From Stutzerimonas degradans (lineage in GTDB: Bacteria > Pseudomonadota > Gammaproteobacteria > Pseudomonadales > Pseudomonadaceae), in contig NZ_JAMOHV010000002.1 of assembly GCF_024448505.1 (NCBI RefSeq), positions 124,001 through 188,000 of the forward strand: a DNA stretch of 64,000 bases. The letters run 5' to 3'. Position 1 is the stretch's first letter. Every line of letters starts with the position of its first letter. A program made the translations under genes and the position numbers. Of this stretch, positions 1-64,000 are shown in pieces. The notes under the pieces are model-generated. The model did no database searches and was not told the DNA's origin. It was given only the letters and a program-made list of their open reading frames with translations.

Positions 1-658
1 GCGCGCCGTGCCGCACGAAGGTCGCCGAGATCGGCGCGCTGCGCTCGCTGAAGCTGACCGGCGCCGGCAGCCGCGAGAAGGTCTCCAGCCAGTAGCCGCG
101 CGCGGCGGCAGTCTTGTTTTGCGCATCGCGCTCGGCGTCCTCGGCGAGTACATCGGCATAACGGCCGAAGCCGCAGGCTGGTGCCGGTTCGCCGCGCACA
201 GCGGCGCCGTAGAGCTCGGCGATGCGCTGGTACAGCAGGTTGGTGCCGTAGCCGTCGAGGGCGATGTGGTGCACGCAGCTGTAGAGAAAATCCTGCCCCG
301 CCGCCCGCAGCAGGACGAAACGGCAGGCCAGCTCGCGCTCCAGGTCGAACGGCTGGCGGATGTCGGCCATCGCCCAGTCGCGCACCCAGGTTTCGGCGTC
401 GGCGAACGCCGGCACCTCCAGCTGCGCTACCGTCAGCGGCAGCTCGCAGGGGTCGAAGCACACCGTTTCGCCGTCGATCACATATAGCCCGCTGAGTGCC
501 TCGCACTCGCCCACCGCCTGCTGCACGGCGGCGATCAGCAGCGGCGCCTGCACCTTGCCGGCGAAGGCGATGCACTCGGCGGTGTTGAACATGGCGCGGT
601 CTTCGTTGAGCAGGTAGCCGTACCACAGGCCCTGCTGCGCATTGCCCAGCGGCCTCAT
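1..658 (-). CDS. entF: EntF-like non-ribosomal peptide synthetase, N-terminal condensation domain (3' end beyond window)
   Basis: This is the first 219 codons of an NRPS that would condense activated 2,3-dihydroxybenzoate with an amino acid to build a catecholate siderophore. The translation opens with MRPLGNAQQGLWYGYLL, which fits the first core motif of condensation domains. About 130 residues in, it shows HHIALDGYG, matching the catalytic HHxxxDG motif. The ATG overlaps the entB stop as ATGA (655-658), so the two genes are translationally coupled. The adenylation, carrier and thioesterase domains expected in EntF/DhbF lie outside the window, so the amino acid used cannot be read. The family call is firm; the exact siderophore is unknown. 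Confidence 0.88.
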   Translation of the reverse strand, partial: MRPLGNAQQGLWYGYLLNEDRAMFNTAECIAFAGKVQAPLLIAAVQQAVGECEALSGLYVIDGETVCFDPCELPLTVAQLEVPAFADAETWVRDWAMADIRQPFDLERELACRFVLLRAAGQDFLYSCVHHIALDGYGTNLLYQRIAELYGAAVRGEPAPACGFGRYADVLAEDAERDAQNKTAAARGYWLETFSRLPAPVSFSERSAPISATFVRHGA

Positions 659-1527
659 GCGGCACCTCCGTGCTGCTGGATCTGCGCCCACCAGCCGTTG
701 AGCGTCGGCGTCTTCGCCAGATCGGTGAAGCTCAGCTCCAACCCCTGCTCGCGCCACTCGCTGAGCAGCGACATCACCTGGATCGAATCCAGGCCGTAGT
801 CGAGCAGGTTCTCGTCCGGGTCGAACGGCTCGTCGATCTCATCGAGCATCGCCAGCAGGCGTGCCTGCAGCGCCTCGCGGGTCAGCCTCAGGCCTGCTGC
901 ATGCCCCAGCCCGAGCATCTCGCGGCATTCGATCACCCGCCCGCAGCGCGTGGCGATGTAATTCAGCGCCATCTGGTGGTCGGCCTGGCTGAAGTCGGCG
1001 ATGCCGTCGGCCAGCAGGAACGGCTGGATGTCGCGCATGAAGGCGTCGCAGGCGGTCATCAGGCAGCCGATGTGGCCGTAGATGCCCCCGATGATCAGCT
1101 GGTCGCGGCCCAGCTCGCGCAGCAGGTGTTCCAGCGGCGAGCGCTGGAAGGCGCTGTAACGCCATTTGACCAGCACGGTGTCGTCCGCCGCCGGCGCCAG
1201 GCCGGCGACGATGCCCTGACGCGCCGGATACTGGGTAATGCCGGGGCCCCACATATCGTTGAGCAGCGCCCGCTCGGCGTTGGCCTGCTGCCCCGGTTGC
1301 GCGGTGTAGACCACCGGGATGCCGAGCGCCTTGCAGCGCTCGCGCACGGCGGCCAGGCGCTCGACCAGCGCGGCGACGAAGGGACTGTCCTCGCCCCAGA
1401 AGTCGCAGAAGTAGTCCTGCATGTCATGGATCAGCAGCACCGCGCGCGCGGGGTCGACCGGCCACTGGACCTTGTTCACCGCCCATTCGCTGGGCAGGCT
1501 GTAGGGCGTGAGCGTGGGAATCGTCAT
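655..1527 (-). CDS. entB: isochorismatase / aryl carrier protein EntB
   Basis: This bifunctional siderophore protein of 290 aa is close to the E. coli EntB length. The N-terminal isochorismatase domain hydrolyses isochorismate to 2,3-dihydro-2,3-dihydroxybenzoate and pyruvate. It carries LLIHDMQDYF with the catalytic Asp at residue 35 and the EntB-like stretch LVKWRYSAF. The C-terminal aryl carrier domain has DYGLDSIQVM, where Ser248 is the expected phosphopantetheine attachment site. The gene sits between entE and the NRPS gene, with a 12-bp gap and a 4-bp overlap respectively. EntA, which would complete dihydroxybenzoate synthesis, is not in the window and may lie beyond the NRPS gene. Confidence 0.95.
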   Translation of the reverse strand: MTIPTLTPYSLPSEWAVNKVQWPVDPARAVLLIHDMQDYFCDFWGEDSPFVAALVERLAAVRERCKALGIPVVYTAQPGQQANAERALLNDMWGPGITQYPARQGIVAGLAPAADDTVLVKWRYSAFQRSPLEHLLRELGRDQLIIGGIYGHIGCLMTACDAFMRDIQPFLLADGIADFSQADHQMALNYIATRCGRVIECREMLGLGHAAGLRLTREALQARLLAMLDEIDEPFDPDENLLDYGLDSIQVMSLLSEWREQGLELSFTDLAKTPTLNGWWAQIQQHGGAA

Positions 1528-1539
1528 GGAGCGAAGTCC

Positions 1540-3165
1540 TTATTCAGTAACGGTCAGTTGTTCGGCGAGACGGCGGCGCAGGCGGGTCTTGTCGACCTTG
1601 CCCACCGCCGTCATGGGCAGCGCCGCGACCTGCTCGATGCGGTCCGGCAGCTTGTAGTCGGCCAGCCCGAGGCCACGCAGGTACTTGCGCAGGGCGACGG
1701 CCTTGAGCGTCGGGTCGCGGCTGACGATGAACGCGCAGCTCTTCTCGCCCATGCCCGGGTCCGGCATGGAAACCAGCGCGGCGTGGGTGACGGCCGGATG
1801 CGCCATCAGCAGGTTTTCCACTTCCTCGGCGGCGATCTTTTCGCCGCCGCGGTTGATCTGGTCCTTGATGCGTCCGACCACCACCAGGTAGCCGTCCGCG
1901 CGCAGCTGCACGAGATCGCCGGAGCGGTAGAAACCCTCGGCATCGAAGGCCTGGGCGTTGTGTTCCGGGCTCTGGAAATAGCCGCGGATGGTGTAAGGCC
2001 CGCGAGTCAGCAGCGCGCCGACCTGCCCCGGCGCGACCGGACGCCCATCGCGGTCGACCACCTTGACCTCGTCGTCCGGGCTCATCGGCCGGCCCTGGGT
2101 CAGGTAGACGTGCTCGTCGTCATCGTCCAGACGCGTGTAGTTGACCAGTCCCTCGGCCATGCCGAAGACCTGCTGCAGACGACAGCCGAGCACCACCGGG
2201 ATGCGCCGCGCCTGCGCTTCCGGCAGTCGGGCGCCGCCGACCTGCAGCAACCGCAGCGAGGCCAGCTCCGCCTCGTGCCCGGGCGCTGCCTGCAGCCACA
2301 GCGACAGCGCCGGCGGCACCAGCGCGGCGACATTGACCTGCTGCGCAGCGATCAGCGCAAAACAGCTGGCCGGACCGGGATCGGCCGCGAGCACCACGCG
2401 GCCGCCGGCGACGAACACGCCCAGCGCGCCGGGCGAGCTGAGCGGGAAGTTGTGCGCGGCCGGCAGTGCGCAGAGGTAACGGGTATCGCGGTCGAAACCG
2501 CACAGTTCGACGCTGCGCCGCACGCTGTAGTAGTAGTCGTCGTGGGTACGGGGGATCAGCTTCGGCGTGCCGGTGCTGCCGCCGGAGAGCTGGAAGAACG
2601 CCACCTCGTCGGCGGGCGTCGGCGCAAAGTCGCACCCGGCGGCCACCGGTTGCAGCCAGGCCGCCAGGCCGCGCTGCGCCAGACCGTCGGCATGCAGCAA
2701 GGCGGTGTCGATGCCGGCCAGCTGCTGCAGTTCGGCGAGAAACAGGTCGTCGTTCTGGAACAGCGGATGCAAACGGCTGGCGATCAGCAGGCGCGGACGG
2801 ATCTGCTCGGCATAGGCGCGCAGTTCCAGCCGGCTGTGGCTGAACAGCGCGTTGACTGGCGCAATCCCGGCCTTGAGCAGCGCGAAGAACACGATGTACA
2901 GCTCGGCCTGGTTGCCCAGCTGCACCAGCGCCCGGTCGCCCTGACCGAGGCCGTGATTGGCCAGTCGCTGGGCCAGGTTGGTGGACAATGCATCCAGCTC
3001 GGCGTAGCTCAGCTCGCGCTCGCCGCAGACCACCGCGATGGCCTCGGGCTGCGTTTCAGCCTGAACCGCGAGCATATGGCTGAGTGGCTTGCCCAGCCAG
3101 TAACCGGCCTGGCGGTAGCGCTCGGCGAATGCGTCCGGCCAGCGGGTGAACGGAATCAGGCTCAC
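1540..3165 (-). CDS. entE: 2,3-dihydroxybenzoate-AMP ligase EntE
   Basis: This stand-alone adenylation enzyme of 541 aa activates 2,3-dihydroxybenzoate and loads it onto the EntB carrier domain. Visible motifs are the phosphate-binding loop SGGSTGTPK (residues 194-202), YRSGDL, the hinge region [14 protein letters not shown] and the catalytic lysine in TAVGKVDK (Lys523). The frame stays open further upstream. I chose the GTG at 3163-3165 because it gives [10 protein letters not shown], which matches EntE N-termini, and because it overlaps the entC stop as GTGA. Longer versions would run far into entC. It is co-transcribed with entC, entB and the NRPS gene and presumably iron-repressed through the Fur box at 4359-4373. 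Confidence 0.94.
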
Positions 3166-4334
3166 ACGGCCTCCTTGTCGAGACCGAAGGCGGCGAGCAT
3201 GGTGCCGAGCTTGGTGCCGGTTTCGCGCCATTCCGCCTCCGGGCAGGACGCGCTGACCAGACCGGCGCCGGCGAACAGGCGCACGCGGGTCTGCTGGATG
3301 ATTCCGCAACGGATCACCACCGCCCATTCGCCGTTACCGGCGGCATCGCACCAGCCGATGATGCCGCCGAACACGCCACGGTCGAATGGCTCCAGCTCGG
3401 CGATCACCTGCTTGGCGGCAGCGGTGGGAAAACCGCACAGCGCCGGCGTCGGATGCAGCCGGCAAGCCAGGCGCAGCGCCGACAGCTCGTCCTGCAGCTC
3501 GCCGTCGATCCGGGTCGACAGGTGCCAGAGCCTGGCGGTCTTGAGCAGCGTTGGCGCCGGCGGGACGTTCAGCGTGCGGCACAGCGGGCGCAGCTGGCGT
3601 TCGAGATCGTCGATGACCAGCCGGTGCTCATGCTGATCCTTGGCCGAATCGAGCAGCGCGCGGGCGGCCTCCGCATCGGTCAGCGGGTCGAGCGACCGCT
3701 TGGCCGAGCCCGCCAGCGGATTGGTGCTGAACGCACGCCGGTGCTTGCGCAGCAGCAGCTCCGGACTGGCGCCGATCAGCACGCCCTCACCAGGCAGGTC
3801 GACCGCAAAGTGGTAGGCCTCGGGGTTCTGCTGGCGCAGGCCCTGGAAGATCGTCTGCGCGCAGGGCGGCTCGTCGAATTCGAGTTGCAGCAGACGCGAC
3901 AGCACGGCCTTGTCGATGCGGCCTTCACGCAGCAGATCCAGCGCCTGATTGACCGCATCGCAGAAGCCAGCGCGCCCCGGCTGCTCGATGCAGCTGCGCG
4001 CGGCGCCGCAGGGCAACCCGCAGATCGCGGTGGGCGGCGCGCTGGGCGGCAGGAACGCCAGATGCCGCGGCACGAAGAGTCGCGATGGCTGCGCCTTGTC
4101 GAAGGGAATCACCCCGACTACCGCGGGATTGCTCAGCCCGGCCCGACGCGCGTCGTCGAATGCCTGCTGCATGCTGCGCTCTAGCGCCTGTCCATCGTCG
4201 TCGCAGGGCAGGGTCAGCGAAGCGAAACAGCCGCTCGCCTCGACTCCGCCAGTCGGCGAATAAAACCGGAAACCAGGGTCAAAGATACGGCTCTGGCGGG
4301 CGCCAGAGAGTACTGCCTGAGCCCATGCGTTCAC
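3162..4334 (-). CDS. entC: isochorismate synthase EntC
   Basis: This chorismate-utilising enzyme converts chorismate to isochorismate, the first committed step of dihydroxybenzoate synthesis. The C-terminal half carries family signatures: [33 protein letters not shown] and RLFAGAGLV. Length is 390 aa with the start used here. I place the start at GTG 4332-4334 because it is preceded at 5 nt by TAAGGAGG (4340-4347), a near-perfect Shine-Dalgarno. The ATG at 4350-4352 would add six residues but would put that sequence inside the gene. It is the first gene of the operon. The Fur-like palindrome lies 25 bp upstream of the chosen start. Confidence 0.92.
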
Positions 4335-4339
4335 CGCGA

Positions 4340-4347
4340 CCTCCTTA
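4340..4347 (-). promoter_or_regulatory. ribosome-binding site that decides the entC start
   Basis: The minus strand reads TAAGGAGG, then five bases, then GTG (4332-4334). This is an almost ideal anti-16S match at ideal spacing, so GTG is favoured over the in-frame ATG at 4350-4352. Confidence 0.75.
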
Positions 4348-4358
4348 GCCATTCTTAA

Positions 4359-4373
4359 TCAGAATTATTATCA
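4359..4373 (-). promoter_or_regulatory. Fur box upstream of entC
   Basis: The minus strand reads TGATAATAATTCTGA. This matches the 7-1-7 Fur consensus TGATAATnATTATCA at all but two paired positions. It lies in an A/T-rich island of an otherwise GC-rich region, immediately upstream of entC. Iron repression of the entCEB-NRPS operon is the expected role. Whether it also acts on the divergent hydrolase gene (ATG at 4549) is open. Confidence 0.82.
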
Positions 4374-4548
4374 TTTGCATAGAAGGCGACGAATCTAGCC
4401 ACGCCGATCAGGTGCGTCAAATTATTTCGAGGGAATTTTTTGAATCGGCATGCATGCCAAAATGCCAGTACAAAGCGCGCGATCGAGCGCGAACTTCGGC
4501 AATCAACCGGCATCGAAATGGCGACATTCGATCGCTAAAGGAGTCGAA

Positions 4549-6111
4549 ATGCGCGACAGATGGAGCCCCGACGCTAACCAGTGCAATGCGCTACCAGGGA
4601 CCGGCGTGCGCCCCTCCGGCCGGCCGTGGCACCTGCGCGCCGGCGCGCTCGCGCTGCTCGCCACGGTCGCCACGGTCGCCGCGCTGCCCGCCTGGGCGAC
4701 GAACGGCACCTCGCTGGCCGAGCGCGACGCGCACAACAAACGCCTGAGCGAACAGTTGCAGCTGGCACCGAACGGGCAATCGGCCGCGCCGACCGCGCGC
4801 TACAACCACATCATCACCTTCGGCCAGTCGCTCGCCTCGGCGGCCGAAGGCTGGCCGGCGCTGTCGACCGAGGCGCGCTACGACAATCTGATGCTCGGCC
4901 AGGCGGTGCGCTCGGCGACCTTCAGCGGCGCGTCCTTCGAACCCGTCGGCCAGACAGCCTTCAGCCCGCTGCGCGCGGTGGTGCAGCGCAAGAGCGATGC
5001 GCGGATCATTCTCGAACCGGCGCAGGTCGCCCGGCTCGAAGAGCACGCCCAGGAGGAAGGCGAATCGGTGGATATCGGTGCGCTGAACATGGCGCGACGC
5101 CTGTATCTGCAAAAACGCGGCAGCGACGCCGATCCGCAGCACCTGTTCCTCGCCAGCAACGCAGCAACCTCCGGACGCTCCATCGCCCAGCTGTCGAAGA
5201 CCGGCGGCACCCACGAATACCGCCGCGTGCCGCAAGCCATGGACCAGGCGAAGGCGCTCGCCGACGCGGAGAACGCCAGCTATGCCGTCAGCGCGTTCTT
5301 CTGGATGCAGGGCGAGTTCGACTATTCACACACCAACGGCGGGGTGAACGACAAAACGCGCTACAAGCAGCTGGCACGCCAGTTGCGCGACGACCTCTAT
5401 GACGACACCCGCGCCATCACCGGGCAGTCACGAATGCCCGCCTTCATCAGCTATCAGACCGACGCCAAATCCTCGGTGAAGGACGGCTCGCTCGCGGTCG
5501 GCATGGCGCAATGGGAACTGGCACAGGAGGAGCCCAACTGGTTTCTCGCCGGCCCGGTGTACCCGTACGTCGACAAGGGCGTGCACCTGTCGGCCAACGG
5601 CTATCGCTGGTTCGGCCAGATGCTCGGCAAGGTCTACCACCGGGTCGTCGTCGAGGGGCGCAAATGGCAGCCGCTGGCGCCGCGTCAGGCCACCGTGGCG
5701 GGGCGCGAGATTCTGCTGGATTTCCACGTTCCCGAGCCGCCGCTGCAGTTCGCCGAACCCTACCTCGGCCACGTCGCGCGGCCGGTGAAGAACAAGGGCT
5801 TCATGGTCTATGACGACAAAGGCGAAGTGCCGCTGACGGCAGTGGAGATCGCCGCCGATACCATCGTTCGCCTGCGCGCCGGGCGCGAACTGGCCGGACA
5901 GCCGCGCGTCACCTACGCCAGTTTCCAGGTCGGTGGAGCCGGCCAGTTGCGCGACAGCGATGCCACGCAGGCCGATGCCAGCTACGAATACCTGCCGGAA
6001 CAGGGCATGCCCGAGGAGGCGAATATCCCCGCGCTGGTCGGTAAGCCCTACCCGTTGCAGAACTGGAGCATCGCCTTCGAGCTACTGGCAAGTCCCGTTC
6101 AGGCGCCCTAA
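4549..6111 (+). CDS. exported SGNH-type hydrolase, sialate O-acetylesterase-like
   Basis: The protein is a predicted secreted or periplasmic esterase of 520 aa. Residues 28-50 form a signal peptide ending PAWA with likely cleavage after Ala50, preceded by an unusually long hydrophilic N-terminus. The catalytic layout is SGNH-like: a nucleophile motif FGQSL (Ser94), the block WMQGE (residues 252-256), as in SASA/DUF303 esterases, and DKGVH (Asp342, His346). I chose ATG 4549 because AAAGGAG lies 5 nt upstream. An earlier ATG at 4450 lacks a ribosome site. The gene diverges from the Fur-controlled siderophore operon. Substrate is unknown; a link to siderophore or glycan de-esterification is only inferred from position. 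Confidence 0.7.
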   Translation: MRDRWSPDANQCNALPGTGVRPSGRPWHLRAGALALLATVATVAALPAWATNGTSLAERDAHNKRLSEQLQLAPNGQSAAPTARYNHIITFGQSLASAAEGWPALSTEARYDNLMLGQAVRSATFSGASFEPVGQTAFSPLRAVVQRKSDARIILEPAQVARLEEHAQEEGESVDIGALNMARRLYLQKRGSDADPQHLFLASNAATSGRSIAQLSKTGGTHEYRRVPQAMDQAKALADAENASYAVSAFFWMQGEFDYSHTNGGVNDKTRYKQLARQLRDDLYDDTRAITGQSRMPAFISYQTDAKSSVKDGSLAVGMAQWELAQEEPNWFLAGPVYPYVDKGVHLSANGYRWFGQMLGKVYHRVVVEGRKWQPLAPRQATVAGREILLDFHVPEPPLQFAEPYLGHVARPVKNKGFMVYDDKGEVPLTAVEIAADTIVRLRAGRELAGQPRVTYASFQVGGAGQLRDSDATQADASYEYLPEQGMPEEANIPALVGKPYPLQNWSIAFELLASPVQAP

Positions 6112-6113
6112 CG

Positions 6114-6818
6114 CTACCAGCCGAGGGTTTCTTTGAGGAAAGGAATGGTCAGCTTGCGCTGCGCCTGCAGCGAGGCCTGATCGAGGCGGTCGAGCAGCTC
6201 GAACAGCGCGCTCATGCTGCGCGCGCCACGGGTGAGGATGAAGCGGCCGACGTCGTCCGGCAGATTCAACCCGCGGCGCGAGGCACGCAACTGCAACGCA
6301 CGCAGCTTGTCTTCGTCGGATAGCTGCTGCAGCTGGAACACCAGCGCCAGACTCAGCCGCGATTTGAGGTCAGGCAACTGCACCGCCAGCTCCCGCGGCG
6401 AGGCATCGGCGGCCAGCAGCAGGCGTCGGCCGCTGTCGCGCAGCCGATTGAACAGGTGGAACAACGCCTCCTCCCACACCGCATTGCCGGCGATCGCGTC
6501 GAGATCGTCGAGACAGACCAGTTCGCACTGCTCGAGGTTGTCGAGCAACGCCGGGCCATACTCGGCGACCTCGGCCAGCGGCAGATAGACCGCCTGCTCG
6601 CCACGCTCCTCGACGCGCAGGCAGGCCGCCTGCAGCAGGTGACTGCGACCAACGCCGATACTGCCCCACAGATAGATCAGTTCGTCCGACCAGCCCGCTG
6701 CCGGCGAACAGAGGCGCTCGACATAGCCGAGCGCCGCGGCGTTGGCGCCCGGATAGAAGTTGGCGAAGGTGGCATCGTCGCGCAGACGCACGCCGAGGGG
6801 CAGCTGGATGGGTTTCAT
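6114..6818 (-). CDS. hda: DnaA regulatory inactivator Hda
   Basis: This AAA+ protein of 234 aa is related to DnaA domain III. With the beta clamp it stimulates ATP hydrolysis by DnaA after initiation. The N-terminal clamp-binding peptide QLPLGV is present near residue 5. The Walker A variant GSIGVGRSHLL, the Walker B stretch LVCLDDLDAI and a C-terminal arginine-rich sensor region are visible. The start ATG overlaps the stop of the upstream AI-2E-type permease gene by 4 bp, so the two are coupled. Gene order purMN / DUF2066 / permease / hda is a familiar pseudomonad arrangement. Confidence 0.93.
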   Translation of the reverse strand: MKPIQLPLGVRLRDDATFANFYPGANAAALGYVERLCSPAAGWSDELIYLWGSIGVGRSHLLQAACLRVEERGEQAVYLPLAEVAEYGPALLDNLEQCELVCLDDLDAIAGNAVWEEALFHLFNRLRDSGRRLLLAADASPRELAVQLPDLKSRLSLALVFQLQQLSDEDKLRALQLRASRRGLNLPDDVGRFILTRGARSMSALFELLDRLDQASLQAQRKLTIPFLKETLGW

Positions 6819-7912
6819 GGCTCGGATGGTGGTTCGGCCGCGACGGCGGCATGCTTTGTGTAAAGGTCCGAGAGTTTATAGAGATCATGCACATGGCGCA
6901 GCAGAACCATGATCACCGCCGCCACCGGCAGCGCCAGCAGCACGCCGGTGAAACCGAACAGCTGGCCACCGGCAAGCACCGCGAAGATCACCGCCACCGG
7001 GTGCAGCCCGATGCGATCCCCCACCAGCATCGGCGTCAGCAACATGCCCTCGAGCAGCTGGCCGACCGTGAAGACGGCCGCGATGCCCAGCAGCGGATAA
7101 GGCTCCAGGCCGAACTGGAACAGCACGGCGATCACCGCTGCGCCGAAGCCGACGACGAAGCCCATGTACGGCACGATGCTCGCCAGGCCGGCAAGCACGC
7201 CGATCAGCAAGCCAAGCTCCAGGCCGACCAGCATTAGGCCGCTGGCGTAGATCACCGCCAGCGCCAGCATCACCAGTAGCTGGCCACGCAGGAACGCGCC
7301 GATCACTTCGTGGCATTCGCCGATCAGCGTCATCACCACGTCCTCGCGGCGACGCGGCAGCAGGCTGCGCAGCTTGGCCATGATCAGGTCCCAGTCGCGC
7401 AGCAGATAGAAGCTCACCACCGGCACCAGCAGCAGGTTGCCGACCCATGCCAGCAACGCCAGGCTCGATGCCGTTGCCTGGCTGAGGATCACCCCGACGA
7501 GGTCGGTCGTGCTGCCCAGATGCCCGGACAGCGCCGCCTTCAGCTGGTCGAGTCGCCAGAAATCTTCCTCCAGGCCCAGCTGCTGTTGCAGCCAGGGCAG
7601 CGCCTGCTGCTGCAGCCAGTCCAGCGCCAGCGGCGCAAGTTGATAGAGATGCATCAGCTGCTTGCCGAGCATCGGCAGCAGCACCAGCAGGAGCAGCAAC
7701 AGCAGCAGGCTGAACAGCGTGAACACGGCGATCACCGCCCAGGTGCGCGACAGTTTGCAGCGCTCCAGACGGTCGACCAGCGGATCGCCCAGGTAGGCCA
7801 GCAGGATGCCCACCAGGAAAGGCGAGAGAATCGGCGTCAGCAGGTAGACCAACCAGCCGCACAGCAGCAGTCCGGCCAGCCACAGCCAGTGGTTGGAATC
7901 TTTCATGTTCAT
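6815..7912 (-). CDS. AI-2E family transporter / PerM-like membrane protein
   Basis: This inner-membrane protein of 365 aa has about eight hydrophobic segments and belongs to the AI-2E exporter superfamily. Evidence is the paired N-terminal helices (LWLAGLLLCGWLVYLLTPILSPFLVGILLAYLGDPLVDRLE pattern), the central amphipathic region, and the conserved tail block with PLLGIAAVFTVGQLLEGMLL and HPVAVIFAVLAGGQLFGF. Members move diverse small molecules or ions, and signal export is not implied. A second in-frame ATG two codons later (7904-7906) is equally plausible as start. It lies between the DUF2066 gene and hda in one operon. Confidence 0.85.
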   Translation of the reverse strand: MNMKDSNHWLWLAGLLLCGWLVYLLTPILSPFLVGILLAYLGDPLVDRLERCKLSRTWAVIAVFTLFSLLLLLLLLVLLPMLGKQLMHLYQLAPLALDWLQQQALPWLQQQLGLEEDFWRLDQLKAALSGHLGSTTDLVGVILSQATASSLALLAWVGNLLLVPVVSFYLLRDWDLIMAKLRSLLPRRREDVVMTLIGECHEVIGAFLRGQLLVMLALAVIYASGLMLVGLELGLLIGVLAGLASIVPYMGFVVGFGAAVIAVLFQFGLEPYPLLGIAAVFTVGQLLEGMLLTPMLVGDRIGLHPVAVIFAVLAGGQLFGFTGVLLALPVAAVIMVLLRHVHDLYKLSDLYTKHAAVAAEPPSEP

Positions 7913-7962
7913 TGCGCGGCGCCTTGCGGTCAGGAGACTTGAATAGAGGGTTGGAGTAGCGC

Positions 7963-9003
7963 CTACCAGCGGTAGCGCAGCACCGTATCGGGTGCAGGTT
8001 GCGCCGCCGGCGGTTGCTCCGGCGCTACCGGCGCCGCACTGGCATCAAGCGGTGCCGGCTCGGCCGGAACCTCTTGCAGATGCGCCAACTCCAGCTGAGC
8101 GCGCAACTGCTCGGGGCTGGCGGTCACGCGATAGACCAGACGGTCGCGTTCGACACTCAGCAGCGTGCCGCCGAGCGGCTGCAGCAGTTTGTCCAGCTCG
8201 GCGAAGCGGGTGATGTCTGCGCCGAGCACTTCCAGCGTCAGCTCCCTGGCTGCGCCCGGAGCAACGACATAGCGCGGCGCCAGGTATTGGCTCACCGCGA
8301 GCATCACTGCGTCGGCGACCGCCGCCTGGCTATCGCCCTTGGCCTGCCCGCTGCCGTGGGCATCGTTCAGCCAGAGATTCCAGTGCGCCTGCCAGCCTTC
8401 CTCAGCCTCACGCGCATGCACCGTCAGCAACGCATCGGCGGCGTAGCGTTCGGACGGTTCGCGCAGCGCCTGGGCGTCCGCGGCGGCGAGCGTTTCGGGC
8501 GTTGCCACGAGCTGTTCCTGCAGATCGGCCAGCGGCAGACGCAACGGCAGGCCGCGATGCCGAGCCGCGGCCTGCAGCGTGGTCGCGCCATCCTGCGCAT
8601 CGCCCAGCAGCTGAGTGCCATTGGCCGTCTCGCTCAACCACCATGCCAGCACTACCGGCCGATTGGCACCCCACAAGGCCAGGCCGGCCTCGCGCAGGGT
8701 GCGCTCGGTGGTGGCCGGATCGAACTCGACGACAATGCTGTCGCCCTCGTAGCTGTAACGGCTGATCAGCTTCTGCGGGTCCTTGCGCAGTTCGGCCAGC
8801 GCCGATTTGCCGGCGCTGCCGGCATCGCCGGTCAGGCGCAGCAACAGCGTATCGAAGGCTCGCTGCAACGCCTCGCCGCGCGCGTCGGCCTGCTGGCTGG
8901 GCACCGGCTCGCGCACCTGATAGAGCGTGCGCAGCGGTTCGGCGAACAGCGGCGACGCCGCGAGCGCGAGGCAGACGACGAGGAAACGGGAAACTAGGCG
9001 CAT
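7963..9003 (-). CDS. DUF2066 domain exported protein
   Basis: The 346-aa protein has a cleavable signal peptide (MRLVSRFLVVCLALAASPLFA) followed by a DUF2066 domain beginning LRTLYQVREPVPSQ. The C-terminus is rich in Pro and Ala (residues about 310-340). Function is not established for the family. The frame stays open far upstream, but the ATG at 9001-9003 is the only start that gives a signal peptide. It begins the minus-strand operon DUF2066, permease, hda, and is divergent from purM. Confidence 0.82.
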   Translation of the reverse strand: MRLVSRFLVVCLALAASPLFAEPLRTLYQVREPVPSQQADARGEALQRAFDTLLLRLTGDAGSAGKSALAELRKDPQKLISRYSYEGDSIVVEFDPATTERTLREAGLALWGANRPVVLAWWLSETANGTQLLGDAQDGATTLQAAARHRGLPLRLPLADLQEQLVATPETLAAADAQALREPSERYAADALLTVHAREAEEGWQAHWNLWLNDAHGSGQAKGDSQAAVADAVMLAVSQYLAPRYVVAPGAARELTLEVLGADITRFAELDKLLQPLGGTLLSVERDRLVYRVTASPEQLRAQLELAHLQEVPAEPAPLDASAAPVAPEQPPAAQPAPDTVLRYRW

Positions 9004-9315
9004 GGAGGGTTCTCGCGAGAGCGGCTGATCGCCGGCGGGGAACGGGAGCGCATACCTTAAACAGCCGCCGGATACCCGGCAACCGACACACGCCCGGCCT
9101 GTCGGCTGGGTCACCGCCGCGTCCGGTCGTAGCTGCCCACGCCGTGCGCCCCGGGCGGGATGGTCGCTGCGTGGCAAGCCTGATAAAATCGCGCGCTTTC
9201 CGCAGACCGACTCCGACGCCCCACCGCGGGCCGGAAATCCTGCGCCAGCCGAAGGCATGCTTCCACTGGCCGTCGCACGGTCGAAACCCGCACTCCTCTC
9301 ACAGGCCCGGACTCT
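9004..9315. other. 312-bp divergent intergenic region between DUF2066 gene and purM
   Basis: I see no gene here. It must hold promoters for both directions. A TGATAAAAT stretch at 9181-9189 could be the purM -10 region, but I see no convincing -35. No palindromic operator such as a clear PurR box stands out. Confidence 0.4.
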
Positions 9316-10374
9316 ATGAGCAAGCAACCCTCCATTAGCTACAAGGACGCTGGCGTCGATATCGATGCAGGCGAAGCGCTGGTCGAACGCATCAAGGGCG
9401 TGGCCAAGCGCACCGCGCGCCCTGAAGTGATGGGCGGCCTGGGTGGCTTCGGCGCCCTTTGCGAGATTCCGGCCGGCTACAAGCAGCCTGTGCTGGTCTC
9501 CGGCACCGATGGCGTCGGCACCAAGCTGCGTCTGGCGCTGAACCTGAACAAGCACGACAGCATCGGCCAGGACCTGGTCGCCATGTGCGTCAATGACCTC
9601 GTCGTCTGCGGCGCCGAGCCGCTGTTCTTCCTCGACTACTACGCCACCGGCAAGCTCAACGTCGACGTGGCCGCCACTGTGGTCACCGGCATCGGCGCCG
9701 GTTGCGAACTGGCCGGCTGCTCGCTGGTCGGCGGCGAAACCGCCGAAATGCCCGGCATGTACGAGGGCGAGGACTACGACCTGGCCGGCTTCTGCGTCGG
9801 CGTGGTGGAGAAGAGCGAGATCATCGACGGCTCCAAGGTCGCCACTGGCGACGCGCTGATCGCCCTGCCCTCGTCCGGTCCGCACTCCAACGGTTACTCG
9901 CTGATTCGCAAGATCATCGAAGTCGCCGGCGCCGATATCGAGAACGTGCAGCTCGACGGCAAGCCGCTGGCCGATCTGCTGATGGCGCCGACGCGCATCT
10001 ACGTCAAGCCGCTGCTGAAACTCATCAAGGACACCGGCGCGGTCAAGGCGATGGCCCACATCACCGGCGGCGGCCTGCTCGACAACATCCCGCGCGTGCT
10101 GCCCGAAGGCGCCCAGGCGGTTATCGACGTAGCCAGCTGGAACCGCCCGGCGGTGTTCGACTGGCTGCAGGAAAAAGGCAACGTCGACGAGCACGAGATG
10201 CACCGCGTGCTGAACTGCGGCGTCGGCATGGTCATCTGCGTCGCTCAGGACCAGGTCGACGTGGCCCTGGCCAACCTGCGCGCCAGCGGTGAGCAACCGT
10301 GGGTGATCGGCCGGATCGCCGAGGCCGCCGAAGGCGCGGCGCAGGTCCAGCTGAACAACCTGAAAGCTCACTGA
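9316..10374 (+). CDS. purM: phosphoribosylformylglycinamidine cyclo-ligase (AIR synthetase)
   Basis: This cytoplasmic enzyme of purine synthesis closes FGAM to aminoimidazole ribonucleotide using ATP. Length is 352 aa, normal for the family. Signatures include [20 protein letters not shown] at the start, the nucleotide-binding [22 protein letters not shown] and [13 protein letters not shown]. The stop codon overlaps the purN start as TGATG, so both are translated together. Purine repression is expected from the pathway but no operator was identified. Confidence 0.97.
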
Positions 10375-11015
10375 TGCCCTGCAACGTCGTCGTCCTGATC
10401 TCCGGGTCCGGCAGCAACCTGCAGGCGCTGATCGACAGCCAGAGCGACAGCAACCCGGCACGCATCGGCGCGGTGATTTCCAACCGTGCCGATGCCTACG
10501 GACTGCAACGCGCCCAGGCCGCCGGCATTCCCACTCAGGTGCTGTCGCACCGTGAGTTCGCCGACCGCGAGGCTTTCGATGCAGCACTGATGGCCGCCAT
10601 CGACGCGTTCCAGCCCGATCTGGTCGTGCTCGCCGGATTCATGCGCATCCTCACGCCCGGCTTCGTCCGCCATTATCAGGGACGTCTGCTGAACATCCAC
10701 CCGTCGCTGCTGCCCCGGCACAAGGGGCTGGATACGCACAACCGCGCCGTGGCTGCCGGTGATGCCGAACACGGCTGCAGCGTGCACTTCGTCACCGAAG
10801 AGCTGGACGGCGGGCCGGTGGCGATCCAGGCGGCGATCCCGATCCGCCCGGATGAAAGCGTCGCGCAACTGACTGACCGCGTGCATGTCGAAGAACATCG
10901 CATCTACCCGCTCGCCGTTCGCTGGTTCGCCGAAGGGCGCTTGCGCCTCGGCGAGCAGGGCGCGATGCTGGACGGCGAAAAACTGCCGGTCTCCGGCCAT
11001 CTGATACGAACCTAG
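10374..11015 (+). CDS. purN: phosphoribosylglycinamide formyltransferase
   Basis: This GAR transformylase of 213 aa transfers formyl from 10-formyltetrahydrofolate to GAR, giving FGAR. It starts CNVVVLISGSGSNLQALID, the phosphate-binding P-loop of the family. It also contains ILTPGFV, the HPSLLPRHKGLDTH block with the catalytic His, and EELDGG with the catalytic Asp near residue 145. ATG 10374 shares one base with the purM stop. The DUF3108 gene follows 8 bp later on the same strand. Confidence 0.96.
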   Translation: MPCNVVVLISGSGSNLQALIDSQSDSNPARIGAVISNRADAYGLQRAQAAGIPTQVLSHREFADREAFDAALMAAIDAFQPDLVVLAGFMRILTPGFVRHYQGRLLNIHPSLLPRHKGLDTHNRAVAAGDAEHGCSVHFVTEELDGGPVAIQAAIPIRPDESVAQLTDRVHVEEHRIYPLAVRWFAEGRLRLGEQGAMLDGEKLPVSGHLIRT

Positions 11016-11023
11016 GAGAGATT

Positions 11024-11734
11024 ATGCGTCGCGCCTTGCTGCTCGCTCTCGCCGTGCTGGCCCTGCCGGCCCACGCGCTGGAGCTCAAGCCCTTCTCCGC
11101 CAGCTACACCGCCGACTGGACGCAGGTACCGGTCAGCGGCACTGCCGAACGCAGCCTGGCGAAAACGCAGGATGGCCGCTGGCAGCTCGATTTCGAGGCT
11201 TCGATGCTGGTTGCCAGCTTCAGCGAGCGCAGCACGTTTCGCGTCGAGGGTGACACCTTCCTGCCGGACAGCTATCGCCTCGAACGCGGCGGCCTGGGCA
11301 AGGGCAAGAAGATCAAGCACGACTTCGACTGGCAGGCCAAGCAGGTGGTCGGCAGCGACCGCGGCGATCCGGTCAAGCTGACGCTGCACCGCGGCCTGCT
11401 GGACAAGTCGACCTATCAGGTCGCTCTGCAGCAGGAAGTGGCGGAAGGCAAGCAGAGCATGAGTTATCAGGTGGTCGACGGCGACGAGATCGAAACCTAC
11501 GACTTCCGCGTGCTCGGTGAGGAAAAGGTCGACACCCAGGCCGGCCAGGTCGACGCGATCAAGGTCGAGCGCGTGCGCGATCCGACGCAGAGCAAGCGCG
11601 AGACCATCCTCTGGTTCGCCAAGGACTGGAACTATCTGCTGGTGCGCCTGCATCAGGTGGAAAAGGATGGCAAGCAGTACCAGATCATGCTGCAGGAAGG
11701 CAGCGTCGACGGCCGCGCCGTCAAAGGCAACTGA
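11024..11734 (+). CDS. DUF3108 exported protein
   Basis: The 236-aa protein has a signal peptide MRRALLLALAVLALPAHA followed by a beta-rich DUF3108 domain (LELKPFSASYTADW onward, with many alternating charged and aromatic residues). This family is repeatedly found next to purN in pseudomonads, but no biochemical role is known to me. It is probably periplasmic. It starts 8 bp after purN, preceded by AGGAGAG, so it is probably co-transcribed with purMN. Confidence 0.85.
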   Translation: MRRALLLALAVLALPAHALELKPFSASYTADWTQVPVSGTAERSLAKTQDGRWQLDFEASMLVASFSERSTFRVEGDTFLPDSYRLERGGLGKGKKIKHDFDWQAKQVVGSDRGDPVKLTLHRGLLDKSTYQVALQQEVAEGKQSMSYQVVDGDEIETYDFRVLGEEKVDTQAGQVDAIKVERVRDPTQSKRETILWFAKDWNYLLVRLHQVEKDGKQYQIMLQEGSVDGRAVKGN

Positions 11735-11784
11735 TCACTCGCGGCGCCGCTCTGCGGTGCCGCTCTCTCCCTGTCGAGTACCCC

Positions 11785-12441
11785 ATGACCGCCGCTCGCG
11801 CCCTGTTGCTCGTCCTGCTGCCGCTGTTCGCGGGCTGCCAGTCGCTGTTTCACGCCGAGGCGCCCGCGCCAGCCGGTGATCGTCTGCAGGGCATGCTGAC
11901 GCGCCAGGGTGATGCCTGGCAGCTGCAGCCGTGCAGCCAACTGCCGGCGCTGCGGTTACGCGACACCAAGGATGGCGAGCTGCTCGAGCTGGCCAGTGCG
12001 CTGATGGCGGACGGGCAGACGCAACTGTTCGCCGATGTACGCGGAGCGCTCGATCTGCAGCAAGCCACGCTGACGGTGAATCGACTCTACCGCCTGCAGG
12101 GCGAGGGGCCCGGCTGCAACGATACGAATTTCCCACGCCTGATCCTGCGCGCCAGCGGCAACGAGCCCGGCTGGAGCCTGATGATCACCGGCGACGGCTT
12201 GCTGCTCGAACGCCCGGGCGAACCCGCGCTTGCCCTGCCCTATCTGGAAGAGCAGCTGCCCGAGGGCCAGCTGGCCTTCACCAGCGAAGCCAACCGGCAA
12301 AGGCTGCAGCTGTGGGTCACGCCACAGCGCTGCCAGGACAGCGCCAGCGGCGCCGTCACGCACCTGAGCGCGCAGCTGCGCCTGGATGACGGCAAGGTCC
12401 TGCGCGGTTGCGCCTACTACGGCGGCGCCCGCAACGATTGA
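11785..12441 (+). CDS. COG3650-like lipoprotein
   Basis: The protein is a predicted lipoprotein of 218 aa. Its N-terminus MTAARALLLVLLPLFAGC ends in a lipobox (LFAGC, Cys18). The middle carries ASGNEPGWSLMI, which resembles the GxEPFW-type motif of COG3650 membrane/heat-shock-related domains. Three further cysteines near residues 112, 182 and 210 could form disulfides in the periplasm. Function is unknown. It sits between the DUF3108 gene and dapC, 50 bp and 46 bp away. Confidence 0.65.
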   Translation: MTAARALLLVLLPLFAGCQSLFHAEAPAPAGDRLQGMLTRQGDAWQLQPCSQLPALRLRDTKDGELLELASALMADGQTQLFADVRGALDLQQATLTVNRLYRLQGEGPGCNDTNFPRLILRASGNEPGWSLMITGDGLLLERPGEPALALPYLEEQLPEGQLAFTSEANRQRLQLWVTPQRCQDSASGAVTHLSAQLRLDDGKVLRGCAYYGGARND

Positions 12442-12487
12442 ACCCACCGAGGCGCAGCGCGCCCCGCGACTGACAAGAACCAGAACC

Positions 12488-13684
12488 ATGAACGACGCAC
12501 TGTCCCTGCTGCAGCCCTACCCCTTCGAGAAACTGCGTGCCCTGCTCACCGGCGTCGTGCCGCCAGCAGACAAGCGACCGATCGCACTGTCGATCGGGGA
12601 ACCCAAGCATCGCTCGCCGGACTTCGTCGCCCAGGCGCTGAGGGACAACCTCGATCAGTTGGCGGTCTACCCGACCACGCTGGGCATCCCGGCGCTGCGC
12701 GAAGCGATTGCCGGCTGGTGCGAGCGGCGCTTCGGCCTGGCCGCGGGCGCGGTCGATCCGGCCCGGCAGGTGCTGCCGGTCAACGGCACGCGGGAGGCGC
12801 TGTTCGCCTTCACCCAGGCCGTGGTCAGCCGCGCCGCCGACGGCCTGGTGATCAGTCCCAACCCGTTCTATCAGATCTACGAGGGCGCGGCGCTGTTGGC
12901 CGGCGCCACGCCGCACTATCTGCCGTGCCTGGCCGAGAACGGCTTCAATCCTGATTTCGATGCGGTGCCGAGCGACGTCTGGCAGCGCTGCCAGATCCTG
13001 TTCCTCTGCTCGCCGGGCAACCCTACCGGGGCACTGGTACCGCTGCAGACGCTGCAGAAACTTATCGCCCTGGCCGACGAGCACGACTTCGTGATCGCCG
13101 CCGACGAGTGCTACAGCGAACTCTACTTCGACGAGGCCAACCCGCCGGCCGGCCTGCTGAGCGCTTGCGCCGCGCTCGGTCGCCACGACTACAAGCGCTG
13201 CGTGGTGTTCCACAGCCTGTCCAAGCGCTCCAACTTGCCGGGCCTGCGCTCGGGTTTTGTCGCCGGCGATGCCGACATCCTCAAGGCCTTCCTGCTCTAC
13301 CGCACCTACCACGGCTGCGCCATGCCGGTGCAGACCCAGTTGGCCAGCGTGGCGGCGTGGAACGACGAGATTCACGTGCGCGCCAACCGCGAGCTGTATC
13401 GGGCGAAGTTCGACGCCGCGCTGCAGATTCTCGCGCCCGTGCTCGACGTACAGCGTCCCGATGGCGGCTTCTACCTGTGGGCGAAGACGCCGGGCGACGA
13501 TCAGGCCTTCACCCGCGAGCTGTTCGCCGAAGAGCACGTCACCGTGGTGCCAGGTTCCTACCTGTCGCGCGAGATCGACGGTCTCAACCCCGGCGCCGGT
13601 CGGGTGCGCATGGCGCTGGTGGCCCCGCTGACCGAATGCAGCGAGGCCGCACAGCGCATCCGCGACTTCCTCGAACGCCGCTGA
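12488..13684 (+). CDS. dapC: succinyldiaminopimelate transaminase
   Basis: This PLP-dependent fold-type I aminotransferase of 398 aa converts N-succinyl-L-2-amino-6-oxopimelate to N-succinyl-diaminopimelate in the lysine and peptidoglycan pathway. The N-terminus LQPYPFEKLRAL and SIGEPKH are typical of DapC. The PLP lysine lies in HSLSKRSNLPGLRSGF, and the substrate-carboxylate Arg is near the C-terminus in AGRVRMALV. dapD lies 1.4 kb downstream on the same strand, supporting the assignment over generic aspartate aminotransferase. Confidence 0.92.
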   Translation: MNDALSLLQPYPFEKLRALLTGVVPPADKRPIALSIGEPKHRSPDFVAQALRDNLDQLAVYPTTLGIPALREAIAGWCERRFGLAAGAVDPARQVLPVNGTREALFAFTQAVVSRAADGLVISPNPFYQIYEGAALLAGATPHYLPCLAENGFNPDFDAVPSDVWQRCQILFLCSPGNPTGALVPLQTLQKLIALADEHDFVIAADECYSELYFDEANPPAGLLSACAALGRHDYKRCVVFHSLSKRSNLPGLRSGFVAGDADILKAFLLYRTYHGCAMPVQTQLASVAAWNDEIHVRANRELYRAKFDAALQILAPVLDVQRPDGGFYLWAKTPGDDQAFTRELFAEEHVTVVPGSYLSREIDGLNPGAGRVRMALVAPLTECSEAAQRIRDFLERR

Positions 13685-13718
13685 ACGGCCGCAGGCCCGC
13701 TGCAACCGCCCGCTGCGT

Positions 13719-13877
13719 TCAGTAGACGCCGGGCGGTATGGCGTCCTTGCCGTAGTTGCGCAGCTTCTTCAGATTCTCCGGCTTCATGTGTTCCGGCAGA
13801 TCGGCCTCGCGCCGCTCCTCGTCCGGCTCAGTCCGCTCGGACCGTTCTGGTTGGTGCTGCCTGTTCTGTTCGCTCAT
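13719..13877 (-). CDS. small highly charged protein of unknown function (52 aa)
   Basis: This 52-residue protein is strongly hydrophilic. It is rich in Glu, Arg, Gln and Asp in the first 30 residues, followed by EHMKPENLKKLRNYGKDAIPPGVY. There are no cysteines, membrane segments or signal peptide. ATG 13875-13877 has GAGGAG a few bases upstream. Its stop lies 34 bp from the convergent dapC stop. It and the neighbouring 78-aa gene lie head to tail on the minus strand with 25 bp between them. I do not recognise the family. Confidence 0.6.
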   Translation of the reverse strand: MSEQNRQHQPERSERTEPDEERREADLPEHMKPENLKKLRNYGKDAIPPGVY

Positions 13878-13902
13878 GTCAGACTCCTCGCCTTCAGTGG
13901 GC

Positions 13903-14139
13903 CTACCCTTCCCAGATCGGTTCGCCGTCGGCATCGATCTCGCGCAGCCTGTTCAGCGCGGCCTCGGCGACACTCTGCGCCTCGGATTGCAGATCGAACC
14001 GGCGCCCGTCCGCTACTTTGACTATATGCACGTGCTCGTCGCTGTCCCGCCGCTGTACGGCGATGATCGCCTGATAGCCATCCTCCAGCGGGATGGCCGA
14101 TGACAGCGCCTCGAAATGTTCGAAATGTCTGCGTGCCAT
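13903..14139 (-). CDS. small protein of unknown function (78 aa)
   Basis: The start ATG 14137-14139 gives MARRHFEHFEALSSAIPLEDGYQ and a protein of 78 aa with alternating hydrophobic residues (YQAIIAVQRRD, HVHIVKVADGRRFDL) suggestive of a small beta sheet. The tail is helical (AQSVAEAALNRLREID). No signal, membrane helix or cysteine is present. The frame remains open further upstream, but those versions would run across the divergent promoter area of the thioredoxin-like gene. Function is unknown. Confidence 0.6.
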   Translation of the reverse strand: MARRHFEHFEALSSAIPLEDGYQAIIAVQRRDSDEHVHIVKVADGRRFDLQSEAQSVAEAALNRLREIDADGEPIWEG

Positions 14140-14266
14140 GAAGTGCCCCGTCGTTGCGATTGTCACCAATGGACAACAAGACGCTGGTAAAAGATCGCCG
14201 ACCCGGCTCGAACGCGCCCGCCGTGCCACGCTCTGAATACAACCATAGCCCTGCCGGAGAAGACCG

Positions 14267-14596
14267 ATGACCATGACCGAAGAATATGCCGCGAGCGAAC
14301 CCAGCCGCGCGGCGGTCGATGCCCTCGACGGGCTGACACTGCTGGAGTTCGGCGCACCCTGGTGCGGTCATTGCCGTGCTGCCCAGCAACCGCTGGCACA
14401 GGTTCTGGCCGAGCGTCCGGCGCTGCGTCACCTGAAGATCGAGGACGGCCCCGGCCGTCCGCTCGGACGCTCGTTCCGCGTCAAGCTGTGGCCCACACTG
14501 ATCCTGCTGCACCAGGGCGTCGAGATAGCACGCGCGGTTCGCCCAACCACCGTCGATGCCATCGAGCAGATCCTCGGCAATGCCGGCCAGGCCTGA
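14267..14596 (+). CDS. thioredoxin-like protein with WCGHC active site
   Basis: This small thioredoxin-fold protein of 109 aa probably acts as a cytoplasmic disulfide reductase or bacilliredoxin-like factor. The active site APWCGHCRAAQ places Cys33 and Cys36, with GHC as in protein disulfide isomerases rather than GPC. The cis-proline segment LWPTLILLHQG is present and the fold is complete. There is no signal peptide. ATG 14267 has GGAGAAG upstream, and a second ATG follows two codons later. It precedes the ArsC-like gene. Confidence 0.85.
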   Translation: MTMTEEYAASEPSRAAVDALDGLTLLEFGAPWCGHCRAAQQPLAQVLAERPALRHLKIEDGPGRPLGRSFRVKLWPTLILLHQGVEIARAVRPTTVDAIEQILGNAGQA

Positions 14597-14715
14597 GCCG
14601 CGCGACATTTCCGGTCACACCCGCGGCGGCGCTCCGAGACCGGCGCGCACCGACATACAACAGCCGGGCATGGCATAATCCGCCACCGGTTTTGCAGGAG
14701 TTTGGAGAGGCATCC

Positions 14716-15087
14716 ATGCCCAACGATAACCAGGGAATTTGCCTGTATGGCATCAAGGCCTGCGACACGATGAAGAAGGCGCGCAGCTGGCTCGACGAGC
14801 AGCAAGTGGACTATGCCTTCCATGACTACAAGAGTGCCGGCATCGACCGCGCTCACTTGCAGGCCTGGTGCGACGAACATGGCTGGCAGACGGTGCTGAA
14901 CCGCGCCGGCACGACCTTCCGCAAGCTGGATGACGCGCAGAAAACCGATCTCGACCAGGACAAGGCCATCGAACTGATGCTGGCCCAGCCGTCGATGATC
15001 AAACGCCCGGTGCTCGATCTGGGCAGCCGGACCCTGATCGGCTTCAAGCCCGATCTCTATGCCGCCGCATTGGCGAACACGAACTGA
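14716..15087 (+). CDS. ArsC/Spx family reductase-like protein (YffB type)
   Basis: The protein has 123 aa and belongs to the arsenate reductase-like family. The N-terminus YGIKACDTMKKARSWL contains the single redox Cys16 in the CDTxxKA context typical of YffB proteins. Downstream PSMIKRPVLDLG matches the arginine/proline-containing loop. Close relatives bind glutathione, and a role in arsenate reduction is not assured. It lies directly upstream of dapD, an arrangement conserved in pseudomonads. A good ribosome site (GGAGAGG) precedes ATG 14716. Confidence 0.85.
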   Translation: MPNDNQGICLYGIKACDTMKKARSWLDEQQVDYAFHDYKSAGIDRAHLQAWCDEHGWQTVLNRAGTTFRKLDDAQKTDLDQDKAIELMLAQPSMIKRPVLDLGSRTLIGFKPDLYAAALANTN

Positions 15088-15131
15088 CAGCGGCCCGTCG
15101 GCACGGACCGCCACACGAAAAGGATTCTCTT

Positions 15132-16166
15132 ATGTCTACCACTCTCTTCAGCCTGGCCTTCGGTGTCGGCACCCAGAATCGCCAGGGCGACTGGCTGGAA
15201 GTCTTCTACTCGCTGCCGCTGCTGCAGCCGGCCGGCGAGCTGATCGCGGCGATCAGCCCGATCCTCGGCTACACCGGCGGCAACCAGGCCATCGCCATCA
15301 CCATCAACCAGGCCGCCGAGCTGGCCGATGCGGTCAAGCCGCTGGATGCCAAGCAGCACGCGCTGCTCACGCGCCTGGCCGAGAGCCAGCGCCCACTGGT
15401 GGTGACGCTGCTGGCCGAGGATGCTGCGCCGACCTCAACGCCCGAGGCCTACCTCAAACTGCACCTGCTCTCGCATCGCCTGGTCAAGCCGCACGGCCTG
15501 AACCTCTCCGGCATCTTCGCGCTGCTGCCCAACGTCGCCTGGACCAGCCAGGGCGCGGTCGATCTCGTCGAACTGGGCGAGCGCCAGCTGGAAGCCCGTC
15601 TGAAGGGTGAGCTGCTGGAAGTCTTCTCGGTGGACAAGTTCCCGAAGATGACCGACTACGTGGTCCCGAGCGGTGTGCGCATCGCCGACAGCGCCCGCGT
15701 GCGCCTGGGCGCCTATGTCGGTGAAGGCACCACGGTGATGCACGAAGGCTTCATCAACTTCAATGCCGGCACCGCCGGTCCGGGGATGATCGAAGGCCGC
15801 GTGTCGGCCGGCGTATTCGTCGGCAAGGGCTCGGACCTCGGCGGCGGTTGCTCGACGATGGGTACCCTGTCCGGCGGCGGCAACATCGTGATTTCCGTGG
15901 GCGAAGGCTGTCTGATCGGCGCCAATGCCGGCATCGGTATCCCGCTGGGCGACCGCAACACCGTCGAATCCGGTCTGTACATCACCGCCGGGACCAAGGT
16001 CAGCCTGCTCGACGAGAACAGCCAGCTGGTGCAGGTGGTCAAGGCACGCGATCTGGCCGGTCAGCCGGACCTGCTGTTCCGCCGCAACTCGCAGACCGGC
16101 GCGGTGGAGTGCAAGACCCACAAGTCGGCGATCGAGCTGAACGAAGCACTGCACGCGCACAACTGA
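15132..16166 (+). CDS. dapD: 2,3,4,5-tetrahydropyridine-2,6-dicarboxylate N-succinyltransferase
   Basis: This left-handed beta-helix acyltransferase of 344 aa transfers succinyl from succinyl-CoA to tetrahydrodipicolinate in diaminopimelate synthesis. The N-terminal domain is the longer Pseudomonas-type version. The hexapeptide-repeat domain spans about residues 180-290 (SGVRIADSARVRLGAYVGEGTTVM, GRVSAGVFVGKGSDLGGG, GEGCLIGANAGIGIPLG). It works one step before DapC, whose gene is 1.4 kb upstream. Confidence 0.95.
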   Translation: MSTTLFSLAFGVGTQNRQGDWLEVFYSLPLLQPAGELIAAISPILGYTGGNQAIAITINQAAELADAVKPLDAKQHALLTRLAESQRPLVVTLLAEDAAPTSTPEAYLKLHLLSHRLVKPHGLNLSGIFALLPNVAWTSQGAVDLVELGERQLEARLKGELLEVFSVDKFPKMTDYVVPSGVRIADSARVRLGAYVGEGTTVMHEGFINFNAGTAGPGMIEGRVSAGVFVGKGSDLGGGCSTMGTLSGGGNIVISVGEGCLIGANAGIGIPLGDRNTVESGLYITAGTKVSLLDENSQLVQVVKARDLAGQPDLLFRRNSQTGAVECKTHKSAIELNEALHAHN

Positions 16167-16230
16167 GCGCCGACCAGGGTTACCGGTGCGCTTGTCGCCC
16201 GGTAGCCCGCGCACCACGCCGAGGCCAGAC

Positions 16231-17436
16231 ATGATTTTGCATTCCCCCTGGCGTGCCGATTTCCCGGCCCTGGCCGTGCTCGAAGCCCAGGGCCAGACCT
16301 ATCTCGACAGCGCCGCCACCGCACAGAAGCCGCAGGCGCTGATCGACGCGCTGACCGGTTACTACACCTGCGGCGCCGCCAACGTGCACCGCGCCCAGCA
16401 CCAGCCGGCCGAGCGCGCCACGCGCGCCTTCGAGGACGCGCGGGTCAAGGTCGCCCGGTGGTTAAACGCCGCCGGCCCGACCGAGATCGTCTTTACCCAC
16501 GGCGCCACCGAGGCGCTGAACCTGCTGGCCTACGGGTTGGAGCATCTGCTGCAGGCGGACGACGAGATCGTCATCAGTGCACTGGAACACCATGCCAATC
16601 TACTGCCCTGGCAGCAGCTCGCCCTGCGTCGGGGTGCCCGCCTGGTGGTGCTGCCGCTGGATGCGCAAGGCCTCATCGACCTGCCGGCCGCTGCGGCACT
16701 GATCGGCCCGCGCACCCGCCTGCTCGCGGTGAGCCAGTTATCCAACGTGCTGGGCAGCTGGCAGCCGCTGCAGGCTGTGCTGTCGCTGGCCAGGGCGCAG
16801 GGCGCGCTGACCATCGTCGACGGCGCGCAGGGCGTGGTGCACGGTCGCCACGACCTGCAGGCGCTCGCCTGCGATTTCTACGTGATGTCCAGCCACAAGC
16901 TCTACGGGCCGGACGGCGTCGGCGTGCTCTATGGCCGTGGCGAGTCGTTGCTGCAGCTCAGGCACTGGCAGTTCGGCGGCGAGATGGTGCGCGTCGCCGA
17001 ATACCACCGCGCCGAGTTCCATGCTGCGCCGCTCGGCTTCGAAGCGGGCACGCCGCCGATCGCCGGGGTGATCGGCCTGGGCGCCAGCCTGGATTACCTC
17101 GCCGGGCTGGACGCGACAGCGGTCGAGACGCACGAACAGACGCTGCACCGCGCCCTGCTTGACGGCCTGCGCCAGCGCGAAGGCGTGCGCCTGCTCGGCG
17201 CGCCCAGCGTCGCGCTCGCCAGCTTCGTCGTCGACGGCGTGCACCATGCCGATCTGGCGCACCTGCTCACCGAGCAGGGCATCGCCGTGCGCAGCGGCAA
17301 TCACTGCGCGATGCCGCTGATGAAGGAACTGGGCCTCACCGGCGCGATTCGCGTCTCGCTCGGTCTGTACAACGACGGCGGCGACCTGCAGCGCTTCTTC
17401 GAGGCGCTGGATCGCAGCCTGGAGCTGTTGCGATGA
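16231..17436 (+). CDS. csdA: cysteine desulfurase CsdA
   Basis: This PLP-dependent group II (SufS/CsdA type) cysteine desulfurase of 401 aa releases sulfur from cysteine as a persulfide for Fe-S or other sulfur transfer. Evidence: SAATAQKP near the start, HHANLLPWQQL, the PLP lysine in SSHKLYGPDG (Lys223), and the active cysteine in RSGNHCAMPL (Cys359). The start ATG 16231 is chosen over an upstream in-frame start because it gives the family N-terminus MILHSPWRADFP. Its stop overlaps the csdE start by 4 bp. Confidence 0.93.
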   Translation: MILHSPWRADFPALAVLEAQGQTYLDSAATAQKPQALIDALTGYYTCGAANVHRAQHQPAERATRAFEDARVKVARWLNAAGPTEIVFTHGATEALNLLAYGLEHLLQADDEIVISALEHHANLLPWQQLALRRGARLVVLPLDAQGLIDLPAAAALIGPRTRLLAVSQLSNVLGSWQPLQAVLSLARAQGALTIVDGAQGVVHGRHDLQALACDFYVMSSHKLYGPDGVGVLYGRGESLLQLRHWQFGGEMVRVAEYHRAEFHAAPLGFEAGTPPIAGVIGLGASLDYLAGLDATAVETHEQTLHRALLDGLRQREGVRLLGAPSVALASFVVDGVHHADLAHLLTEQGIAVRSGNHCAMPLMKELGLTGAIRVSLGLYNDGGDLQRFFEALDRSLELLR

Positions 17437-17843
17437 GCGCCCTGCCCCCGCGCGCCGAACAGGCGCTCACCGCCTTCGACGCCGCGCCGGGCTGGGAGCA
17501 GCGTGCACGCCTGCTGATGCAATGGGGCGAACAGCTGGAACCGCTCGCCGACAGCGAGCGCTGCGAGGCGAATCGGGTCCATGGCTGCGAAAGTCAGGTC
17601 TGGCTGGTCGGCGAGCAGCGCGACGGCCGCTGGCATTTCCGCGCCAGCAGCGATGCACGCCTGTTACGCGGCCTGCTGGCGGTGCTGCTGGCCCGCGTCG
17701 ATGGACTGGATGACGGCGAATTGGCGCGCGTGGACCCGAGCGAGTGGTTCAGCCAGCTCGGGTTAGCGCGTCAGCTGTCACCGTCGCGCAGCAACGGCAT
17801 GCATGCCGTGCTGCAGCGGATGCGCGAGCTGACGGCCGGCTGA
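17433..17843 (+). CDS. csdE: SufE-family sulfur acceptor CsdE
   Basis: This 136-aa SufE-like protein accepts persulfide sulfur from CsdA and stimulates its activity. The acceptor cysteine is in RVHGCESQVWL (Cys52), the standard SufE motif. The C-terminal half contains FSQLGLARQLSPSRSNGM, a conserved block of the family. ATG overlaps the csdA stop as ATGA, fitting a fixed partner pair. The gene converges with the ketosynthase gene 18 bp away. Confidence 0.93.
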   Translation: MSALPPRAEQALTAFDAAPGWEQRARLLMQWGEQLEPLADSERCEANRVHGCESQVWLVGEQRDGRWHFRASSDARLLRGLLAVLLARVDGLDDGELARVDPSEWFSQLGLARQLSPSRSNGMHAVLQRMRELTAG

Positions 17844-17861
17844 AGCCGCCGTCGGCAAAAC

Positions 17862-18983
17862 TCAGCGCTTGCGCAGGATCACGCTGCCGATCGAGTAGCC
17901 GGCACCGAACGAGCTGAGTACACCGAGGCTGCCACTGGGCAGGTCATCCTGGTGCTTGTGGAAAGCGATCACCGAACCGGCCGAACTGGTGTTGGCGTAG
18001 GTATCGAGAATCACCGGCGCTTCCTGCTCGGTGGCATCGCGGCCCAGCAGCCGGCGCACGATCAGGTGGTTCATGTTGAGGTTGGCCTGGTGCAGCCAGA
18101 AGCGCTTGACCGACTCCACGGCGATACCATTTTCCTGCAGGTGCGCGCCGATCAGCTCGGCGACCATCGGGCAGACTTCCTTGAACACCTTGCGGCCTTC
18201 CTGGATGAACAGCTTGTCCGCGTCGTCCTTGTGCTCTTCGGCAGCGCGGTTGAGGAAGCCGAAGTTGTTGCGGATGTTGTTAGAAAACTCGGTCACCAGC
18301 TTGGTGCTGACCACATCCCATTGGTGCTCGGAGGTCGCCAGATCGGCGCGCTCGATGATCACCGCGGTGCAGGCGTCGCCGAAGATGAAATGGCTGTCGC
18401 GATCACGGAAGTTCATGTGGCCGGTGCAGATTTCCGGGTTGACCATCAGGATCGCCCGCGCCTGACCGAGCTTGACGCTGTTCACTGCGTTCTGGATGCC
18501 GAAGGTCGCCGAGGAACAGGCCACGTTCATGTCGAAGCCGAAGCCCTTGATGCCCAGCGCGGCCTGCACTTCGATGGCGATAGCCGGATACGGACGCTGC
18601 AGGTTGGAACAGGCGACGATCACGCCATCGATATCGGCGGCCGTCTTGCCGGCCCGCGCCAACGCCTCTTCGGCAGCCTTGACCGACATTTCGCAGAGGA
18701 TCGACCACTCGTCGTTGCTACGCTCGGGAATGCGCGGAACCATGCGCTCGGGATCGAGAATACCGGCCTTGTCGGTGACGTAACGGCTCTTGATGCCCGA
18801 GGCCTTTTCGATGAAGGCAACGCTCGACTCGGGCAGCGCCTGGACCTCACCGGCGGCGATGGCAGCCGCGTGGTCGCTGTTGAAGCGCTGCACGTAGGCG
18901 TTGAACGACGCCACCAGTTCTTCGTTGGAGATGCTGCTGGCAGGGGTGTAAAGGCCGGTACCGCTGATGACGACGTCGTACAC
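17862..18983 (-). CDS. FabH-like beta-ketoacyl-ACP synthase III
   Basis: This thiolase-fold condensing enzyme of 373 aa has a catalytic triad: Cys156 in NVACSSATFG, His in WLHQANLNMN and Asn in DTYANTSSAG. The sequence strongly recalls a P. aeruginosa enzyme (PA3286, from memory) proposed to feed medium-chain acyl-CoA from beta-oxidation into fatty acid synthesis, rather than canonical acetyl-CoA FabH. I set the start at GTG 18981-18983 because AAGAGGAA lies 6 nt upstream and the protein then begins VYDVVISGTGLYTP. The open frame extends about 20 codons further without a ribosome site. It is apparently monocistronic. Confidence 0.85.
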   Translation of the reverse strand: MYDVVISGTGLYTPASSISNEELVASFNAYVQRFNSDHAAAIAAGEVQALPESSVAFIEKASGIKSRYVTDKAGILDPERMVPRIPERSNDEWSILCEMSVKAAEEALARAGKTAADIDGVIVACSNLQRPYPAIAIEVQAALGIKGFGFDMNVACSSATFGIQNAVNSVKLGQARAILMVNPEICTGHMNFRDRDSHFIFGDACTAVIIERADLATSEHQWDVVSTKLVTEFSNNIRNNFGFLNRAAEEHKDDADKLFIQEGRKVFKEVCPMVAELIGAHLQENGIAVESVKRFWLHQANLNMNHLIVRRLLGRDATEQEAPVILDTYANTSSAGSVIAFHKHQDDLPSGSLGVLSSFGAGYSIGSVILRKR

Positions 18984-19181
18984 AGTCGTTCCTCTTGAAT
19001 GATTGGCTGATCGTTTCTCTAACGTTCGGAGCGCGTCGACCACGGCCGTACGAGTGCTCCCAGCGCCGGGTTAATGCCGGCTATTGTGCATTAAAAGGCA
19101 AAAGAATCCGCAACCTGGCAGCGAAACCAGAGGAAAAACCGATAATTTCGCAACGCCTAGGCGTGACCGCTCGGTCGTAAA

Positions 19182-19213
19182 ACAAAGAAGGCGTCTTGCG
19201 ACGCCCTCTTTGT
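19182..19213 (-). terminator. Rho-independent terminator of the tsdBA operon
   Basis: A 14-bp stem with one mismatch (ACAAAGAAGGCGTC / GACGCCCTCTTTGT) encloses a TTGC loop. On the minus strand it is followed by TTTTAC, 22 bp after the tsdA stop. The stem could also work weakly in the other direction. Confidence 0.8.
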
Positions 19214-19234
19214 GTATAGACCAATCGGTCGGAT

Positions 19235-20158
19235 TCACTTGATACCCTGACCGAGCAGCACTCCATTGACCTCCTTGCCGTACAGGTTCACCCCGTCGTT
19301 GGCGTGGTACTTGTCGCGGGTCTTCTCGATCGAACCTTCGATCAGCCGCGGATCCTGCGGGCGTTCATGGCTGTTCATGAAGGCAGCGACGTTCCACGCC
19401 TGCTCGTCGGTCAGCGAGCCGCCCTTGCCCAGCGGCATGCTCTGCTTGATGAACGCCGCAGCGGTGTTGATGCGGTGCATCCCGGCGCCCCAGTTGAACG
19501 AGTCCCGGCCCCAGAGCGGCGGGAACACATAGTTGCCGCCCGCCTTCTGCCCCTCGCCATTGGCGCCGTGGCAAACCGCGCACTGCTCGGCATACACCTG
19601 CCTGCCCTGGGCGATGTCGTAACCCGCCTTCGGTTGCGGCACCTCGGGGTAGGCACGGCCGGGCAGTTCCTGGCCGGTCGGTGCGCCCGTCGACAGCCAG
19701 TACGAATAGGCCGTCAGCGCGTTGATCACATGGCTGTCGGCCGCCGGCGGCTTGCCGTTCATGCTGAACTGGAAACAGCCCTGGACGCGTTCGGCGTAGC
19801 TGTTGACCTTGTCGTTCTTCTTGCGATACGCCGGGTACATCGGATACGCGCCCCACAGCGGCGCGGAGTTGGCCTTGCGTCCCTGGTCGAGGTGGCAGTT
19901 GGTGCAGTTCATGCCATTGCCGACGTACTCGGCGGCGTACTTCTGGGTATCGATGAAGATGGCTCGGCCATCCTGCACCAGCTTGCCGAAGGCATTGTCC
20001 GGCAGGTCTTTCTCGTGCGGGGGCTGGAAATACGCCTCGCTCGGCGCCTTGCTGGCGCTGGCAACCAGTTGCGACTGGTCATCCATGCGGATTTTTTCGG
20101 CAGCCTGCAGCGGCACGGCAACGGCCAGGGCCAGGAGCGCTGGGATAAGAGTGTTCAT
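19235..20158 (-). CDS. tsdA: di-heme thiosulfate dehydrogenase TsdA
   Basis: This periplasmic c-type cytochrome of 307 aa oxidises two thiosulfate to tetrathionate. Signal peptide MNTLIPALLALAVAVPLQA. The first heme site is CTNCH (85-89) in the typical TsdA context GMNCTNCHLDQGR, and the second is CAVCH (193-197). Cys128 in RVQGCFQFSMNG fits the unusual axial heme ligand of the family. Met227 or Met241 may ligate the second heme. I chose ATG 20156-20158, with AGGAG 7 nt upstream. An ATG five codons earlier overlaps the tsdB stop. The gene lies 11 bp after tsdB and ends at the terminator at 19182-19213. Confidence 0.88.
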   Translation of the reverse strand: MNTLIPALLALAVAVPLQAAEKIRMDDQSQLVASASKAPSEAYFQPPHEKDLPDNAFGKLVQDGRAIFIDTQKYAAEYVGNGMNCTNCHLDQGRKANSAPLWGAYPMYPAYRKKNDKVNSYAERVQGCFQFSMNGKPPAADSHVINALTAYSYWLSTGAPTGQELPGRAYPEVPQPKAGYDIAQGRQVYAEQCAVCHGANGEGQKAGGNYVFPPLWGRDSFNWGAGMHRINTAAAFIKQSMPLGKGGSLTDEQAWNVAAFMNSHERPQDPRLIEGSIEKTRDKYHANDGVNLYGKEVNGVLLGQGIK

Positions 20159-20169
20159 CGGCAGTCTCC

Positions 20170-20808
20170 TCATGGCTGGCTCAGGTTGGCGAAATATTCC
20201 GAAACCGCCTGGACTTCGGCATCGGTCAGCCCGCGGGCGACATGGCCCATCAGATCGTTCGGATCGTTCTTGCGCGTACCCTGGCGCCAGGCCTGCAACT
20301 GGCCGGCAATGTATTGTGCGGGCTGCCCCGCGAGCGCCGGGAAGGCGTCACCCACGCCGATGCCGCTCGGCCCGTGACAGGAAACGCATTCGGGAATGTT
20401 GCGCGCCCAGGCACCGCGTAGCGCGAGCTGTGCGCCGAGGTCATCGGCTTTTTCCACCCGCGTCACCAGTGGCACGTCGACGGCCGGCAGCGCAGCGAGT
20501 ATTTCAGTCACCGCGGCGATTTCCTCATCCGTCAGCGCGGCCGCCAGGGGCTGCATCACGGGAGCGCTGCGCGCGCCGCTGCGGATGTCCTCCAGCTGCT
20601 TGCGCATGTAGGCGGCGGAAAGTCCTGCCAGGCGCGGGAAACCACCGGCCGCCATCCCTTCGCCATTGGCGCCATGACATGTCACACATGCCAGTGCAGC
20701 CGGATTGGCGCCCCCCTGGCTATAGATCTTCTGCCCATCGGCAGCGTGCACCTGCAACGCAAGTATCAGTGCACCGGCGCCGGCCAGCGCCCTGCTTGGA
20801 ATTTTCAT
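20170..20808 (-). CDS. tsdB: di-heme cytochrome c4-like electron acceptor TsdB
   Basis: This exported di-heme cytochrome of 212 aa is made of two cytochrome c domains, each with one heme motif: CVTCH (41-45) and CVSCH (141-145), in a GANGEG/GPSGIG context as in cytochrome c4. The signal peptide ends QVHA. Its position directly before tsdA matches the tsdBA operons of P. stutzeri relatives, where TsdB takes electrons from TsdA. ATG 20806-20808 is preferred (GAGGG upstream) over the ATG four codons earlier. Confidence 0.85.
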   Translation of the reverse strand: MKIPSRALAGAGALILALQVHAADGQKIYSQGGANPAALACVTCHGANGEGMAAGGFPRLAGLSAAYMRKQLEDIRSGARSAPVMQPLAAALTDEEIAAVTEILAALPAVDVPLVTRVEKADDLGAQLALRGAWARNIPECVSCHGPSGIGVGDAFPALAGQPAQYIAGQLQAWRQGTRKNDPNDLMGHVARGLTDAEVQAVSEYFANLSQP

Positions 20809-21041
20809 GCAAACCCTCATCAGCCTTTATTTTTTAATTTCTTCTGCGCCAGCGCCGTCAGGCAGTGCGGCAGTCTGTCGCAGCGACCCGAAGCTATCAC
20901 ACGCATAACCCTCCAGCCAGTAACGGAATAAGCTTAGAACCGTTGCGAATATATCGTTGCGCCCTATACCCCCAGGGGCATGCTCTCAGAGCAGCAGGCT
21001 CCGTCTCGGTTATGCTTGCGTCCCCTGACCAGGACTGCCCC

Positions 21042-21575
21042 ATGAAAGACCAACTCGAAGAATTGCTTCGCCTGATCGGCTCTGGCTGCATGAGCGAAGA
21101 AGAAATAGCGCGGATCGCCGGCGAGGCCGCGCAGGCCTATGCCGACCCGGCGGCCTTTCTCGCCGCGAACCCGGACATCAACTATGACGACAACTTCCCC
21201 ATCCCCCTGGGCGAATGGGTGGTCGTCGGTAGCCTGCCCGAAACCGTGCTGTTCCAGGCCGACGATTACCAGCAGCTGTTCGAGCGCATCGTCTCCTCGT
21301 TCGGCCCGCAGGTGTCGTTCGTGCTCAAGGCCAAGCAGCTGGCCAAGACCGAGCCGCTGAAGGCGCTTAATCGCATCCAGGTGCAGCTGAGCAGCCTCTA
21401 CCCGGAGAAAGGCGGCTACGTGCTGGTGGATTTCAGCGAGCCGCTGGACGACGAACTGCAGGCCGTACTGGTCTACAGCTGCGATGTCGAACGGGTGATG
21501 CAGCTGGCGGTGGAAGTCGGCATCTATGCCGCGCCGGCGCTCGATGCGCTCAAGGCCGAACTCGAAGCGGAATGA
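21042..21575 (+). CDS. conserved protein of unknown function (177 aa)
   Basis: ATG 21042 gives MKDQLEELLRLIGSGCMSEEEIARIAGE, a cytoplasmic, acidic, mixed alpha/beta protein. It has no signal peptide and only two cysteines. Segments such as LGEWVVVGSLPETVLFQADDYQQLFERI and GYVLVDFSEPLDDELQAVLVY suggest a compact globular domain. I do not recognise the family. It converges exactly with the DUF3820 gene, the two stop codons being adjacent. Confidence 0.7.
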   Translation: MKDQLEELLRLIGSGCMSEEEIARIAGEAAQAYADPAAFLAANPDINYDDNFPIPLGEWVVVGSLPETVLFQADDYQQLFERIVSSFGPQVSFVLKAKQLAKTEPLKALNRIQVQLSSLYPEKGGYVLVDFSEPLDDELQAVLVYSCDVERVMQLAVEVGIYAAPALDALKAELEAE

Positions 21576-21788
21576 TCAGCGCCGGCGCAGCGGCTCGAGC
21601 AGCGGCTTGAGACCGTTGTGGTCGATCTCCTGCATCAGCGCCAGCAGGCGACCGATATCGCCGGGCGGAAAGCCAACCCGGGCGAACCAGTTGAGGTAGT
21701 GGCCGGGCAGATCGGCGATCACCCGGCCCTTGTACTTGCCGTAAGGCATGGTCTGGGTGACCAGACGCTGCAGGTCTTCGGGTTTCAT
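21576..21788 (-). CDS. DUF3820 family small protein
   Basis: The 70-aa protein starts MKPEDLQRLVTQTMPYGKYKGRVIADLPGHYLNWF. The motif MPYGKYKGRxIxDLPxxYLxW is diagnostic of DUF3820, which in Pseudomonas has been labelled a putative quorum-sensing-regulated virulence factor. The molecular function is unknown. ATG 21786-21788 is used because the family motif begins soon after it. The longer frame upstream reads through non-conserved sequence. Confidence 0.85.
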   Translation of the reverse strand: MKPEDLQRLVTQTMPYGKYKGRVIADLPGHYLNWFARVGFPPGDIGRLLALMQEIDHNGLKPLLEPLRRR

Positions 21789-22079
21789 CTGGGCGCTCGG
21801 CTTGGCGGGACGGCCATACTGCCACAGGACTGCGGCGGGCCGTTCGCTGGCCACTGGCCTTTTATCGATTCGGCATAAACGCCCGCCGCAGGTACTCGGC
21901 CATAAATATGGCAGCGCGCCATCCTTCCCGGTAACCCCGGAAATAGACCGGTTGATCGCTGCTCGCCGAGGTTTCAGGCAATCGTTCAATCGACATCATA
22001 GGCATTGTCTATTTTTCGTTGTCCGCGAGTTGACCTAGGCCTTCAGACGGCTTACCCGTCCACTTGCGGAGAACAATAA

Positions 22080-23474
22080 ATGAACGCACCACTTACGCAC
22101 GGCGGCCTCCTCGCGCTGGCCATGAGCCTCGCGCTGCCCGTCGTGCAGGCCGCCGAAACCGACAAGGTCCCCACCAGCTACTCGCCGGTGGTCATCACCG
22201 AACGCTTCGACGCGATCATGCAACGCATGGCCGGCGACAAGGCCGGGGTCATGCAGCGCCACCGGGAACTGCTCGAACAACGCTACGACCTTGCCGACAA
22301 GCCCGCCGATGGCGTGAAGATGACGCGCGGCAAACCGATCCAGAGCGGCGTGCGGGTCAAGCTGGCGGACGGCGCGAGCTGGGAAGAACTGGCCGGGCTG
22401 AGCCCCGAGCAGATTCGCGAGCAGCAGCGCTTCCCCCTCGGCTTCATGCCTCTGCCACATCCCAATCATCCCGAAGGCGGCATGGTCTTCCCGCAGTTTC
22501 AGATCGACGAGTTGAAGAAGATCGAGAACCGCGACCTGACGCGCTTCGATCTGGATTTCGATCTGCCCGAGCATTTCCTGCCGGAGTTTCCGGCGCCGAT
22601 CTTCCTCACCACTCGCCCGGACCTCGGCGACGTGTCCCAGGGCAAGCTGGTCAACATCCGCAATTACTTCGAGCTGTTCAACGGCATCCTCAATCCCAAG
22701 CAGCTCGAAGGCCTGCGGCTGCTGGTCACGACCTTTCCGCAGCAACAGTTCAACGCCACCGACGACCGTCGCAGCGAACACCCGCACCCCGGCGTGGCCT
22801 GCCTGGACTGCCATGCCAACGGCCACACTAACGGCGCGACGCACCTGGCCGGCGACGTGCGGCCGCAGAAATTCCGCCACCGCATCGACACGCCGACCCT
22901 GCGCGGCGTCAACATCCAGCAGATCTTCGGCTCGCAGCGCGCGCTGAAGACGGTGGAGGACTTCACCGAATTCGAGCAGCGCGCGGCCTACTTCGACGGG
23001 GACATCGTGACGGCCGCGAAGAAGGGCGTGAACGTGCTCGAACGCGGCAGCCAGGTGCATTTCATGGGCGAGTTCCAGGCGCTGCTGGATTTCCCGCCAG
23101 CACCCAAGCTGAACGTCGAGGGTCGCCTCGATCCGGCCAAGGCCAGCGAGCAGGAGCTGCGCGGCGAGCAGATCTTTCACGGCAAGGGCGCCTGCGCCGG
23201 TTGCCACGTGCCGCCCTACTACACCGACAACCTGATGCACGACCTGCAGACCGAGCGCTTCTACGCGCCGCAGGAATACAACGGCGTGATGGCCGTAGGC
23301 GACGGGCCGATCAAGACCTTCCCGCTGCGCGGCATCAAGGAGTCGCCGCCGTACCTGCATGACGGCCGCCTGCTGACCCTCGAAGACAGCGTGGAATTCT
23401 TCAACCTGGTCCTGCAGCGCCACCTCAGTCAGCAGGAGAAGGCCGATCTGGTCGCCTTCCTGCGCACGCTCTGA
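22080..23474 (+). CDS. exported di-heme cytochrome, cytochrome c peroxidase/MauG-like
   Basis: The 464-aa periplasmic protein has a signal peptide (MNAPLTHGGLLALAMSLALPVVQA) and two heme c sites, CLDCH (241-245) and CAGCH (372-376). The C-terminal region FPLRGIKESPPYLHDGRLLTLEDSVEFFN is the conserved end of di-heme cytochrome c peroxidases. The N-terminal 230 residues are longer than in standard CcpA and carry no heme motif. Peroxidase activity is not proven; it may be a specialised electron carrier or protein-modifying enzyme. It stands alone, with a palindrome (23483-23514) after the stop. Confidence 0.75.
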   Translation: MNAPLTHGGLLALAMSLALPVVQAAETDKVPTSYSPVVITERFDAIMQRMAGDKAGVMQRHRELLEQRYDLADKPADGVKMTRGKPIQSGVRVKLADGASWEELAGLSPEQIREQQRFPLGFMPLPHPNHPEGGMVFPQFQIDELKKIENRDLTRFDLDFDLPEHFLPEFPAPIFLTTRPDLGDVSQGKLVNIRNYFELFNGILNPKQLEGLRLLVTTFPQQQFNATDDRRSEHPHPGVACLDCHANGHTNGATHLAGDVRPQKFRHRIDTPTLRGVNIQQIFGSQRALKTVEDFTEFEQRAAYFDGDIVTAAKKGVNVLERGSQVHFMGEFQALLDFPPAPKLNVEGRLDPAKASEQELRGEQIFHGKGACAGCHVPPYYTDNLMHDLQTERFYAPQEYNGVMAVGDGPIKTFPLRGIKESPPYLHDGRLLTLEDSVEFFNLVLQRHLSQQEKADLVAFLRTL

Positions 23475-23482
23475 GGCACCGT

Positions 23483-23514
23483 TTTATCCAGCGCCTCTCG
23501 CGGCGCTGGATAAA
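23483..23514. terminator. perfect inverted repeat after the di-heme cytochrome gene, possible terminator
   Basis: A 13-bp perfect stem (TTTATCCAGCGCC / GGCGCTGGATAAA) has a 6-nt loop and lies 9 bp after the stop codon. There is no U-run beyond the arm, so termination would be weak or the element may instead stabilise the mRNA end. Confidence 0.5.
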
Positions 23515-23610
23515 GCGCGGCTATCCACGGCATAGGCAGACTCCGCTGGCCGGCGCCGTAAGCGCGGCCGACAATGAGCGCCATCGCCCGCCGTGCCCCA
23601 GGAGCCGAAC

Positions 23611-24132
23611 ATGCAAGCGCCCAAGCCAACCCCCGAACTGGATGACGCCACCCTCGCCTTCGCCGAACAGGTCTTCGACTGCGCGCGCAAGGGCGACAGC
23701 GACCGGCTCGGCGAACTGCTCGCCCAGGGACTGCCGGCCAACCTGCGCAACCATGCCGGCGATAGCCTGCTGATGCTCGCCAGCTACCACGGTCATGTCG
23801 ACACCGTGCGCCTGTTGCTGCAGCACGGCGCCGATCCACAGCTGCGCAATGCACGCGGCCAGACGCCGCTGGCGGGCGCCGCATTCAAGGGTGACCTGCC
23901 GATGATCCGTCTGCTGCTGGAACACGGCGCCGACGTCGAGGGCGCCTCGCCCGACGGCCGCACCGCGCTGATGATCGCCGCGATGTTCAACCGTAGCGAG
24001 ATCGTCGAATTCCTGATTGCCCAGGGGGCCGATCCACATGCCTGCGATGCGGGCGGTGCAACGGCGCTGGCCGCTGCGGCGATGATGGGCGCGACCGACA
24101 CCCAGGCCCTGCTCGCCCGGCTGACCGGCTGA
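23611..24132 (+). CDS. ankyrin repeat protein
   Basis: The 173-aa cytoplasmic protein carries about four ankyrin repeats from residue 20 on: GDSLLMLASYHGHVDTVRLLLQHGAD, GQTPLAGAAFKGDLPMIRLLLEHGAD, GRTALMIAAMFNRSEIVEFLIAQGAD and a final GGATALAAAAMMG. It probably binds another protein. In pseudomonads similar proteins are found near catalase genes, but no such gene is adjacent here. ATG 23611 has AGGAG 6 nt upstream. It converges with the diguanylate cyclase gene. Confidence 0.85.
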   Translation: MQAPKPTPELDDATLAFAEQVFDCARKGDSDRLGELLAQGLPANLRNHAGDSLLMLASYHGHVDTVRLLLQHGADPQLRNARGQTPLAGAAFKGDLPMIRLLLEHGADVEGASPDGRTALMIAAMFNRSEIVEFLIAQGADPHACDAGGATALAAAAMMGATDTQALLARLTG

Positions 24133-24141
24133 GCCGCAGGC

Positions 24142-25233
24142 TCAGAGCGCGGCGACCAGCGGAGCCTCGTGCGATCCCAGCGACGGCGCGACGCTGATGC
24201 GATTGCGCCCGTCGTGCTTGGCCGCGTACAGCGCCCGGTCGGCGGCGGCGATCCACTCCAGCGCATCCTGCATGCTCGGCTCGAAGGCCGCGATACCGAT
24301 GCTCAGGCTGGTCGACAGCTGTGGCGCGCTGTCGAAATCCAGCCGCGCGATGTCCTCGCGCAGCCGTTCCATCACCTCATACGCGAGGGCGCCATTGGCG
24401 CCGGGCAACAGCACGCAGAACTCATCCCCGCCATAGCGGCCGGACAGATCGCCGACCCGCAGGTTGCGCGCGATGCAGGCCCCCACCTGTCGCAGCACCA
24501 CATCGCCCAGCGGATGTCCGTAGCGGTCATTGATGTTCTTGAAATGATCGACGTCGATCAGCGCCAGCGCCGCGTCGCCGCCACGGGTCTGGCGATGGCT
24601 GAATTCCAGCCGGAACAACTCGTCCCAGTAGCTGCGATTGAACAGCCCGGTCAGCCCGTCGGTGCGGCTCAGCTCGCGCAGTGCCTGCTTGTGCCGGACC
24701 AGTTGCATGGCCAGCCGGTAAAGCACCATGCCGATCACCAGCGGATGGACGATCAGCATGGGAATGCAGGCGTAGATCTGCATCTGGCTGGTACGCGGCG
24801 CGAAACCGAAGCCCAGCAGCAGTCCGGCCAGCACCATGCCAGCCATTTGCGCCAGCAAACCGCGCAGGACGAACGCCGCGCCGCCGGTGGCGCAATTGTT
24901 CATCGCCATCATCGACAACAGCACCGCGCTGGGCAGCGTGTTGTACTGCATGGCGCCGATGAAGAAGCCGCCCAGCAGCGAATCGATCAGCACCTGACGG
25001 CGCTCGGCGCGCAGCGGCGACGGTGATCGACGGCTCAGCCAATAGGCAAGGAACGGCCACAGATAGCAGAAGCCGATCAGCAGCGCCCAGGTCCACACTG
25101 GCGTCGCCGGACGCTCGATGAACACCGCGGCGACGCAGAAGAAACCCACGCCCAATCCAATGAAGCGTGGGTAGAACGCACGACGGGATACGGACGAACG
25201 GGTGGTCGCTTCCGTGAACGGATGGTCTGGCAT
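24142..25233 (-). CDS. membrane diguanylate cyclase, MASE2-GGDEF
   Basis: The 363-aa inner-membrane protein makes cyclic di-GMP. Residues 15-175 form a MASE2-like sensory membrane domain (FIGLGVGFFCVAAVF, LWPFLAYWLSRRSPSPLRAE, MMAMNNCATGGAAF) comparable to DgcC/AdrA of enterobacteria. The GGDEF domain follows, with the intact active site GRYGGDEF (268-272). The product-inhibition site RVGD (259-262) is also present, at the standard five-residue spacing. ATG 25231-25233 is chosen because alternatives upstream lack ATG and a ribosome site. The activating signal is unknown. Confidence 0.88.
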   Translation of the reverse strand: MPDHPFTEATTRSSVSRRAFYPRFIGLGVGFFCVAAVFIERPATPVWTWALLIGFCYLWPFLAYWLSRRSPSPLRAERRQVLIDSLLGGFFIGAMQYNTLPSAVLLSMMAMNNCATGGAAFVLRGLLAQMAGMVLAGLLLGFGFAPRTSQMQIYACIPMLIVHPLVIGMVLYRLAMQLVRHKQALRELSRTDGLTGLFNRSYWDELFRLEFSHRQTRGGDAALALIDVDHFKNINDRYGHPLGDVVLRQVGACIARNLRVGDLSGRYGGDEFCVLLPGANGALAYEVMERLREDIARLDFDSAPQLSTSLSIGIAAFEPSMQDALEWIAAADRALYAAKHDGRNRISVAPSLGSHEAPLVAAL

Positions 25234-25315
25234 TAGGCACCTGGGAGGAACGGCCAAACCTCAATATAGCCCATCGCCATTACACGAAACATCGCCGGAC
25301 AACGGCGCTGCACGG

Positions 25316-26035
25316 TCAGTCCAGCGCGTACTGGAAGGTGCTGACCACCCGCAGGCGCTTGCCGATGGTGCGACCGCTTTCCATGTCGCTGCCGTCGTCG
25401 TCGATGACCCGGATCACGCCCTGGTTGGCATTGCGCAACTCGCCCAGTCGTGCGCCGGCATCGTCGGCGAAACGCGTCGCCTGTTCGCGCGCGTTGGCGG
25501 TGGCCTGCTGCAGCAGAACGGGCTTGAGTTCGTTGAAGCCGCGCAGCTGGTAGCGCGGCCCGGTGGCGCCGCCGCTTTCGCTGTCCAGCTGCACGCCGGC
25601 CTGGATCAGCGGATCGAGCGCATTGGCGGCCGCCGCCACCGCATCGACCCGCGCGGTCTTGACCAGCACCTGACCCTGGCCGTTGAAACGCAGCGCCACT
25701 TCCTGCGAACCCCATTCGCGCGCCAGCAGATCCTGCACTTGCAGCGGTCGTACCTCGATCTCCGCCTCGTCGAAGCCCTGCTCGCGCAGGAAGGCAACCA
25801 CCGCCTGGCGATCCCCGGCCAGCCGCTGCTGCAGCTCGGCAAAGTCATCGCCACCGCGACGAAAGCCGAGCGTCCAGACCGCGAAGTCGCTCTTCACGTC
25901 CATCTCCGCCAGGCCCTTGACCGTCACCGAGCGATCGGCGACGCGAAAACGCTCGACGCCCTGCCCCACCGACCACCCGGCAAACGCCACCGCCGCGGCG
26001 AGCAGCGCCGCCGAAAAGAATCCCACACGCACCAT
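25316..26035 (-). CDS. SIMPL (DUF541) domain exported protein
   Basis: The 239-aa protein has an N-terminal membrane anchor or signal peptide (residues 5-22) and a SIMPL/DUF541 domain starting VTVKGLAEMDVKSDFAVWTLGF. A central linker and the conserved GFNELKPVLLQQATANAREQATRFADDAG block follow. Family members (for example YggE) are periplasmic proteins linked to oxidative stress or signalling, with unclear biochemistry. ATG 26033-26035 is preceded by AGGAGG. The next gene upstream on this strand, 49 bp away, is the DUF1992 gene. Confidence 0.85.
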   Translation of the reverse strand: MVRVGFFSAALLAAAVAFAGWSVGQGVERFRVADRSVTVKGLAEMDVKSDFAVWTLGFRRGGDDFAELQQRLAGDRQAVVAFLREQGFDEAEIEVRPLQVQDLLAREWGSQEVALRFNGQGQVLVKTARVDAVAAAANALDPLIQAGVQLDSESGGATGPRYQLRGFNELKPVLLQQATANAREQATRFADDAGARLGELRNANQGVIRVIDDDGSDMESGRTIGKRLRVVSTFQYALD

Positions 26036-26084
26036 GACGCTTCCTCCTGTTGGCCGCCTCGCCGCACCGGCAAAGCGCAACCGA

Positions 26085-26414
26085 TCAACCTCGTCCCATT
26101 CGCTCCAATGCTTCCAGACGAACCGCCAGATGCTGTTCCAGCTCGCTCAGACGCCTCTGCAACGCCGTGCGCTCGTCTTCCGTCAGCGCTTCCTGCAGCC
26201 GTTCGCGCAAGCGGACGCGCTCGTGCAGCAGATCGATTTCCCGTGGCGGTACGCCCGCGCTCTTCAGCACCTGGAACGGCAGGCGCAGCCCTTGGGGCGT
26301 CTGCAGCCAGGCGCTATCGATCGGCAGCGGCGCGCCGCGGGAAGTGACGCCGCGCTGCCATTCGGCGACCTGCTGCGCGATCCGCCGCTCGATGTCCTGG
26401 TCGATGGTGCTCAT
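26085..26414 (-). CDS. DUF1992 (DnaJC28-like) protein
   Basis: The 109-aa cytoplasmic helical protein starts MSTIDQDIERRIAQQVAEW and includes LRLPFQVLKSAGVPPREIDLLHER, which resembles the DUF1992 core (fxILKnAGxxPpEiexxkEi). A C-terminal coiled-coil-like region follows (RLQEALTEDERTALQRRLSELEQHLAVRLEAL). Function is unknown. Relatives are sometimes called DnaJ homologue subfamily C member 28 domains, although no J-domain is present here. It is placed upstream of the SIMPL gene. Confidence 0.7.
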   Translation of the reverse strand: MSTIDQDIERRIAQQVAEWQRGVTSRGAPLPIDSAWLQTPQGLRLPFQVLKSAGVPPREIDLLHERVRLRERLQEALTEDERTALQRRLSELEQHLAVRLEALERMGRG

Positions 26415-26724
26415 CCGCGCTGCTCCGTCAAAACCTGTCGCAAGCCTATCGCAGCGCGCGCCGACTGCAACGGCCGGCGGACTGAAAACCGCTGTAACCA
26501 ATCGACGCTGACGAGTGCCGCGGCGGGATTTATTCTTGCGTCTCCTTTGTCCTGAAAGAGCTGCATGAACATTCCCTGTACCCAGCCGCGTTCGTCGCCC
26601 CTGACGAATGCGGCGCCCGTCTCCGGCTTCGGCCACGCAACCACTTCACTCTTCGGCCCGGCAGCAGTTGCCCGGCACGGCGCACGCCAGGTGCGCTATT
26701 CCCTCACCACACGAGGCCCCATCG
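26415..26724. other. 310-bp divergent intergenic region before the TerC gene
   Basis: No convincing gene is present. I looked for a yybP-ykoY manganese riboswitch, which often precedes TerC-family genes, and did not recognise its conserved core. An A/T-rich stretch TTTATTCTTGCG at 26529-26540 may be part of a promoter. Confidence 0.35.
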
Positions 26725-28293
26725 ATGGAATGGCTCGCTGATCCCACGGCCTGGCTAGGCCTGTTCACGCTCATCGTCCTGGAAATCGTCCTGGGTATCG
26801 ACAACCTGGTATTCATCGCGATCCTGGCGGACAAACTGCCGCCGGAGCAGCGCGACCGCGCGCGCGTCATCGGCCTGAGCCTGGCGCTGGTGATGCGCCT
26901 GGGCCTGCTGGCGAGCATCGCCTGGCTGGTCACACTCACCGAACCGCTGTTCGAGATATTCGGCAAGAGCTTCTCCGGGCGTGACCTGATCATGCTCGGC
27001 GGCGGCCTGTTCCTGCTGTTCAAGGCGACGATGGAGCTGCACGAGCGCCTCGAAGGGCGCATGCAGCAGCACAGCGGCAGCAAGGCCTATGCGCGTTTCT
27101 GGCCGGTGGTGGCGCAGATCATCGTGCTCGACGCGGTGTTCTCGCTCGATGCGGTGATCACCGCCGTCGGCATGGTCGAACACCTGCAGGTGATGATGAT
27201 CGCGGTGGTCATCTCGATGACCCTGATGCTGCTGGCAAGCAAGCCGCTGACTGCGTTCGTCAACGCGCGGCCGACGGTGATCATGCTGTGCCTGGGCTTT
27301 TTGATGATGATCGGCTTCAGCCTGACCGCCGAGGGCTTGGGTTACCACATTCCCAAGGGCTACCTGTACGCGGCCATCGGCTTCTCGATCGCCATCGAGT
27401 TCTTCAACCAACTGGCCCGCGCACGCCGCAAGCGCAGCCTGCAGGGCACCCGTCCGTTGCGCGAACGCACTGCGCATGCGGTGCTGCGCCTGCTCGGCGG
27501 CAAACTGGAAGCCGACGAAGTGGACGACGAGATCACCGACATGCTCGGCCCGGACGGCGCCGGCGCCACGCCGTTCAACCGCCGCGAACGGGTGATGATC
27601 AGCGGCGTGCTGCACCTGGCCGAGCAGTCGATCCGCACGGTGATGACCGACCGCATGGAGGTGGATCGCATCAATCTCGACGACGAAACGGCAAAGGTGC
27701 AGGCCGGGCTGCTCAACTCGCCGCATTCACGGCTGGTGGTCACCCGCGACGACGCGCCGGACGAGCCGCTGGGCTACGTGCACAAGAAGGAACTGCTGCG
27801 TGCCCTGCTCAACGGCCAGACGCCGGACATCGAACCGCTGGTGCGCACGCCGATCAACCTGCCCGATAGCTGCACCGTGCTCAGCGCCCTGGAACAGATG
27901 CGCCAGGCCTCGACGCACGTTGCCTTCGTGGTCAACGAATTCGGCGGCTTCGAGGGCCTGGTGACGCTGACCGACATCCTCGAAGCCATCGCCGGTGAAC
28001 TGCCGGATGCCAGCGAAGTGGAAGGCCCGGACATCGAGCCGGTCGACGGCGGCTATCGCGTCAACGGCGCGGTCAACCTCGCGGTGCTGCGCGAGCGGCT
28101 GGGGTTCAGGGCGGCGGTTACCGACGATTACCAGACGCTGGCGGGGCTGGTGATGAGCCTGCTCGATCGGCTGCCGATGATCGGCGACCGGGTGGAACAT
28201 GCCAACTGGCGGCTGCACGTAACCGAGGTGAAGGAGCGGCGGGTGACTGGGGTGCTGCTCAAGCGCATCGAGGCAGCCGATCAGGTGGGGTGA
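26725..28293 (+). CDS. TerC family membrane protein with CBS pair and CorC/HlyC domain
   Basis: The 522-aa inner-membrane protein has three parts. The TerC domain (about residues 10-240) has helices with acidic residues of metal-transport type ([41 protein letters not shown]). A cytoplasmic CBS pair follows (about 300-430), and a C-terminal CorC/HlyC transporter-associated domain ends the protein. The architecture equals E. coli YoaE/YegH proteins. A role in metal (for example manganese) export is known for some TerC proteins and only inferred here. ATG 26725 is chosen because it opens directly with the first membrane helix. A terminator follows at 28314-28346. Confidence 0.88.
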
Positions 28294-28313
28294 TTGGCGC
28301 CTCTGGCTCAGCG

Positions 28314-28346
28314 AAGGCCCGGCAGCCTGTTGTCGGGCCTTTTTTG
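28314..28346 (+). terminator. Rho-independent terminator after the TerC gene
   Basis: The stem AAGGCCCG / CGGGCCTT (8 bp, 12-nt loop) is followed directly by TTTTT, 20 bp downstream of the stop at 28293. Confidence 0.88.
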
Positions 28347-28517
28347 TGGTGCATTTGCCCATATCCGACGTGAGATCTTTCAGCCGACGAGATCGCCACG
28401 GGGCACAAAGGCCCATACCCGCCACCCCACCGCTCTGTATCATTCCCTCCCAGCGAACCGCTCCCCCAAAACACCGGTCTGCTCATCGGCAACAACAAGA
28501 AACGACAAGGACACCCC

Positions 28518-29750
28518 ATGCCCAGTCTCAACCTGCAGATTCTCGTTGCCGCCTGCCTCGGCGTGCTGATCGGCTGGCTCGTTGGCGGCCAGCCCGAGGA
28601 AGCCGCCCTGCGCGAAGGCACGCTGTATGCCGCCGGGCTGGTCTCCAGCGTGTTCATCGGCATGCTGAAGATGGTGCTGATCCCGCTGGTGTTCACCTCC
28701 ATCGCCGTTGGCGTGGCCAGCCTGCAACAGCACCAGCAGGTCCACAGGGTGTGGCTGACCACGCTGATCTATTTCACCAGCACCACGGCGCTGGCGATGC
28801 TGCTGGCGCTGACGGCGGCGAACATCTTCAAGCCAGGCGCCGGGTTGTCGCTGGACCTGTTCGCCGATCAGCTGGCGGATTTCCAGGCAAGCCAGCTGAC
28901 CCTGCCGGAATTCTTCCAGCACTTCTTCGCCGGACTGTTCCAGAACCCGTTCGCCGCCTTCGCCGCGAACAACGTGCTGGCGGTGGTGGTCTTCGCGCTG
29001 TTCGTCGGCATCGCGCTGGTCGCCGGTGGCGAGCGCTACCGCAACATCCTCAACGTGCTGCAGGAATTTCTCGAGATGCTGCTGCGCATCGTCGGCTGGA
29101 TCATGTGGCTGGCGCCGCTGGGCATCCTCGCGCTGCTGATCCGACTGGTCGCCGAGCAGGACGCCGCGCTGCTCTCGGCGGTGGGCGGCTTCGTCATGCT
29201 GATCTTCGCCACCACGCTGTTCCACGGCGCGGTGGTGCTGCCGCTGATTCTCTACTTCACCACCGGTCGCTCGCCGCTGTGGTTCTGGCGCGGCGCGCGG
29301 GATGCGCTGATCACCGCCTTCGCCACCAGCTCCAGCTCGGCAACGCTGCCGGTGTCGATCCGCTGCGCCGAGGAGAACCTCAAGGTAGAAAAACGCTACG
29401 CCGGCTTCGTTCTGCCGCTGGGCGCCACCATGAACATGGACGGCACCGCGCTGTATGAGGCCGCCGCGGCGCTGTTCGTCGCCAATCTGGTGGGCGTCGA
29501 CCTGACGCTCGGCCAGCAGGCCGTGGTGTGCTTCACCGCGATGGTCGCCTCGATTGGCGCGCCGGGCATTCCCAGCGCCGGCATGGTGACAATGGTGATG
29601 GTGCTGCAGGCGGTTGGATTGCCGGCCGAAGCCATCGCCATCCTGCTGCCAATCGATCGCCTGCTGGATACGGTGCGCACCTCGATCAACGTGCAGGGCG
29701 ACATCACCGGCAGTGTGGTCGTGCAGCATCTGGCAAACGACCGGGCCTGA
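28518..29750 (+). CDS. dicarboxylate/amino acid:cation symporter (DAACS, GltP/DctA type)
   Basis: The 410-aa inner-membrane secondary transporter imports C4-dicarboxylates or acidic amino acids with protons or sodium. Two signature regions are present: the serine-rich re-entrant loop TAFATSSSSATLPVSI (about residue 270) and LGATMNMDGTALYEA (about 300), followed by SIGAPGIPSAGMV and INVQGDITGS near the C-terminus. Substrate cannot be fixed from sequence alone. The stop overlaps the start of the ion channel gene by one base, so the two are translated together. Confidence 0.9.
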   Translation: MPSLNLQILVAACLGVLIGWLVGGQPEEAALREGTLYAAGLVSSVFIGMLKMVLIPLVFTSIAVGVASLQQHQQVHRVWLTTLIYFTSTTALAMLLALTAANIFKPGAGLSLDLFADQLADFQASQLTLPEFFQHFFAGLFQNPFAAFAANNVLAVVVFALFVGIALVAGGERYRNILNVLQEFLEMLLRIVGWIMWLAPLGILALLIRLVAEQDAALLSAVGGFVMLIFATTLFHGAVVLPLILYFTTGRSPLWFWRGARDALITAFATSSSSATLPVSIRCAEENLKVEKRYAGFVLPLGATMNMDGTALYEAAAALFVANLVGVDLTLGQQAVVCFTAMVASIGAPGIPSAGMVTMVMVLQAVGLPAEAIAILLPIDRLLDTVRTSINVQGDITGSVVVQHLANDRA

Positions 29751-30418
29751 TGACCATGCAGAGCCACAACCCGTTTCACTACATCGCCAAGTACCCCTCC
29801 GCCGGCCTGCTGCTGATCCAGCTGCTGGGCATCCTGCTCTATCCGTTCATGGAAGAACTGCCCGAACCGCGCGCGTTCTTCGGCGCGTTCAGCGCCATCG
29901 TGCTGATGTCGGCGCTGCGCATGGTGCGCCGCAGCCCGACGCTGCATAGCGTGGCCTTCATACTCGCGGCGGTGATCGTTGCCCTGAACGTCATCGGCGT
30001 GTTCGTGACCAGCTCCTCGCTCGACCTCTGTCTGTTCGTGCTGGAAGCCGGCTTCTATTTCTATGCGACCGTCAGCCTGATCGGCTACATGAACGAAGAC
30101 CAGCGCGCCACCACCGACGAACTGTTCGCCGTGGGCGCCACCTTCACGCTGCTGGCATGGGCCTTCGCCTATGTCTTCATGGCCTGCCAGATGCTCTATC
30201 CCGGCAGTTTCACCGGCGCCGCGCAGCCGGATTCGCCACGCAGCTGGATGGAGATGCTGTTCCTCAGCGTCACCCTGCTCTCCGGCGTCGGCCTGGGCGA
30301 CATCCTGCCCGTGACGCCGCAGGCGCGTGCAGTGGTGATGCTCGAGGAAATCGCCGGGGTGATGTACATCGCCCTGGTGGTGTCGCGCCTGATCGGTCTG
30401 ACCATCGTGCGACGCTGA
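29750..30418 (+). CDS. potassium channel-like membrane protein with altered selectivity filter
   Basis: The 222-aa protein has about six hydrophobic segments, the last two flanking a pore-loop (Ion_trans_2 type). The filter region reads TLLSGVGLGDILPVTP (residues 175-190), which aligns with the potassium signature TxxTVGYGD but carries Leu182 where Tyr is usual and Ser178-Gly179 for Thr-Thr. There is no cytosolic RCK domain. ATG 29750 overlaps the symporter stop as TGATG, and a second ATG lies two codons on. Ion selectivity is uncertain, and a functional partnership with the symporter is inferred from coupling only. Confidence 0.75.
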   Translation: MTMQSHNPFHYIAKYPSAGLLLIQLLGILLYPFMEELPEPRAFFGAFSAIVLMSALRMVRRSPTLHSVAFILAAVIVALNVIGVFVTSSSLDLCLFVLEAGFYFYATVSLIGYMNEDQRATTDELFAVGATFTLLAWAFAYVFMACQMLYPGSFTGAAQPDSPRSWMEMLFLSVTLLSGVGLGDILPVTPQARAVVMLEEIAGVMYIALVVSRLIGLTIVRR

Positions 30419-30460
30419 ACATCGACGGCGCCGCTCGGCAAAGCCGGCGGCGTCGCGTAG

Positions 30461-32482
30461 TCAACTCGCCTTGAAGCGACTGACGTTGTCCAGCAGCGTC
30501 CCGGCCAGGTCGCTCAGGCGGCTGGCGGTGTGATGGTTGCTGCCGACCGCCTCGCCGTTTTCCTCGGCCATGCGTGCGATGGTGCTGACCTGCTGGGCGA
30601 TCTCCGCGGAAGCGGCGCTCTGCTCGCGCAGCGCATGGGAGATTTCCGCCACGGTGTCGAGCACCTGATTGGCCGCCTCGCGAATGCCGCCCATCGCCTC
30701 GCCGGCGCGCTGCGCACGGGCAACGCCTTCGTTGACGCGCACCACGCCCTGCTCCATGCCCTGCACGGCGCCCTCGGTGCCCTGCTGGATGGCGGCGACC
30801 ATCTGCGAGATTTCCTTGGTCGACTGGGCGGTGCGCTCGGCCAGCTTGCGCACCTCGTCGGCGACCACCGCGAAGCCGCGGCCCTGCTCGCCGGCGCGTG
30901 CGGCTTCAATCGCCGCATTCAGCGCCAGCAGGTTGGTCTGCGCGGCGATATCGCCGATCACCCCGACGATTGCCGAGATCTGCCCGGAGCGCTCGCCCAG
31001 CTCGGCGACGGTGCGCGCCGAATCGCCCACCGACACCGCGATCTGGCTGATTTCCTCGACCACCGCCGCAACGATCTCGCCGCCCTGGCGCGACAGCTCG
31101 CCGGAACGGTGCGCCAGCGCATCGGCATCGCCGGCGTTGCGCGCGATGCTCTCGATCCCCACAGTCATCTGCTCGACCGCCGCCGCCATGCTCGCCGCGG
31201 CATCGCTCTGGCACTGCGAGGCGACGTGAATCTGCCCAGATGCCGCGACCAGACTGCGCGCCGAATCGGCGACATGGTCGGAGTTGTCCTTGATGTTGCC
31301 GATCAGACGGCGCATGGCATCGGCCATGTCGTTGAAGCTGCCGGCCACGTAGCGCAGCTCGTCACTCGCCGCCAGCTGGATATGCGTGGTGAGGTCGCCG
31401 GCGGCGAGCTTCTCGCTGCCTTCGCGCAGGCTGCGGATGCTGGTCATCACCGACAGGTAGGCGCCGACCGACAGGTAGCCGATCACCGCAAGCACTCCGG
31501 CCAGCACGGCGAGGTTCAGGTACAGCACCTGGCGGGCATCGGCGATGCGCTGGTGCAGCAGCTGGTCGAGGGTCGGCAGCAGCACGTCGTGCATCTGGCT
31601 GTAGCCGATGCCGATGGCCTCGGTAGCCATGTCGAAGAACTGCACCGAGGTGGTGCTGGTGAAATCGCCCTCGAAGACCAGCGCATGCATGACGCGCTCG
31701 ATGTTCTGCCCGCGCTCGTCCATCGCCGTCACCGCCTCGGTGAGGCGCGTACGCAGTTCCGGGCGCAGCGCGACGACCTTGTCCAGGCTGTCGCGCATGT
31801 TGCCGGTGGCGCTCTTGATCTGCTCGCTCAGCACGATCAGCGCGGTGCGCCGCTGATCGTCGACGTTGCCCTGCGCCAGTGCGGCCGCGCCGCTGCCACG
31901 CAGCTGGCCGATGCGCTCGATCAGGCTGGGCATGTGATTCAGCGCGGCGGACATCAGGTAGAAGGTTTCCGCCTCGGGATCGAAGGTCAGGCCATAGGCA
32001 TCGGCCAGCTGCGTCTGGAAGCTCAGCAGCTTGCCGATCAGCGCGGTGTGCGCCTGAAAGTTGCGGCTCTGCGGCCAGCTCAGGCCGTCACGACGAATCT
32101 CGCCCCAGGCCTGGCCGATCTCCTGCCACTGGCGCAGTGCGCGTTTATCCTCGGCCAGCGTGCGTTCGAGCAGCGCCCGCGCCGCCTCGATATCCGTCTC
32201 GCGCTCGCTGCGGCGCGTCGCCAGCGCACTGTTTCCACCCAGCAGCATCGACGACATGCCGCGGTGCTGCTGCACCAGTTCCACCAGTTTGGCCATCGGT
32301 CGCGACAGCGAAGAGGCGACCAGCTCGTTCTCCGAGCGCTCGATGGTGCGGTTGAGCTGGCCGGCCAGGCTCAGCATCAGGCTGGCAAAGACGGCGGTGA
32401 CCAGCAGCCCGAGCAGGCCGAACTTGATCGGATAGCTGAGCCGGTTCATCAAGGCTTCGGCGGGCAGGAAGAGCGTTTTCAT
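30461..32482 (-). CDS. methyl-accepting chemotaxis protein
   Basis: The 673-aa chemoreceptor has a first transmembrane helix at about 18-40 and a large periplasmic sensor to about 320. That sensor starts with [33 protein letters not shown], reminiscent of NIT-type all-helical sensors. A second membrane helix ([22 protein letters not shown]), a HAMP domain and a standard cytoplasmic signalling domain follow. The highly conserved hairpin tip reads [40 protein letters not shown]. There is no C-terminal CheR-binding pentapeptide. Ligand unknown. It is monocistronic and divergent from the MFS gene. Confidence 0.92.
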
Positions 32483-32858
32483 GGGGGCGTGTCCTGAAGG
32501 GGTCGCAGGCGCTGCACGAAGCCGCTCGAGCCCTGGGGGCTATGTGAGTCACCGGCAACTGCAGAACATCCAGTTTCAGGCGCCAAAATACGGACGTGAC
32601 CAGACAGTCTCCCTGACCGGAATCAAGGATGCAGTTCACAGTATGGCAATCCGCCATACCGCCTGTCCGATAGATCAGAAAATGCACTGCCAGCACCGCT
32701 GGAATGCGACGATCCAGCGTTTTCGCCCGATTGCGCCGAACTCCTGTGCGCCCCTGCAATCCATTCAGCCTGAGCCGGCGGCAGGCACCGCAATCAGGCT
32801 TTACCGCCACGCCAGCCGGTGAATAATGCCGGCCCCCTTCCCATTCCTCGAGGTGACC
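32483..32858. other. 376-bp divergent region between chemoreceptor and MFS genes
   Basis: There is no gene that I can support. The region contains one clear palindrome (32641-32659, listed separately). It is less GC-rich in the middle (32540-32720) than the flanking genes, as expected for a regulatory region. Confidence 0.4.
32641..32659. promoter_or_regulatory. perfect inverted repeat, possible operator
   Basis: GTATGGC-AATCC-GCCATAC has 7-bp arms with a 5-nt centre and lies between the divergent chemoreceptor and MFS exporter genes. It looks like a dimeric-repressor site. The cognate regulator is unknown and is not adjacent. Confidence 0.45.
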
Positions 32859-34085
32859 ATGACGGCGCAAGCCACCGCAACGATGCCAGCCCTTTCCGCA
32901 CGCGCCGTCCTGCTGATCGAACTGGCGCTGGCCATGGGTGGTTTCGCCATCGGCACCGGTGAGTTCGCCATCATGGGCCTGATGCCCGAGGTCGCCCGCG
33001 GCCTGGCCATCAGCGAACCACAGGTCGGCCATGTGATCAGCACCTACGCGCTCGGCGTAGTGGTCGGTGCGCCGCTGCTAGCGATCCTCGGTTCGCGACT
33101 GTTCCGCCGCCACCTGCTGTTGCTGCTGATGGGCTTCTTCGCCCTGGGGAACTTCGCCAGCGCCCTGGCGCCGGACTATCACACGCTGATGGCCTTCCGC
33201 TTCGTCACCGGCCTGCCTCACGGCGCCTACTTCGGTGTGGCGATGCTGGTAGCTGCCTCGATGGTCGCGCCGGACAAGCGCGCCCAGGCCGTGGCTCGGG
33301 TGCTGATGGGCCTGACGGTGGCGATCCTGATCGGCAACCCGATCGCCACCTGGCTCGGCCAATGGCTGAGCTGGCGCTATGCCTTCGCCCTGGTCGGCGC
33401 CATCGCGTTGCTCACCGTGCTGCTGGTGGCGCTGTTCCTGCCACTCAATCACGACGAGCCGCGCAACAGCCCGCTGCACGAGATCCGCGCGTTCCATCGG
33501 CCGCAGGTCTGGCTGGCCCTGGCGATCAGCTCGATCGGTTTCGCCGGCATGTTCTGCGTGTTCAGTTACATGGCGCCGACGCTGCTGGAAGTCACCCGCG
33601 TCAATGCCGGCTGGATTCCCTTCGCCCTCGCTGCGTTCGGCCTTGGCGGCATCATCGGCAACGTGGTCGGCGGCTGGCTGTTCGACCGCCTGCGCTTTCA
33701 GGCCGTCGCCTGGCTGTTGCTGTGGAGCGCGCTGGTGCTGCTGGTATTCCCGCTCGCGGCGCATTCGACATGGACGATCTTTCCGGCGGTATTCGCGGTG
33801 GGAACCATGGTCTCGCTGTCACCGGCCTTGCAGACCCATCTGATGGACGTCGCCGCGGATGCCCAGACGCTTGCCGCGGCGTCCAACCACGCCGCCTTCA
33901 ACATCGCCAATGCCCTCGGCCCCTGGCTCGGCGGCCTGGCGATCAGCGCCGGTTTCGGCTGGACCTCTACTGGCTACATCGGCGCCGCGACGGCCGTCGG
34001 CGGGCTGCTGGTATTCGCCTGGGCGTGGCAACTGCAAGCGAACGCGCCGGACTGCGGCGAACCGCGCTCGCAGTGCTGCAACTAA
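32859..34085 (+). CDS. MFS transporter, AraJ-like DHA1 exporter
   Basis: The 408-aa inner-membrane protein has 12 predicted helices, of the AraJ/YdhP sugar or drug efflux group in the major facilitator superfamily. Evidence: FAIGTGEFAIMGLMPEVARGL in helix 1, the loop 2-3 motif LGSRLFRRHLLLLLMG, RFVTGLPHGAYFGVAMLVA in helix 4-5 and SNHAAFNIANALGPWLGG in helix 11. ATG 32859 follows GAGGTG, and an upstream in-frame ATG (32826) would only add a hydrophilic tail. The C-terminus has two adjacent cysteines. Substrate unknown. Confidence 0.87.
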   Translation: MTAQATATMPALSARAVLLIELALAMGGFAIGTGEFAIMGLMPEVARGLAISEPQVGHVISTYALGVVVGAPLLAILGSRLFRRHLLLLLMGFFALGNFASALAPDYHTLMAFRFVTGLPHGAYFGVAMLVAASMVAPDKRAQAVARVLMGLTVAILIGNPIATWLGQWLSWRYAFALVGAIALLTVLLVALFLPLNHDEPRNSPLHEIRAFHRPQVWLALAISSIGFAGMFCVFSYMAPTLLEVTRVNAGWIPFALAAFGLGGIIGNVVGGWLFDRLRFQAVAWLLLWSALVLLVFPLAAHSTWTIFPAVFAVGTMVSLSPALQTHLMDVAADAQTLAAASNHAAFNIANALGPWLGGLAISAGFGWTSTGYIGAATAVGGLLVFAWAWQLQANAPDCGEPRSQCCN

Positions 34086-34159
34086 GCTCGATGCGGCCAC
34101 TCGGCGACGTTCCCCGGCGCTAGCATCGGGCAGCACCGGCTGACGGGAATACCTCCGCA

Positions 34160-34185
34160 GCGCTATATACAAAACGATATAGCGC
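34160..34185. promoter_or_regulatory. putative ModE operator upstream of modE
   Basis: A perfect inverted repeat GCGCTATAT-N8-ATATAGCGC (9-bp arms) lies 40 bp upstream of the modE ATG. It resembles the known ModE site CGnTATAT...ATATAnCG. Molybdate-dependent autoregulation of modE-modABC is the natural reading. Confidence 0.7.
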
Positions 34186-34225
34186 GCTCCAGAATGCCAC
34201 CTTTCACAGCAGCAGCGGATCGCTC

Positions 34226-35859
<1,634 letters not shown>

Positions 35860-35863
35860 ACCA

Positions 35864-36544
35864 ATGATGCTCGACAGCGTCGACCTCGCGGCGATCTGGC
35901 TGACCGTCAAGCTGGCCAGCACCACCACCGTGCTGCTGTTGCTGCTCGGCACCCCGCTGGCGTGGTGGCTGGCGCGCACGCATTCCAGGTGGCGCGGGCC
36001 GATTGGCGCGGTGGTGGCGCTGCCGCTGGTGCTGCCGCCGACCGTGCTGGGCTTCTACCTGTTGGTGGCGATGGGGCCGAACGGGCTGCTCGGCCAGCTC
36101 ACCCAGAGCCTGGGCCTGGGTTTGCTGCCGTTCAGCTTTGCCGGCCTGGTGGTCGGCTCGGTGCTGTATTCGATGCCCTTCGTCGTGCAGCCGTTGCAGA
36201 ACGCCTTCGAGGCCATCGGCGATGCACCGCTGGAAGCCGCCGCGACGCTGCGCGCCAGCCCGTGGGACAGCTTCTTCAGCGTGGTGCTGCCGCTGGCGCG
36301 GCCGGGCTTCGTCACCGCCAGCATCCTCGGCTTCGCCCATACCGTCGGCGAGTTCGGCGTGGTGTTGATGATCGGCGGCAACATTCCCGAGAAGACCCGC
36401 GTGGTTTCGGTGCAGATCTACGATCACGTCGAGGCGATGGAGTACGCCCAGGCCCACTGGCTGGCCGGTGGCATGCTGCTGTTCTCCTTTCTCGTGCTGC
36501 TGGCGCTGTATGGCAGCCGCCAGCGTCAGGGGTGGCGCGGATGA
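35864..36544 (+). CDS. modB: molybdate ABC transporter permease ModB
   Basis: The 226-aa inner-membrane permease has five hydrophobic segments. The cytoplasmic EAA loop [25 protein letters not shown] (about 125-150), which contacts the ATPase, is clear. The N-terminal [25 protein letters not shown] and the [20 protein letters not shown] region match ModB. Starts at ATG 35864 (another ATG is the next codon). The stop overlaps modC as ATGA. Confidence 0.95.
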
Positions 36545-37629
36545 GCGGCGTCCAGGCAATTCGCGCCCGCCTGCGCGTGGACTACGCCGACTTCCGCCTG
36601 GACGTCGACCTGGCGCTGCCCGGGCGCGGCGTCACGGCGCTGTTCGGCCACTCCGGCTCGGGCAAGACCACGCTGCTGCGCTGTGTGGCCGGGCTGGAAC
36701 GCGGCGCCAGCGGACAATTGGAGATCAACGGCGCATGCTGGCAGGACAGCGCCCGCGGGCTGTTCGTGCCGCCGCACCGGCGCGCCATCGGCTACGTGTT
36801 CCAGGACGCCAACCTGTTCACGCACCTCTCGGTGCGGCGCAACCTGGAGTTCGGCATGAAGCGCGTGGCGGCGGAGGAACGTCGCGTGGCCTGGGATCAG
36901 GCAGTGGACCTGCTGGGCATCGGCCATCTGCTCGAGCGCATGCCCGCGCGGCTGTCCGGCGGCGAGCGTCAGCGCGTCGGCATGGCCCGCGCGCTGCTCA
37001 CCAGCCCGCGCCTGCTGCTGATGGACGAACCGCTGGCGGCGCTCGACCTCAAGCGCAAGCACGAAATCCTGCCCTATCTCGAACGCCTGCACGACGAGCT
37101 GGACATTCCGGTGCTCTACGTCAGCCACTCACCGGACGAGGTGGCTCGGCTGGCCGATCATCTGGTGCTGCTCGACCAGGGCCGGGCCATTGTCCAGGGC
37201 GAGCTGCGCGAGACGCTGGCACGGCTCGACCTGCCGACCGCCTTCAGCGACGACGCCGGCGTGGTGGTCGAAGGTGAGATCGCCGGACACGACCCCGCCT
37301 ATCACCTGACCCGGCTGGTATTTCCGGGCGGCGAGGTGCTGGTTTCGCAACGCCCGCAGGCCATCGGCCAGCGCCTGCGTTTTCGCGTGCACGCGCGCGA
37401 CGTCAGCCTGGCGCTGGAGCGTGCCGAAGGCAGCAGCATCAGCAACCTGCTGCCGGCCCGGGTCGAGGCGCTGGCGGTGGCCGACACCCCGGCGCACGTG
37501 CTGGTGCGCCTGGATGCCGGCGGCACGCCGTTGCTGGCACGCATCACCCGGCGCTCGGCGGACCAGCTCGGCGTGGTTCCCGGCAAGGCGCTGTGGGCGC
37601 AGATCAAAACGGTGGCGCTGCTGGGCTGA
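36541..37629 (+). CDS. modC: molybdate ABC transporter ATPase ModC
   Basis: The 362-aa ATP-binding subunit has Walker [11 protein letters not shown] (about 37-46), the Q-loop in YVFQDANLF, the signature [16 protein letters not shown], Walker [13 protein letters not shown] and the switch His in YVSHSPDEV. The C-terminal third is a Mop-like regulatory domain ([29 protein letters not shown]). It overlaps modB by 4 bp and completes a modE-modABC set. It converges with ridA, only 6 bp separating the stops. Confidence 0.95.
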
Positions 37630-37635
37630 GTCCCC

Positions 37636-38031
37636 TCAGGCCGCCTCGGGCAGTTGGGCGATGACCTTGATCTCGAACTGGAAACCGTAGAGCCAGGTCA
37701 CCCCGACGGCCGTCAGCGTCGGATGCGGCGCCGCGCCCCAATACTGCGCCACGATCTGCCAGACCCGCTCGAAGATCGCCGGCGGATCGACCATGAACAC
37801 CGTCACGTCGACCACATCCGCGAAGGTGCAGCCTGCGGCGTCGAGAATCGCGTTCAGGTTGTCGAACGCGCGTCGGACCTGTGCCTCCAGCTCCGGCTCC
37901 GGCGAACCGTCCTCGCGACTGCCGACCTGCCCGGAAACGAACAGCAAGCCATTGGCGCGGATCGCCGGGGAATAGCGGTTGCGCTCGTACAGGGCCTGGC
38001 GCGCCGGCGGAAAAACAACGTCACGGGCCAT
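37636..38031 (-). CDS. RidA/YjgF family enamine deaminase
   Basis: The 131-aa protein is of the RidA superfamily, which hydrolyses reactive 2-aminoacrylate and other enamines/imines. Motifs: YSPAIRANGLLFVSGQVG, AFDNLNAILDAAGCTFADVVDVTVFM, and PHPTLTAVGVTWL in place of the usual RxAVxV region. The canonical active-site Arg of RidA (R105) is not obvious here (the aligned stretch reads HPTLTAVGV), so it may belong to an Rid subgroup of different activity. It is divergent from a LysR gene that probably controls it. Confidence 0.82.
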   Translation of the reverse strand: MARDVVFPPARQALYERNRYSPAIRANGLLFVSGQVGSREDGSPEPELEAQVRRAFDNLNAILDAAGCTFADVVDVTVFMVDPPAIFERVWQIVAQYWGAAPHPTLTAVGVTWLYGFQFEIKVIAQLPEAA

Positions 38032-38165
38032 GCTTCTCTCCTTTTGTGGGGTCGCTGCCGACCCGTCGATGAATGCATAGCCACTGTAGGGCGGCCGCCT
38101 GGCTGGATAAACTCGCCAGCCCCACCAAGACTGTTCGTGAAAACCAAACAATCAGCGGAGCGCAG

Positions 38166-39098
38166 ATGGACCGTTTCGATGCAATGCAGGCTTTCGCTCG
38201 CGTGGTGGAAACCGGCAGCTTCACCAAGGCGGCCGAAACGCTGCAGATCGGCAAGACCAGCGTCACCCAGATGATTCAACAGCTGGAGGCGCGGCTGCGG
38301 GTCCGCCTGCTCAACCGCACCACACGCAAGGTCAACGTCACCGCCGACGGCGCCGCCTACTACGAGCGCGTGGTGCGTCTGCTGGCCGAGCTGGATGATG
38401 TCGAGACCAGCCTGTCCGGCGCAGCCACCGTACCCAGGGGACGCCTGCGTGTGGACGTGCCCAGCCCGCTGGCACGCCTGATCCTGATCCCGGCGCTGCC
38501 GGGCTTCCACGCACGTTATCCGGACATCCAGCTGGACATGGGCGTCAGCGACCGGCGGGTCGACCTGATCGACGAAAACGTCGATTGCGTGGTGCGCGGC
38601 GGCGAGCTGAGCGATCAATCGCTGATCGCCCGCCACGTCGGCGACCTGCGCCTGGCCGTGTATGCCGCGCCTGGCTATCTGCAGCGCGCCGGCACGCCAA
38701 CGCACCCCGGCGAACTGGAAAACACCCACCACCGGATCGTCGGTTTTCTCTGGGCGCGCACCGGCAAGCCCACGCCGTATGCCATGCAGCGCCAGGACGA
38801 GCGGGTCCAGGTGCAGGGCCGCTACGTGCTCGCAGTGGATGACGGCAACGCCTACCTCGCTGCCGGACTGGCCGGAATGGGCGTGTTCTGGCTGCCCGAC
38901 TACATGGCCGCCGAGCACCTGGCGAACGGTGAGCTGGTGCGCCTGTTCGAGGACTGGCAACTCGAGCCGATGCCGCTGTACCTGGCCTTTGCGCCGAACC
39001 GGCACGTCAGCGCGAAGCTGCGGGTGTTCATCGACTGGATCGTCGCGCTTATGGCGCAACATGCGCCGGTGATCGAGCGGGCACCAGAACGAGGCTAG
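38166..39098 (+). CDS. LysR family transcriptional regulator
   Basis: The 310-aa regulator has a winged-helix DNA-binding domain at residues 1-60 (MDRFDAMQAFARVVETGSFTKAAETLQIGKTSVTQMIQQLE) and a substrate-binding domain from about 90. It belongs to the large group with MDRxDAMQxFVRVxExGSF starts. It is divergently transcribed from ridA with 134 bp between start codons, the classic arrangement for controlling the neighbouring gene. Its stop overlaps the convergent cobS stop by 4 bp. Confidence 0.9.
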   Translation: MDRFDAMQAFARVVETGSFTKAAETLQIGKTSVTQMIQQLEARLRVRLLNRTTRKVNVTADGAAYYERVVRLLAELDDVETSLSGAATVPRGRLRVDVPSPLARLILIPALPGFHARYPDIQLDMGVSDRRVDLIDENVDCVVRGGELSDQSLIARHVGDLRLAVYAAPGYLQRAGTPTHPGELENTHHRIVGFLWARTGKPTPYAMQRQDERVQVQGRYVLAVDDGNAYLAAGLAGMGVFWLPDYMAAEHLANGELVRLFEDWQLEPMPLYLAFAPNRHVSAKLRVFIDWIVALMAQHAPVIERAPERG

Positions 39099-39826
39099 AC
39101 CTGCAGCGCCAGCCCCAGCAGCACGGCACATTCCACCAGTTCCAGCAGCGCGCCGGCGGTGTCGCCCGTGGTGCCGCCCAGACGACGACGGATGGCGCGG
39201 CGCGCCAGCAGGAAGGTCACCGCGGCGCAGCCCAGCGCGAGCAGCCCGTCGACGCCGAGCGGCAGACAACCCATGACCACCACCGCCAGCACGCCGCGCG
39301 CGCGCTCGCGCGGCAGGTTCGTCGCCAGTGCGTGGCCGAGACCGTTCGGCCGCACATAGGCCGTCGAGAGGAACAGCGCCAGCAGCGCCGTGCGCCCGAG
39401 CAGCGGCGCCAGCAGCAGCGCCACGAGCTGCTGCGCCTGCAACAGCACCAGCAGCGCGACGAACTTCAGCAACAGCAACAGCACCAGCACCACCACGGCC
39501 ACCGGGCCGCTGCGCGGATCCTTCATGATTGCCAGGGTGCGTTCGCGGTCGCCGAAACCGCCGAGCCAGGCGTCGGCACTGTCGGCCAGACCGTCGAGGT
39601 GCAGCGCGCCGCTCAGCGCGACCCACAGCGTCAGCACGAGGGCGGCCTGCAGCACCGGCGGTGTACCGCCCAGCAGCAGCGCGGCCAGCCACAGCAATGC
39701 GCCGAGCAGCAGGCCCACGCTCGGGTAGTGCAGCAGCGAGCGCCCCTGCTGCTGCGCGGTCGGCATGACCGGCAGGCGGATCGGCAGGCTGGTGAGAAAT
39801 TGCACGGCGATGAGCAACGGCAGCAT
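39095..39826 (-). CDS. cobS: adenosylcobinamide-GDP ribazoletransferase CobS
   Basis: The 243-aa integral membrane enzyme joins adenosylcobinamide-GDP with alpha-ribazole (phosphate) in the last steps of cobalamin synthesis. It is almost entirely hydrophobic, with the conserved GALHLDGLADSADAW and KDPRSGPVAVVVLVLLLLLKF metal-binding regions. GHALATNLPRERA and TGDTAGALLELVE follow. An ATG two codons upstream (39830-39832) is an alternative start. Last gene of the minus-strand cobalamin block; it begins 18 bp after cobC. Confidence 0.92.
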   Translation of the reverse strand: MLPLLIAVQFLTSLPIRLPVMPTAQQQGRSLLHYPSVGLLLGALLWLAALLLGGTPPVLQAALVLTLWVALSGALHLDGLADSADAWLGGFGDRERTLAIMKDPRSGPVAVVVLVLLLLLKFVALLVLLQAQQLVALLLAPLLGRTALLALFLSTAYVRPNGLGHALATNLPRERARGVLAVVVMGCLPLGVDGLLALGCAAVTFLLARRAIRRRLGGTTGDTAGALLELVECAVLLGLALQV

Positions 39827-39843
39827 GGGCATTCCAGGCAGGT

Positions 39844-40422
39844 TCAGGGGTTGGGCCAGGCGCTGTCCATCGGCCACGGCAGGCTCAGCGGCAGCAGTTC
39901 GCCATGCGCCACGCTGACGTCGAGCAGACGCTCGCACGGCAGGCCGCGCGCCCGTGCCAGCAGCAAGCGCATCACACCGGCATGGCCGATCAGCAGCAGC
40001 CGTTGCCCCGCATACTCGCGTTGCAATCGCGCCACGGCGGCGAACACACGGCGCCGGAAGTCCACCAGCGGCTCGCCCGCCGGCGGCGTGAACCTGAAGG
40101 GATCGGCCCAGAAGCGCCCCAGCGCCTCGGCATCGGTCTGCATCAGCTCGGCGGCGCTGCGGCCTTCCCAGTCGCCGAAATGCAGCTCGCGCAGGTCCGG
40201 CTCCAGCCGTAGCGGCAGTGCACGCTGCGCGGCGAGCTGGCCGGCAAACGCGGCGCAGCGTTGCAGCGGCGAGCTGATCAGGGCATCCCACGGGCCCGCG
40301 TCATGCAGCGCGGCGTGCATCTGCTGCCAGCCGCGCGCCGTCAGCGCGTCGTCGAGGCTGCCGCGAAAGCCGCCGCCGCGCTCGGTCTCGCCGTGGCGCA
40401 GCAGATCGATGCGCAGGCTCAC
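39844..40422 (-). CDS. cobC: alpha-ribazole phosphatase CobC
   Basis: The 192-aa histidine phosphatase removes phosphate from alpha-ribazole-phosphate (or adenosylcobalamin phosphate). The phosphohistidine motif LLRHGETE is at residues 7-14, the second-site [12 protein letters not shown] at about 70, and the second catalytic His in [13 protein letters not shown]. The start is GTG 40420-40422, overlapping the cobT stop as GTGA. No ATG fits the family N-terminus. Note that in some Pseudomonas annotations the name cobC is used for a different enzyme. Confidence 0.88.
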
Positions 40423-41468
40423 ACGGCCCCTTCCGCCACCGCCGCCTCGGCGAAGGTGGCCATCTCGTTGTGCAGCGCGCAGGCCTGCTGCAGCAGCGGC
40501 ACCGCCAGCGCCGCACCGCTGCCCTCGCCCAGACGCAGGCCGAGGTCCAGCAACGGTTCGGCTTCGAGCGCCTGCAGCACCGCCAGATGGCCCGGCTCGG
40601 CGGAGCGATGGGCGAACAGCAGCCACGGCCGGCACGTCGGGTTCAGCCGCACCGCGCAGAGTGCCGCGGCACTGCAGATGAAACCGTCCACCAGCACGGG
40701 GATGCCCTGCTGCGCGCAGCCCAGGTAGGCGCCCGCCAGCGCCGCCACTTCGAAGCCGCCGAGCCGGCGCAGCGTTTCCAGCGGTCCGGCGCAGTGATCG
40801 GCGTGCAGTCGCAGCGCCGTCTGCACCGCGGCGAGCTTGCGCCGCACGCCGTCGCCATCCAGCCCGGTGCCCGGCCCGACCAGGGTCAGCGGCGAATGCG
40901 GCAGCAGCGCTGCGGCCAGCGCGCTGGCACAGGTGGTGTTGCCGATGCCCATCTCGCCGCCGATGAACAGCTGCGCCGCGCCGGCTGCCGCGCGCCGCGC
41001 CGTGTCGCGGCCGGCGCCGAGCGCCTGCTGCAGCTGCTGGTCGCTCATCGCCGCCTCGCGGGTGAAGTTGGCGGTGCCCGGCCCCAGACGCAGATGGCTG
41101 ACACCGGCCAGGTGCAGTGGCTCGACGGTGCCCAGGTCGATCACCTCCAGCGCCGAACCCAGCCGCCGCGCCAGCACCGCCAGTGCCGCGCCGCCACCGA
41201 CGAAGTTGCGCAGCATCTGCCCGGTCACCGCCTGCGGAAAGGCCGAAACGCCCTCCTCGACCACACCGTGGTCACCGGCGAACACGCTGACATGCACGCG
41301 TTCGACCTGCGGCCGCTCACACCCCTGCAGCGCCGCCAGCTGCACCGCCAGCGCCTCCAGCCGGCCGAGCGCACCACGCGGTTTGGTCAGCTGATCCTGT
41401 CGCGCCAGCGCGCGCTCGCGCATCACCGCGTCCAGCGGCTGGCATGCTTCCTTCCACCACTCATCCAT
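40419..41468 (-). CDS. cobT: nicotinate-nucleotide--dimethylbenzimidazole phosphoribosyltransferase CobT
   Basis: The 349-aa enzyme transfers phosphoribose from nicotinate mononucleotide to dimethylbenzimidazole, forming alpha-ribazole-phosphate for the lower ligand. Motifs: [41 protein letters not shown] and the catalytic glutamate region in [14 protein letters not shown] near the C-terminus. It fits with BluB encoded upstream, which supplies dimethylbenzimidazole. ATG overlaps the cobU stop as TGATG. Confidence 0.95.
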
Positions 41469-41986
41469 CACTGCGCTCCTTTGAGAATCATCGGCAAGCC
41501 GGCGACCATGAAGGTCACCCGCTCCGCCCGTTCGGCCACGGCCTGGTGCAGCCAGCCGGCTTCGTCCACATAACGCCGGGTCAGCTCGCCCAGTGGCACC
41601 ACGCCAAGCCCGGTTTCGTTGCTGACCAGGATGACCCGCCCCGGCAGTTCGCCCAGGCATTCGAGGAACGCATCACGCTCCGCGGCGAGGCGCGCCGGGT
41701 CCTCCAGCATCAGCAGATTGGTCAGCCACAGGGTCAGGCAGTCGACCAGCAGGCAGCGCTGTGCGCCGGCCTGCTCGCGCAACACCCGGGCCAGCTGCAG
41801 CGGCTCCTCGACCAGCGCCCAGTGCGCCGGGCGGCGCTGACGATGGTGGACGATGCGCGCGGCCATCTCGCCGTCCAGCGCCTGGCTGGTGGCGATGTAG
41901 GTCACCGCCAGATCGCTGTCGGCAGCCAGCCGCTCGGCCAGACGGCTCTTGCCGGAGCGCGCGCCACCGAGAATCAGTTCGAGCAT
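41468..41986 (-). CDS. cobU: adenosylcobinamide kinase / adenosylcobinamide-phosphate guanylyltransferase CobU
   Basis: The 172-aa bifunctional enzyme phosphorylates adenosylcobinamide and attaches GMP. The P-loop [11 protein letters not shown] opens the protein (residues 4-14). [13 protein letters not shown] and the HHRQRRP region with the guanylylation His follow, then [12 protein letters not shown] and [11 protein letters not shown]. Its start lies inside the end of cobQ (13-bp overlap), and its stop shares a base with cobT. Confidence 0.95.
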
Positions 41987-43446
41987 GTCCGGCCTCCCAG
42001 CCCGCAGAGTTCGCGCAGCCGTGCGGTGTCCAGATGCGCCTCGACCAGATCGGCCAGACGCTCGATCTCGCGCTCACGCAGTGCGAGGTAATCTACCGTG
42101 TCCACCGTGCCCAGACCGGCCCAGCGCAGCAGCGCGGCGCAGGCGGCCGGGCCCTCGAACAGGCCGTGCAGGTAGGTGCCGAGCACCTGCCCGTCGGCGC
42201 TCAGCGCACCATCGTGGCGGCCATCGTCCAGCTCGACCGCGGCGCGCTCGAGCGCCGGCCCCGTGCTGACGCCGGCATGAATCTCGTAGCCGCTGACGGC
42301 CTCGCCCTCCAGCGCCAGCCGGCCCTGCACGTTGCGCAGCTGCTTTTCGGCAGCGAGCACGGTGGTGAAGTCGAGCAGGCCCAGCCCGGCGCATTCGCCC
42401 GGCGCACCTTCCAGGCCGAGCGGATCGGCGATACGCCTGCCGAGCATCTGCAGCCCGCCGCAGATACCCAGCAGCCGGCCGCCATAACGCAGGTGGCGAC
42501 GGATCGCCGTCTCCCAGCCGTGGGCACGCAGGAACGCGAGATCGGCGCGCACGCTTTTCGAGCCAGGGAGGATCAGCAGGTCTGCCGGCGGAATCGGCTG
42601 GCCGGGACCCACGAATTGCAGATCGACCTGCGGGTGCAGGCGCAGCGGGTCGAAATCGGTGTGGTTGCTGATGCGCGGCAGCACCGGCACCACCACTGTC
42701 AGCGTCGTCGCGGCCTTGTCGGTTTGGCGCGTGTCGATGGCATCCTCGGCCTCCAGATGGAAGTCGGTCAGGTACGGCAGCACGCCCAGCACCGGCTTGC
42801 CGGTGCGCTGCTCCAGCCAGTCGAGCCCCGGTTGCAGCAGGGCCATATCGCCGCGAAAACGATTGATGACGAAGCCCCGCACCCGCGCCTGCTCGGAAGC
42901 CGACAACAGCTCCAGGGTGCCGACCAGATGGGCGAACACCCCGCCGCGGTCGATGTCGGCGATGAGAATCACCGGGCAGTCCACCGCCTCGGCGAAGCCC
43001 ATGTTGGCGATGTCGCCAGCGCGCAGGTTGATCTCGGCGGGCGAGCCGGCGCCTTCGACCATCACCACGCGATAGGCCGCGGACAAGCGCCGATGCGAGT
43101 CGAGTACCGCCTGCATGGCGACGCGCTTGTAGTCGTGATAGGCGGCGGCGTCCATGCTGGCGAACGCGCGGCCGTGGATGATCACCTGGGCGCCGATGTC
43201 GCTGTTGGGCTTGAGCAGCACCGGATTCATGTCGCTGTGCGGCGCAAGGTTGGCGGCCTGCGCCTGCACTGCCTGGGCACGGCCGATCTCGCCGCCGTCG
43301 GCGGTGACCGCGCTGTTGAGTGCCATGTTCTGCGGCTTGAACGGCGCCACCGCGACGCCCTGGCGGGCCAGCCAGCGGCACAGCGCGGTCACCAGGGTGC
43401 TTTTGCCGGCATCGGACGTGGTGCCCTGCACCATCAAGGTGGTCAT
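41974..43446 (-). CDS. cobQ: cobyric acid synthase CobQ
   Basis: The 490-aa glutamine-dependent amidotransferase amidates four side chains of adenosylcobyrinic a,c-diamide. The N-terminal dethiobiotin-synthetase-like ATPase starts [30 protein letters not shown] and contains [28 protein letters not shown]. The C-terminal class I glutaminase-like domain contains [12 protein letters not shown] and GYEIHAG. It overlaps both neighbours (cobD by 4 bp, cobU by 13 bp). Confidence 0.95.
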
Positions 43447-44426
43447 GGAGAAATCTTCCTCAAGGCGAACTCAAGACGTTGCCAGCCCGCTTCATCGGGC
43501 GGCAGGCCGAAGCGCAGGCTCTCCGGCTGGGCGAACAGACGGACCAGAATGCCGCGGCGCGCCAGTTGCTCGTGCAGCCAGGCCGCCCGCGGATCGACGC
43601 ACCACTGGAACAGCGCGCAGCCGCCCAGCGGCGCCAGCGTGTGCTGGGCCAGCAGCCTGGCAAGTCGCTGGCCATCGGCCTGCAGGCGCTGACGCTGGCG
43701 TTGCTGGGCGTCGCCATCGGCGAGCAGCGCGCTGCCAAGCAGGCGCGTCGGGCCGCCGACCGACCAGGGCCCGAGCAGCTCGTCGAGGGCCTCCAGCAGC
43801 GCGCGCTCGGCCAGCACGAAGCCCAGCCTCGCGCCGGCCAGGCCGAAGAACTTGCCGACCGAACGCAGCACGATCAGCCCGCTGCGCCCGGCATATCCGG
43901 CCAGGCTGTGCTGCGGCGTGCAGTCCATGAACGCCTCGTCGACCACCAGCCAGCCGCCCCGCGCCGCCAGGCTGGCGTGCCAGTGCAGCAGCTGCGCCGC
44001 GTCGAACAGCCGGCCGCTGGGGTTGTTCGGATTGATCACCACCAGCACGTCGAGCTGCTCCAGCGCACGCGGCACGCCGGCTTCGCTCAGCTCCATCAGC
44101 GCATGGCCTTCGCGCTGCCAGGCGGCGGCGTGTTCGGCGTAACAGGGGGCAACGACACCGACCCGCGCCCGCCGCCGCAGACGCGGCAAGGCCTGGATCG
44201 CCGCCTGCGAACCGGCCACCGGCAGCAGGTCGGCGCTGCCGTAGTAGTCCCGCGCCACGGCTGGCAGGTCGTCGTCGGCTTCCGGCAGGCGCGCCCAGGC
44301 GCTGACGGGAATGTCCGGCAGGGTCGGCGTGTAGGGCGCCACGCCGGTGGAAAGGTCCAGCCAGTCGGCGGGCGCGATGCCGTACTGGCGCGCCGCCGCG
44401 CGCAGGCGTCCGCCGTGCTCAAGCAT
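43443..44426 (-). CDS. cobD: L-threonine-O-3-phosphate decarboxylase (CobD; named CobC in Pseudomonas)
   Basis: The 327-aa PLP enzyme is of the histidinol-phosphate aminotransferase fold and makes (R)-1-amino-2-propanol phosphate for the cobalamin nucleotide loop. Motifs: [21 protein letters not shown] (131-140), VVDEAFMD and the PLP lysine in [15 protein letters not shown] (Lys192). The role among aminotransferase-like proteins is fixed by its position, overlapping cbiB by 8 bp and cobQ by 4 bp. Confidence 0.9.
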
Positions 44427-45330
44427 GCAGCCAGGCTCCAAGCAGCAGCGCCAGCAGCCAGACGCCGACGCCGGCCCAGACCAGATCCAGCGCACGCTCG
44501 ATATCGCGCGCGCCCGGTGCCCTGCCCTGGCCCAGCACGGGGCGTTCGTGGCGCTCGCCGTGATAGAACGCCGGTCCGCCCAGCTCCACGCCCAGCGCGC
44601 CAGCACCGGCAGCCATCACCGGCCCGGCGTTGGGGCTGTCCCATCGCGGCGCCTGGGTGCGCCAACAGTGCAGCGCACGACGGGTCCGGCCGAGCAGCGC
44701 ATAGGTCAGCGCGGTGAGGCGCGCCGGCAGGTAGTTGAGGCCATCGTCGATCCGCGCCGCCGCCCAGCCGAAGCGCTCGAAGCGCGCGGTGCGATAGCCC
44801 CACATGGCATCCAGCGTGTTGCTCAGCCGATAGAGCACCACGCCCGGCGCGCCGGCGACGGCGAACCAGAATAGCGCGGCGAATACCGCATCGCTGCCGT
44901 TTTCCAGCACCGACTCGGTGGCCGCGCGGGACACACCGGGCACATCCAGCGCGGTGGTGTCACGGCTGACGATGTGCCCGACGCAGCGCCGCGCCTCCCG
45001 CAGGTCGTTGCGCCACAGCGCACGTGCCACCGGCAGCGCATGGGCGCCGAGGCTGCGCAGACCGAGTGCAAGGTAGAGCAGGACAACCTCCACCAGCCAG
45101 CCGACGCCCGGCAATCGCGCGAGCAGCCAGGCCAGTGCCGTCAGCGGCAGCACCGCCAGGCACCAGGCGGTCACGCCGTGGCTGCGCCAGCCGCGTCCTT
45201 CGGGGCCGTTGAAGCGTCGCTCCAGCGCATCGGCCAGACGGCCGAAGGCCACCAGCGGGTGCGCCCGCTTGGGCTCGCCAAGCAGCGCATCGAGCACGAC
45301 GCCGGCTAGGCAGCTCAGCGCCAGGCTCAT
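44419..45330 (-). CDS. cbiB: adenosylcobinamide-phosphate synthase CbiB
   Basis: The 303-aa membrane protein joins aminopropanol (phosphate) to adenosylcobyric acid. The N-terminus [28 protein letters not shown] and the central [33 protein letters not shown] are hallmark regions. [11 protein letters not shown] follows, then several hydrophobic helices. It is called cobD in the Pseudomonas nomenclature. ATG overlaps the bluB stop by 4 bp. Confidence 0.94.
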
Positions 45331-45977
45331 GGCTGCTCGCCCCAGCGGTCCTGATAGAGCAGCTCGGCCAGCGGCCGGCCCTGGGTCCAGCCCTCCAGCT
45401 CCAGCATCGGCGCTGGATAGAAGGCGTGCACCGGCCCGAGGCAGAGAATCGCCATCGGCTTGGCGCCGGCCGGCATGCCGAGCAGCTCGGCCAGCGCCTG
45501 CGGATCGAACAGCGAGACCCAGCCCAGACCCAGCCCCTCGGCGCGCGCGGCAAGCCAGAGGTTCTGGATCGCGCAGGCCAGCGAGGCGAGGTCCATCTCC
45601 GGCAGGGTGCGCCGACCGAACACATGCGTCTCGCGCCCGTCCATCAGCGCCGCGACCAGCAGCTCGGCGCAGTCATGGATGCCCTCGACCTTGAGCCGCA
45701 GGAACTCGGCGGAACGCTCGCCCAGCGCCTCGGCGGTGCACTGGCGCTCGGCCTCGACCAGCGCCGCGATGCGTACGCGCAGCTCGGTCGAGGTGATGCG
45801 CACGAAGCGCCAGGGTTGCATCAGGCCGACGCTGGGCGCACGGTGCGCGGCCTGCAGCAGCTTGGCCAGCAATTCGGGCGCCACCTCGCCGCCGCTGAAA
45901 TGGCGCATGTCGCGGCGCTCGGCGATGGCGCGGTAGACGCCGGCGCGTTGTTCGTCGGTGAAGGCGTGTTCGTTCAT
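45327..45977 (-). CDS. bluB: 5,6-dimethylbenzimidazole synthase BluB
   Basis: The 216-aa flavin-destroying enzyme of the nitroreductase fold converts reduced FMN with oxygen to dimethylbenzimidazole, the lower cobalamin ligand. The BluB-like block [39 protein letters not shown] opens the protein, and [21 protein letters not shown] is the FMN-binding tail. It implies oxygen-dependent synthesis of the B12 base. ATG 45975-45977 overlaps the cobB stop as ATGA. Confidence 0.92.
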
Positions 45978-47266
45978 GGTCGCAACAGGGCCGCGGCCGC
46001 CACGGGATCGGACGGCATGTGGAAGTGGATGTAGGAGGCCGTCAGCCGCCCCTGTCGGTAGACGGCTTCGGCGGTCCGCCGGTAGTTCGGGCACTCGCCG
46101 CGGGCCAGCGGTTCGAGCGGCGACTCCAGCTCCGAATGATGGAAGGTGTGGCCGCGCAGACGGCCTTCCGGCAGGGCCACTTCCTGCAGCGCCAGGGCGG
46201 TCAGGCGCGGGCGCATCCGTGCCTCGCCCGGCAGCAGGCCGAGCATCGGCTCGCGCACGCCGGCGGTGTCGGTCAGTCCGTCGAGCAGGTAGAGCATGCC
46301 GCCGCACTCGGCGAGGATCGGCTTGCCGGCCGCGTGGTGCGCGCGGATCGCCTCGGCCATCGGCCGGTTGCGCGAGAGGCCACGCAGGTGCAGTTCCGGA
46401 TAGCCGCCCGGCAGATAGAGGCTGTCGACGGCCGGCAGGCGGGTGAAGCGCAGCGGCGAGAAGAACAGCAGCACGGCGCCCAGCGCACGCAACAGGTCGA
46501 GGTTGGCCTGGTAGAGAAAGGCGAAGGCGGCATCGCGCGCCACGCCGATGCGCACGCCGGCCAGCAGCGGCTCGACGGGCGCGACCTGCGGCGCGGCAAA
46601 CGTCACCGCTGGCGGCAGTTCGGTATCCGCACTCTGCGCCAGCGCCTCGGCGGCGGCGTCCAGGCGCGCATCCAGATCCGCCAGTTCCTCGGCCTGAACC
46701 AGCCCCAGATGGCGGCTCGGCAGCTCCACCTCGGAGCTGCGCGGCAGCGCGCCATACCAGCGCAACGGCGCCGGCAGACTGTCGCGCAGGATTTCGCCGT
46801 GCCGCGCACTGCCGACACGGTTGGCCAGCACGCCGGCGAACGGCAGGTCCGCCTGGAAGCTCGCCAGCCCGTGCGCCAGCGCGCCGAAGGTCTGCGCCAT
46901 CGCCGAGCCGTCGATCACCGCCAGCACCGGCACGCCGAAGCGCCGCGCCAGGTCGGCGGCCGAGGGTGCGCCGTCGAACAGCCCCATCACCCCTTCGATG
47001 AGGATCAGGTCGGCCTCGCCCGCGGCCTCCCACAGCAGGCGCCGCGACTGCTCCTCGCCGACCATCCACAGATCGAGCTGATACACCGGCTGGCCGCTGG
47101 CGCGCGCGAGGATCATCGGGTCGAGAAAATCCGGCCCGCACTTGAACACCCGCACGCGCCGCCCGGCCTGCGCGTGCAGGCGCGCCAGGGCGGCGGTGAC
47201 GGTGGTCTTGCCCTGACCGGAGGCCGGCGCGGCGATCAGCAGCGCCGGACAATTTCTGCTATTCAT
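45974..47266 (-). CDS. cobB: cobyrinic acid a,c-diamide synthase CobB/CbiA
   Basis: The 430-aa glutamine-dependent amidotransferase amidates the a and c side chains of (hydrogeno)byrinic acid. The N-terminal ATPase has ALLIAAPASGQGKTTVTAAL (about residue 9) and FKCGPDFLDPM. The glutaminase domain contains YLPGGYPELH and ILAECGGMLYLL, and ends with the FHxHxP-type SYIHFHMPSDP. Since ring-building genes are absent from the window, they must lie elsewhere. It starts 139 bp after the cobO stop, the only real gap in the cob cluster. Confidence 0.94.
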   Translation of the reverse strand: MNSRNCPALLIAAPASGQGKTTVTAALARLHAQAGRRVRVFKCGPDFLDPMILARASGQPVYQLDLWMVGEEQSRRLLWEAAGEADLILIEGVMGLFDGAPSAADLARRFGVPVLAVIDGSAMAQTFGALAHGLASFQADLPFAGVLANRVGSARHGEILRDSLPAPLRWYGALPRSSEVELPSRHLGLVQAEELADLDARLDAAAEALAQSADTELPPAVTFAAPQVAPVEPLLAGVRIGVARDAAFAFLYQANLDLLRALGAVLLFFSPLRFTRLPAVDSLYLPGGYPELHLRGLSRNRPMAEAIRAHHAAGKPILAECGGMLYLLDGLTDTAGVREPMLGLLPGEARMRPRLTALALQEVALPEGRLRGHTFHHSELESPLEPLARGECPNYRRTAEAVYRQGRLTASYIHFHMPSDPVAAAALLRP

Positions 47267-47312
47267 CGCAGCCTCACGGGGCGGGTTGAGTCACGGTGGC
47301 TGTAAAGAGCGA

Positions 47313-47370
47313 CATCCACCCTACAGTTCCGAGGCCTGACGTAGGGTGGATGACGCTTCACCCATCCACC
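47313..47370. repeat. intergenic REP-like hairpin element, copy 1
   Basis: CATCCACCCTAC (47313-47324) and GTAGGGTGGATG (47341-47352) form a perfect 12-bp inverted repeat. The second arm itself starts a smaller hairpin GGTGGATG...CATCCACC (ending 47370). The same GTAGGGTGGA...CCACC layout recurs at 58741-58774. It separates cobO from cobB. Confidence 0.7.
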
Positions 47371-47405
47371 GCAAACGCGCTCCGTGAAGGTCTTGAACGC
47401 CGGCA

Positions 47406-48008
47406 TCAGAACTCCACGCCCTTCTGCGCCTTCACGCCGGCCTTGAACGCGTGCTTGACCAGGTTCATCTCGGTCACCGTGTCGGCGGCTTCGATCATCC
47501 CCGGCAGCGCGCCGCGACCGGTCACCACGACGTGCTGCAGCAGCGGCCGCGCGGCAATGTCGGCGAGCACGCGGTCCAGCTCCAGATAGCCGTACTTCAA
47601 CGCGATGTTCAGCTCATCGAGCACCACCAGGCCGATGCGTTCGTCGTCGAGCAGCTCGCGGGCCACGGCCCAGGCTTGCTGCGCCTTGGCGATGTCGCGC
47701 TGGCGGTCCTGGGTTTCCCAGGTGAAGCCCTCACCCATCACGTGGTAGCGCACCTCGTCGGGAAAGCGGCGGAAGAACGCCTCCTCGCCGGTGCTGGCCG
47801 CGCCCTTGATGAACTGCACGATGCCGACCTGCATGCCGTGGCCGAGCGCGCGGGCGACCATGCCGAAGGCCGAGCTGCTCTTGCCCTTGCCGTTACCGCT
47901 GTGCACCAGCAGCAGGCCGTATTCGTCCTGCGCCTGGGCGATCTTCTCGTCCACCAGCGCCTTCTTGCGCTGCATGCGCGCGCGGTGCCGCTCGTCACGC
48001 GCGTCCAT
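47406..48008 (-). CDS. cobO: cob(I)yrinic acid a,c-diamide adenosyltransferase CobO
   Basis: The 200-aa enzyme transfers adenosyl from ATP to the corrinoid cobalt. The P-loop LLLVHSGNGKGKSSSAFGMVARALGHG (about 32-58) and VQFIKGA are typical of the CobA/BtuR/CobO family. VVLDELNIALKYGYL and VVVTGRGALPGMIEAADTVTEM follow. ATG 48006-48008 shares a base with the stop of the BtuM-like gene. It is third in the riboswitch-led transcript. Confidence 0.95.
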   Translation of the reverse strand: MDARDERHRARMQRKKALVDEKIAQAQDEYGLLLVHSGNGKGKSSSAFGMVARALGHGMQVGIVQFIKGAASTGEEAFFRRFPDEVRYHVMGEGFTWETQDRQRDIAKAQQAWAVARELLDDERIGLVVLDELNIALKYGYLELDRVLADIAARPLLQHVVVTGRGALPGMIEAADTVTEMNLVKHAFKAGVKAQKGVEF

Positions 48009-48583
48009 CAGTGCACCTGCCGCAGGCGGTTCAGGCGCAGCGCCGAGACGATGCCGACGTGCAGCACCAGCGCGGTGCCGACGTAGAACGCCAGGTTGCC
48101 CAGATGCCGCGGCACGTACTCGGCGATGCGCGGCAGGAAGCCGGCCAGCGTCGGCTCGGGGTAACGTCCGGAGAAGAAGTAAAAACCGCCGCCGGAGAGC
48201 AGGTAGGCAACGAAGGCCGCCACCATCAGCGTCGGCACCAGCAGCGCGAGGCTGCGCAGGTCGCCGCGCTGCCAGCCGGCGAACAGCCGCCCGGCCAGCC
48301 ACAGGCTGCCGTAGGCCGGCACCAGCGCCCAGTAGGCGGGCGACAGGCACCAGTCGCTGATGGTGCCGCTGGCCAGGGAGGCGAAGTCCAGCACGGAGGC
48401 TTCGGCGAACAACAGCGCGAACATCGCGCGCGGGCGCAGGTAGAAGCCGGCGAGGAAGAAGATCGACCAGCTGGCGCTGGGCAGGTTCTCGACGCTGGCG
48501 AAGTGCTGGCCGCGGGTCATGGCCAGCAGCAGGATCAGCGCGACGCCGATTGCCAGTTGAGCGCGGGTGGAAAGGACGTGCAT
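48008..48583 (-). CDS. BtuM-like cobalamin transporter (solitary ECF S-component fold)
   Basis: The 191-aa inner-membrane protein has about six hydrophobic segments. The N-terminal TRGQHFASVENLPSASWSIFFLAGFYLRP and the single mid-protein Cys79 in SDWCLSPAYW fit the BtuM family as I remember it. In the Thiobacillus BtuM, a cysteine at position 80 binds the cobalt and supports decyanation. Position between btuB and cobO, downstream of the cobalamin riboswitch, points to B12 movement across the inner membrane. GAGGAG precedes ATG 48581-48583. The family call is from memory of motif and context, so moderate. Confidence 0.65.
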   Translation of the reverse strand: MHVLSTRAQLAIGVALILLLAMTRGQHFASVENLPSASWSIFFLAGFYLRPRAMFALLFAEASVLDFASLASGTISDWCLSPAYWALVPAYGSLWLAGRLFAGWQRGDLRSLALLVPTLMVAAFVAYLLSGGGFYFFSGRYPEPTLAGFLPRIAEYVPRHLGNLAFYVGTALVLHVGIVSALRLNRLRQVH

Positions 48584-48606
48584 GCGGTGCTCCTCGGGTG
48601 GGGGGT

Positions 48607-50469
48607 TCAGATCGCCTGGTAGCGGACGGTGAAGTACACCGCGCGGCCGGGCTGTTCGTAGGTCTGGGTGGTTTCGTAGTCGCGGTCGAACAGGTTCGCC
48701 AGCTTGAACTGCAGGCGCCAGGCGTCGTCGACGCGGTATTCGCTGCGCAGGTCCACCAGCGCGTAGCCGGGCATGCGCGTGTCGTCGGCGTTGCTGGCCT
48801 TGTCGAAGCGCTCGCTGGACGCATACAGCGAGGCGCCCAGGCCGATGGCGCCGAACTGGCGATCGACATCGAGGTTGAACTGGCGCTTGGCGCGGCGCTG
48901 CAGCAGGTGACCATGGTTGGCCTTGCTGCGGTCCTGCGGGTCCATGACGGTCAGGTTGGCGGCCACCTCCCAGCCAGCCAGCACCGTGGCGACGCTGGTC
49001 TCGATGCCGCGGATGCGCGCCACGTCGACGTTCTCCGGGCGCATGGGACTGGTGCCGGCCCAGACAATCAGGTCCTCGATCTGGTTTTCGTAGGCGTTGA
49101 CGCTCCACTCGCCCCAGCCGTGGTTGCCGCGGATGCCCAGCTCGTAGCTTTGCGACTCCTCCGGCTTGACGTCCGGGTTGCCGGTGGTAAAGGCGCTGGC
49201 CGGGTAGTACAGATCGTTGAAAGTCGGCGCGCGGTAGGCGGTGCCGTAGGCAGCGGTGAGCGTCAGCGCCTCGCTCAGCTCGAAGCTGTAGCCGAGGCTG
49301 CCGGTATCGTGGGAGCCGAAGAACTCGTCCTTGTCGCGGCGCAGGCCGGCCTGCACGCCGTGCCGGCCGAAGGCAGCCTGATACTGGACGAAGTAGCCGC
49401 GGTTGTAGCGGCTGTCCTCGGCGTAGGCGTCGCTGCTGTCGATGCGGTCCTGCTGGTAGTCCATGCCGAGGCTCAGCACCTGCGCCTCGCCGACATGGAA
49501 ATCGTTTTGCCAGCTCAGGCTGTCGCGGCGGGTATCGAAGCGCGAGTAGAAAGCGCCATCCTGGAAGTTGTCGCTCAGGTCCTCGCTGTGCCCGGCCTGC
49601 AGGGTGACGTCCCAGAAGGTCAGCGGCGAAAAGCGCGCGCGGCCGCTGAGTGCCTGCAGGGAGCCGTCGCTGTAGGCATCGCGGCCGCTGGTGCCGCGCG
49701 TCGAGCGGGTGTCGAAGTCGCTGTGGTTCTCACTCTGCAGCCAGCTGCCGTCGAGCTCCAGGCCGTTGGCGAAGCGATAGCCAGCGCGCAGCTGCGCGGA
49801 CAGCTCGCGGTAGCCGTCGGCGTCCGGCTCGTAGGCGTCGGGTGCGCTGGCGCGCCAGGCACGGGCGTTGATGCCATCGGTGGACTCGCTGGCCACGCCG
49901 AGGTTGAACCAGCCGTTGCCCTGACCGCCAGACAGCCCGGCCGAGCCGCTGTAACTCGAACGCGAACCGGCGCCCGCCGAGAAGTACGGTTTGACGCCGG
50001 CGTCGCCGCCGCGGCGGGTGAAAATCTGGATCACCCCGCCCATCGCCTCCGAGCCGTACAGGCTGGAGCGCGGCCCGCGGACGATCTCGATGCGCTCGAT
50101 CTGCTCGACCGGGATGCTCTGCAGCGCAGCGCTGCCGGACGTTGCCGAGCCGACACGGATACCGTCGATCAGCACCAGCACGTGCTTGTCGCTGGTGCCA
50201 CGAATCGACACCGAGGTGCTCTTGCCGCGTCCACCATTGCTGGTGACGCTGACGCCGGCCAGGCGCTGCAGCAGCTCCGGCACGCTGCCGGCCTGCTGGC
50301 GCTCGATCTGCTCGCGGGTGATGACGCTGCTGGCCGCGATAGCCACCGGCGAGGCACCGGTCCGGCTGGCAGTAATCACCTGCTCGCCGAGCAACAGGGC
50401 GCCCTCGTGGGCCAGAGCAACGGAAGGCACGCCCAGCAGGACGGCCGCTAGGGAAAGGGAGTTGCGCAT
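48607..50469 (-). CDS. btuB: TonB-dependent vitamin B12 outer-membrane receptor BtuB
   Basis: The 620-aa protein has a signal peptide (cleavage near VALA), a TonB-box-like segment EQVITASRTG, and a plug domain (VPELLQRLAGVSVTSNGGRGKSTSVSIRGTSDKHVLVLIDGIRVG; IERIEIVRGPRSSLYGSEAMGGVIQI). A 22-strand type barrel follows. The translation ends VYFTVRYQAI, so the usual terminal aromatic residue is missing. ATG 50467-50469 is chosen because of the following signal peptide and GGAG upstream. It leads the cobalamin operon. Confidence 0.92.
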   Translation of the reverse strand: MRNSLSLAAVLLGVPSVALAHEGALLLGEQVITASRTGASPVAIAASSVITREQIERQQAGSVPELLQRLAGVSVTSNGGRGKSTSVSIRGTSDKHVLVLIDGIRVGSATSGSAALQSIPVEQIERIEIVRGPRSSLYGSEAMGGVIQIFTRRGGDAGVKPYFSAGAGSRSSYSGSAGLSGGQGNGWFNLGVASESTDGINARAWRASAPDAYEPDADGYRELSAQLRAGYRFANGLELDGSWLQSENHSDFDTRSTRGTSGRDAYSDGSLQALSGRARFSPLTFWDVTLQAGHSEDLSDNFQDGAFYSRFDTRRDSLSWQNDFHVGEAQVLSLGMDYQQDRIDSSDAYAEDSRYNRGYFVQYQAAFGRHGVQAGLRRDKDEFFGSHDTGSLGYSFELSEALTLTAAYGTAYRAPTFNDLYYPASAFTTGNPDVKPEESQSYELGIRGNHGWGEWSVNAYENQIEDLIVWAGTSPMRPENVDVARIRGIETSVATVLAGWEVAANLTVMDPQDRSKANHGHLLQRRAKRQFNLDVDRQFGAIGLGASLYASSERFDKASNADDTRMPGYALVDLRSEYRVDDAWRLQFKLANLFDRDYETTQTYEQPGRAVYFTVRYQAI

Positions 50470-50485
50470 TGGATCAGGGTTCTCC

Positions 50486-50505
50486 GTCGTGCCCACCCGC
50501 ACGAC
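50486..50505 (-). promoter_or_regulatory. hairpin adjoining the btuB ribosome-binding site
   Basis: On the minus strand GTCGTGC-GGGTGG-GCACGAC (7-bp stem, 6-nt loop) is directly followed by GGAGA and, 12 nt later, the btuB ATG. It may take part in the riboswitch expression platform by exposing or hiding the ribosome site. Confidence 0.5.
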
Positions 50506-50600
50506 CAAAAGTCGCTGGAGACAGACGGCAGAACCCGCAGAAGGAGGCACCGGAAGGTACGCACCCGCTCAGCGCCCGCCGCACTGTCAGTGAAATGCGA

Positions 50601-50785
50601 CAGGCCGGTCTCCGGGCTTGCGAGCGGATGCCTGGCATCCCGAAACCGCGCCTTCCCGTGCGTGAGCACAGTGGCCGTTGCGGTTTCTCGACTCGCCTAC
50701 CGTTGCGGGGGCAGCGCCGGAATCGTCATTGCGACTGGACCGGCTTCCCTGTTTCACCTCCTGACCAAGTCAGGGGGCACCTGAA
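50601..50785 (-). promoter_or_regulatory. cobalamin (B12) riboswitch
   Basis: On the minus strand, hallmark pieces occur in the right order: GGTGAAACAGGGAAGCCGGT, then GCGCTGCCCCCGCAACGGTA, GCCACTG, GGGAAGGC, and the B12 box CAAGCCCGGAGACCGGCCTG (50601-50619). The aptamer lies 131 nt before the btuB start. High adenosylcobalamin is expected to shut down btuB and the downstream genes. No strong poly-U terminator is visible between aptamer and btuB, which favours translational control. Confidence 0.95.
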
Positions 50786-50951
50786 GCGAAGCGCAGGTTA
50801 GTCCAAGGCCGGAAGGGACGCAATCGCGAACATGTCGCAGTCAGCAGCAAACTCTGCTTGCAGATTGCCCGCATCGGCCTGGAACGGCGGACGGCGAACG
50901 GCTTCGAATGCCACAATGCCCTCCATTCGCCAGGACCGACGACAGCGCCCC

Positions 50952-51755
50952 ATGACCAGCATCGTGCAGATCTCCGACACCCACTTCGGCACCGAACAGC
51001 CCGCGGTGGTCGAGGCCCTCGAACAGCATGTACGCGAGCATCGCGCCGATCTGCTGGTGTTCTCCGGCGACATCACCCAGCGCGCACGCCGCGCCCAGTT
51101 CGCCGCGGCGCAGGCCATGGTGCGGCGGCTGGAGGCCGACGGCGTGGGCCGCAGCCTGGTGATCCCGGGTAATCACGACATCCCGCTGTACAACCTCGCG
51201 GCGCGCCTGTTCAGTCCCTACGGCAATTACCGTCGCTACTTCGGCGAGCAGTTGGAACCGGTGCTCGAGGACGAGCGGATGCTGGTGATCGGGCTGAACA
51301 CCACTCATCCACGGCGGCACAAGGACGGTCGCGTCACCCCGCGTCAGGTGGACGCCGTGGCGCGACGGCTGGCCGCCAGCGACCCGGCCAAGCTGCGCAT
51401 CGTGGTGGCGCATCAGCCGTTCGGCGCGATGGTGGAAAGCGACCTGCGCAACCTGCAGCACGGCGCCGCACCTGCGCTGCAATGCTGGGCCGAACACGGA
51501 CTGGATCTGGTGATGGGCGGGCACATCCACCTGCCCTACGTGCTACCGCTGTCCCGGCAGTATCCGGACCTGGCCCGGGAAATCTGGATGGTGCAGGCCG
51601 GCACCACGCTGTCGACACGCCTGCGCGGCACCTCGCCGAACTCGCTGAACCGGCTGAAGCTGCAGGCGGGAGCCGAGAAAGCGGTCTGCGTCGAACGCTG
51701 GGATTTCTCCGACGGGCGCTTCGTACCCGCTTCGCACTTCACCCTGGGCTGGTAA
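50952..51755 (+). CDS. calcineurin-like metallophosphoesterase
   Basis: The 267-aa cytoplasmic phosphodiesterase carries all five metal-binding blocks: QISDTHFG, VFSGDITQRA, PGNHDIP, VVAHQPFG and MGGHIHLPYV. The pattern resembles CpdA/3',5'-cyclic nucleotide phosphodiesterases and other class III enzymes, but substrate cannot be assigned. ATG 50952 starts MTSIVQISDTHFG directly at the first motif, which is why it is preferred over longer frames. It is divergent from btuB. Confidence 0.87.
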   Translation: MTSIVQISDTHFGTEQPAVVEALEQHVREHRADLLVFSGDITQRARRAQFAAAQAMVRRLEADGVGRSLVIPGNHDIPLYNLAARLFSPYGNYRRYFGEQLEPVLEDERMLVIGLNTTHPRRHKDGRVTPRQVDAVARRLAASDPAKLRIVVAHQPFGAMVESDLRNLQHGAAPALQCWAEHGLDLVMGGHIHLPYVLPLSRQYPDLAREIWMVQAGTTLSTRLRGTSPNSLNRLKLQAGAEKAVCVERWDFSDGRFVPASHFTLGW

Positions 51756-51761
51756 GCCGCG

Positions 51762-52280
51762 TCACGGATTGCGCGCCAGTCGCTCCTCCTCGAGGACGCG
51801 CTTGGCACCGAGATAGGTCTTGGCCCAGTAGCGGTTGCCCAGGCTATCGAGGCGGACCGTGCCGCCAGACGACGGCGCATGAACGAAGCGCCCTTCGCCG
51901 ACGTAGATAGCGGCATGACTGACGCGGCGCCCGCCATCGGTGGCGAAGAACAGCAGATCGCCGGCCTGCAGCGCGTCACGCCCGACATTGGCCGAGCGCA
52001 TGCGGCTCATCTCCACGGTGGTTCGCGGCAGCGCCACGCCCGCCGCGCCACGGTAGACGTAGCCGATCAGGCCGCTGCAATCGAAGCCGCTATCGGGTGT
52101 GTTGCCGCCGTAGCGATAAGGCGTACCGACCAGCCCGAGTGCGCTGAACAGCACATCCTCGGCCACCGGCGAGGTGCCTTGCACGGATGGCGCGGTGATT
52201 TCGGGAGTGGGCGCACGACCGGCGCAGGCAGTCAGCAGCGCGGTCAGGACAAGCAGCGAGAGGCGAGCCGGAAAGGGCAT
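51762..52280 (-). CDS. NlpC/P60 family lipoprotein endopeptidase (1)
   Basis: The 172-aa protein has a lipoprotein signal (LLTAC, Cys19) and an NlpC/P60 peptidoglycan hydrolase domain. The catalytic set is Cys68 in GFDCSGLIGYVY, His122 in SHAAIYVG and His134 in FVHAPSSGG. It probably cleaves cell-wall peptides as Spr/MepS does. It is a paralogue of the next gene upstream (52360-52977), with the same VGTPYRYGGN and ALPRTT/LPRST motifs. The two lie 79 bp apart on the same strand. Confidence 0.9.
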   Translation of the reverse strand: MPFPARLSLLVLTALLTACAGRAPTPEITAPSVQGTSPVAEDVLFSALGLVGTPYRYGGNTPDSGFDCSGLIGYVYRGAAGVALPRTTVEMSRMRSANVGRDALQAGDLLFFATDGGRRVSHAAIYVGEGRFVHAPSSGGTVRLDSLGNRYWAKTYLGAKRVLEEERLARNP

Positions 52281-52359
52281 GGCAGAGCGATCCTGGCGGT
52301 CGAAGTGTCACTCTGCCGGCACGCGGGGCGTTGCGCAACCCCACGGCAAGGTCGGTCGA

Positions 52360-52977
52360 TCAGTTATGTGCGGTGGTGTGTTCCGCCGGCGCGAGTGCCA
52401 ATACCCGCTTGGCCTCCATGTAGCTGGCCCGCCAGTACTTGTCGTCCAGGCTGTCGACCCGCACGCCGCCGCTGCGGCTGCTGGAGGAATGGATGAAGCG
52501 GTCGTCGCCGATGTAGATGCCGGCGTGGGTGACGCGGCCGCGGCCCCGGTTGTTGAAGAACACCACGTCGCCCGGTTCCAGCTCGCTGCGCTTGACCACC
52601 GGCGCGTCGAGGTTGATCAGCTCGCGGGTCGAACGCGGCAGCTCGAGCCCGGCTTCCTTGCGGAACAGGAAACCGACGAAGCCGCTGCAATCGAAGCCGG
52701 TTTTCACCGAGTTGCCGCCGTAACGATACGGCGTGCCAACCAGGGTGAAACCGCGTTCGAGGATGCTGTCGGCCAGTTGTGGCAGCTGGTAGGCGGTGTC
52801 GTCGGAAAATTCCTGCTCGCCCGGTTCGACGGTGTCGAAGTCGATGGCAGCCTGATCGAAAACCTGGCCGCTCGGGGCAGAAGTGTAGGCGGTGTCCGGC
52901 TGGGTCTGCTGACCGGCGCAGGCCGTCAGCAGGGCGATGAGTGCGAGAGGCACGAGGGGTGCGAAGCGTTTGCGCAT
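52360..52977 (-). CDS. NlpC/P60 family lipoprotein endopeptidase (2)
   Basis: The 205-aa lipoprotein (lipobox LLTAC, Cys20) has an acidic linker (residues 45-62). The NlpC/P60 domain has Cys97 in GFDCSGFVGFLF, His151 in THAGIYIG and His163 in FIHSSSSRSGG. It is a tandem duplicate of the 172-aa protein downstream and differs mainly in the longer linker. ATG 52975-52977 is chosen to place the lipoprotein signal at the N-terminus. Both probably work on the periplasmic face of the outer membrane. Confidence 0.9.
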   Translation of the reverse strand: MRKRFAPLVPLALIALLTACAGQQTQPDTAYTSAPSGQVFDQAAIDFDTVEPGEQEFSDDTAYQLPQLADSILERGFTLVGTPYRYGGNSVKTGFDCSGFVGFLFRKEAGLELPRSTRELINLDAPVVKRSELEPGDVVFFNNRGRGRVTHAGIYIGDDRFIHSSSSRSGGVRVDSLDDKYWRASYMEAKRVLALAPAEHTTAHN

Positions 52978-53124
52978 GGGCACGACCGTGTCGGGGAAAT
53001 TGAAAGTGCCGGCGACTATGCCTTCAATCGCCTCGATGCGCAAATTCAATTGCCCGAAATGTGACGAATCCGCTGCGGCAAAACGTCTGACCGCCCCTCG
53101 CCAAAAAGCCGGCCGTCAGCCGCT

Positions 53125-53143
53125 GGAAAACGCATCGTTTTCC
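53125..53143. repeat. short perfect inverted repeat between ybgE and the NlpC gene
   Basis: GGAAAACG-CAT-CGTTTTCC is an 8-bp palindrome with a 3-nt centre, 57 bp after the ybgE stop. It may mark the end of the cyd transcript or be an operator; it has no U-run. Confidence 0.4.
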
Positions 53144-53199
53144 GCCGTGGCACGCGCCGCGAATGCCTGGCAGCAGCGCTTGCACGTCCGCATCCGCGT

Positions 53200-53496
53200 T
53201 CAGCCCAGAGCGGGCGCCAGCAGAATGGAATACCCCAGCGCCAGCAACGGCCAACCAACTAGCGGCCCCAGCAGCCAGCGCCACAGCCACAAGCGCGGCA
53301 CGAAACCGACCCCATGCACGAACCCGGCGCTGACGCCCCACATCACCAGCATCAGCTGCGGATGGCTATAACCGCCCTGCCCGTCCAGCATCGCGGCCGG
53401 ATGAATCAACAGCACCAGCGCCAGCGGCGCGGCCAGCAGCAACGACAGCGTGCGACTGGCCGTCCCGTAGAGCCGTCCGGCGCCCACGTTGGTCAC
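53200..53496 (-). CDS. ybgE: cyd operon protein YbgE
   Basis: This 98-aa small membrane protein of cytochrome bd operons has two or three hydrophobic helices. The signature GGYSHPQLMLVMWGVSAGFVHGVGFVPRLWLWRW matches the YbgE family. Starts at GTG 53494-53496, overlapping the cydX stop as GTGA, so it is translated with cydX. Its function in cytochrome bd assembly or activity is not settled. Confidence 0.85.
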   Translation of the reverse strand: MTNVGAGRLYGTASRTLSLLLAAPLALVLLIHPAAMLDGQGGYSHPQLMLVMWGVSAGFVHGVGFVPRLWLWRWLLGPLVGWPLLALGYSILLAPALG

Positions 53497-53603
53497 GGCT
53501 CGGCATCCAGGTCCTGCGTGGCTTCCAGCCAGAGCGCATTGATGATGCCGAAGCTGCACGCCAGCAACACACCGAGAATCCAGGTGAAGTACCACATCGT
53601 CAT
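53493..53603 (-). CDS. cydX: cytochrome bd oxidase small subunit CydX
   Basis: The 36-aa single-helix protein MTMWYFTWILGVLLACSFGI... is a close match to CydX (E. coli MWYFxWILGTLLACxFG). It stabilises the hemes of cytochrome bd. The second ATG (53595-53597) would give the E. coli-like start MWYF, but the first ATG has the better-spaced GGGAG. It lies 42 bp after cydB and overlaps ybgE. It is too short for most gene finders. Confidence 0.92.
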   Translation of the reverse strand: MTMWYFTWILGVLLACSFGIINALWLEATQDLDAEP

Positions 53604-53645
53604 TTCTCCCAGGCGAAGCGGGCGCGACGGCCCGCTCGCGCGTTT

Positions 53646-54788
53646 TCAATATAGGCCGTGAGGGTTCGCTTCGATCGTCTTCTGATTGATCCGGCCCCAC
53701 ATGCGGATGTAGCTCCACAGCGTGTAGCAAAGGATCAGCGGCACGAAGATGCAGGCCACGACAAACATGATGCCCAGCGTCTTGCGGCTCGACACGGCGT
53801 CCCACATGGTCAGGCTCGATGCCGGATCCAGGCTCGACGGAAAGACGAAGGGAAACAGCGCGAAGCCCCCGGTGCAGATGGCTCCGACGATCATCAGGCT
53901 GGTGCCGAGGAAGCTCAGCCCGCCACTGTTGCGGCTCGCACCGAACAGCGCCAGCAGCGCCCCGAGGATGCCGGCCAGCGGCGCGATCAGCGTGATCGGA
54001 TAGCGACCGTAGTTGCCCAGCCAGCCGGCATTGTCCTGCGCCACCTGCTTGTGCAGCAGCGGATTGAGCGCCGCGCCGGGATCGGTGATCGACACCTGGG
54101 TGAAGCCCTGGATGCCCAGCGCCAGCCAAACTCCGGCGGCGACGAAGCCGAGCAGGAACACCAGCGCGCACAGGCGCGTCGCCTGGCGCGAACGCTCGCC
54201 CAGCGCGCCATCGGTGCGCAGCATCAGCCAGGCCCCGCCATGCGCGCAAAGCATGCTCAGACTGACGATGCCGCACAGCAGCGCGAAGGGATTGAGTAGC
54301 GCGAAGAACGAGCCGTGGTAGCTGGAGCGCATCAGCTCGTCGAGCTGGAACGGCAGGCCGAGGAACAGGTTGCCGAACGCCACACCGAACACCAGCGCCG
54401 GCACCGCGCCGCCGACGAACAGCGCCCAGTCCCAGGCACTGCGCCAGCGTGGATCTTCGACCTTGCTGCGGTAGTCGAAGCCCACCGGCCGGCAGAACAG
54501 TGCGAACAGCACCAGCAGCATCGCCCAGTACAACCCGGAGAATGCCACCGCATAGACCATCGGCCAGGCGGCGAATAGCGCGCCGCCGGCGGTGATGAAC
54601 CACACCTGGTTGCCATCCCAGTGCGGCGCGATGGTGTTGATCGCCGCGCGCCGCTCGTGGTCGGTCTTGCCGACGAAGGGCATCAGCGCCATGGCGCCCA
54701 TATCGAAGCCATCGGTGAGAGCGAAGCCGATCAGCAGCACGCCGATCAGCACCCACCAGACCAGCTTGAGTACTTCGTAATCGAACAT
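53646..54788 (-). CDS. cydB: cytochrome bd ubiquinol oxidase subunit II
   Basis: The 380-aa membrane protein has about eight or nine helices. The N-terminal LVWWVLIGVLLIGFALTDGFDMGAMALMPFVGKTDHERRAAINTIAPHWDGNQVWFI is the family signature. Length and the SSLDPASSLTMWDAVSSRKTLGIMF block agree with true CydB rather than the cyanide-insensitive CioB. It pairs with CydA, 10 bp upstream. Confidence 0.96.
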   Translation of the reverse strand: MFDYEVLKLVWWVLIGVLLIGFALTDGFDMGAMALMPFVGKTDHERRAAINTIAPHWDGNQVWFITAGGALFAAWPMVYAVAFSGLYWAMLLVLFALFCRPVGFDYRSKVEDPRWRSAWDWALFVGGAVPALVFGVAFGNLFLGLPFQLDELMRSSYHGSFFALLNPFALLCGIVSLSMLCAHGGAWLMLRTDGALGERSRQATRLCALVFLLGFVAAGVWLALGIQGFTQVSITDPGAALNPLLHKQVAQDNAGWLGNYGRYPITLIAPLAGILGALLALFGASRNSGGLSFLGTSLMIVGAICTGGFALFPFVFPSSLDPASSLTMWDAVSSRKTLGIMFVVACIFVPLILCYTLWSYIRMWGRINQKTIEANPHGLY

Positions 54789-54798
54789 GGTGGTTTCC

Positions 54799-56382
54799 TC
54801 AGGCGTGCGACGGGACGTGAGCCGCTGCGGCCGCGCCCTGTTCGAAATGATAACGGCCGGTGTGCAGGCTGCTCGGGCCGAGCCGCGCGAAGCGGATCAT
54901 CAGGAACATCTCCACCACCAGCAGCAGGCTGTAGAACGCTACCAGCGCGATCAACGAACCCCAGATATCCCCCGCCGCCAGCGTCGAGGTGGACAGGTGG
55001 GTCGGCAGCACCTCGGCGATCGACCAGGGCTGACGGCCATGCTCGGCGACGTACCAGCCGGTCTGCGCCGCGATCCACGGCAGCGGCAGGCTGAACAGCG
55101 CGAATTTCAGCAGCCACGGCTTGCGCTCGGCGTTGCGCTTGATCGATGCCCAGCTTGCCAGGACGAACAGCAGCAGCATCAGGAAGCCCGAGGCGACCAT
55201 CACGCGGAACGTCCAGAACAGGCTGAACACATCGGGAATGGTGTCCAGTGCGGCCAGCCTGATCTGCTCGTCGCTGGCATCCACCACGTCGGGCGTGTAC
55301 TTCTTCAGCAGCAGGCCGTAGCCCAGATCGTCCTTGACCGCGTCGAAGGCGGCCTTGGCCTGCTCCGAGGTGTCGCCGCCGCGCAGCACCTGCAGCCGCG
55401 CGTAGGCGAGCATGCCGTTGCGGATGCGCAGTTCATGCTCGGCGATCAGGTCCTTGATGCCCTTGACCTGCTCGTCCACCGAGCGGGTGGCGATCAGCCC
55501 CAGCACGTAGGGAATCTTCACCGCGTAGTCGGTGCGCTGCGCCTCCTGGTCCGGCAGGCCGAAGAGGGTGAAGCCCGCCGGCGCCGGATGGGTTTCCCAT
55601 TCGGCCTCGATGGCCGCGAGCTTGGTCTTCTGCACATCGCCGATCTCGTAGCCGGATTCATCGCCGAGGATGATCACCGAGATCGTCGACGCCAGGCCGA
55701 ATACCGCGGCGATGGCGAACGAGCGGCGGGCGAAGCCGAGGTCACGCTTCTTCAGCAGATAGAAGGAGGAGATCGCCAGCACAAAGATCGCCCCGGTGAC
55801 GTAGCCGGCCGACACGGTATGGACGAACTTGACCTGCGCCACCGGATTGAACAGCAGCGCGCCGAAGTCCACCAGTTCCATGCGCATGGTCTCGAAATTG
55901 AATTCCGAGCCGACCGGGTTCTGCATCCAGCCGTTGGCGATCAGAATCCACAGCGCCGAGAGGTTCGAGCCCAGCGCCACCAGCCAGGTCACGGCGAGGT
56001 GCTGCACCTTGGTGAGCCGATCCCAGCCGAAGAAGAACAGGCCAATGAAGGTCGATTCGAGGAAGAACGCCATCAGCCCTTCTATCGCCAGCGGCGCGCC
56101 GAAGATGTCACCGACGTAATGGCTGTAGTAGGCCCAGTTGGTGCCGAACTGAAACTCCATGGTCAGCCCGGTGGTGACGCCCAGGGCGAAGTTGATGCCG
56201 AACAGCTTGCCCCAGAACTTGACCATGTCCTGATAGACCTGCTTGCCGGTCATGACATAGACCGATTCCATGATGGCCAGCAGGAACGCCAGCCCCAGGG
56301 TCAACGGCACGAAGAGAAAGTGATACATCGCCGTCATGGCGAATTGCAGGCGTGACAGATCTACAACGCTTTCCGAGATCAT
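54799..56382 (-). CDS. cydA: cytochrome bd ubiquinol oxidase subunit I
   Basis: The 527-aa quinol oxidase subunit carries hemes b558, b595 and d. Heme ligands are visible: His21 in YHFLFVPLT, a His in [10 protein letters not shown] (about 189) and Met in [11 protein letters not shown] (about 395). The quinol-binding Q-loop is of the long type (residues about 250-390), as in E. coli CydA, whereas CIO-type oxidases have a short loop. It gives high-affinity oxygen respiration. ATG overlaps the cydP stop as ATGA. Confidence 0.97.
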
Positions 56383-56558
56383 CTCGGCCCTCCCTCGGGA
56401 TTGGCATCCCGCGTATCAAGCAAATGCTCGGCGACCCGCGCCGAACCGTTCTCGGGAATGCTGGGAGCATCGAACCAGATGTTTTTTATGCTTATGAGGA
56501 TCGCGACCTTGACCAGCAGCACCAGCACGATGTCTCGCTTGAGCGATGACTTGAACAT
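56379..56558 (-). CDS. cydP: cytochrome oxidase putative small subunit CydP
   Basis: The 59-aa protein [29 protein letters not shown]... has one N-terminal membrane helix and a polar C-terminal tail. It resembles the small CydP proteins found upstream of cydA in many proteobacteria. ATG 56556-56558 has GGAGG upstream, and the stop overlaps the cydA start as ATGA, so it opens the operon cydP-cydA-cydB-cydX-ybgE. Its role is presumed structural and not shown. Confidence 0.8.
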
Positions 56559-56852
56559 GCGTTCCTCCCTGCTTATGCACCGACTGTCTCGATGACGGCG
56601 GGCAGCGGCACAGCCGCAAACCCAACGCGAGAGAGTCGGAAGAAGTGTCCCGCTCCGCCGGAGCCCTCACAACTGCGACGGCTTGCCTCAGCCCCCGGGT
56701 GTTGCGGCGCCTAGGCGCTTGCCGTCTCGCTTGTTCAGCGTAGCCCTTGGCGCATAACGCGCAGCGCTGCTGGCCGGCTCGGCGGGCGACGATTTCCCTG
56801 CGAGCCTCGGTTTCCGCATCGCACGGACGGCCCGCGCGGCAGACTGTCGCGC

Positions 56853-57407
56853 TCACGGCACCCGCAACCAGCGGCGAAAACCGTTGCCGGCGGTGCTCGA
56901 AAGCGGGCTCCAGGCGAAATCCCAGGGCGGCGGCGGCAGCTCTTCCAGCTCGGCCGGAAGAATGCGGGCGCTGCGTTGCACGCGGGGCTTCCAGTCGAAC
57001 ACCCTGTCGGCGCTGCCCTGCCAGCCCAGCACGATGCCCAGCGCGGCGCTGTCATCGGTCCCGGCCCAGCGCGCCGCCGCGGCCAGCATCATCGCCTCGA
57101 TATCCTCGGCGTCGATCCGCTCGCGGTAACGCGAGGTCAGCAGCCAGCGGCAGGCGCTCAGATGGAAGGTCCAGTCGAGCGCGAGCTGGCACCGATAGGC
57201 CCAGGTCATGAAGTCGCGAAAGAGTGTCAGGCCGTCCGGTGGGTCGAGCTTGAGCAGCCGCGGGCAGACATCGAACAGGGCGTGCCAGTACGGCAGCAGC
57301 TTGGCGTCCAGGTGCACGAAGTTACGGGCATTGCTGGGATAGTCCGGGAACGGCAGCCAGGGGCTGGCGCGATTCTCGGTGCGGGTGAAGCGTTCCATCA
57401 CGGTCAT
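56853..57407 (-). CDS. hypothetical protein (184 aa)
   Basis: The soluble protein is rich in Trp, Pro and Arg and starts MTVMERFTRTENRASPWLPFPDYPSNARNFVHLD. It has a helical middle (LPYWHALFDVCPRLLKLDPPDGLTLFRDFMTWAYRCQLALDW) and a Pro-rich C-terminal third (LEELPPPPWDFAWSPLSS). There is no signal peptide or membrane helix. I recognise no domain. The start could also be the ATG three codons later. It is monocistronic, upstream of the cyd promoter region on the same strand. Confidence 0.6.
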   Translation of the reverse strand: MTVMERFTRTENRASPWLPFPDYPSNARNFVHLDAKLLPYWHALFDVCPRLLKLDPPDGLTLFRDFMTWAYRCQLALDWTFHLSACRWLLTSRYRERIDAEDIEAMMLAAAARWAGTDDSAALGIVLGWQGSADRVFDWKPRVQRSARILPAELEELPPPPWDFAWSPLSSTAGNGFRRWLRVP

Positions 57408-57513
57408 GCTGAATGGTCCTGAGCTGAGGTGCCGCCAGCTCGCGCCGGCAGAGGCCCACCCCGTAGCGCACAGAAGGCTGCGGCCGGGCGGTTCAGTGGT
57501 CAGTCAGGACGAT

Positions 57514-57879
57514 TCAGGGCGCGCGAGGGTTGAGCGTGGGCCAGTGATGCCGCGGTCCGAGACGCTCGGCGCGCCGCAGCGGAATGCTGAGCGGCGTGCG
57601 CCGACCGGGCCAGATCAGTCCGAACAGCGCAACAAGCGCGACGAACAATGAGCTGCACAGCGGGCAATCGAACGGCAGTGTCAGGGCGGCGACGGGATCG
57701 CCGCCAAGGTCGCCCGGCGCGAAGTCGCCATCGTCGCTGAGGCAGAACAGCCCCTGCCCCATCGCCAGTTCGAAGCCGACGTGCGAGGCATGCTGCAGGC
57801 TGCAGGCGAAGCCGTTGAACAGCAGGCTGACCAGCAGCAGGCAGCCGATCAGCTGGCGGTAATTCTTGACGATGGTCAT
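57514..57879 (-). CDS. DUF2946-like membrane/exported protein
   Basis: The 121-aa protein has a hydrophobic N-terminus (residues 8-26), a central acidic stretch (DDGDFAPGDLGGDPVA) and CPLCSS (about 72-77) followed by a second hydrophobic helix LFVALVALFGLIWP. The CPLC motif plus two hydrophobic regions fit DUF2946, whose members often sit near copper genes. None is adjacent here. The ribosome site before ATG 57877-57879 is weak. Function is unknown. Confidence 0.7.
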   Translation of the reverse strand: MTIVKNYRQLIGCLLLVSLLFNGFACSLQHASHVGFELAMGQGLFCLSDDGDFAPGDLGGDPVAALTLPFDCPLCSSLFVALVALFGLIWPGRRTPLSIPLRRAERLGPRHHWPTLNPRAP

Positions 57880-57937
57880 GTTTCGACTTTAGCACCACCG
57901 CCCGCCGGCCCGGCTGCGCCAAACCGTCGCAACCGCC

Positions 57938-58609
57938 TCAGTGGTTGACGGTGTACGCCAGCATCGCCGAGAGATGACACAGCGGCCGACCGCTTTCGGC
58001 CTGCCACTGATTGAAAGCGGCCTGCATCGCGGCTTGGTCGCGCTGGCTGGTGGGTGCCTTGTCGATGATGCCCTGCGCCTTGAGCGCGGCCACCACATCG
58101 GTACTCGGCACGAAGGTGTCCTTGCCGGCCATGCGCAACAGACGCGGCGCGGAGACCCCACCGAGCTGGCTGCCGTGCCGCGCCAGGTAGCGCCACAGAC
58201 CGACGATGTCGCTGCCCGGCCAGTCGGCGAGCAGGTTGCCGAAACTGCCCTTCTCCTTCGCCACGTCGAGGACGAACTGGGCATTGCGCGGCACGCTCTT
58301 GAGCTTGCCCAGATGACGAATCAGCTGGGTGTTCTGCATCAACCGCTCGATGTGCTCGCCGCCCATCAGCACCACCTTGTGCGGATCGAAGCCGAAGAAC
58401 GCCTGCTCGAAAGCGGGCCACTTCGCATCCACCAGGCTGTGCTTGAGCCCGGCGCGGAAGATGCGCAGGGCGATCAGCGACAGATAGCGGTCGTCGGCTA
58501 CCGCGCGCAACGCCTCGGCACTGCTCGGTTGCGGCAGACGCGCTTCCAGCGCCGCCGCCGAGCCGAAGCGGTTGAGGCAGTATTCGTGCAGCCATTTGTA
58601 GTCATGCAT
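57938..58609 (-). CDS. DNA-3-methyladenine glycosylase I-like protein
   Basis: The 223-aa protein is of the Tag (adenine_glyco) family, a base-excision enzyme removing 3-methyladenine. The core LIALRIFRAGLKHSLVDAKWPAFEQAFFGFDPHKVVLM and NTQLIRHLGKLKSVPRNAQFVLDV align well with E. coli Tag. However, the N-terminal Cys/His zinc-binding segment of Tag is not evident, so it may be a divergent subgroup. ATG 58607-58609 is used; an ATG at 58642 would add 11 residues. Confidence 0.72.
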   Translation of the reverse strand: MHDYKWLHEYCLNRFGSAAALEARLPQPSSAEALRAVADDRYLSLIALRIFRAGLKHSLVDAKWPAFEQAFFGFDPHKVVLMGGEHIERLMQNTQLIRHLGKLKSVPRNAQFVLDVAKEKGSFGNLLADWPGSDIVGLWRYLARHGSQLGGVSAPRLLRMAGKDTFVPSTDVVAALKAQGIIDKAPTSQRDQAAMQAAFNQWQAESGRPLCHLSAMLAYTVNH

Positions 58610-58740
58610 GGATGGGCCTTTCGGTTGGGCAAGCGACGGCAAAGGGTGCCGAGGATAGTGAGCGGCTGCAACTGGAGCATCCAGCCGCCGGGCGAACCAG
58701 GCGCGCCGAAATTGCCCGCCGACAAAGCATCCGCTGCGCC

Positions 58741-58774
58741 GTAGGGTGGAAAACTCGCGAAGGGATTTTCCACC
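58741..58774. repeat. intergenic REP-like hairpin element, copy 2
   Basis: GTAGGGTGGAAAA...ATTTTCCACC forms a perfect 9-bp stem (GGTGGAAAA / TTTTCCACC). It shares the GTAGGGTGGA start and CCACC end with the copy at 47341-47370. It lies 18 bp beyond the stop of the DAHP synthase gene and may serve as its transcript end. Confidence 0.65.
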
Positions 58775-58792
58775 GTGAGCGCCCGCCAGACC

Positions 58793-59884
58793 TCAGTCGC
58801 GCAGCCGCCCGGCGGCCTCGCGCAACAGTTGTGCGGTTCCGCTCCAGCCCAGGCAGCCATCGGTGATCGAGACGCCGTAGCGCAGCTCGCCGGAAAGCGG
58901 CTGGCAGCCGTCGAACAGATGGCTCTCCAGCATCACCCCACGCAGGCTGGTGTCGCCGGCCAGGCGCTGGCTCAGCACGCTGTCGAGCACCGCCGGCTGG
59001 CGCAGCGGGTCCTTGCCGCTGTTGGCATGGCTGCAATCGACCATGATGCGCGGCGCGATGCCCTGCTTTTCCAGTGCGCGGCGAGCGGCGCCGACACTGC
59101 CCGCGTCGTAGTTGGGCGCAGCGTGGCCGCCGCGCAGCACCAGATGGGTGTCCGGATTGCCGCGCGTCTGCAGCAACGCCGGATGGCCGAGATCGTCGAT
59201 GCCGAAGTGCTGATGCGGATGTTCCGCTGAACGCATGGCGTCACAGGCGATGCCCAGGCTGCCTTCGGTGCCGTTCTTGAAGCCCACCGGCAGATCCAGA
59301 CCACTGACCAGTTCGCGGTGAATCTGCGACTCGCTGGTGCGCGCACCGATGGCGGCCCAGCCCAGCAGATCGTCGAAGTAGCCGGCGGCCAGCGGTTGCA
59401 GCAATTCGCTGGCGATCGGCAGGCCGCAGGCCAGGATGTCCAGCATCAACCGACGCGACAGCCGCAGGCCTTCGGCCATGTCGCCGCTACCGTCCAGATG
59501 CGGATCGTAGACCAGCCCTTTCCAGCCGACCGTGGTGCGCGGCTTTTCCACGTAGGTGCGCATCACCAGCAGCAACTGGTCGTCGAGCTCGCGCGCCAGC
59601 TCGGCCAGGCGTTCGGCGTATTCCAGCGCCGCGGCCGGATCGTGCAACGAGCAGGGGCCGACCACCACCAGTAGGCGCGGGTCATGGCCATCGAGGACGG
59701 CGCGGATGGCGTTGCGATCGGTCTGGATACGTGCGGCGAGCGTGTCGCTCAGCGGCAGGCGCTGGCGCAGTAGGGCCGGGCTGGGCAACGGCTGGGCGCT
59801 GCGACGGCGAGGGAGTGGGTCGGCCGCGCAGTCGCCAAGGGCGAGTGGGAGGGCGGCGTTCTGGGCAGTGGCGGATGCATTCAT
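58793..59884 (-). CDS. 3-deoxy-7-phosphoheptulonate (DAHP) synthase, class I (AroF/G/H)
   Basis: The 363-aa enzyme condenses phosphoenolpyruvate with erythrose 4-phosphate, the entry step of aromatic amino acid synthesis. Motifs: LLVVVGPCSLHDP, MRTYVEKPRTTVGWKGL, IGARTSESQIHRELVSG, GFKNGTEGS, and the metal ligands in MVDCSHANSGKD and GVMLESHLFDG. The N-terminal 40 residues contain the allosteric arm, whose effector I cannot name. Two aromatic-rich leader peptides and a terminator precede it. ATG 59882-59884 has AAGGA upstream. Confidence 0.95.
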   Translation of the reverse strand: MNASATAQNAALPLALGDCAADPLPRRRSAQPLPSPALLRQRLPLSDTLAARIQTDRNAIRAVLDGHDPRLLVVVGPCSLHDPAAALEYAERLAELARELDDQLLLVMRTYVEKPRTTVGWKGLVYDPHLDGSGDMAEGLRLSRRLMLDILACGLPIASELLQPLAAGYFDDLLGWAAIGARTSESQIHRELVSGLDLPVGFKNGTEGSLGIACDAMRSAEHPHQHFGIDDLGHPALLQTRGNPDTHLVLRGGHAAPNYDAGSVGAARRALEKQGIAPRIMVDCSHANSGKDPLRQPAVLDSVLSQRLAGDTSLRGVMLESHLFDGCQPLSGELRYGVSITDGCLGWSGTAQLLREAAGRLRD

Positions 59885-59907
59885 GATCGGGCGATTCCTT
59901 CTGCCGG

Positions 59908-59922
59908 CGCGGCAAGGCCGCG
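59908..59922 (-). promoter_or_regulatory. hairpin just upstream of the DAHP synthase ribosome-binding site
   Basis: The minus strand reads CGCGGC-CTT-GCCGCG, a perfect 6-bp stem 6 nt after the second leader peptide stop and a few nt before AGAAGGA of the synthase gene. A ribosome stalled in leader 2 could change this structure. Confidence 0.4.
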
Positions 59923-59928
59923 ACGGCG

Positions 59929-60027
59929 CTAGTCGTGTGTTCGTTCGAGTGGTGTCAGGCAGGCGTCGAAGCGGCTAAATCGCCAGTCGTAGCGGTAATA
60001 ACGATCGGTGCGGTAGTAAGTGGTCAT
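59929..60027 (-). CDS. second aromatic-rich leader peptide before DAHP synthase (32 aa)
   Basis: The peptide MTTYYRTDRYYRYDWRFSRF... has five Tyr, one Trp and two Phe in its first 20 residues. ATG 60025-60027 has GAGG 8 nt upstream, and the stop TAG is 44 nt before the synthase ATG. It lies downstream of the terminator at 60064-60102, so it is transcribed only after read-through. The run of Tyr codons suggests a sensor of charged tyrosyl-tRNA. No second poly-U terminator follows, so any control here is more likely translational. It could instead be a small functional protein. Confidence 0.7.
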   Translation of the reverse strand: MTTYYRTDRYYRYDWRFSRFDACLTPLERTHD

Positions 60028-60063
60028 GCTGCATTCCTCGTGACGTTGGGCCGTTGGCGGCCG

Positions 60064-60102
60064 AAAAAACAAAACCCCCGGTCGGGTGGCCGACCGGGGG
60101 TT
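60064..60102 (-). terminator. Rho-independent terminator (attenuator) in the DAHP synthase leader
   Basis: On the minus strand a perfect 12-bp stem AACCCCCGGTCG / CGACCGGGGGTT with a 6-nt loop is followed by TTGTTTTTTC. It lies 48 nt after the first leader peptide stop and 180 nt before the synthase start, the layout of a classic attenuator. Confidence 0.9.
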
Positions 60103-60136
60103 CGAAAACTGTCTGGTGGCGACCCTGCTTGCTAGG

Positions 60137-60158
60137 GCGCCTGTGGGGTATCAGGCGC
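60137..60158 (-). promoter_or_regulatory. pause-type hairpin spanning the leader 1 stop codon
   Basis: The arms GCGCCTG and CAGGCGC (7 bp perfect, 8-nt loop) overlap the end of leader peptide 1. This is the place of the 1:2 pause hairpin in attenuators. I could not see an equally clear antiterminator; folding is needed. Confidence 0.5.
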
Positions 60159-60279
60159 GCCCGTGGCTAAACCAGTACCCAAAGTAATAACCGGCAGCGA
60201 CGACCAGCCGCGCACGCAGCACCGCGACGCGAGCGGCGGCGGTATGAGCGAGGGCAGAACGGTCGAGGCTGAGCGGCAT
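60151..60279 (-). CDS. aromatic leader peptide 1 of the DAHP synthase attenuator (42 aa)
   Basis: The peptide starts MPLSLDRSALAHTAAARVAV and ends AGYYFGYWFSHGRA, so residues 31-37 hold Tyr-Tyr-Phe-Gly-Tyr-Trp-Phe: six aromatic codons in seven just before the stop. TGGAGA lies 6 nt upstream of ATG 60277-60279, and a promoter lies at 60302-60331. Stalling at these codons when charged tRNA-Tyr, -Phe or -Trp is scarce would be expected to disfavour the terminator 48 nt beyond the stop. Its coding nature is supported by ribosome site, codon run and terminator position together. Confidence 0.85.
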   Translation of the reverse strand: MPLSLDRSALAHTAAARVAVLRARLVVAAGYYFGYWFSHGRA

Positions 60280-60301
60280 GCTTATCTCCAGAAGTGTCCG
60301 A

Positions 60302-60331
60302 ACCATACTCCAGCGTCACGGCAGGTTTCAA
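60302..60331 (-). promoter_or_regulatory. sigma-70 promoter of the DAHP synthase leader, with overlapping palindrome
   Basis: The minus strand reads TTGAAA (60326-60331), 18 bp spacer, TATGGT (60302-60307), so the transcript would begin near 60295, about 15 nt before leader 1. A perfect palindrome GCAGGT-TTCA-ACCTGC (60321-60336) covers the -35 element and could be a repressor site. Confidence 0.65.
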
Positions 60332-60407
60332 CCTGCGTGTTCCGGTAGGCGAAACCGCGCGTGATCGGTATCTTCGCCACCTCCGTCACGCCAGGAACGC
60401 CCGTCAC

Positions 60408-60962
60408 ATGCTCCGTCCCGCCCTGCTCTGCGCCTTCGCCCTGTATGCCGGCTGCGTTTCGGCGCAGGTGGAGGTCATGCCCGTGGAGCATCAGACCCAG
60501 GGCAAGGTTCTCGTCGCGCGCGTCACCGAGCAGGTCGCTCCCGGCGACTATCAGGCGCTGCTGCGCGGCATCGCCGCGCATCCCGGCAAGTACGCGCGCA
60601 AGCTGCTGATCCTCGACAACATCGGCGGCAGCACGCCCGAGGCGATGCGCATGGGCTACCTGCTGCGCGAAACCGGCTTCGACGCGCTGGTGCCGCCCGA
60701 GGCGATCTGCCAGGGCAGTTGCATCTACCTGCTGGCCGCGGGCCGCCAGCGCACCGTGCGTGGCCACGTCGCGCTGCAGCGGCCCTATCTGCCGAGCGGC
60801 GAATCGGCGCTGGCGGTCGGCCAGCAGCCGCGCCGCACACCGCAGAACTACCTGCGCGACATGGGCGTCGACCCGCTGCTGGCGCTCGACATACAACTGC
60901 TCAACCCCGGGCAGCTGCGCGTGCTCAAACCGCGCGATCTGGCGCGCTATCGCCTCAAGTGA
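60408..60962 (+). CDS. exported ClpP/crotonase-fold-like protein
   Basis: The 184-aa protein has a signal sequence with a lipobox-like end (LYAGC, Cys16; alternatively cleavage after VSA). The body has LLILDNIGGSTPEAMRMGYLLRETGFDALVPPEAICQGSCIYLLAAGRQRTV. This resembles periplasmic COG3904-type proteins of the ClpP fold, with a GG near the oxyanion position and a C-x-x-x-C pair. A catalytic Ser is not certain: SC in GSCIYL is the candidate. It is divergent from the DAHP synthase leader. ATG 60408 is chosen to start at the signal peptide. Confidence 0.6.
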   Translation: MLRPALLCAFALYAGCVSAQVEVMPVEHQTQGKVLVARVTEQVAPGDYQALLRGIAAHPGKYARKLLILDNIGGSTPEAMRMGYLLRETGFDALVPPEAICQGSCIYLLAAGRQRTVRGHVALQRPYLPSGESALAVGQQPRRTPQNYLRDMGVDPLLALDIQLLNPGQLRVLKPRDLARYRLK

Positions 60963-61132
60963 TCCGCCCTCTCCAGGCGATCACCGCGCCAGGCTGTCAC
61001 GGCGCACAGGCCGCGTTCGACCGGTGATCGGAGCCGGCGGCAATCGCCGCATGTCCGTCTAGGCTTTTTCCAGTCCCACGAACGAGCCCGCGCGAACCGG
61101 CTCCTCTGAACGATTGCGCCAAGGAGCGTGAC

Positions 61133-61555
61133 ATGAAACTTTCCACCTATCTCACCTTCGACGGTCAGGCCCGCGAAGCCTTCACCTTCTACCAGCAGGT
61201 GCTGGGCGGCACGCTGGAGATGATGACCTTCGCCCAGGCACCCGAAGCCGAGCACTTTCCCGCCGAGCATCGCGAACGGATCATGCACGTCTGTCTGACG
61301 CTCGATGACTACCGGCTGATGGCGTCCGACACCATGCCCGGCATGGACTGCGGCAGCGGCACGTACGAGGGCATCAAGGGCTGCTCGATCAGCCTGCATC
61401 CCGACAGCGTGGCCGAGGGCGAGCGCCTGTTCGCTGGGCTGTCTGCCGGCGGCCAGGTCGTCATGCCGATGGAAAAGACCTTCTGGGCCGAACGCTTCGG
61501 CATGTTCACCGATCGCTTCGGCGTGTCCTGGATGGTCAACTGCGAACACCCCTGA
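61133..61555 (+). CDS. PhnB-like VOC superfamily protein (1)
   Basis: The 140-aa protein is of the glyoxalase/bleomycin-resistance (vicinal oxygen chelate) fold, PhnB subgroup. It starts LSTYLTFDGQAREAFTFYQQVLGG, and ends MEKTFWAERFGMFTDRFGVSWMVN, the conserved PhnB ending (W.R.G...D.FG..W.I). Enzymatic role is unknown for most members. ATG 61133 has AAGGAG 7 nt upstream. It shares an upstream 15-mer with the second PhnB-like gene at 62752. Confidence 0.88.
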   Translation: MKLSTYLTFDGQAREAFTFYQQVLGGTLEMMTFAQAPEAEHFPAEHRERIMHVCLTLDDYRLMASDTMPGMDCGSGTYEGIKGCSISLHPDSVAEGERLFAGLSAGGQVVMPMEKTFWAERFGMFTDRFGVSWMVNCEHP

Positions 61556-61671
61556 GGCCGACATGCCGGTGAGACTTGCGTCACCGGCGCAGGCGCATAG
61601 ACTGCGCGTCGCGATGGCCCCTGTCCGTCGCCGGCCTCCGGCCGCCCCGTGAATCGAGGAGCGCACGCGCT

Positions 61672-62637
61672 GTGGATCTGGTCTTTCTCGGCACCTCCTC
61701 CGGCACGCCCACCCGGGCGCGCAACGTCACCGGCCTGGCCCTGCAGGAGGACGCCGGCAAGGCCTGGTACCTGATCGACTGCGGCGAAGGCACGCAGCAC
61801 CGCCTGCTGCGCATGCCGCTGTCGCTGCACGACCTGCGCGCGATCTTCATCACCCATGTCCATGGCGACCATTGCTACGGCCTGCCCGGCCTGCTCGCCA
61901 GCGCCGGCATGATGGGCCGCCGGCACCCGCTGGAGATCATCGCCCCGGCGGGTATCGCCGACTGGCTGCAGGCGACGCTGCGCATGAGCCACGCCTGGCT
62001 GGGCTATGAGCTGGCCTTCCATGCCGTCGAAAGCCTCGGCGAGTGGCGCAGCCTGAACATGCGCGTCGCGGCAACCGCGCTGTCCCATCGCGTGCCCTGC
62101 TACGGCTATAGCTTCACCGAGGCGCGCCCGGACCCGCGCTTGAACATCGAGCGGCTGGAGCGCGACGGCGTTCCGCGCGGCCCGCTCTGGGGGCAGCTGG
62201 CACGCGGCTTCGACCTCGAACATGAAGGTCGAACGCTGCGCAGTGAGGACTACCTGAGCTTCACCCGCGCGCCGCGGCGCGTCGTCATTGGCGGCGACAA
62301 CGACCGTCCGCCGCTGCTTGCCGAGGCCTGCCGCGGCGCTCAGGTGCTGGTGCACGAAGCGACGTATAGCCAGACGCTGGTCGAAACCAGCGGCAATACC
62401 TTCGGCCACAGCAGCGCCGCTCAGGTAGCGGCCTTCGCGCAGCAGGCCGAGGTGCCGAACCTGGTGCTGACGCACTTCAGCGCGCGCTACCAGCCCGGCT
62501 CGCAGCGCGGACATTCCATCGAGGAGATCCGCCAGGAAGCGGCCACGGCGTATCACGGCCAGCTGTTTCTGGCGCGGGACTTCCTGCGGCTGCGCCTGGG
62601 CAAGGACGGCGTCCTGCACGAGGTGGAGCCGACCTGA
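61672..62637 (+). CDS. ribonuclease Z-like metallo-beta-lactamase fold protein
   Basis: The 321-aa protein is of the RNase Z/ElaC family, which processes tRNA 3' ends. It starts VDLVFLGTSSGTPTRARNVTG, the typical tRNase Z opening. The metal motif THVHGDH lies at residues 61-67, and the family motifs VLVHEATY, GHSSAAQVA and LTHFSARY follow. The start is GTG 61672-61674, with GAGGAG 10 nt upstream; no ATG fits this N-terminus. The two flanking PhnB-like genes are on the same strand. Confidence 0.88.
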   Translation: MDLVFLGTSSGTPTRARNVTGLALQEDAGKAWYLIDCGEGTQHRLLRMPLSLHDLRAIFITHVHGDHCYGLPGLLASAGMMGRRHPLEIIAPAGIADWLQATLRMSHAWLGYELAFHAVESLGEWRSLNMRVAATALSHRVPCYGYSFTEARPDPRLNIERLERDGVPRGPLWGQLARGFDLEHEGRTLRSEDYLSFTRAPRRVVIGGDNDRPPLLAEACRGAQVLVHEATYSQTLVETSGNTFGHSSAAQVAAFAQQAEVPNLVLTHFSARYQPGSQRGHSIEEIRQEAATAYHGQLFLARDFLRLRLGKDGVLHEVEPT

Positions 62638-62751
62638 CCGGTACCGAATCCGGTGGCTCGTTCATCGGGTTCATGCTCGCCGTCGCACTCTGCGCTCGAT
62701 GTCGGTCTAGGCTGTGGCGGGGCATCGATAACGCCTTCCCGGAGAACCCGC

Positions 62752-63231
62752 ATGAGCAGCAAGAACCGGATCTGCCTGTGGTACGACGGCGCCGCGCTGG
62801 AGGCGGCGACCTTCTATGCCAGGACGTTTCCCGACAGCGCTGTCGGCACCGTCTATCGCGCGCCGGCGGACTATCCGGCGGGCAAACAGGGCGATGTGCT
62901 GACAGTCGAGTTCACGGTGATGGGCATTCCCTGCCTGGGCCTGAACGGCGGGCCGGCGTTCCCGCACAGCGAGGCGTTCTCGTTCCAGGTGGCCACCGAC
63001 GACCAGGCCGAAACGGATCGCCTGTGGAACGCCATCGTCGGCAATGGCGGTCAGGAAAGCGAGTGCGGCTGGTGCAAGGACCGCTGGGGACTGTCGTGGC
63101 AGATCACACCGCGCGCGCTGACGGCCGCCATCGCCCATCCGGATGGCGCGGCGGCGCGGCGCGCATTCGAGGCGATGATGACGATGCGGAAGATCGACAT
63201 CGCAGCCATCGAGGCAGCGCTGGCCGGTTGA
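62752..63231 (+). CDS. PhnB-like VOC superfamily protein (2)
   Basis: The 159-aa protein is of the PhnB-like VOC fold, distinct from the 140-aa copy upstream. It starts NRICLWYDGAALEAATFYARTFPDSAVG and contains FTVMGIPCLGLNGGPAFPHSEAFSFQV and GWCKDRWGLSWQITP. This subgroup is often annotated as 3-demethylubiquinone 3-methyltransferase-like, which is not a reliable function. GGAGAA precedes ATG 62752. It ends 17 bp before the convergent GFA gene. Confidence 0.88.
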   Translation: MSSKNRICLWYDGAALEAATFYARTFPDSAVGTVYRAPADYPAGKQGDVLTVEFTVMGIPCLGLNGGPAFPHSEAFSFQVATDDQAETDRLWNAIVGNGGQESECGWCKDRWGLSWQITPRALTAAIAHPDGAAARRAFEAMMTMRKIDIAAIEAALAG

Positions 63232-63248
63232 CCGACACGACCACCGCG

Positions 63249-63638
63249 CTATTCCTCTCGCCCGTTCCCGTCGCGATCACGTGTGTAGCGATGCGCGAGC
63301 GGGAACGTCGGCAGCCAGGCTTCGCGGCGCAGCGTCCAGCTTTCGTAGGTGGGCGTCAGCTGGTCGGGCGCATCCAGTGCGCCAAGGCTTACTTCGATCT
63401 CGTCCGCGCTGTGGGCGAACACCGACGAGCCGCAACGCGGGCAGAAGTGCCGCCCGGCGTACTCATGCGTCTCGCCCGTGATGCTCACCGCCGCCTGCGG
63501 GAAGATCGCCGCGGCGTAGAACAGCGCGCCGTGGTGCTTGCGGCAATCGAGACAATGGCACAGGCCGACCCGATAGGGCCGCCCGGAGGCCACGATGCGC
63601 ACGCTGCCGCACAGGCAGCCGCCGGTGAATCGATCCAT
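63249..63638 (-). CDS. GFA family (glutathione-dependent formaldehyde-activating-like) zinc protein
   Basis: The 129-aa protein has the GFA zinc-binding pattern: GGCLCGSVR (Cys8, Cys10), GLCHCLDCRKHHG (Cys27, Cys29, Cys32) and HFCPRCGSSVF. Most relatives have no proven activity. ATG 63636-63638 has AGGAG 7 nt upstream; an ATG five codons earlier is less well placed. It is divergent from the nitroreductase gene. Confidence 0.88.
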   Translation of the reverse strand: MDRFTGGCLCGSVRIVASGRPYRVGLCHCLDCRKHHGALFYAAAIFPQAAVSITGETHEYAGRHFCPRCGSSVFAHSADEIEVSLGALDAPDQLTPTYESWTLRREAWLPTFPLAHRYTRDRDGNGREE

Positions 63639-63785
63639 GCCGCGCTCCTGCAATCGAGTAGGTCAGCCATGAACGCTAGCACTCGCCGGGCGGATTGCGC
63701 GCCGAGCCGACCATCGAGCCGTGGTGCTGGCACCGGACGGGTTTCGCCGGTTAAATCGGTTCTCCACCCTTCGCCAGGAGCATCC

Positions 63786-64000
63786 ATGAGCAACGCACGC
63801 CAGGCCCAGCACCCCATCGCCTCGTCCTTCACCGCGCGCTGGTCGCCGCGCGCCTTCGACGGCCAGCCACTGAGCGAAGCGCGGATGCGCTCGCTGTTCG
63901 AGGCGGCCCGCTGGGCGCCCTCGGCCTACAACTTCCAGCCGTGGCGTTTCTGCTACGCGCTCGCCGGCACGCCGCACTTCGAGGATTTCGTCGCCCTGCT
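63786..64000 (+). CDS. nitroreductase family protein (5' part, runs off window)
   Basis: 71 codons are visible, starting MSNARQAQHPIASSFTARWSPRAFDG. The FMN-binding N-terminal signature RWSPRAFDGQPLSEARMRSLFEAARWAPSAYNFQPWRF is clear. CAGGAG lies 5 nt before ATG 63786. FMN oxidoreductase; substrate unknown. The 3' end is outside the window. Confidence 0.85.
   Translation, partial: MSNARQAQHPIASSFTARWSPRAFDGQPLSEARMRSLFEAARWAPSAYNFQPWRFCYALAGTPHFEDFVAL

Follow-up and report, generated by a model that had tools for sequence, protein, structure and literature searches.

The 64,000-nt stretch of Stutzerimonas degradans DNA that we analysed (the window) carries on its minus strand a gene for a type I 3-deoxy-7-phosphoheptulonate (DAHP) synthase of 363 aa (58793–59884; TIGR00034, 434.9 bits; PF00793). 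The shikimate pathway begins with DAHP synthase, the first enzyme of aromatic amino acid synthesis. The elements upstream of the gene lie on the same strand, beginning with a sigma-70-like, promoter-like site (TTGAAA-18-TATGGT, 60302–60331) recognized by a consensus match alone (9 of 12 consensus positions; one site found versus 0.1 expected in shuffled sequences). This site is 5′ of leader 1, an open reading frame (ORF) of 42 aa (60151–60279) that has a C-terminal end GYYFGYWFSHGRA, a Shine–Dalgarno (SD) sequence GGAG at 60289–60286 and homologues in relatives. From the end of leader 1 to the terminator, the DNA matches the Rfam family P15 (RF00627; 60075–60193; 108.7 bits versus a gathering score of 70). 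The intrinsic terminator has 14 pairs and a T tail (TGTTTTTTCG; 60072–60103). Leader 1 and P15 have the layout of a ribosome-mediated transcription attenuator, an ORF with end-product codons ahead of an intrinsic terminator.

The original prediction placed a second Tyr-rich peptide between this terminator and the synthase gene, and the ORF is there as described: leader 2 (MTTYYRTDRYYRYDWRFSRFDACLTPLERTHD; 59929–60027) has 32 codons, a TAG stop at 59931–59929 and five Tyr codons, at residues 4, 5, 10, 11 and 13. A putative SD sequence, GAGGA (60035–60039), was assigned from the sequence 7 nt 5′ of its ATG. The leader contains a core, TGG CGA TTT (Trp-Arg-Phe; 59977–59985), of which bases 59984–59978 are a candidate anti-ribosome-binding site (anti-RBS). 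In the synthase RBS (59882–59900), the SD sequence AAGGA (59900–59896) and the ATG (59884–59882) are separated by a spacer that holds AATCGCC (59896–59890), complementary to the leader 2 core. A 6-bp hairpin had also been claimed beside the RBS. The perfect stem exists (CGCGGC-CTT-GCCGCG, 59922–59908) within a longer stem (59927–59903) between the leader 2 stop and the synthase SD. The longer stem stops 2 nt short of the SD, and the hairpin itself does not pair with the SD.

We searched the interval from leader 2 to the synthase for a minus-strand terminator-like site and found none; because the terminator is absent, an intrinsic-terminator transcription attenuator does not account for leader 2. 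Scanned against Rfam at gathering scores, the window contains P15 and a cobalamin riboswitch only, and no T-box as a first element. Leader 2 is outside any Rfam coverage, and the P15 model stops at the terminator. The cobalamin riboswitch (50586–50799, minus strand; RF00174, 105.9 bits) is ordinary.

We compared leader 2 across homologous loci in two partly overlapping samples. The first comprised 111 loci: 80 named relatives of the synthase, several of the nearest being Stutzerimonas, loci of the genus found through P15, and the window. P15 occurs in 53 of 56 genomes of the genus. A comparison before synthase homologues, proposed with the original prediction, found an ORF with the core in 106 of the 111 loci (98 unique ORFs); the others are a locus whose contig begins within the gene (L063) and four Salinicola loci. 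These ORFs were picked by the core motif, which does not by itself fix an upstream start. Over the 90 nt that precede the core, the leader frame has a start codon with an SD in 98/98 unique ORFs, and the other two frames have one in 1/98 and 0/98. Between start and core, Tyr makes up 369 of 1,294 residues (28.5%), with at least two Tyr in 97 and at least three in 91 of the 98 ORFs; as an approximate background, the window's long mechanical ORFs (30 of them) have 1.35 Tyr per 100 codons. The family sample covered 158 genomes, 124 of them with a close synthase, and upstream DNA was taken for 80 of these 124. Leader 2 is present in 79 of the 80 and absent from one (L209). The core was found by script in 72, and the seven remaining ORFs have altered versions (G-R-F, C-R-F, W-R-F-G, W-R-Y, W-S-L, W-Q-F and one more degenerate). 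Among residues 2–20, every one of the 79 ORFs has two or more Tyr and four or more aromatic residues. The aromatic codons, whose conservation was at issue, are therefore kept, as a Tyr-rich segment before the Trp-Arg-Phe core.

Substitution patterns differ along the leader. We distinguish a short-leader type (the window, Stutzerimonas and relatives), a long-leader type in Pseudomonas and a Halomonadaceae group. The pN/pS ratio before the core is 0.57 in 48 short-type ORFs and 0.37 in 37 long-type ORFs, and after the core it is 1.0 and 0.77, respectively; pS within WRFS is 0.04 (short type) and 0.00 (long type). In the first sample the invariance of TTT was imposed, as TTT belonged to the search motif, whereas the motif did not specify the third base of CGA, which is A in 97 of 98. 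Under the looser filter of the family sample, 73 of 79 ORFs have CGATTT and two have CGCTTT. Both codons are rare in the long ORFs of the window (CGA, 0.11 of Arg codons; TTT, 0.11 of Phe codons). The core seems, from these alignments, to be constrained as RNA as well as by coding, yet changeable while the aromatic codons stay. Leader 2 is almost certainly a conserved coding leader.

Other sequence similarities occur in and around the leaders. The motif CGAACAC ahead of the leader 2 stop (59947–59941, minus strand) is invariant in all 23 aligned short-type sequences. The leader 1 core (60174–60166, minus strand) has TGGTTTAGC, its counterpart in leader 2 is TGGCGATTTAGC, and the common TGG..TTTA is kept in many relatives. 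We considered leader 2 as a duplicate of leader 1; the window gives z = 3.2, but the mean is 0.69 over 157 unique pairs, of which 30 align at p ≤ 0.05, and a duplication is only weakly supported.

Having both leaders seems to be a trait of this synthase lineage within Pseudomonadaceae, Halomonadaceae and their close relatives. In an order-level sample of 20 stretches, the leader 1 core is found in two: L116 has leader 1 without leader 2, as do the four Salinicola loci, and L117 has both, with W-R-F-N in leader 2. The other 18 stretches, including the paralogue from the genome of the window (L132), have no aromatic leader by script; L126 gave one chance motif match. That paralogue, a second DAHP synthase of the genome (G000:C5:89957-90955; L082, L132), is 51% identical. 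The other TGGCGATTTASC match of the genome, approximately 173 kb away on the same contig, has no leader in the 401 bases inspected. One genome (G005) has two full-score P15 elements (C5:6347-6466 and C15:41343-41462); its listed contamination is 5%, and a duplicate contig is possible. PA2843 was considered as the Pseudomonas aeruginosa counterpart and ruled out as a type II enzyme.

The short-leader type shows complementarity between the core and the synthase RBS. The complementary segment is UGGCG in the short type and GGCGAUU in the window, where folding from leader 2 to the synthase start pairs GGCGAUU with AAUCGCC between the SD and the AUG; over the same span in L001, CUGGCG pairs with CGCCAG. 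For each of 39 unique short-type pairs we took the longest perfect complement, which is CTGGCG at −9 in 14, GACTGGC in four, ATGACTGGCG in three and CTGGCGATT in two. With Watson–Crick pairs, the mean longest helix in these 39 pairs is 6.21 versus 4.63 for shuffled sequences, with only 11 significant alone (p ≤ 0.05). Pairing energies for 89 unique short-type pairs average −13.62 kcal/mol versus −9.70 kcal/mol with a shuffled RBS; 40 reach p ≤ 0.05, 49 are not significant alone, and in 67 the core outscores all other leader windows tested. An earlier scan of 32 short-type pairs ranked the core against upstream windows: its median fractional rank was 0.013, and it fell in the top 5% in 22. Own partners also pair better than swapped partners (−15.24 versus −14.39; 1 of 2,000 permutations as good, in a test that ignores relatedness). 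The helix is nearly invariant and its covariation slight, in an alignment of 23 sequences that leaves out nine loci without a clear anti-RBS, and RNAalifold gives a weak consensus from leader 2 to the AUG (−3.07, 52 sequences). By its predicted pairing, the short type as a group has one element of a translational attenuator, a leader segment that would sequester the downstream RBS. We lean slightly towards a mechanism in which the core RNA of leader 2 acts as the anti-RBS of the synthase in this type. The translational attenuation that had been proposed is consistent with the short type, but the candidate anti-RBS is the leader 2 core and not the hairpin.

We modelled a stalled ribosome by blocking 29 nt around the A-site codon and calculated the cost of opening the synthase RBS. 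In this energy model, the short-type mean falls from 6.64 kcal/mol to 5.40 with a ribosome on the last Tyr codon, 5.19 on Trp and 5.22 on Phe, a gain of approximately 1.2–1.5 kcal/mol, and the RBS is not opened by a ribosome on the first Tyr (6.63) or at the stop (7.17). Blocking the 10-nt core alone gives 5.34, versus a mean of 6.58 for other 10-nt blocks; in only 35 of 89 does no block tried open the RBS more than the core. The last Tyr codon is 6 or 9 nt ahead of the core in 52 of 89 and too far to cover it in 37, in which only Trp and Phe could therefore mask the core directly. Individual loci vary. For example, L006 changes strongly (11.9 to 4.2 kcal/mol) and the window only slightly (8.7 to 7.7 kcal/mol), and in the window a ribosome on the first Tyr opens the RBS further (5.3), which the proposed mechanism does not predict.

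Sequestration of the RBS by the leader core is not supported in long-leader Pseudomonas and Halomonadaceae. The energy for 40 long-type pairs is −10.35 versus −9.35 shuffled (p ≤ 0.05 in three; core the best window in five) and for 13 Halomonadaceae-group pairs −9.23 versus −9.13 (p ≤ 0.05 in one; best in none). Longest helices are significant at p ≤ 0.05 in 7 of 36 long-type and 1 of 13 Halomonadaceae-group pairs, and the median fractional ranks in the earlier scan were 0.269 (long type) and 0.469 (third group). With RBS pairing no better than shuffled in these groups, one mechanism is insufficient for the translational attenuation originally proposed. No single core partner was found for all groups. 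Relative to the AUG, the best long-type partner is the right arm of the hairpin before the SD, and those of the Halomonadaceae group lie approximately 28 nt downstream or 178 nt upstream of the core; two long-type loci (L020 and L066) have complements over the AUG (TGCATGGCG and TTGCATGGCG). Stall modelling has little effect in the long type (5.18 to 5.12, 4.91 and 4.76 for last Tyr, Trp and Phe), and the RBS of the Halomonadaceae group opens for a single modelled position, with the ribosome at the leader stop (7.04 to 3.04). Two Chromohalobacter loci (L062 and L065) have an in-frame GTG that overlaps the leader 2 stop by 4 nt and an in-frame ATG 44 nt downstream, both without an SD by the rule used.

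Other structures may serve in these groups. In 27 of the 50 long-type and Halomonadaceae loci, which the statistics below cover, CGGTCGG..GCCACC..CCGACCG..GGTGGC follows 3′ of the core, two helices in pseudoknot order. Their cells pair in 92.6% of cases versus 88.9% after shuffling, double changes affect 12 cells versus 3.5 (0 of 500 shuffles), the covariation score is 0.161 versus 0.097 (0 of 500) and there are 11 pair types versus 8.6 (36 of 500). When one partner is slid, pairing is at most 54% and the score at most 0.117, but the +3 slide has more double changes (16 cells, 6 pairs). RNAalifold from leader 2 to the AUG gives −22.22 for the long type (37 sequences). Rfam searches of eight relatives, to an E value of 0.1, returned P15 alone, in seven. 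We also considered a −1 frameshift site ahead of the pseudoknot; by eye, the leader frame has no X-XXY-YYZ heptamer.

We consider aromatic sensing that acts after the terminator to be likely. We favour, with modest confidence, a more specific reading: as a further sensor of aromatic amino acids, placed in series with the P15 attenuator, leader 2 would regulate synthase translation. With plenty of charged Tyr, Trp and Phe tRNAs, ribosomes would clear leader 2, the core would fold onto the synthase RBS and translation would be low. With too few of them, a ribosome stalled at the final Tyr codon, or at the codon for Trp or Phe, would cover the core and leave the RBS free. Leader 1 would already have made this decision, at the terminator. 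The sensor of long-leader Pseudomonas and Halomonadaceae may work through other structures, such as the pseudoknot, and several Halomonas may instead rely on close coupling of the leader stop and the gene start.

Coupling could also be the whole function: leader 2 would mainly deliver ribosomes without sensing, and the hairpin would bring the stop beside the SD, where terminating ribosomes reinitiate. The spacing is suited to this, as the stop-to-AUG distance is usually 37–50 nt with an intervening hairpin outside Halomonas and the gap is 7 nt in L072, L075 and L077, and the Halomonadaceae-group RBS is opened only from the leader stop. However, the strong excess of Tyr codons and the core–RBS complementarity of the short type are left unexplained, and in the short type the cost of opening the RBS does not fall with a ribosome at the stop (7.17 versus 6.64), which makes coupling without sensing unlikely. 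The near-zero synonymous change in WRFS, the retention of CGATTT in 73 of 79 family ORFs and the covarying pseudoknot 3′ of the core (27 of 50 loci) could instead point to an arrest or pause element, in which Trp-Arg-Phe, alone or with the pseudoknot, slows ribosomes through the structure of the peptide or of the mRNA, the sensed signal being the stall and not the charging of tRNA. This is less probable again, given that some members keep an aromatic-rich ORF with an altered core (W-S-L, W-Q-F or G-R-F), that the short type lacks the pseudoknot there and that Tyr richness fits codon sensing.

RNase E prefers RN-WUU, which the leader 2 core fits, and translation of leader 2 could shield the mRNA from this enzyme or from Rho, with control by RNA level; such protection would leave the RBS complementarity unexplained, and we regard it as very improbable. 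It is scarcely credible that leader 2 is a chance ORF or a small protein working in trans: against this speak the frame control (98 of 98 versus 1 and 0), the lack of conservation as protein after the core in the short type (pN/pS of 1.0) and the window peptide itself, which matches no Pfam or NCBIfam family.

A broader version of the sensor reading is possible, albeit doubtful: two codon-sensing leaders in series on one gene, one for transcription and one for translation, with the strongly conserved UGG CGA UUU serving both as sensor codons and as a ribosome-gated switch (an anti-RBS in one lineage and the entry to a pseudoknot in another). If true, this would be a new class of dual-purpose leader common to Pseudomonadaceae and Halomonadaceae. 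A conserved serial check, of transcription and then of translation, would make it testable why a gene with an attenuator keeps a second codon sensor, with Salinicola, which has leader 1 only, as a natural comparison. It would recast the P15 family of Rfam as the first half of a two-stage leader, and it would bear on attempts to transfer or rewire the synthase gene for aromatic production in Pseudomonas.

The original prediction was made without knowledge of a described system with this arrangement. In open-licence papers, mostly judged by their listing, we found no description of leader 2 or of tandem codon-sensing leaders before DAHP synthase, but the serial logic has a precedent in rtpA (anti-TRAP) of Bacillus subtilis, in which a Trp T-box is followed by the leader peptide RtpLP, which controls translation (PMC2311275, PMC4027176). 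The rtpA system resembles the reading proposed here in that a transcriptional step comes first and a leader peptide, with codons for the amino acid that is sensed, then governs translation of the gene; it differs in that its first element is a T-box and its leader has three Trp codons, with complete leader translation blocking rtpA translation. It also concerns another gene and phylum. P15, listed in Rfam as a Pseudomonas sRNA and named, in the relevant part of PMC2375449, among the sRNAs that others detected in P. aeruginosa, corresponds to leader 1 and the terminator; its model ends there and does not cover leader 2. In Acholeplasma, uORFC-13-1 similarly lies upstream of a DAHP synthase gene (aroF) beside a terminator (PMC8632094), but it is a single uORF, before the terminator and in another phylum, and the portion of that paper devoted to it has no second leader. 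Two leader peptides (ermBL and ermBL2) precede ermB, which is controlled by translational attenuation (PMC8274638); in the part of that account concerned with the leaders, erythromycin is sensed, both leaders concern translation and amino acid sensing does not feature. A codon-sensing translational leader that acts after a transcriptional step is thus already described, for rtpA. Because this serial control and the two leaders of ermB have been described, the leader 2 arrangement would be a variant of known control.
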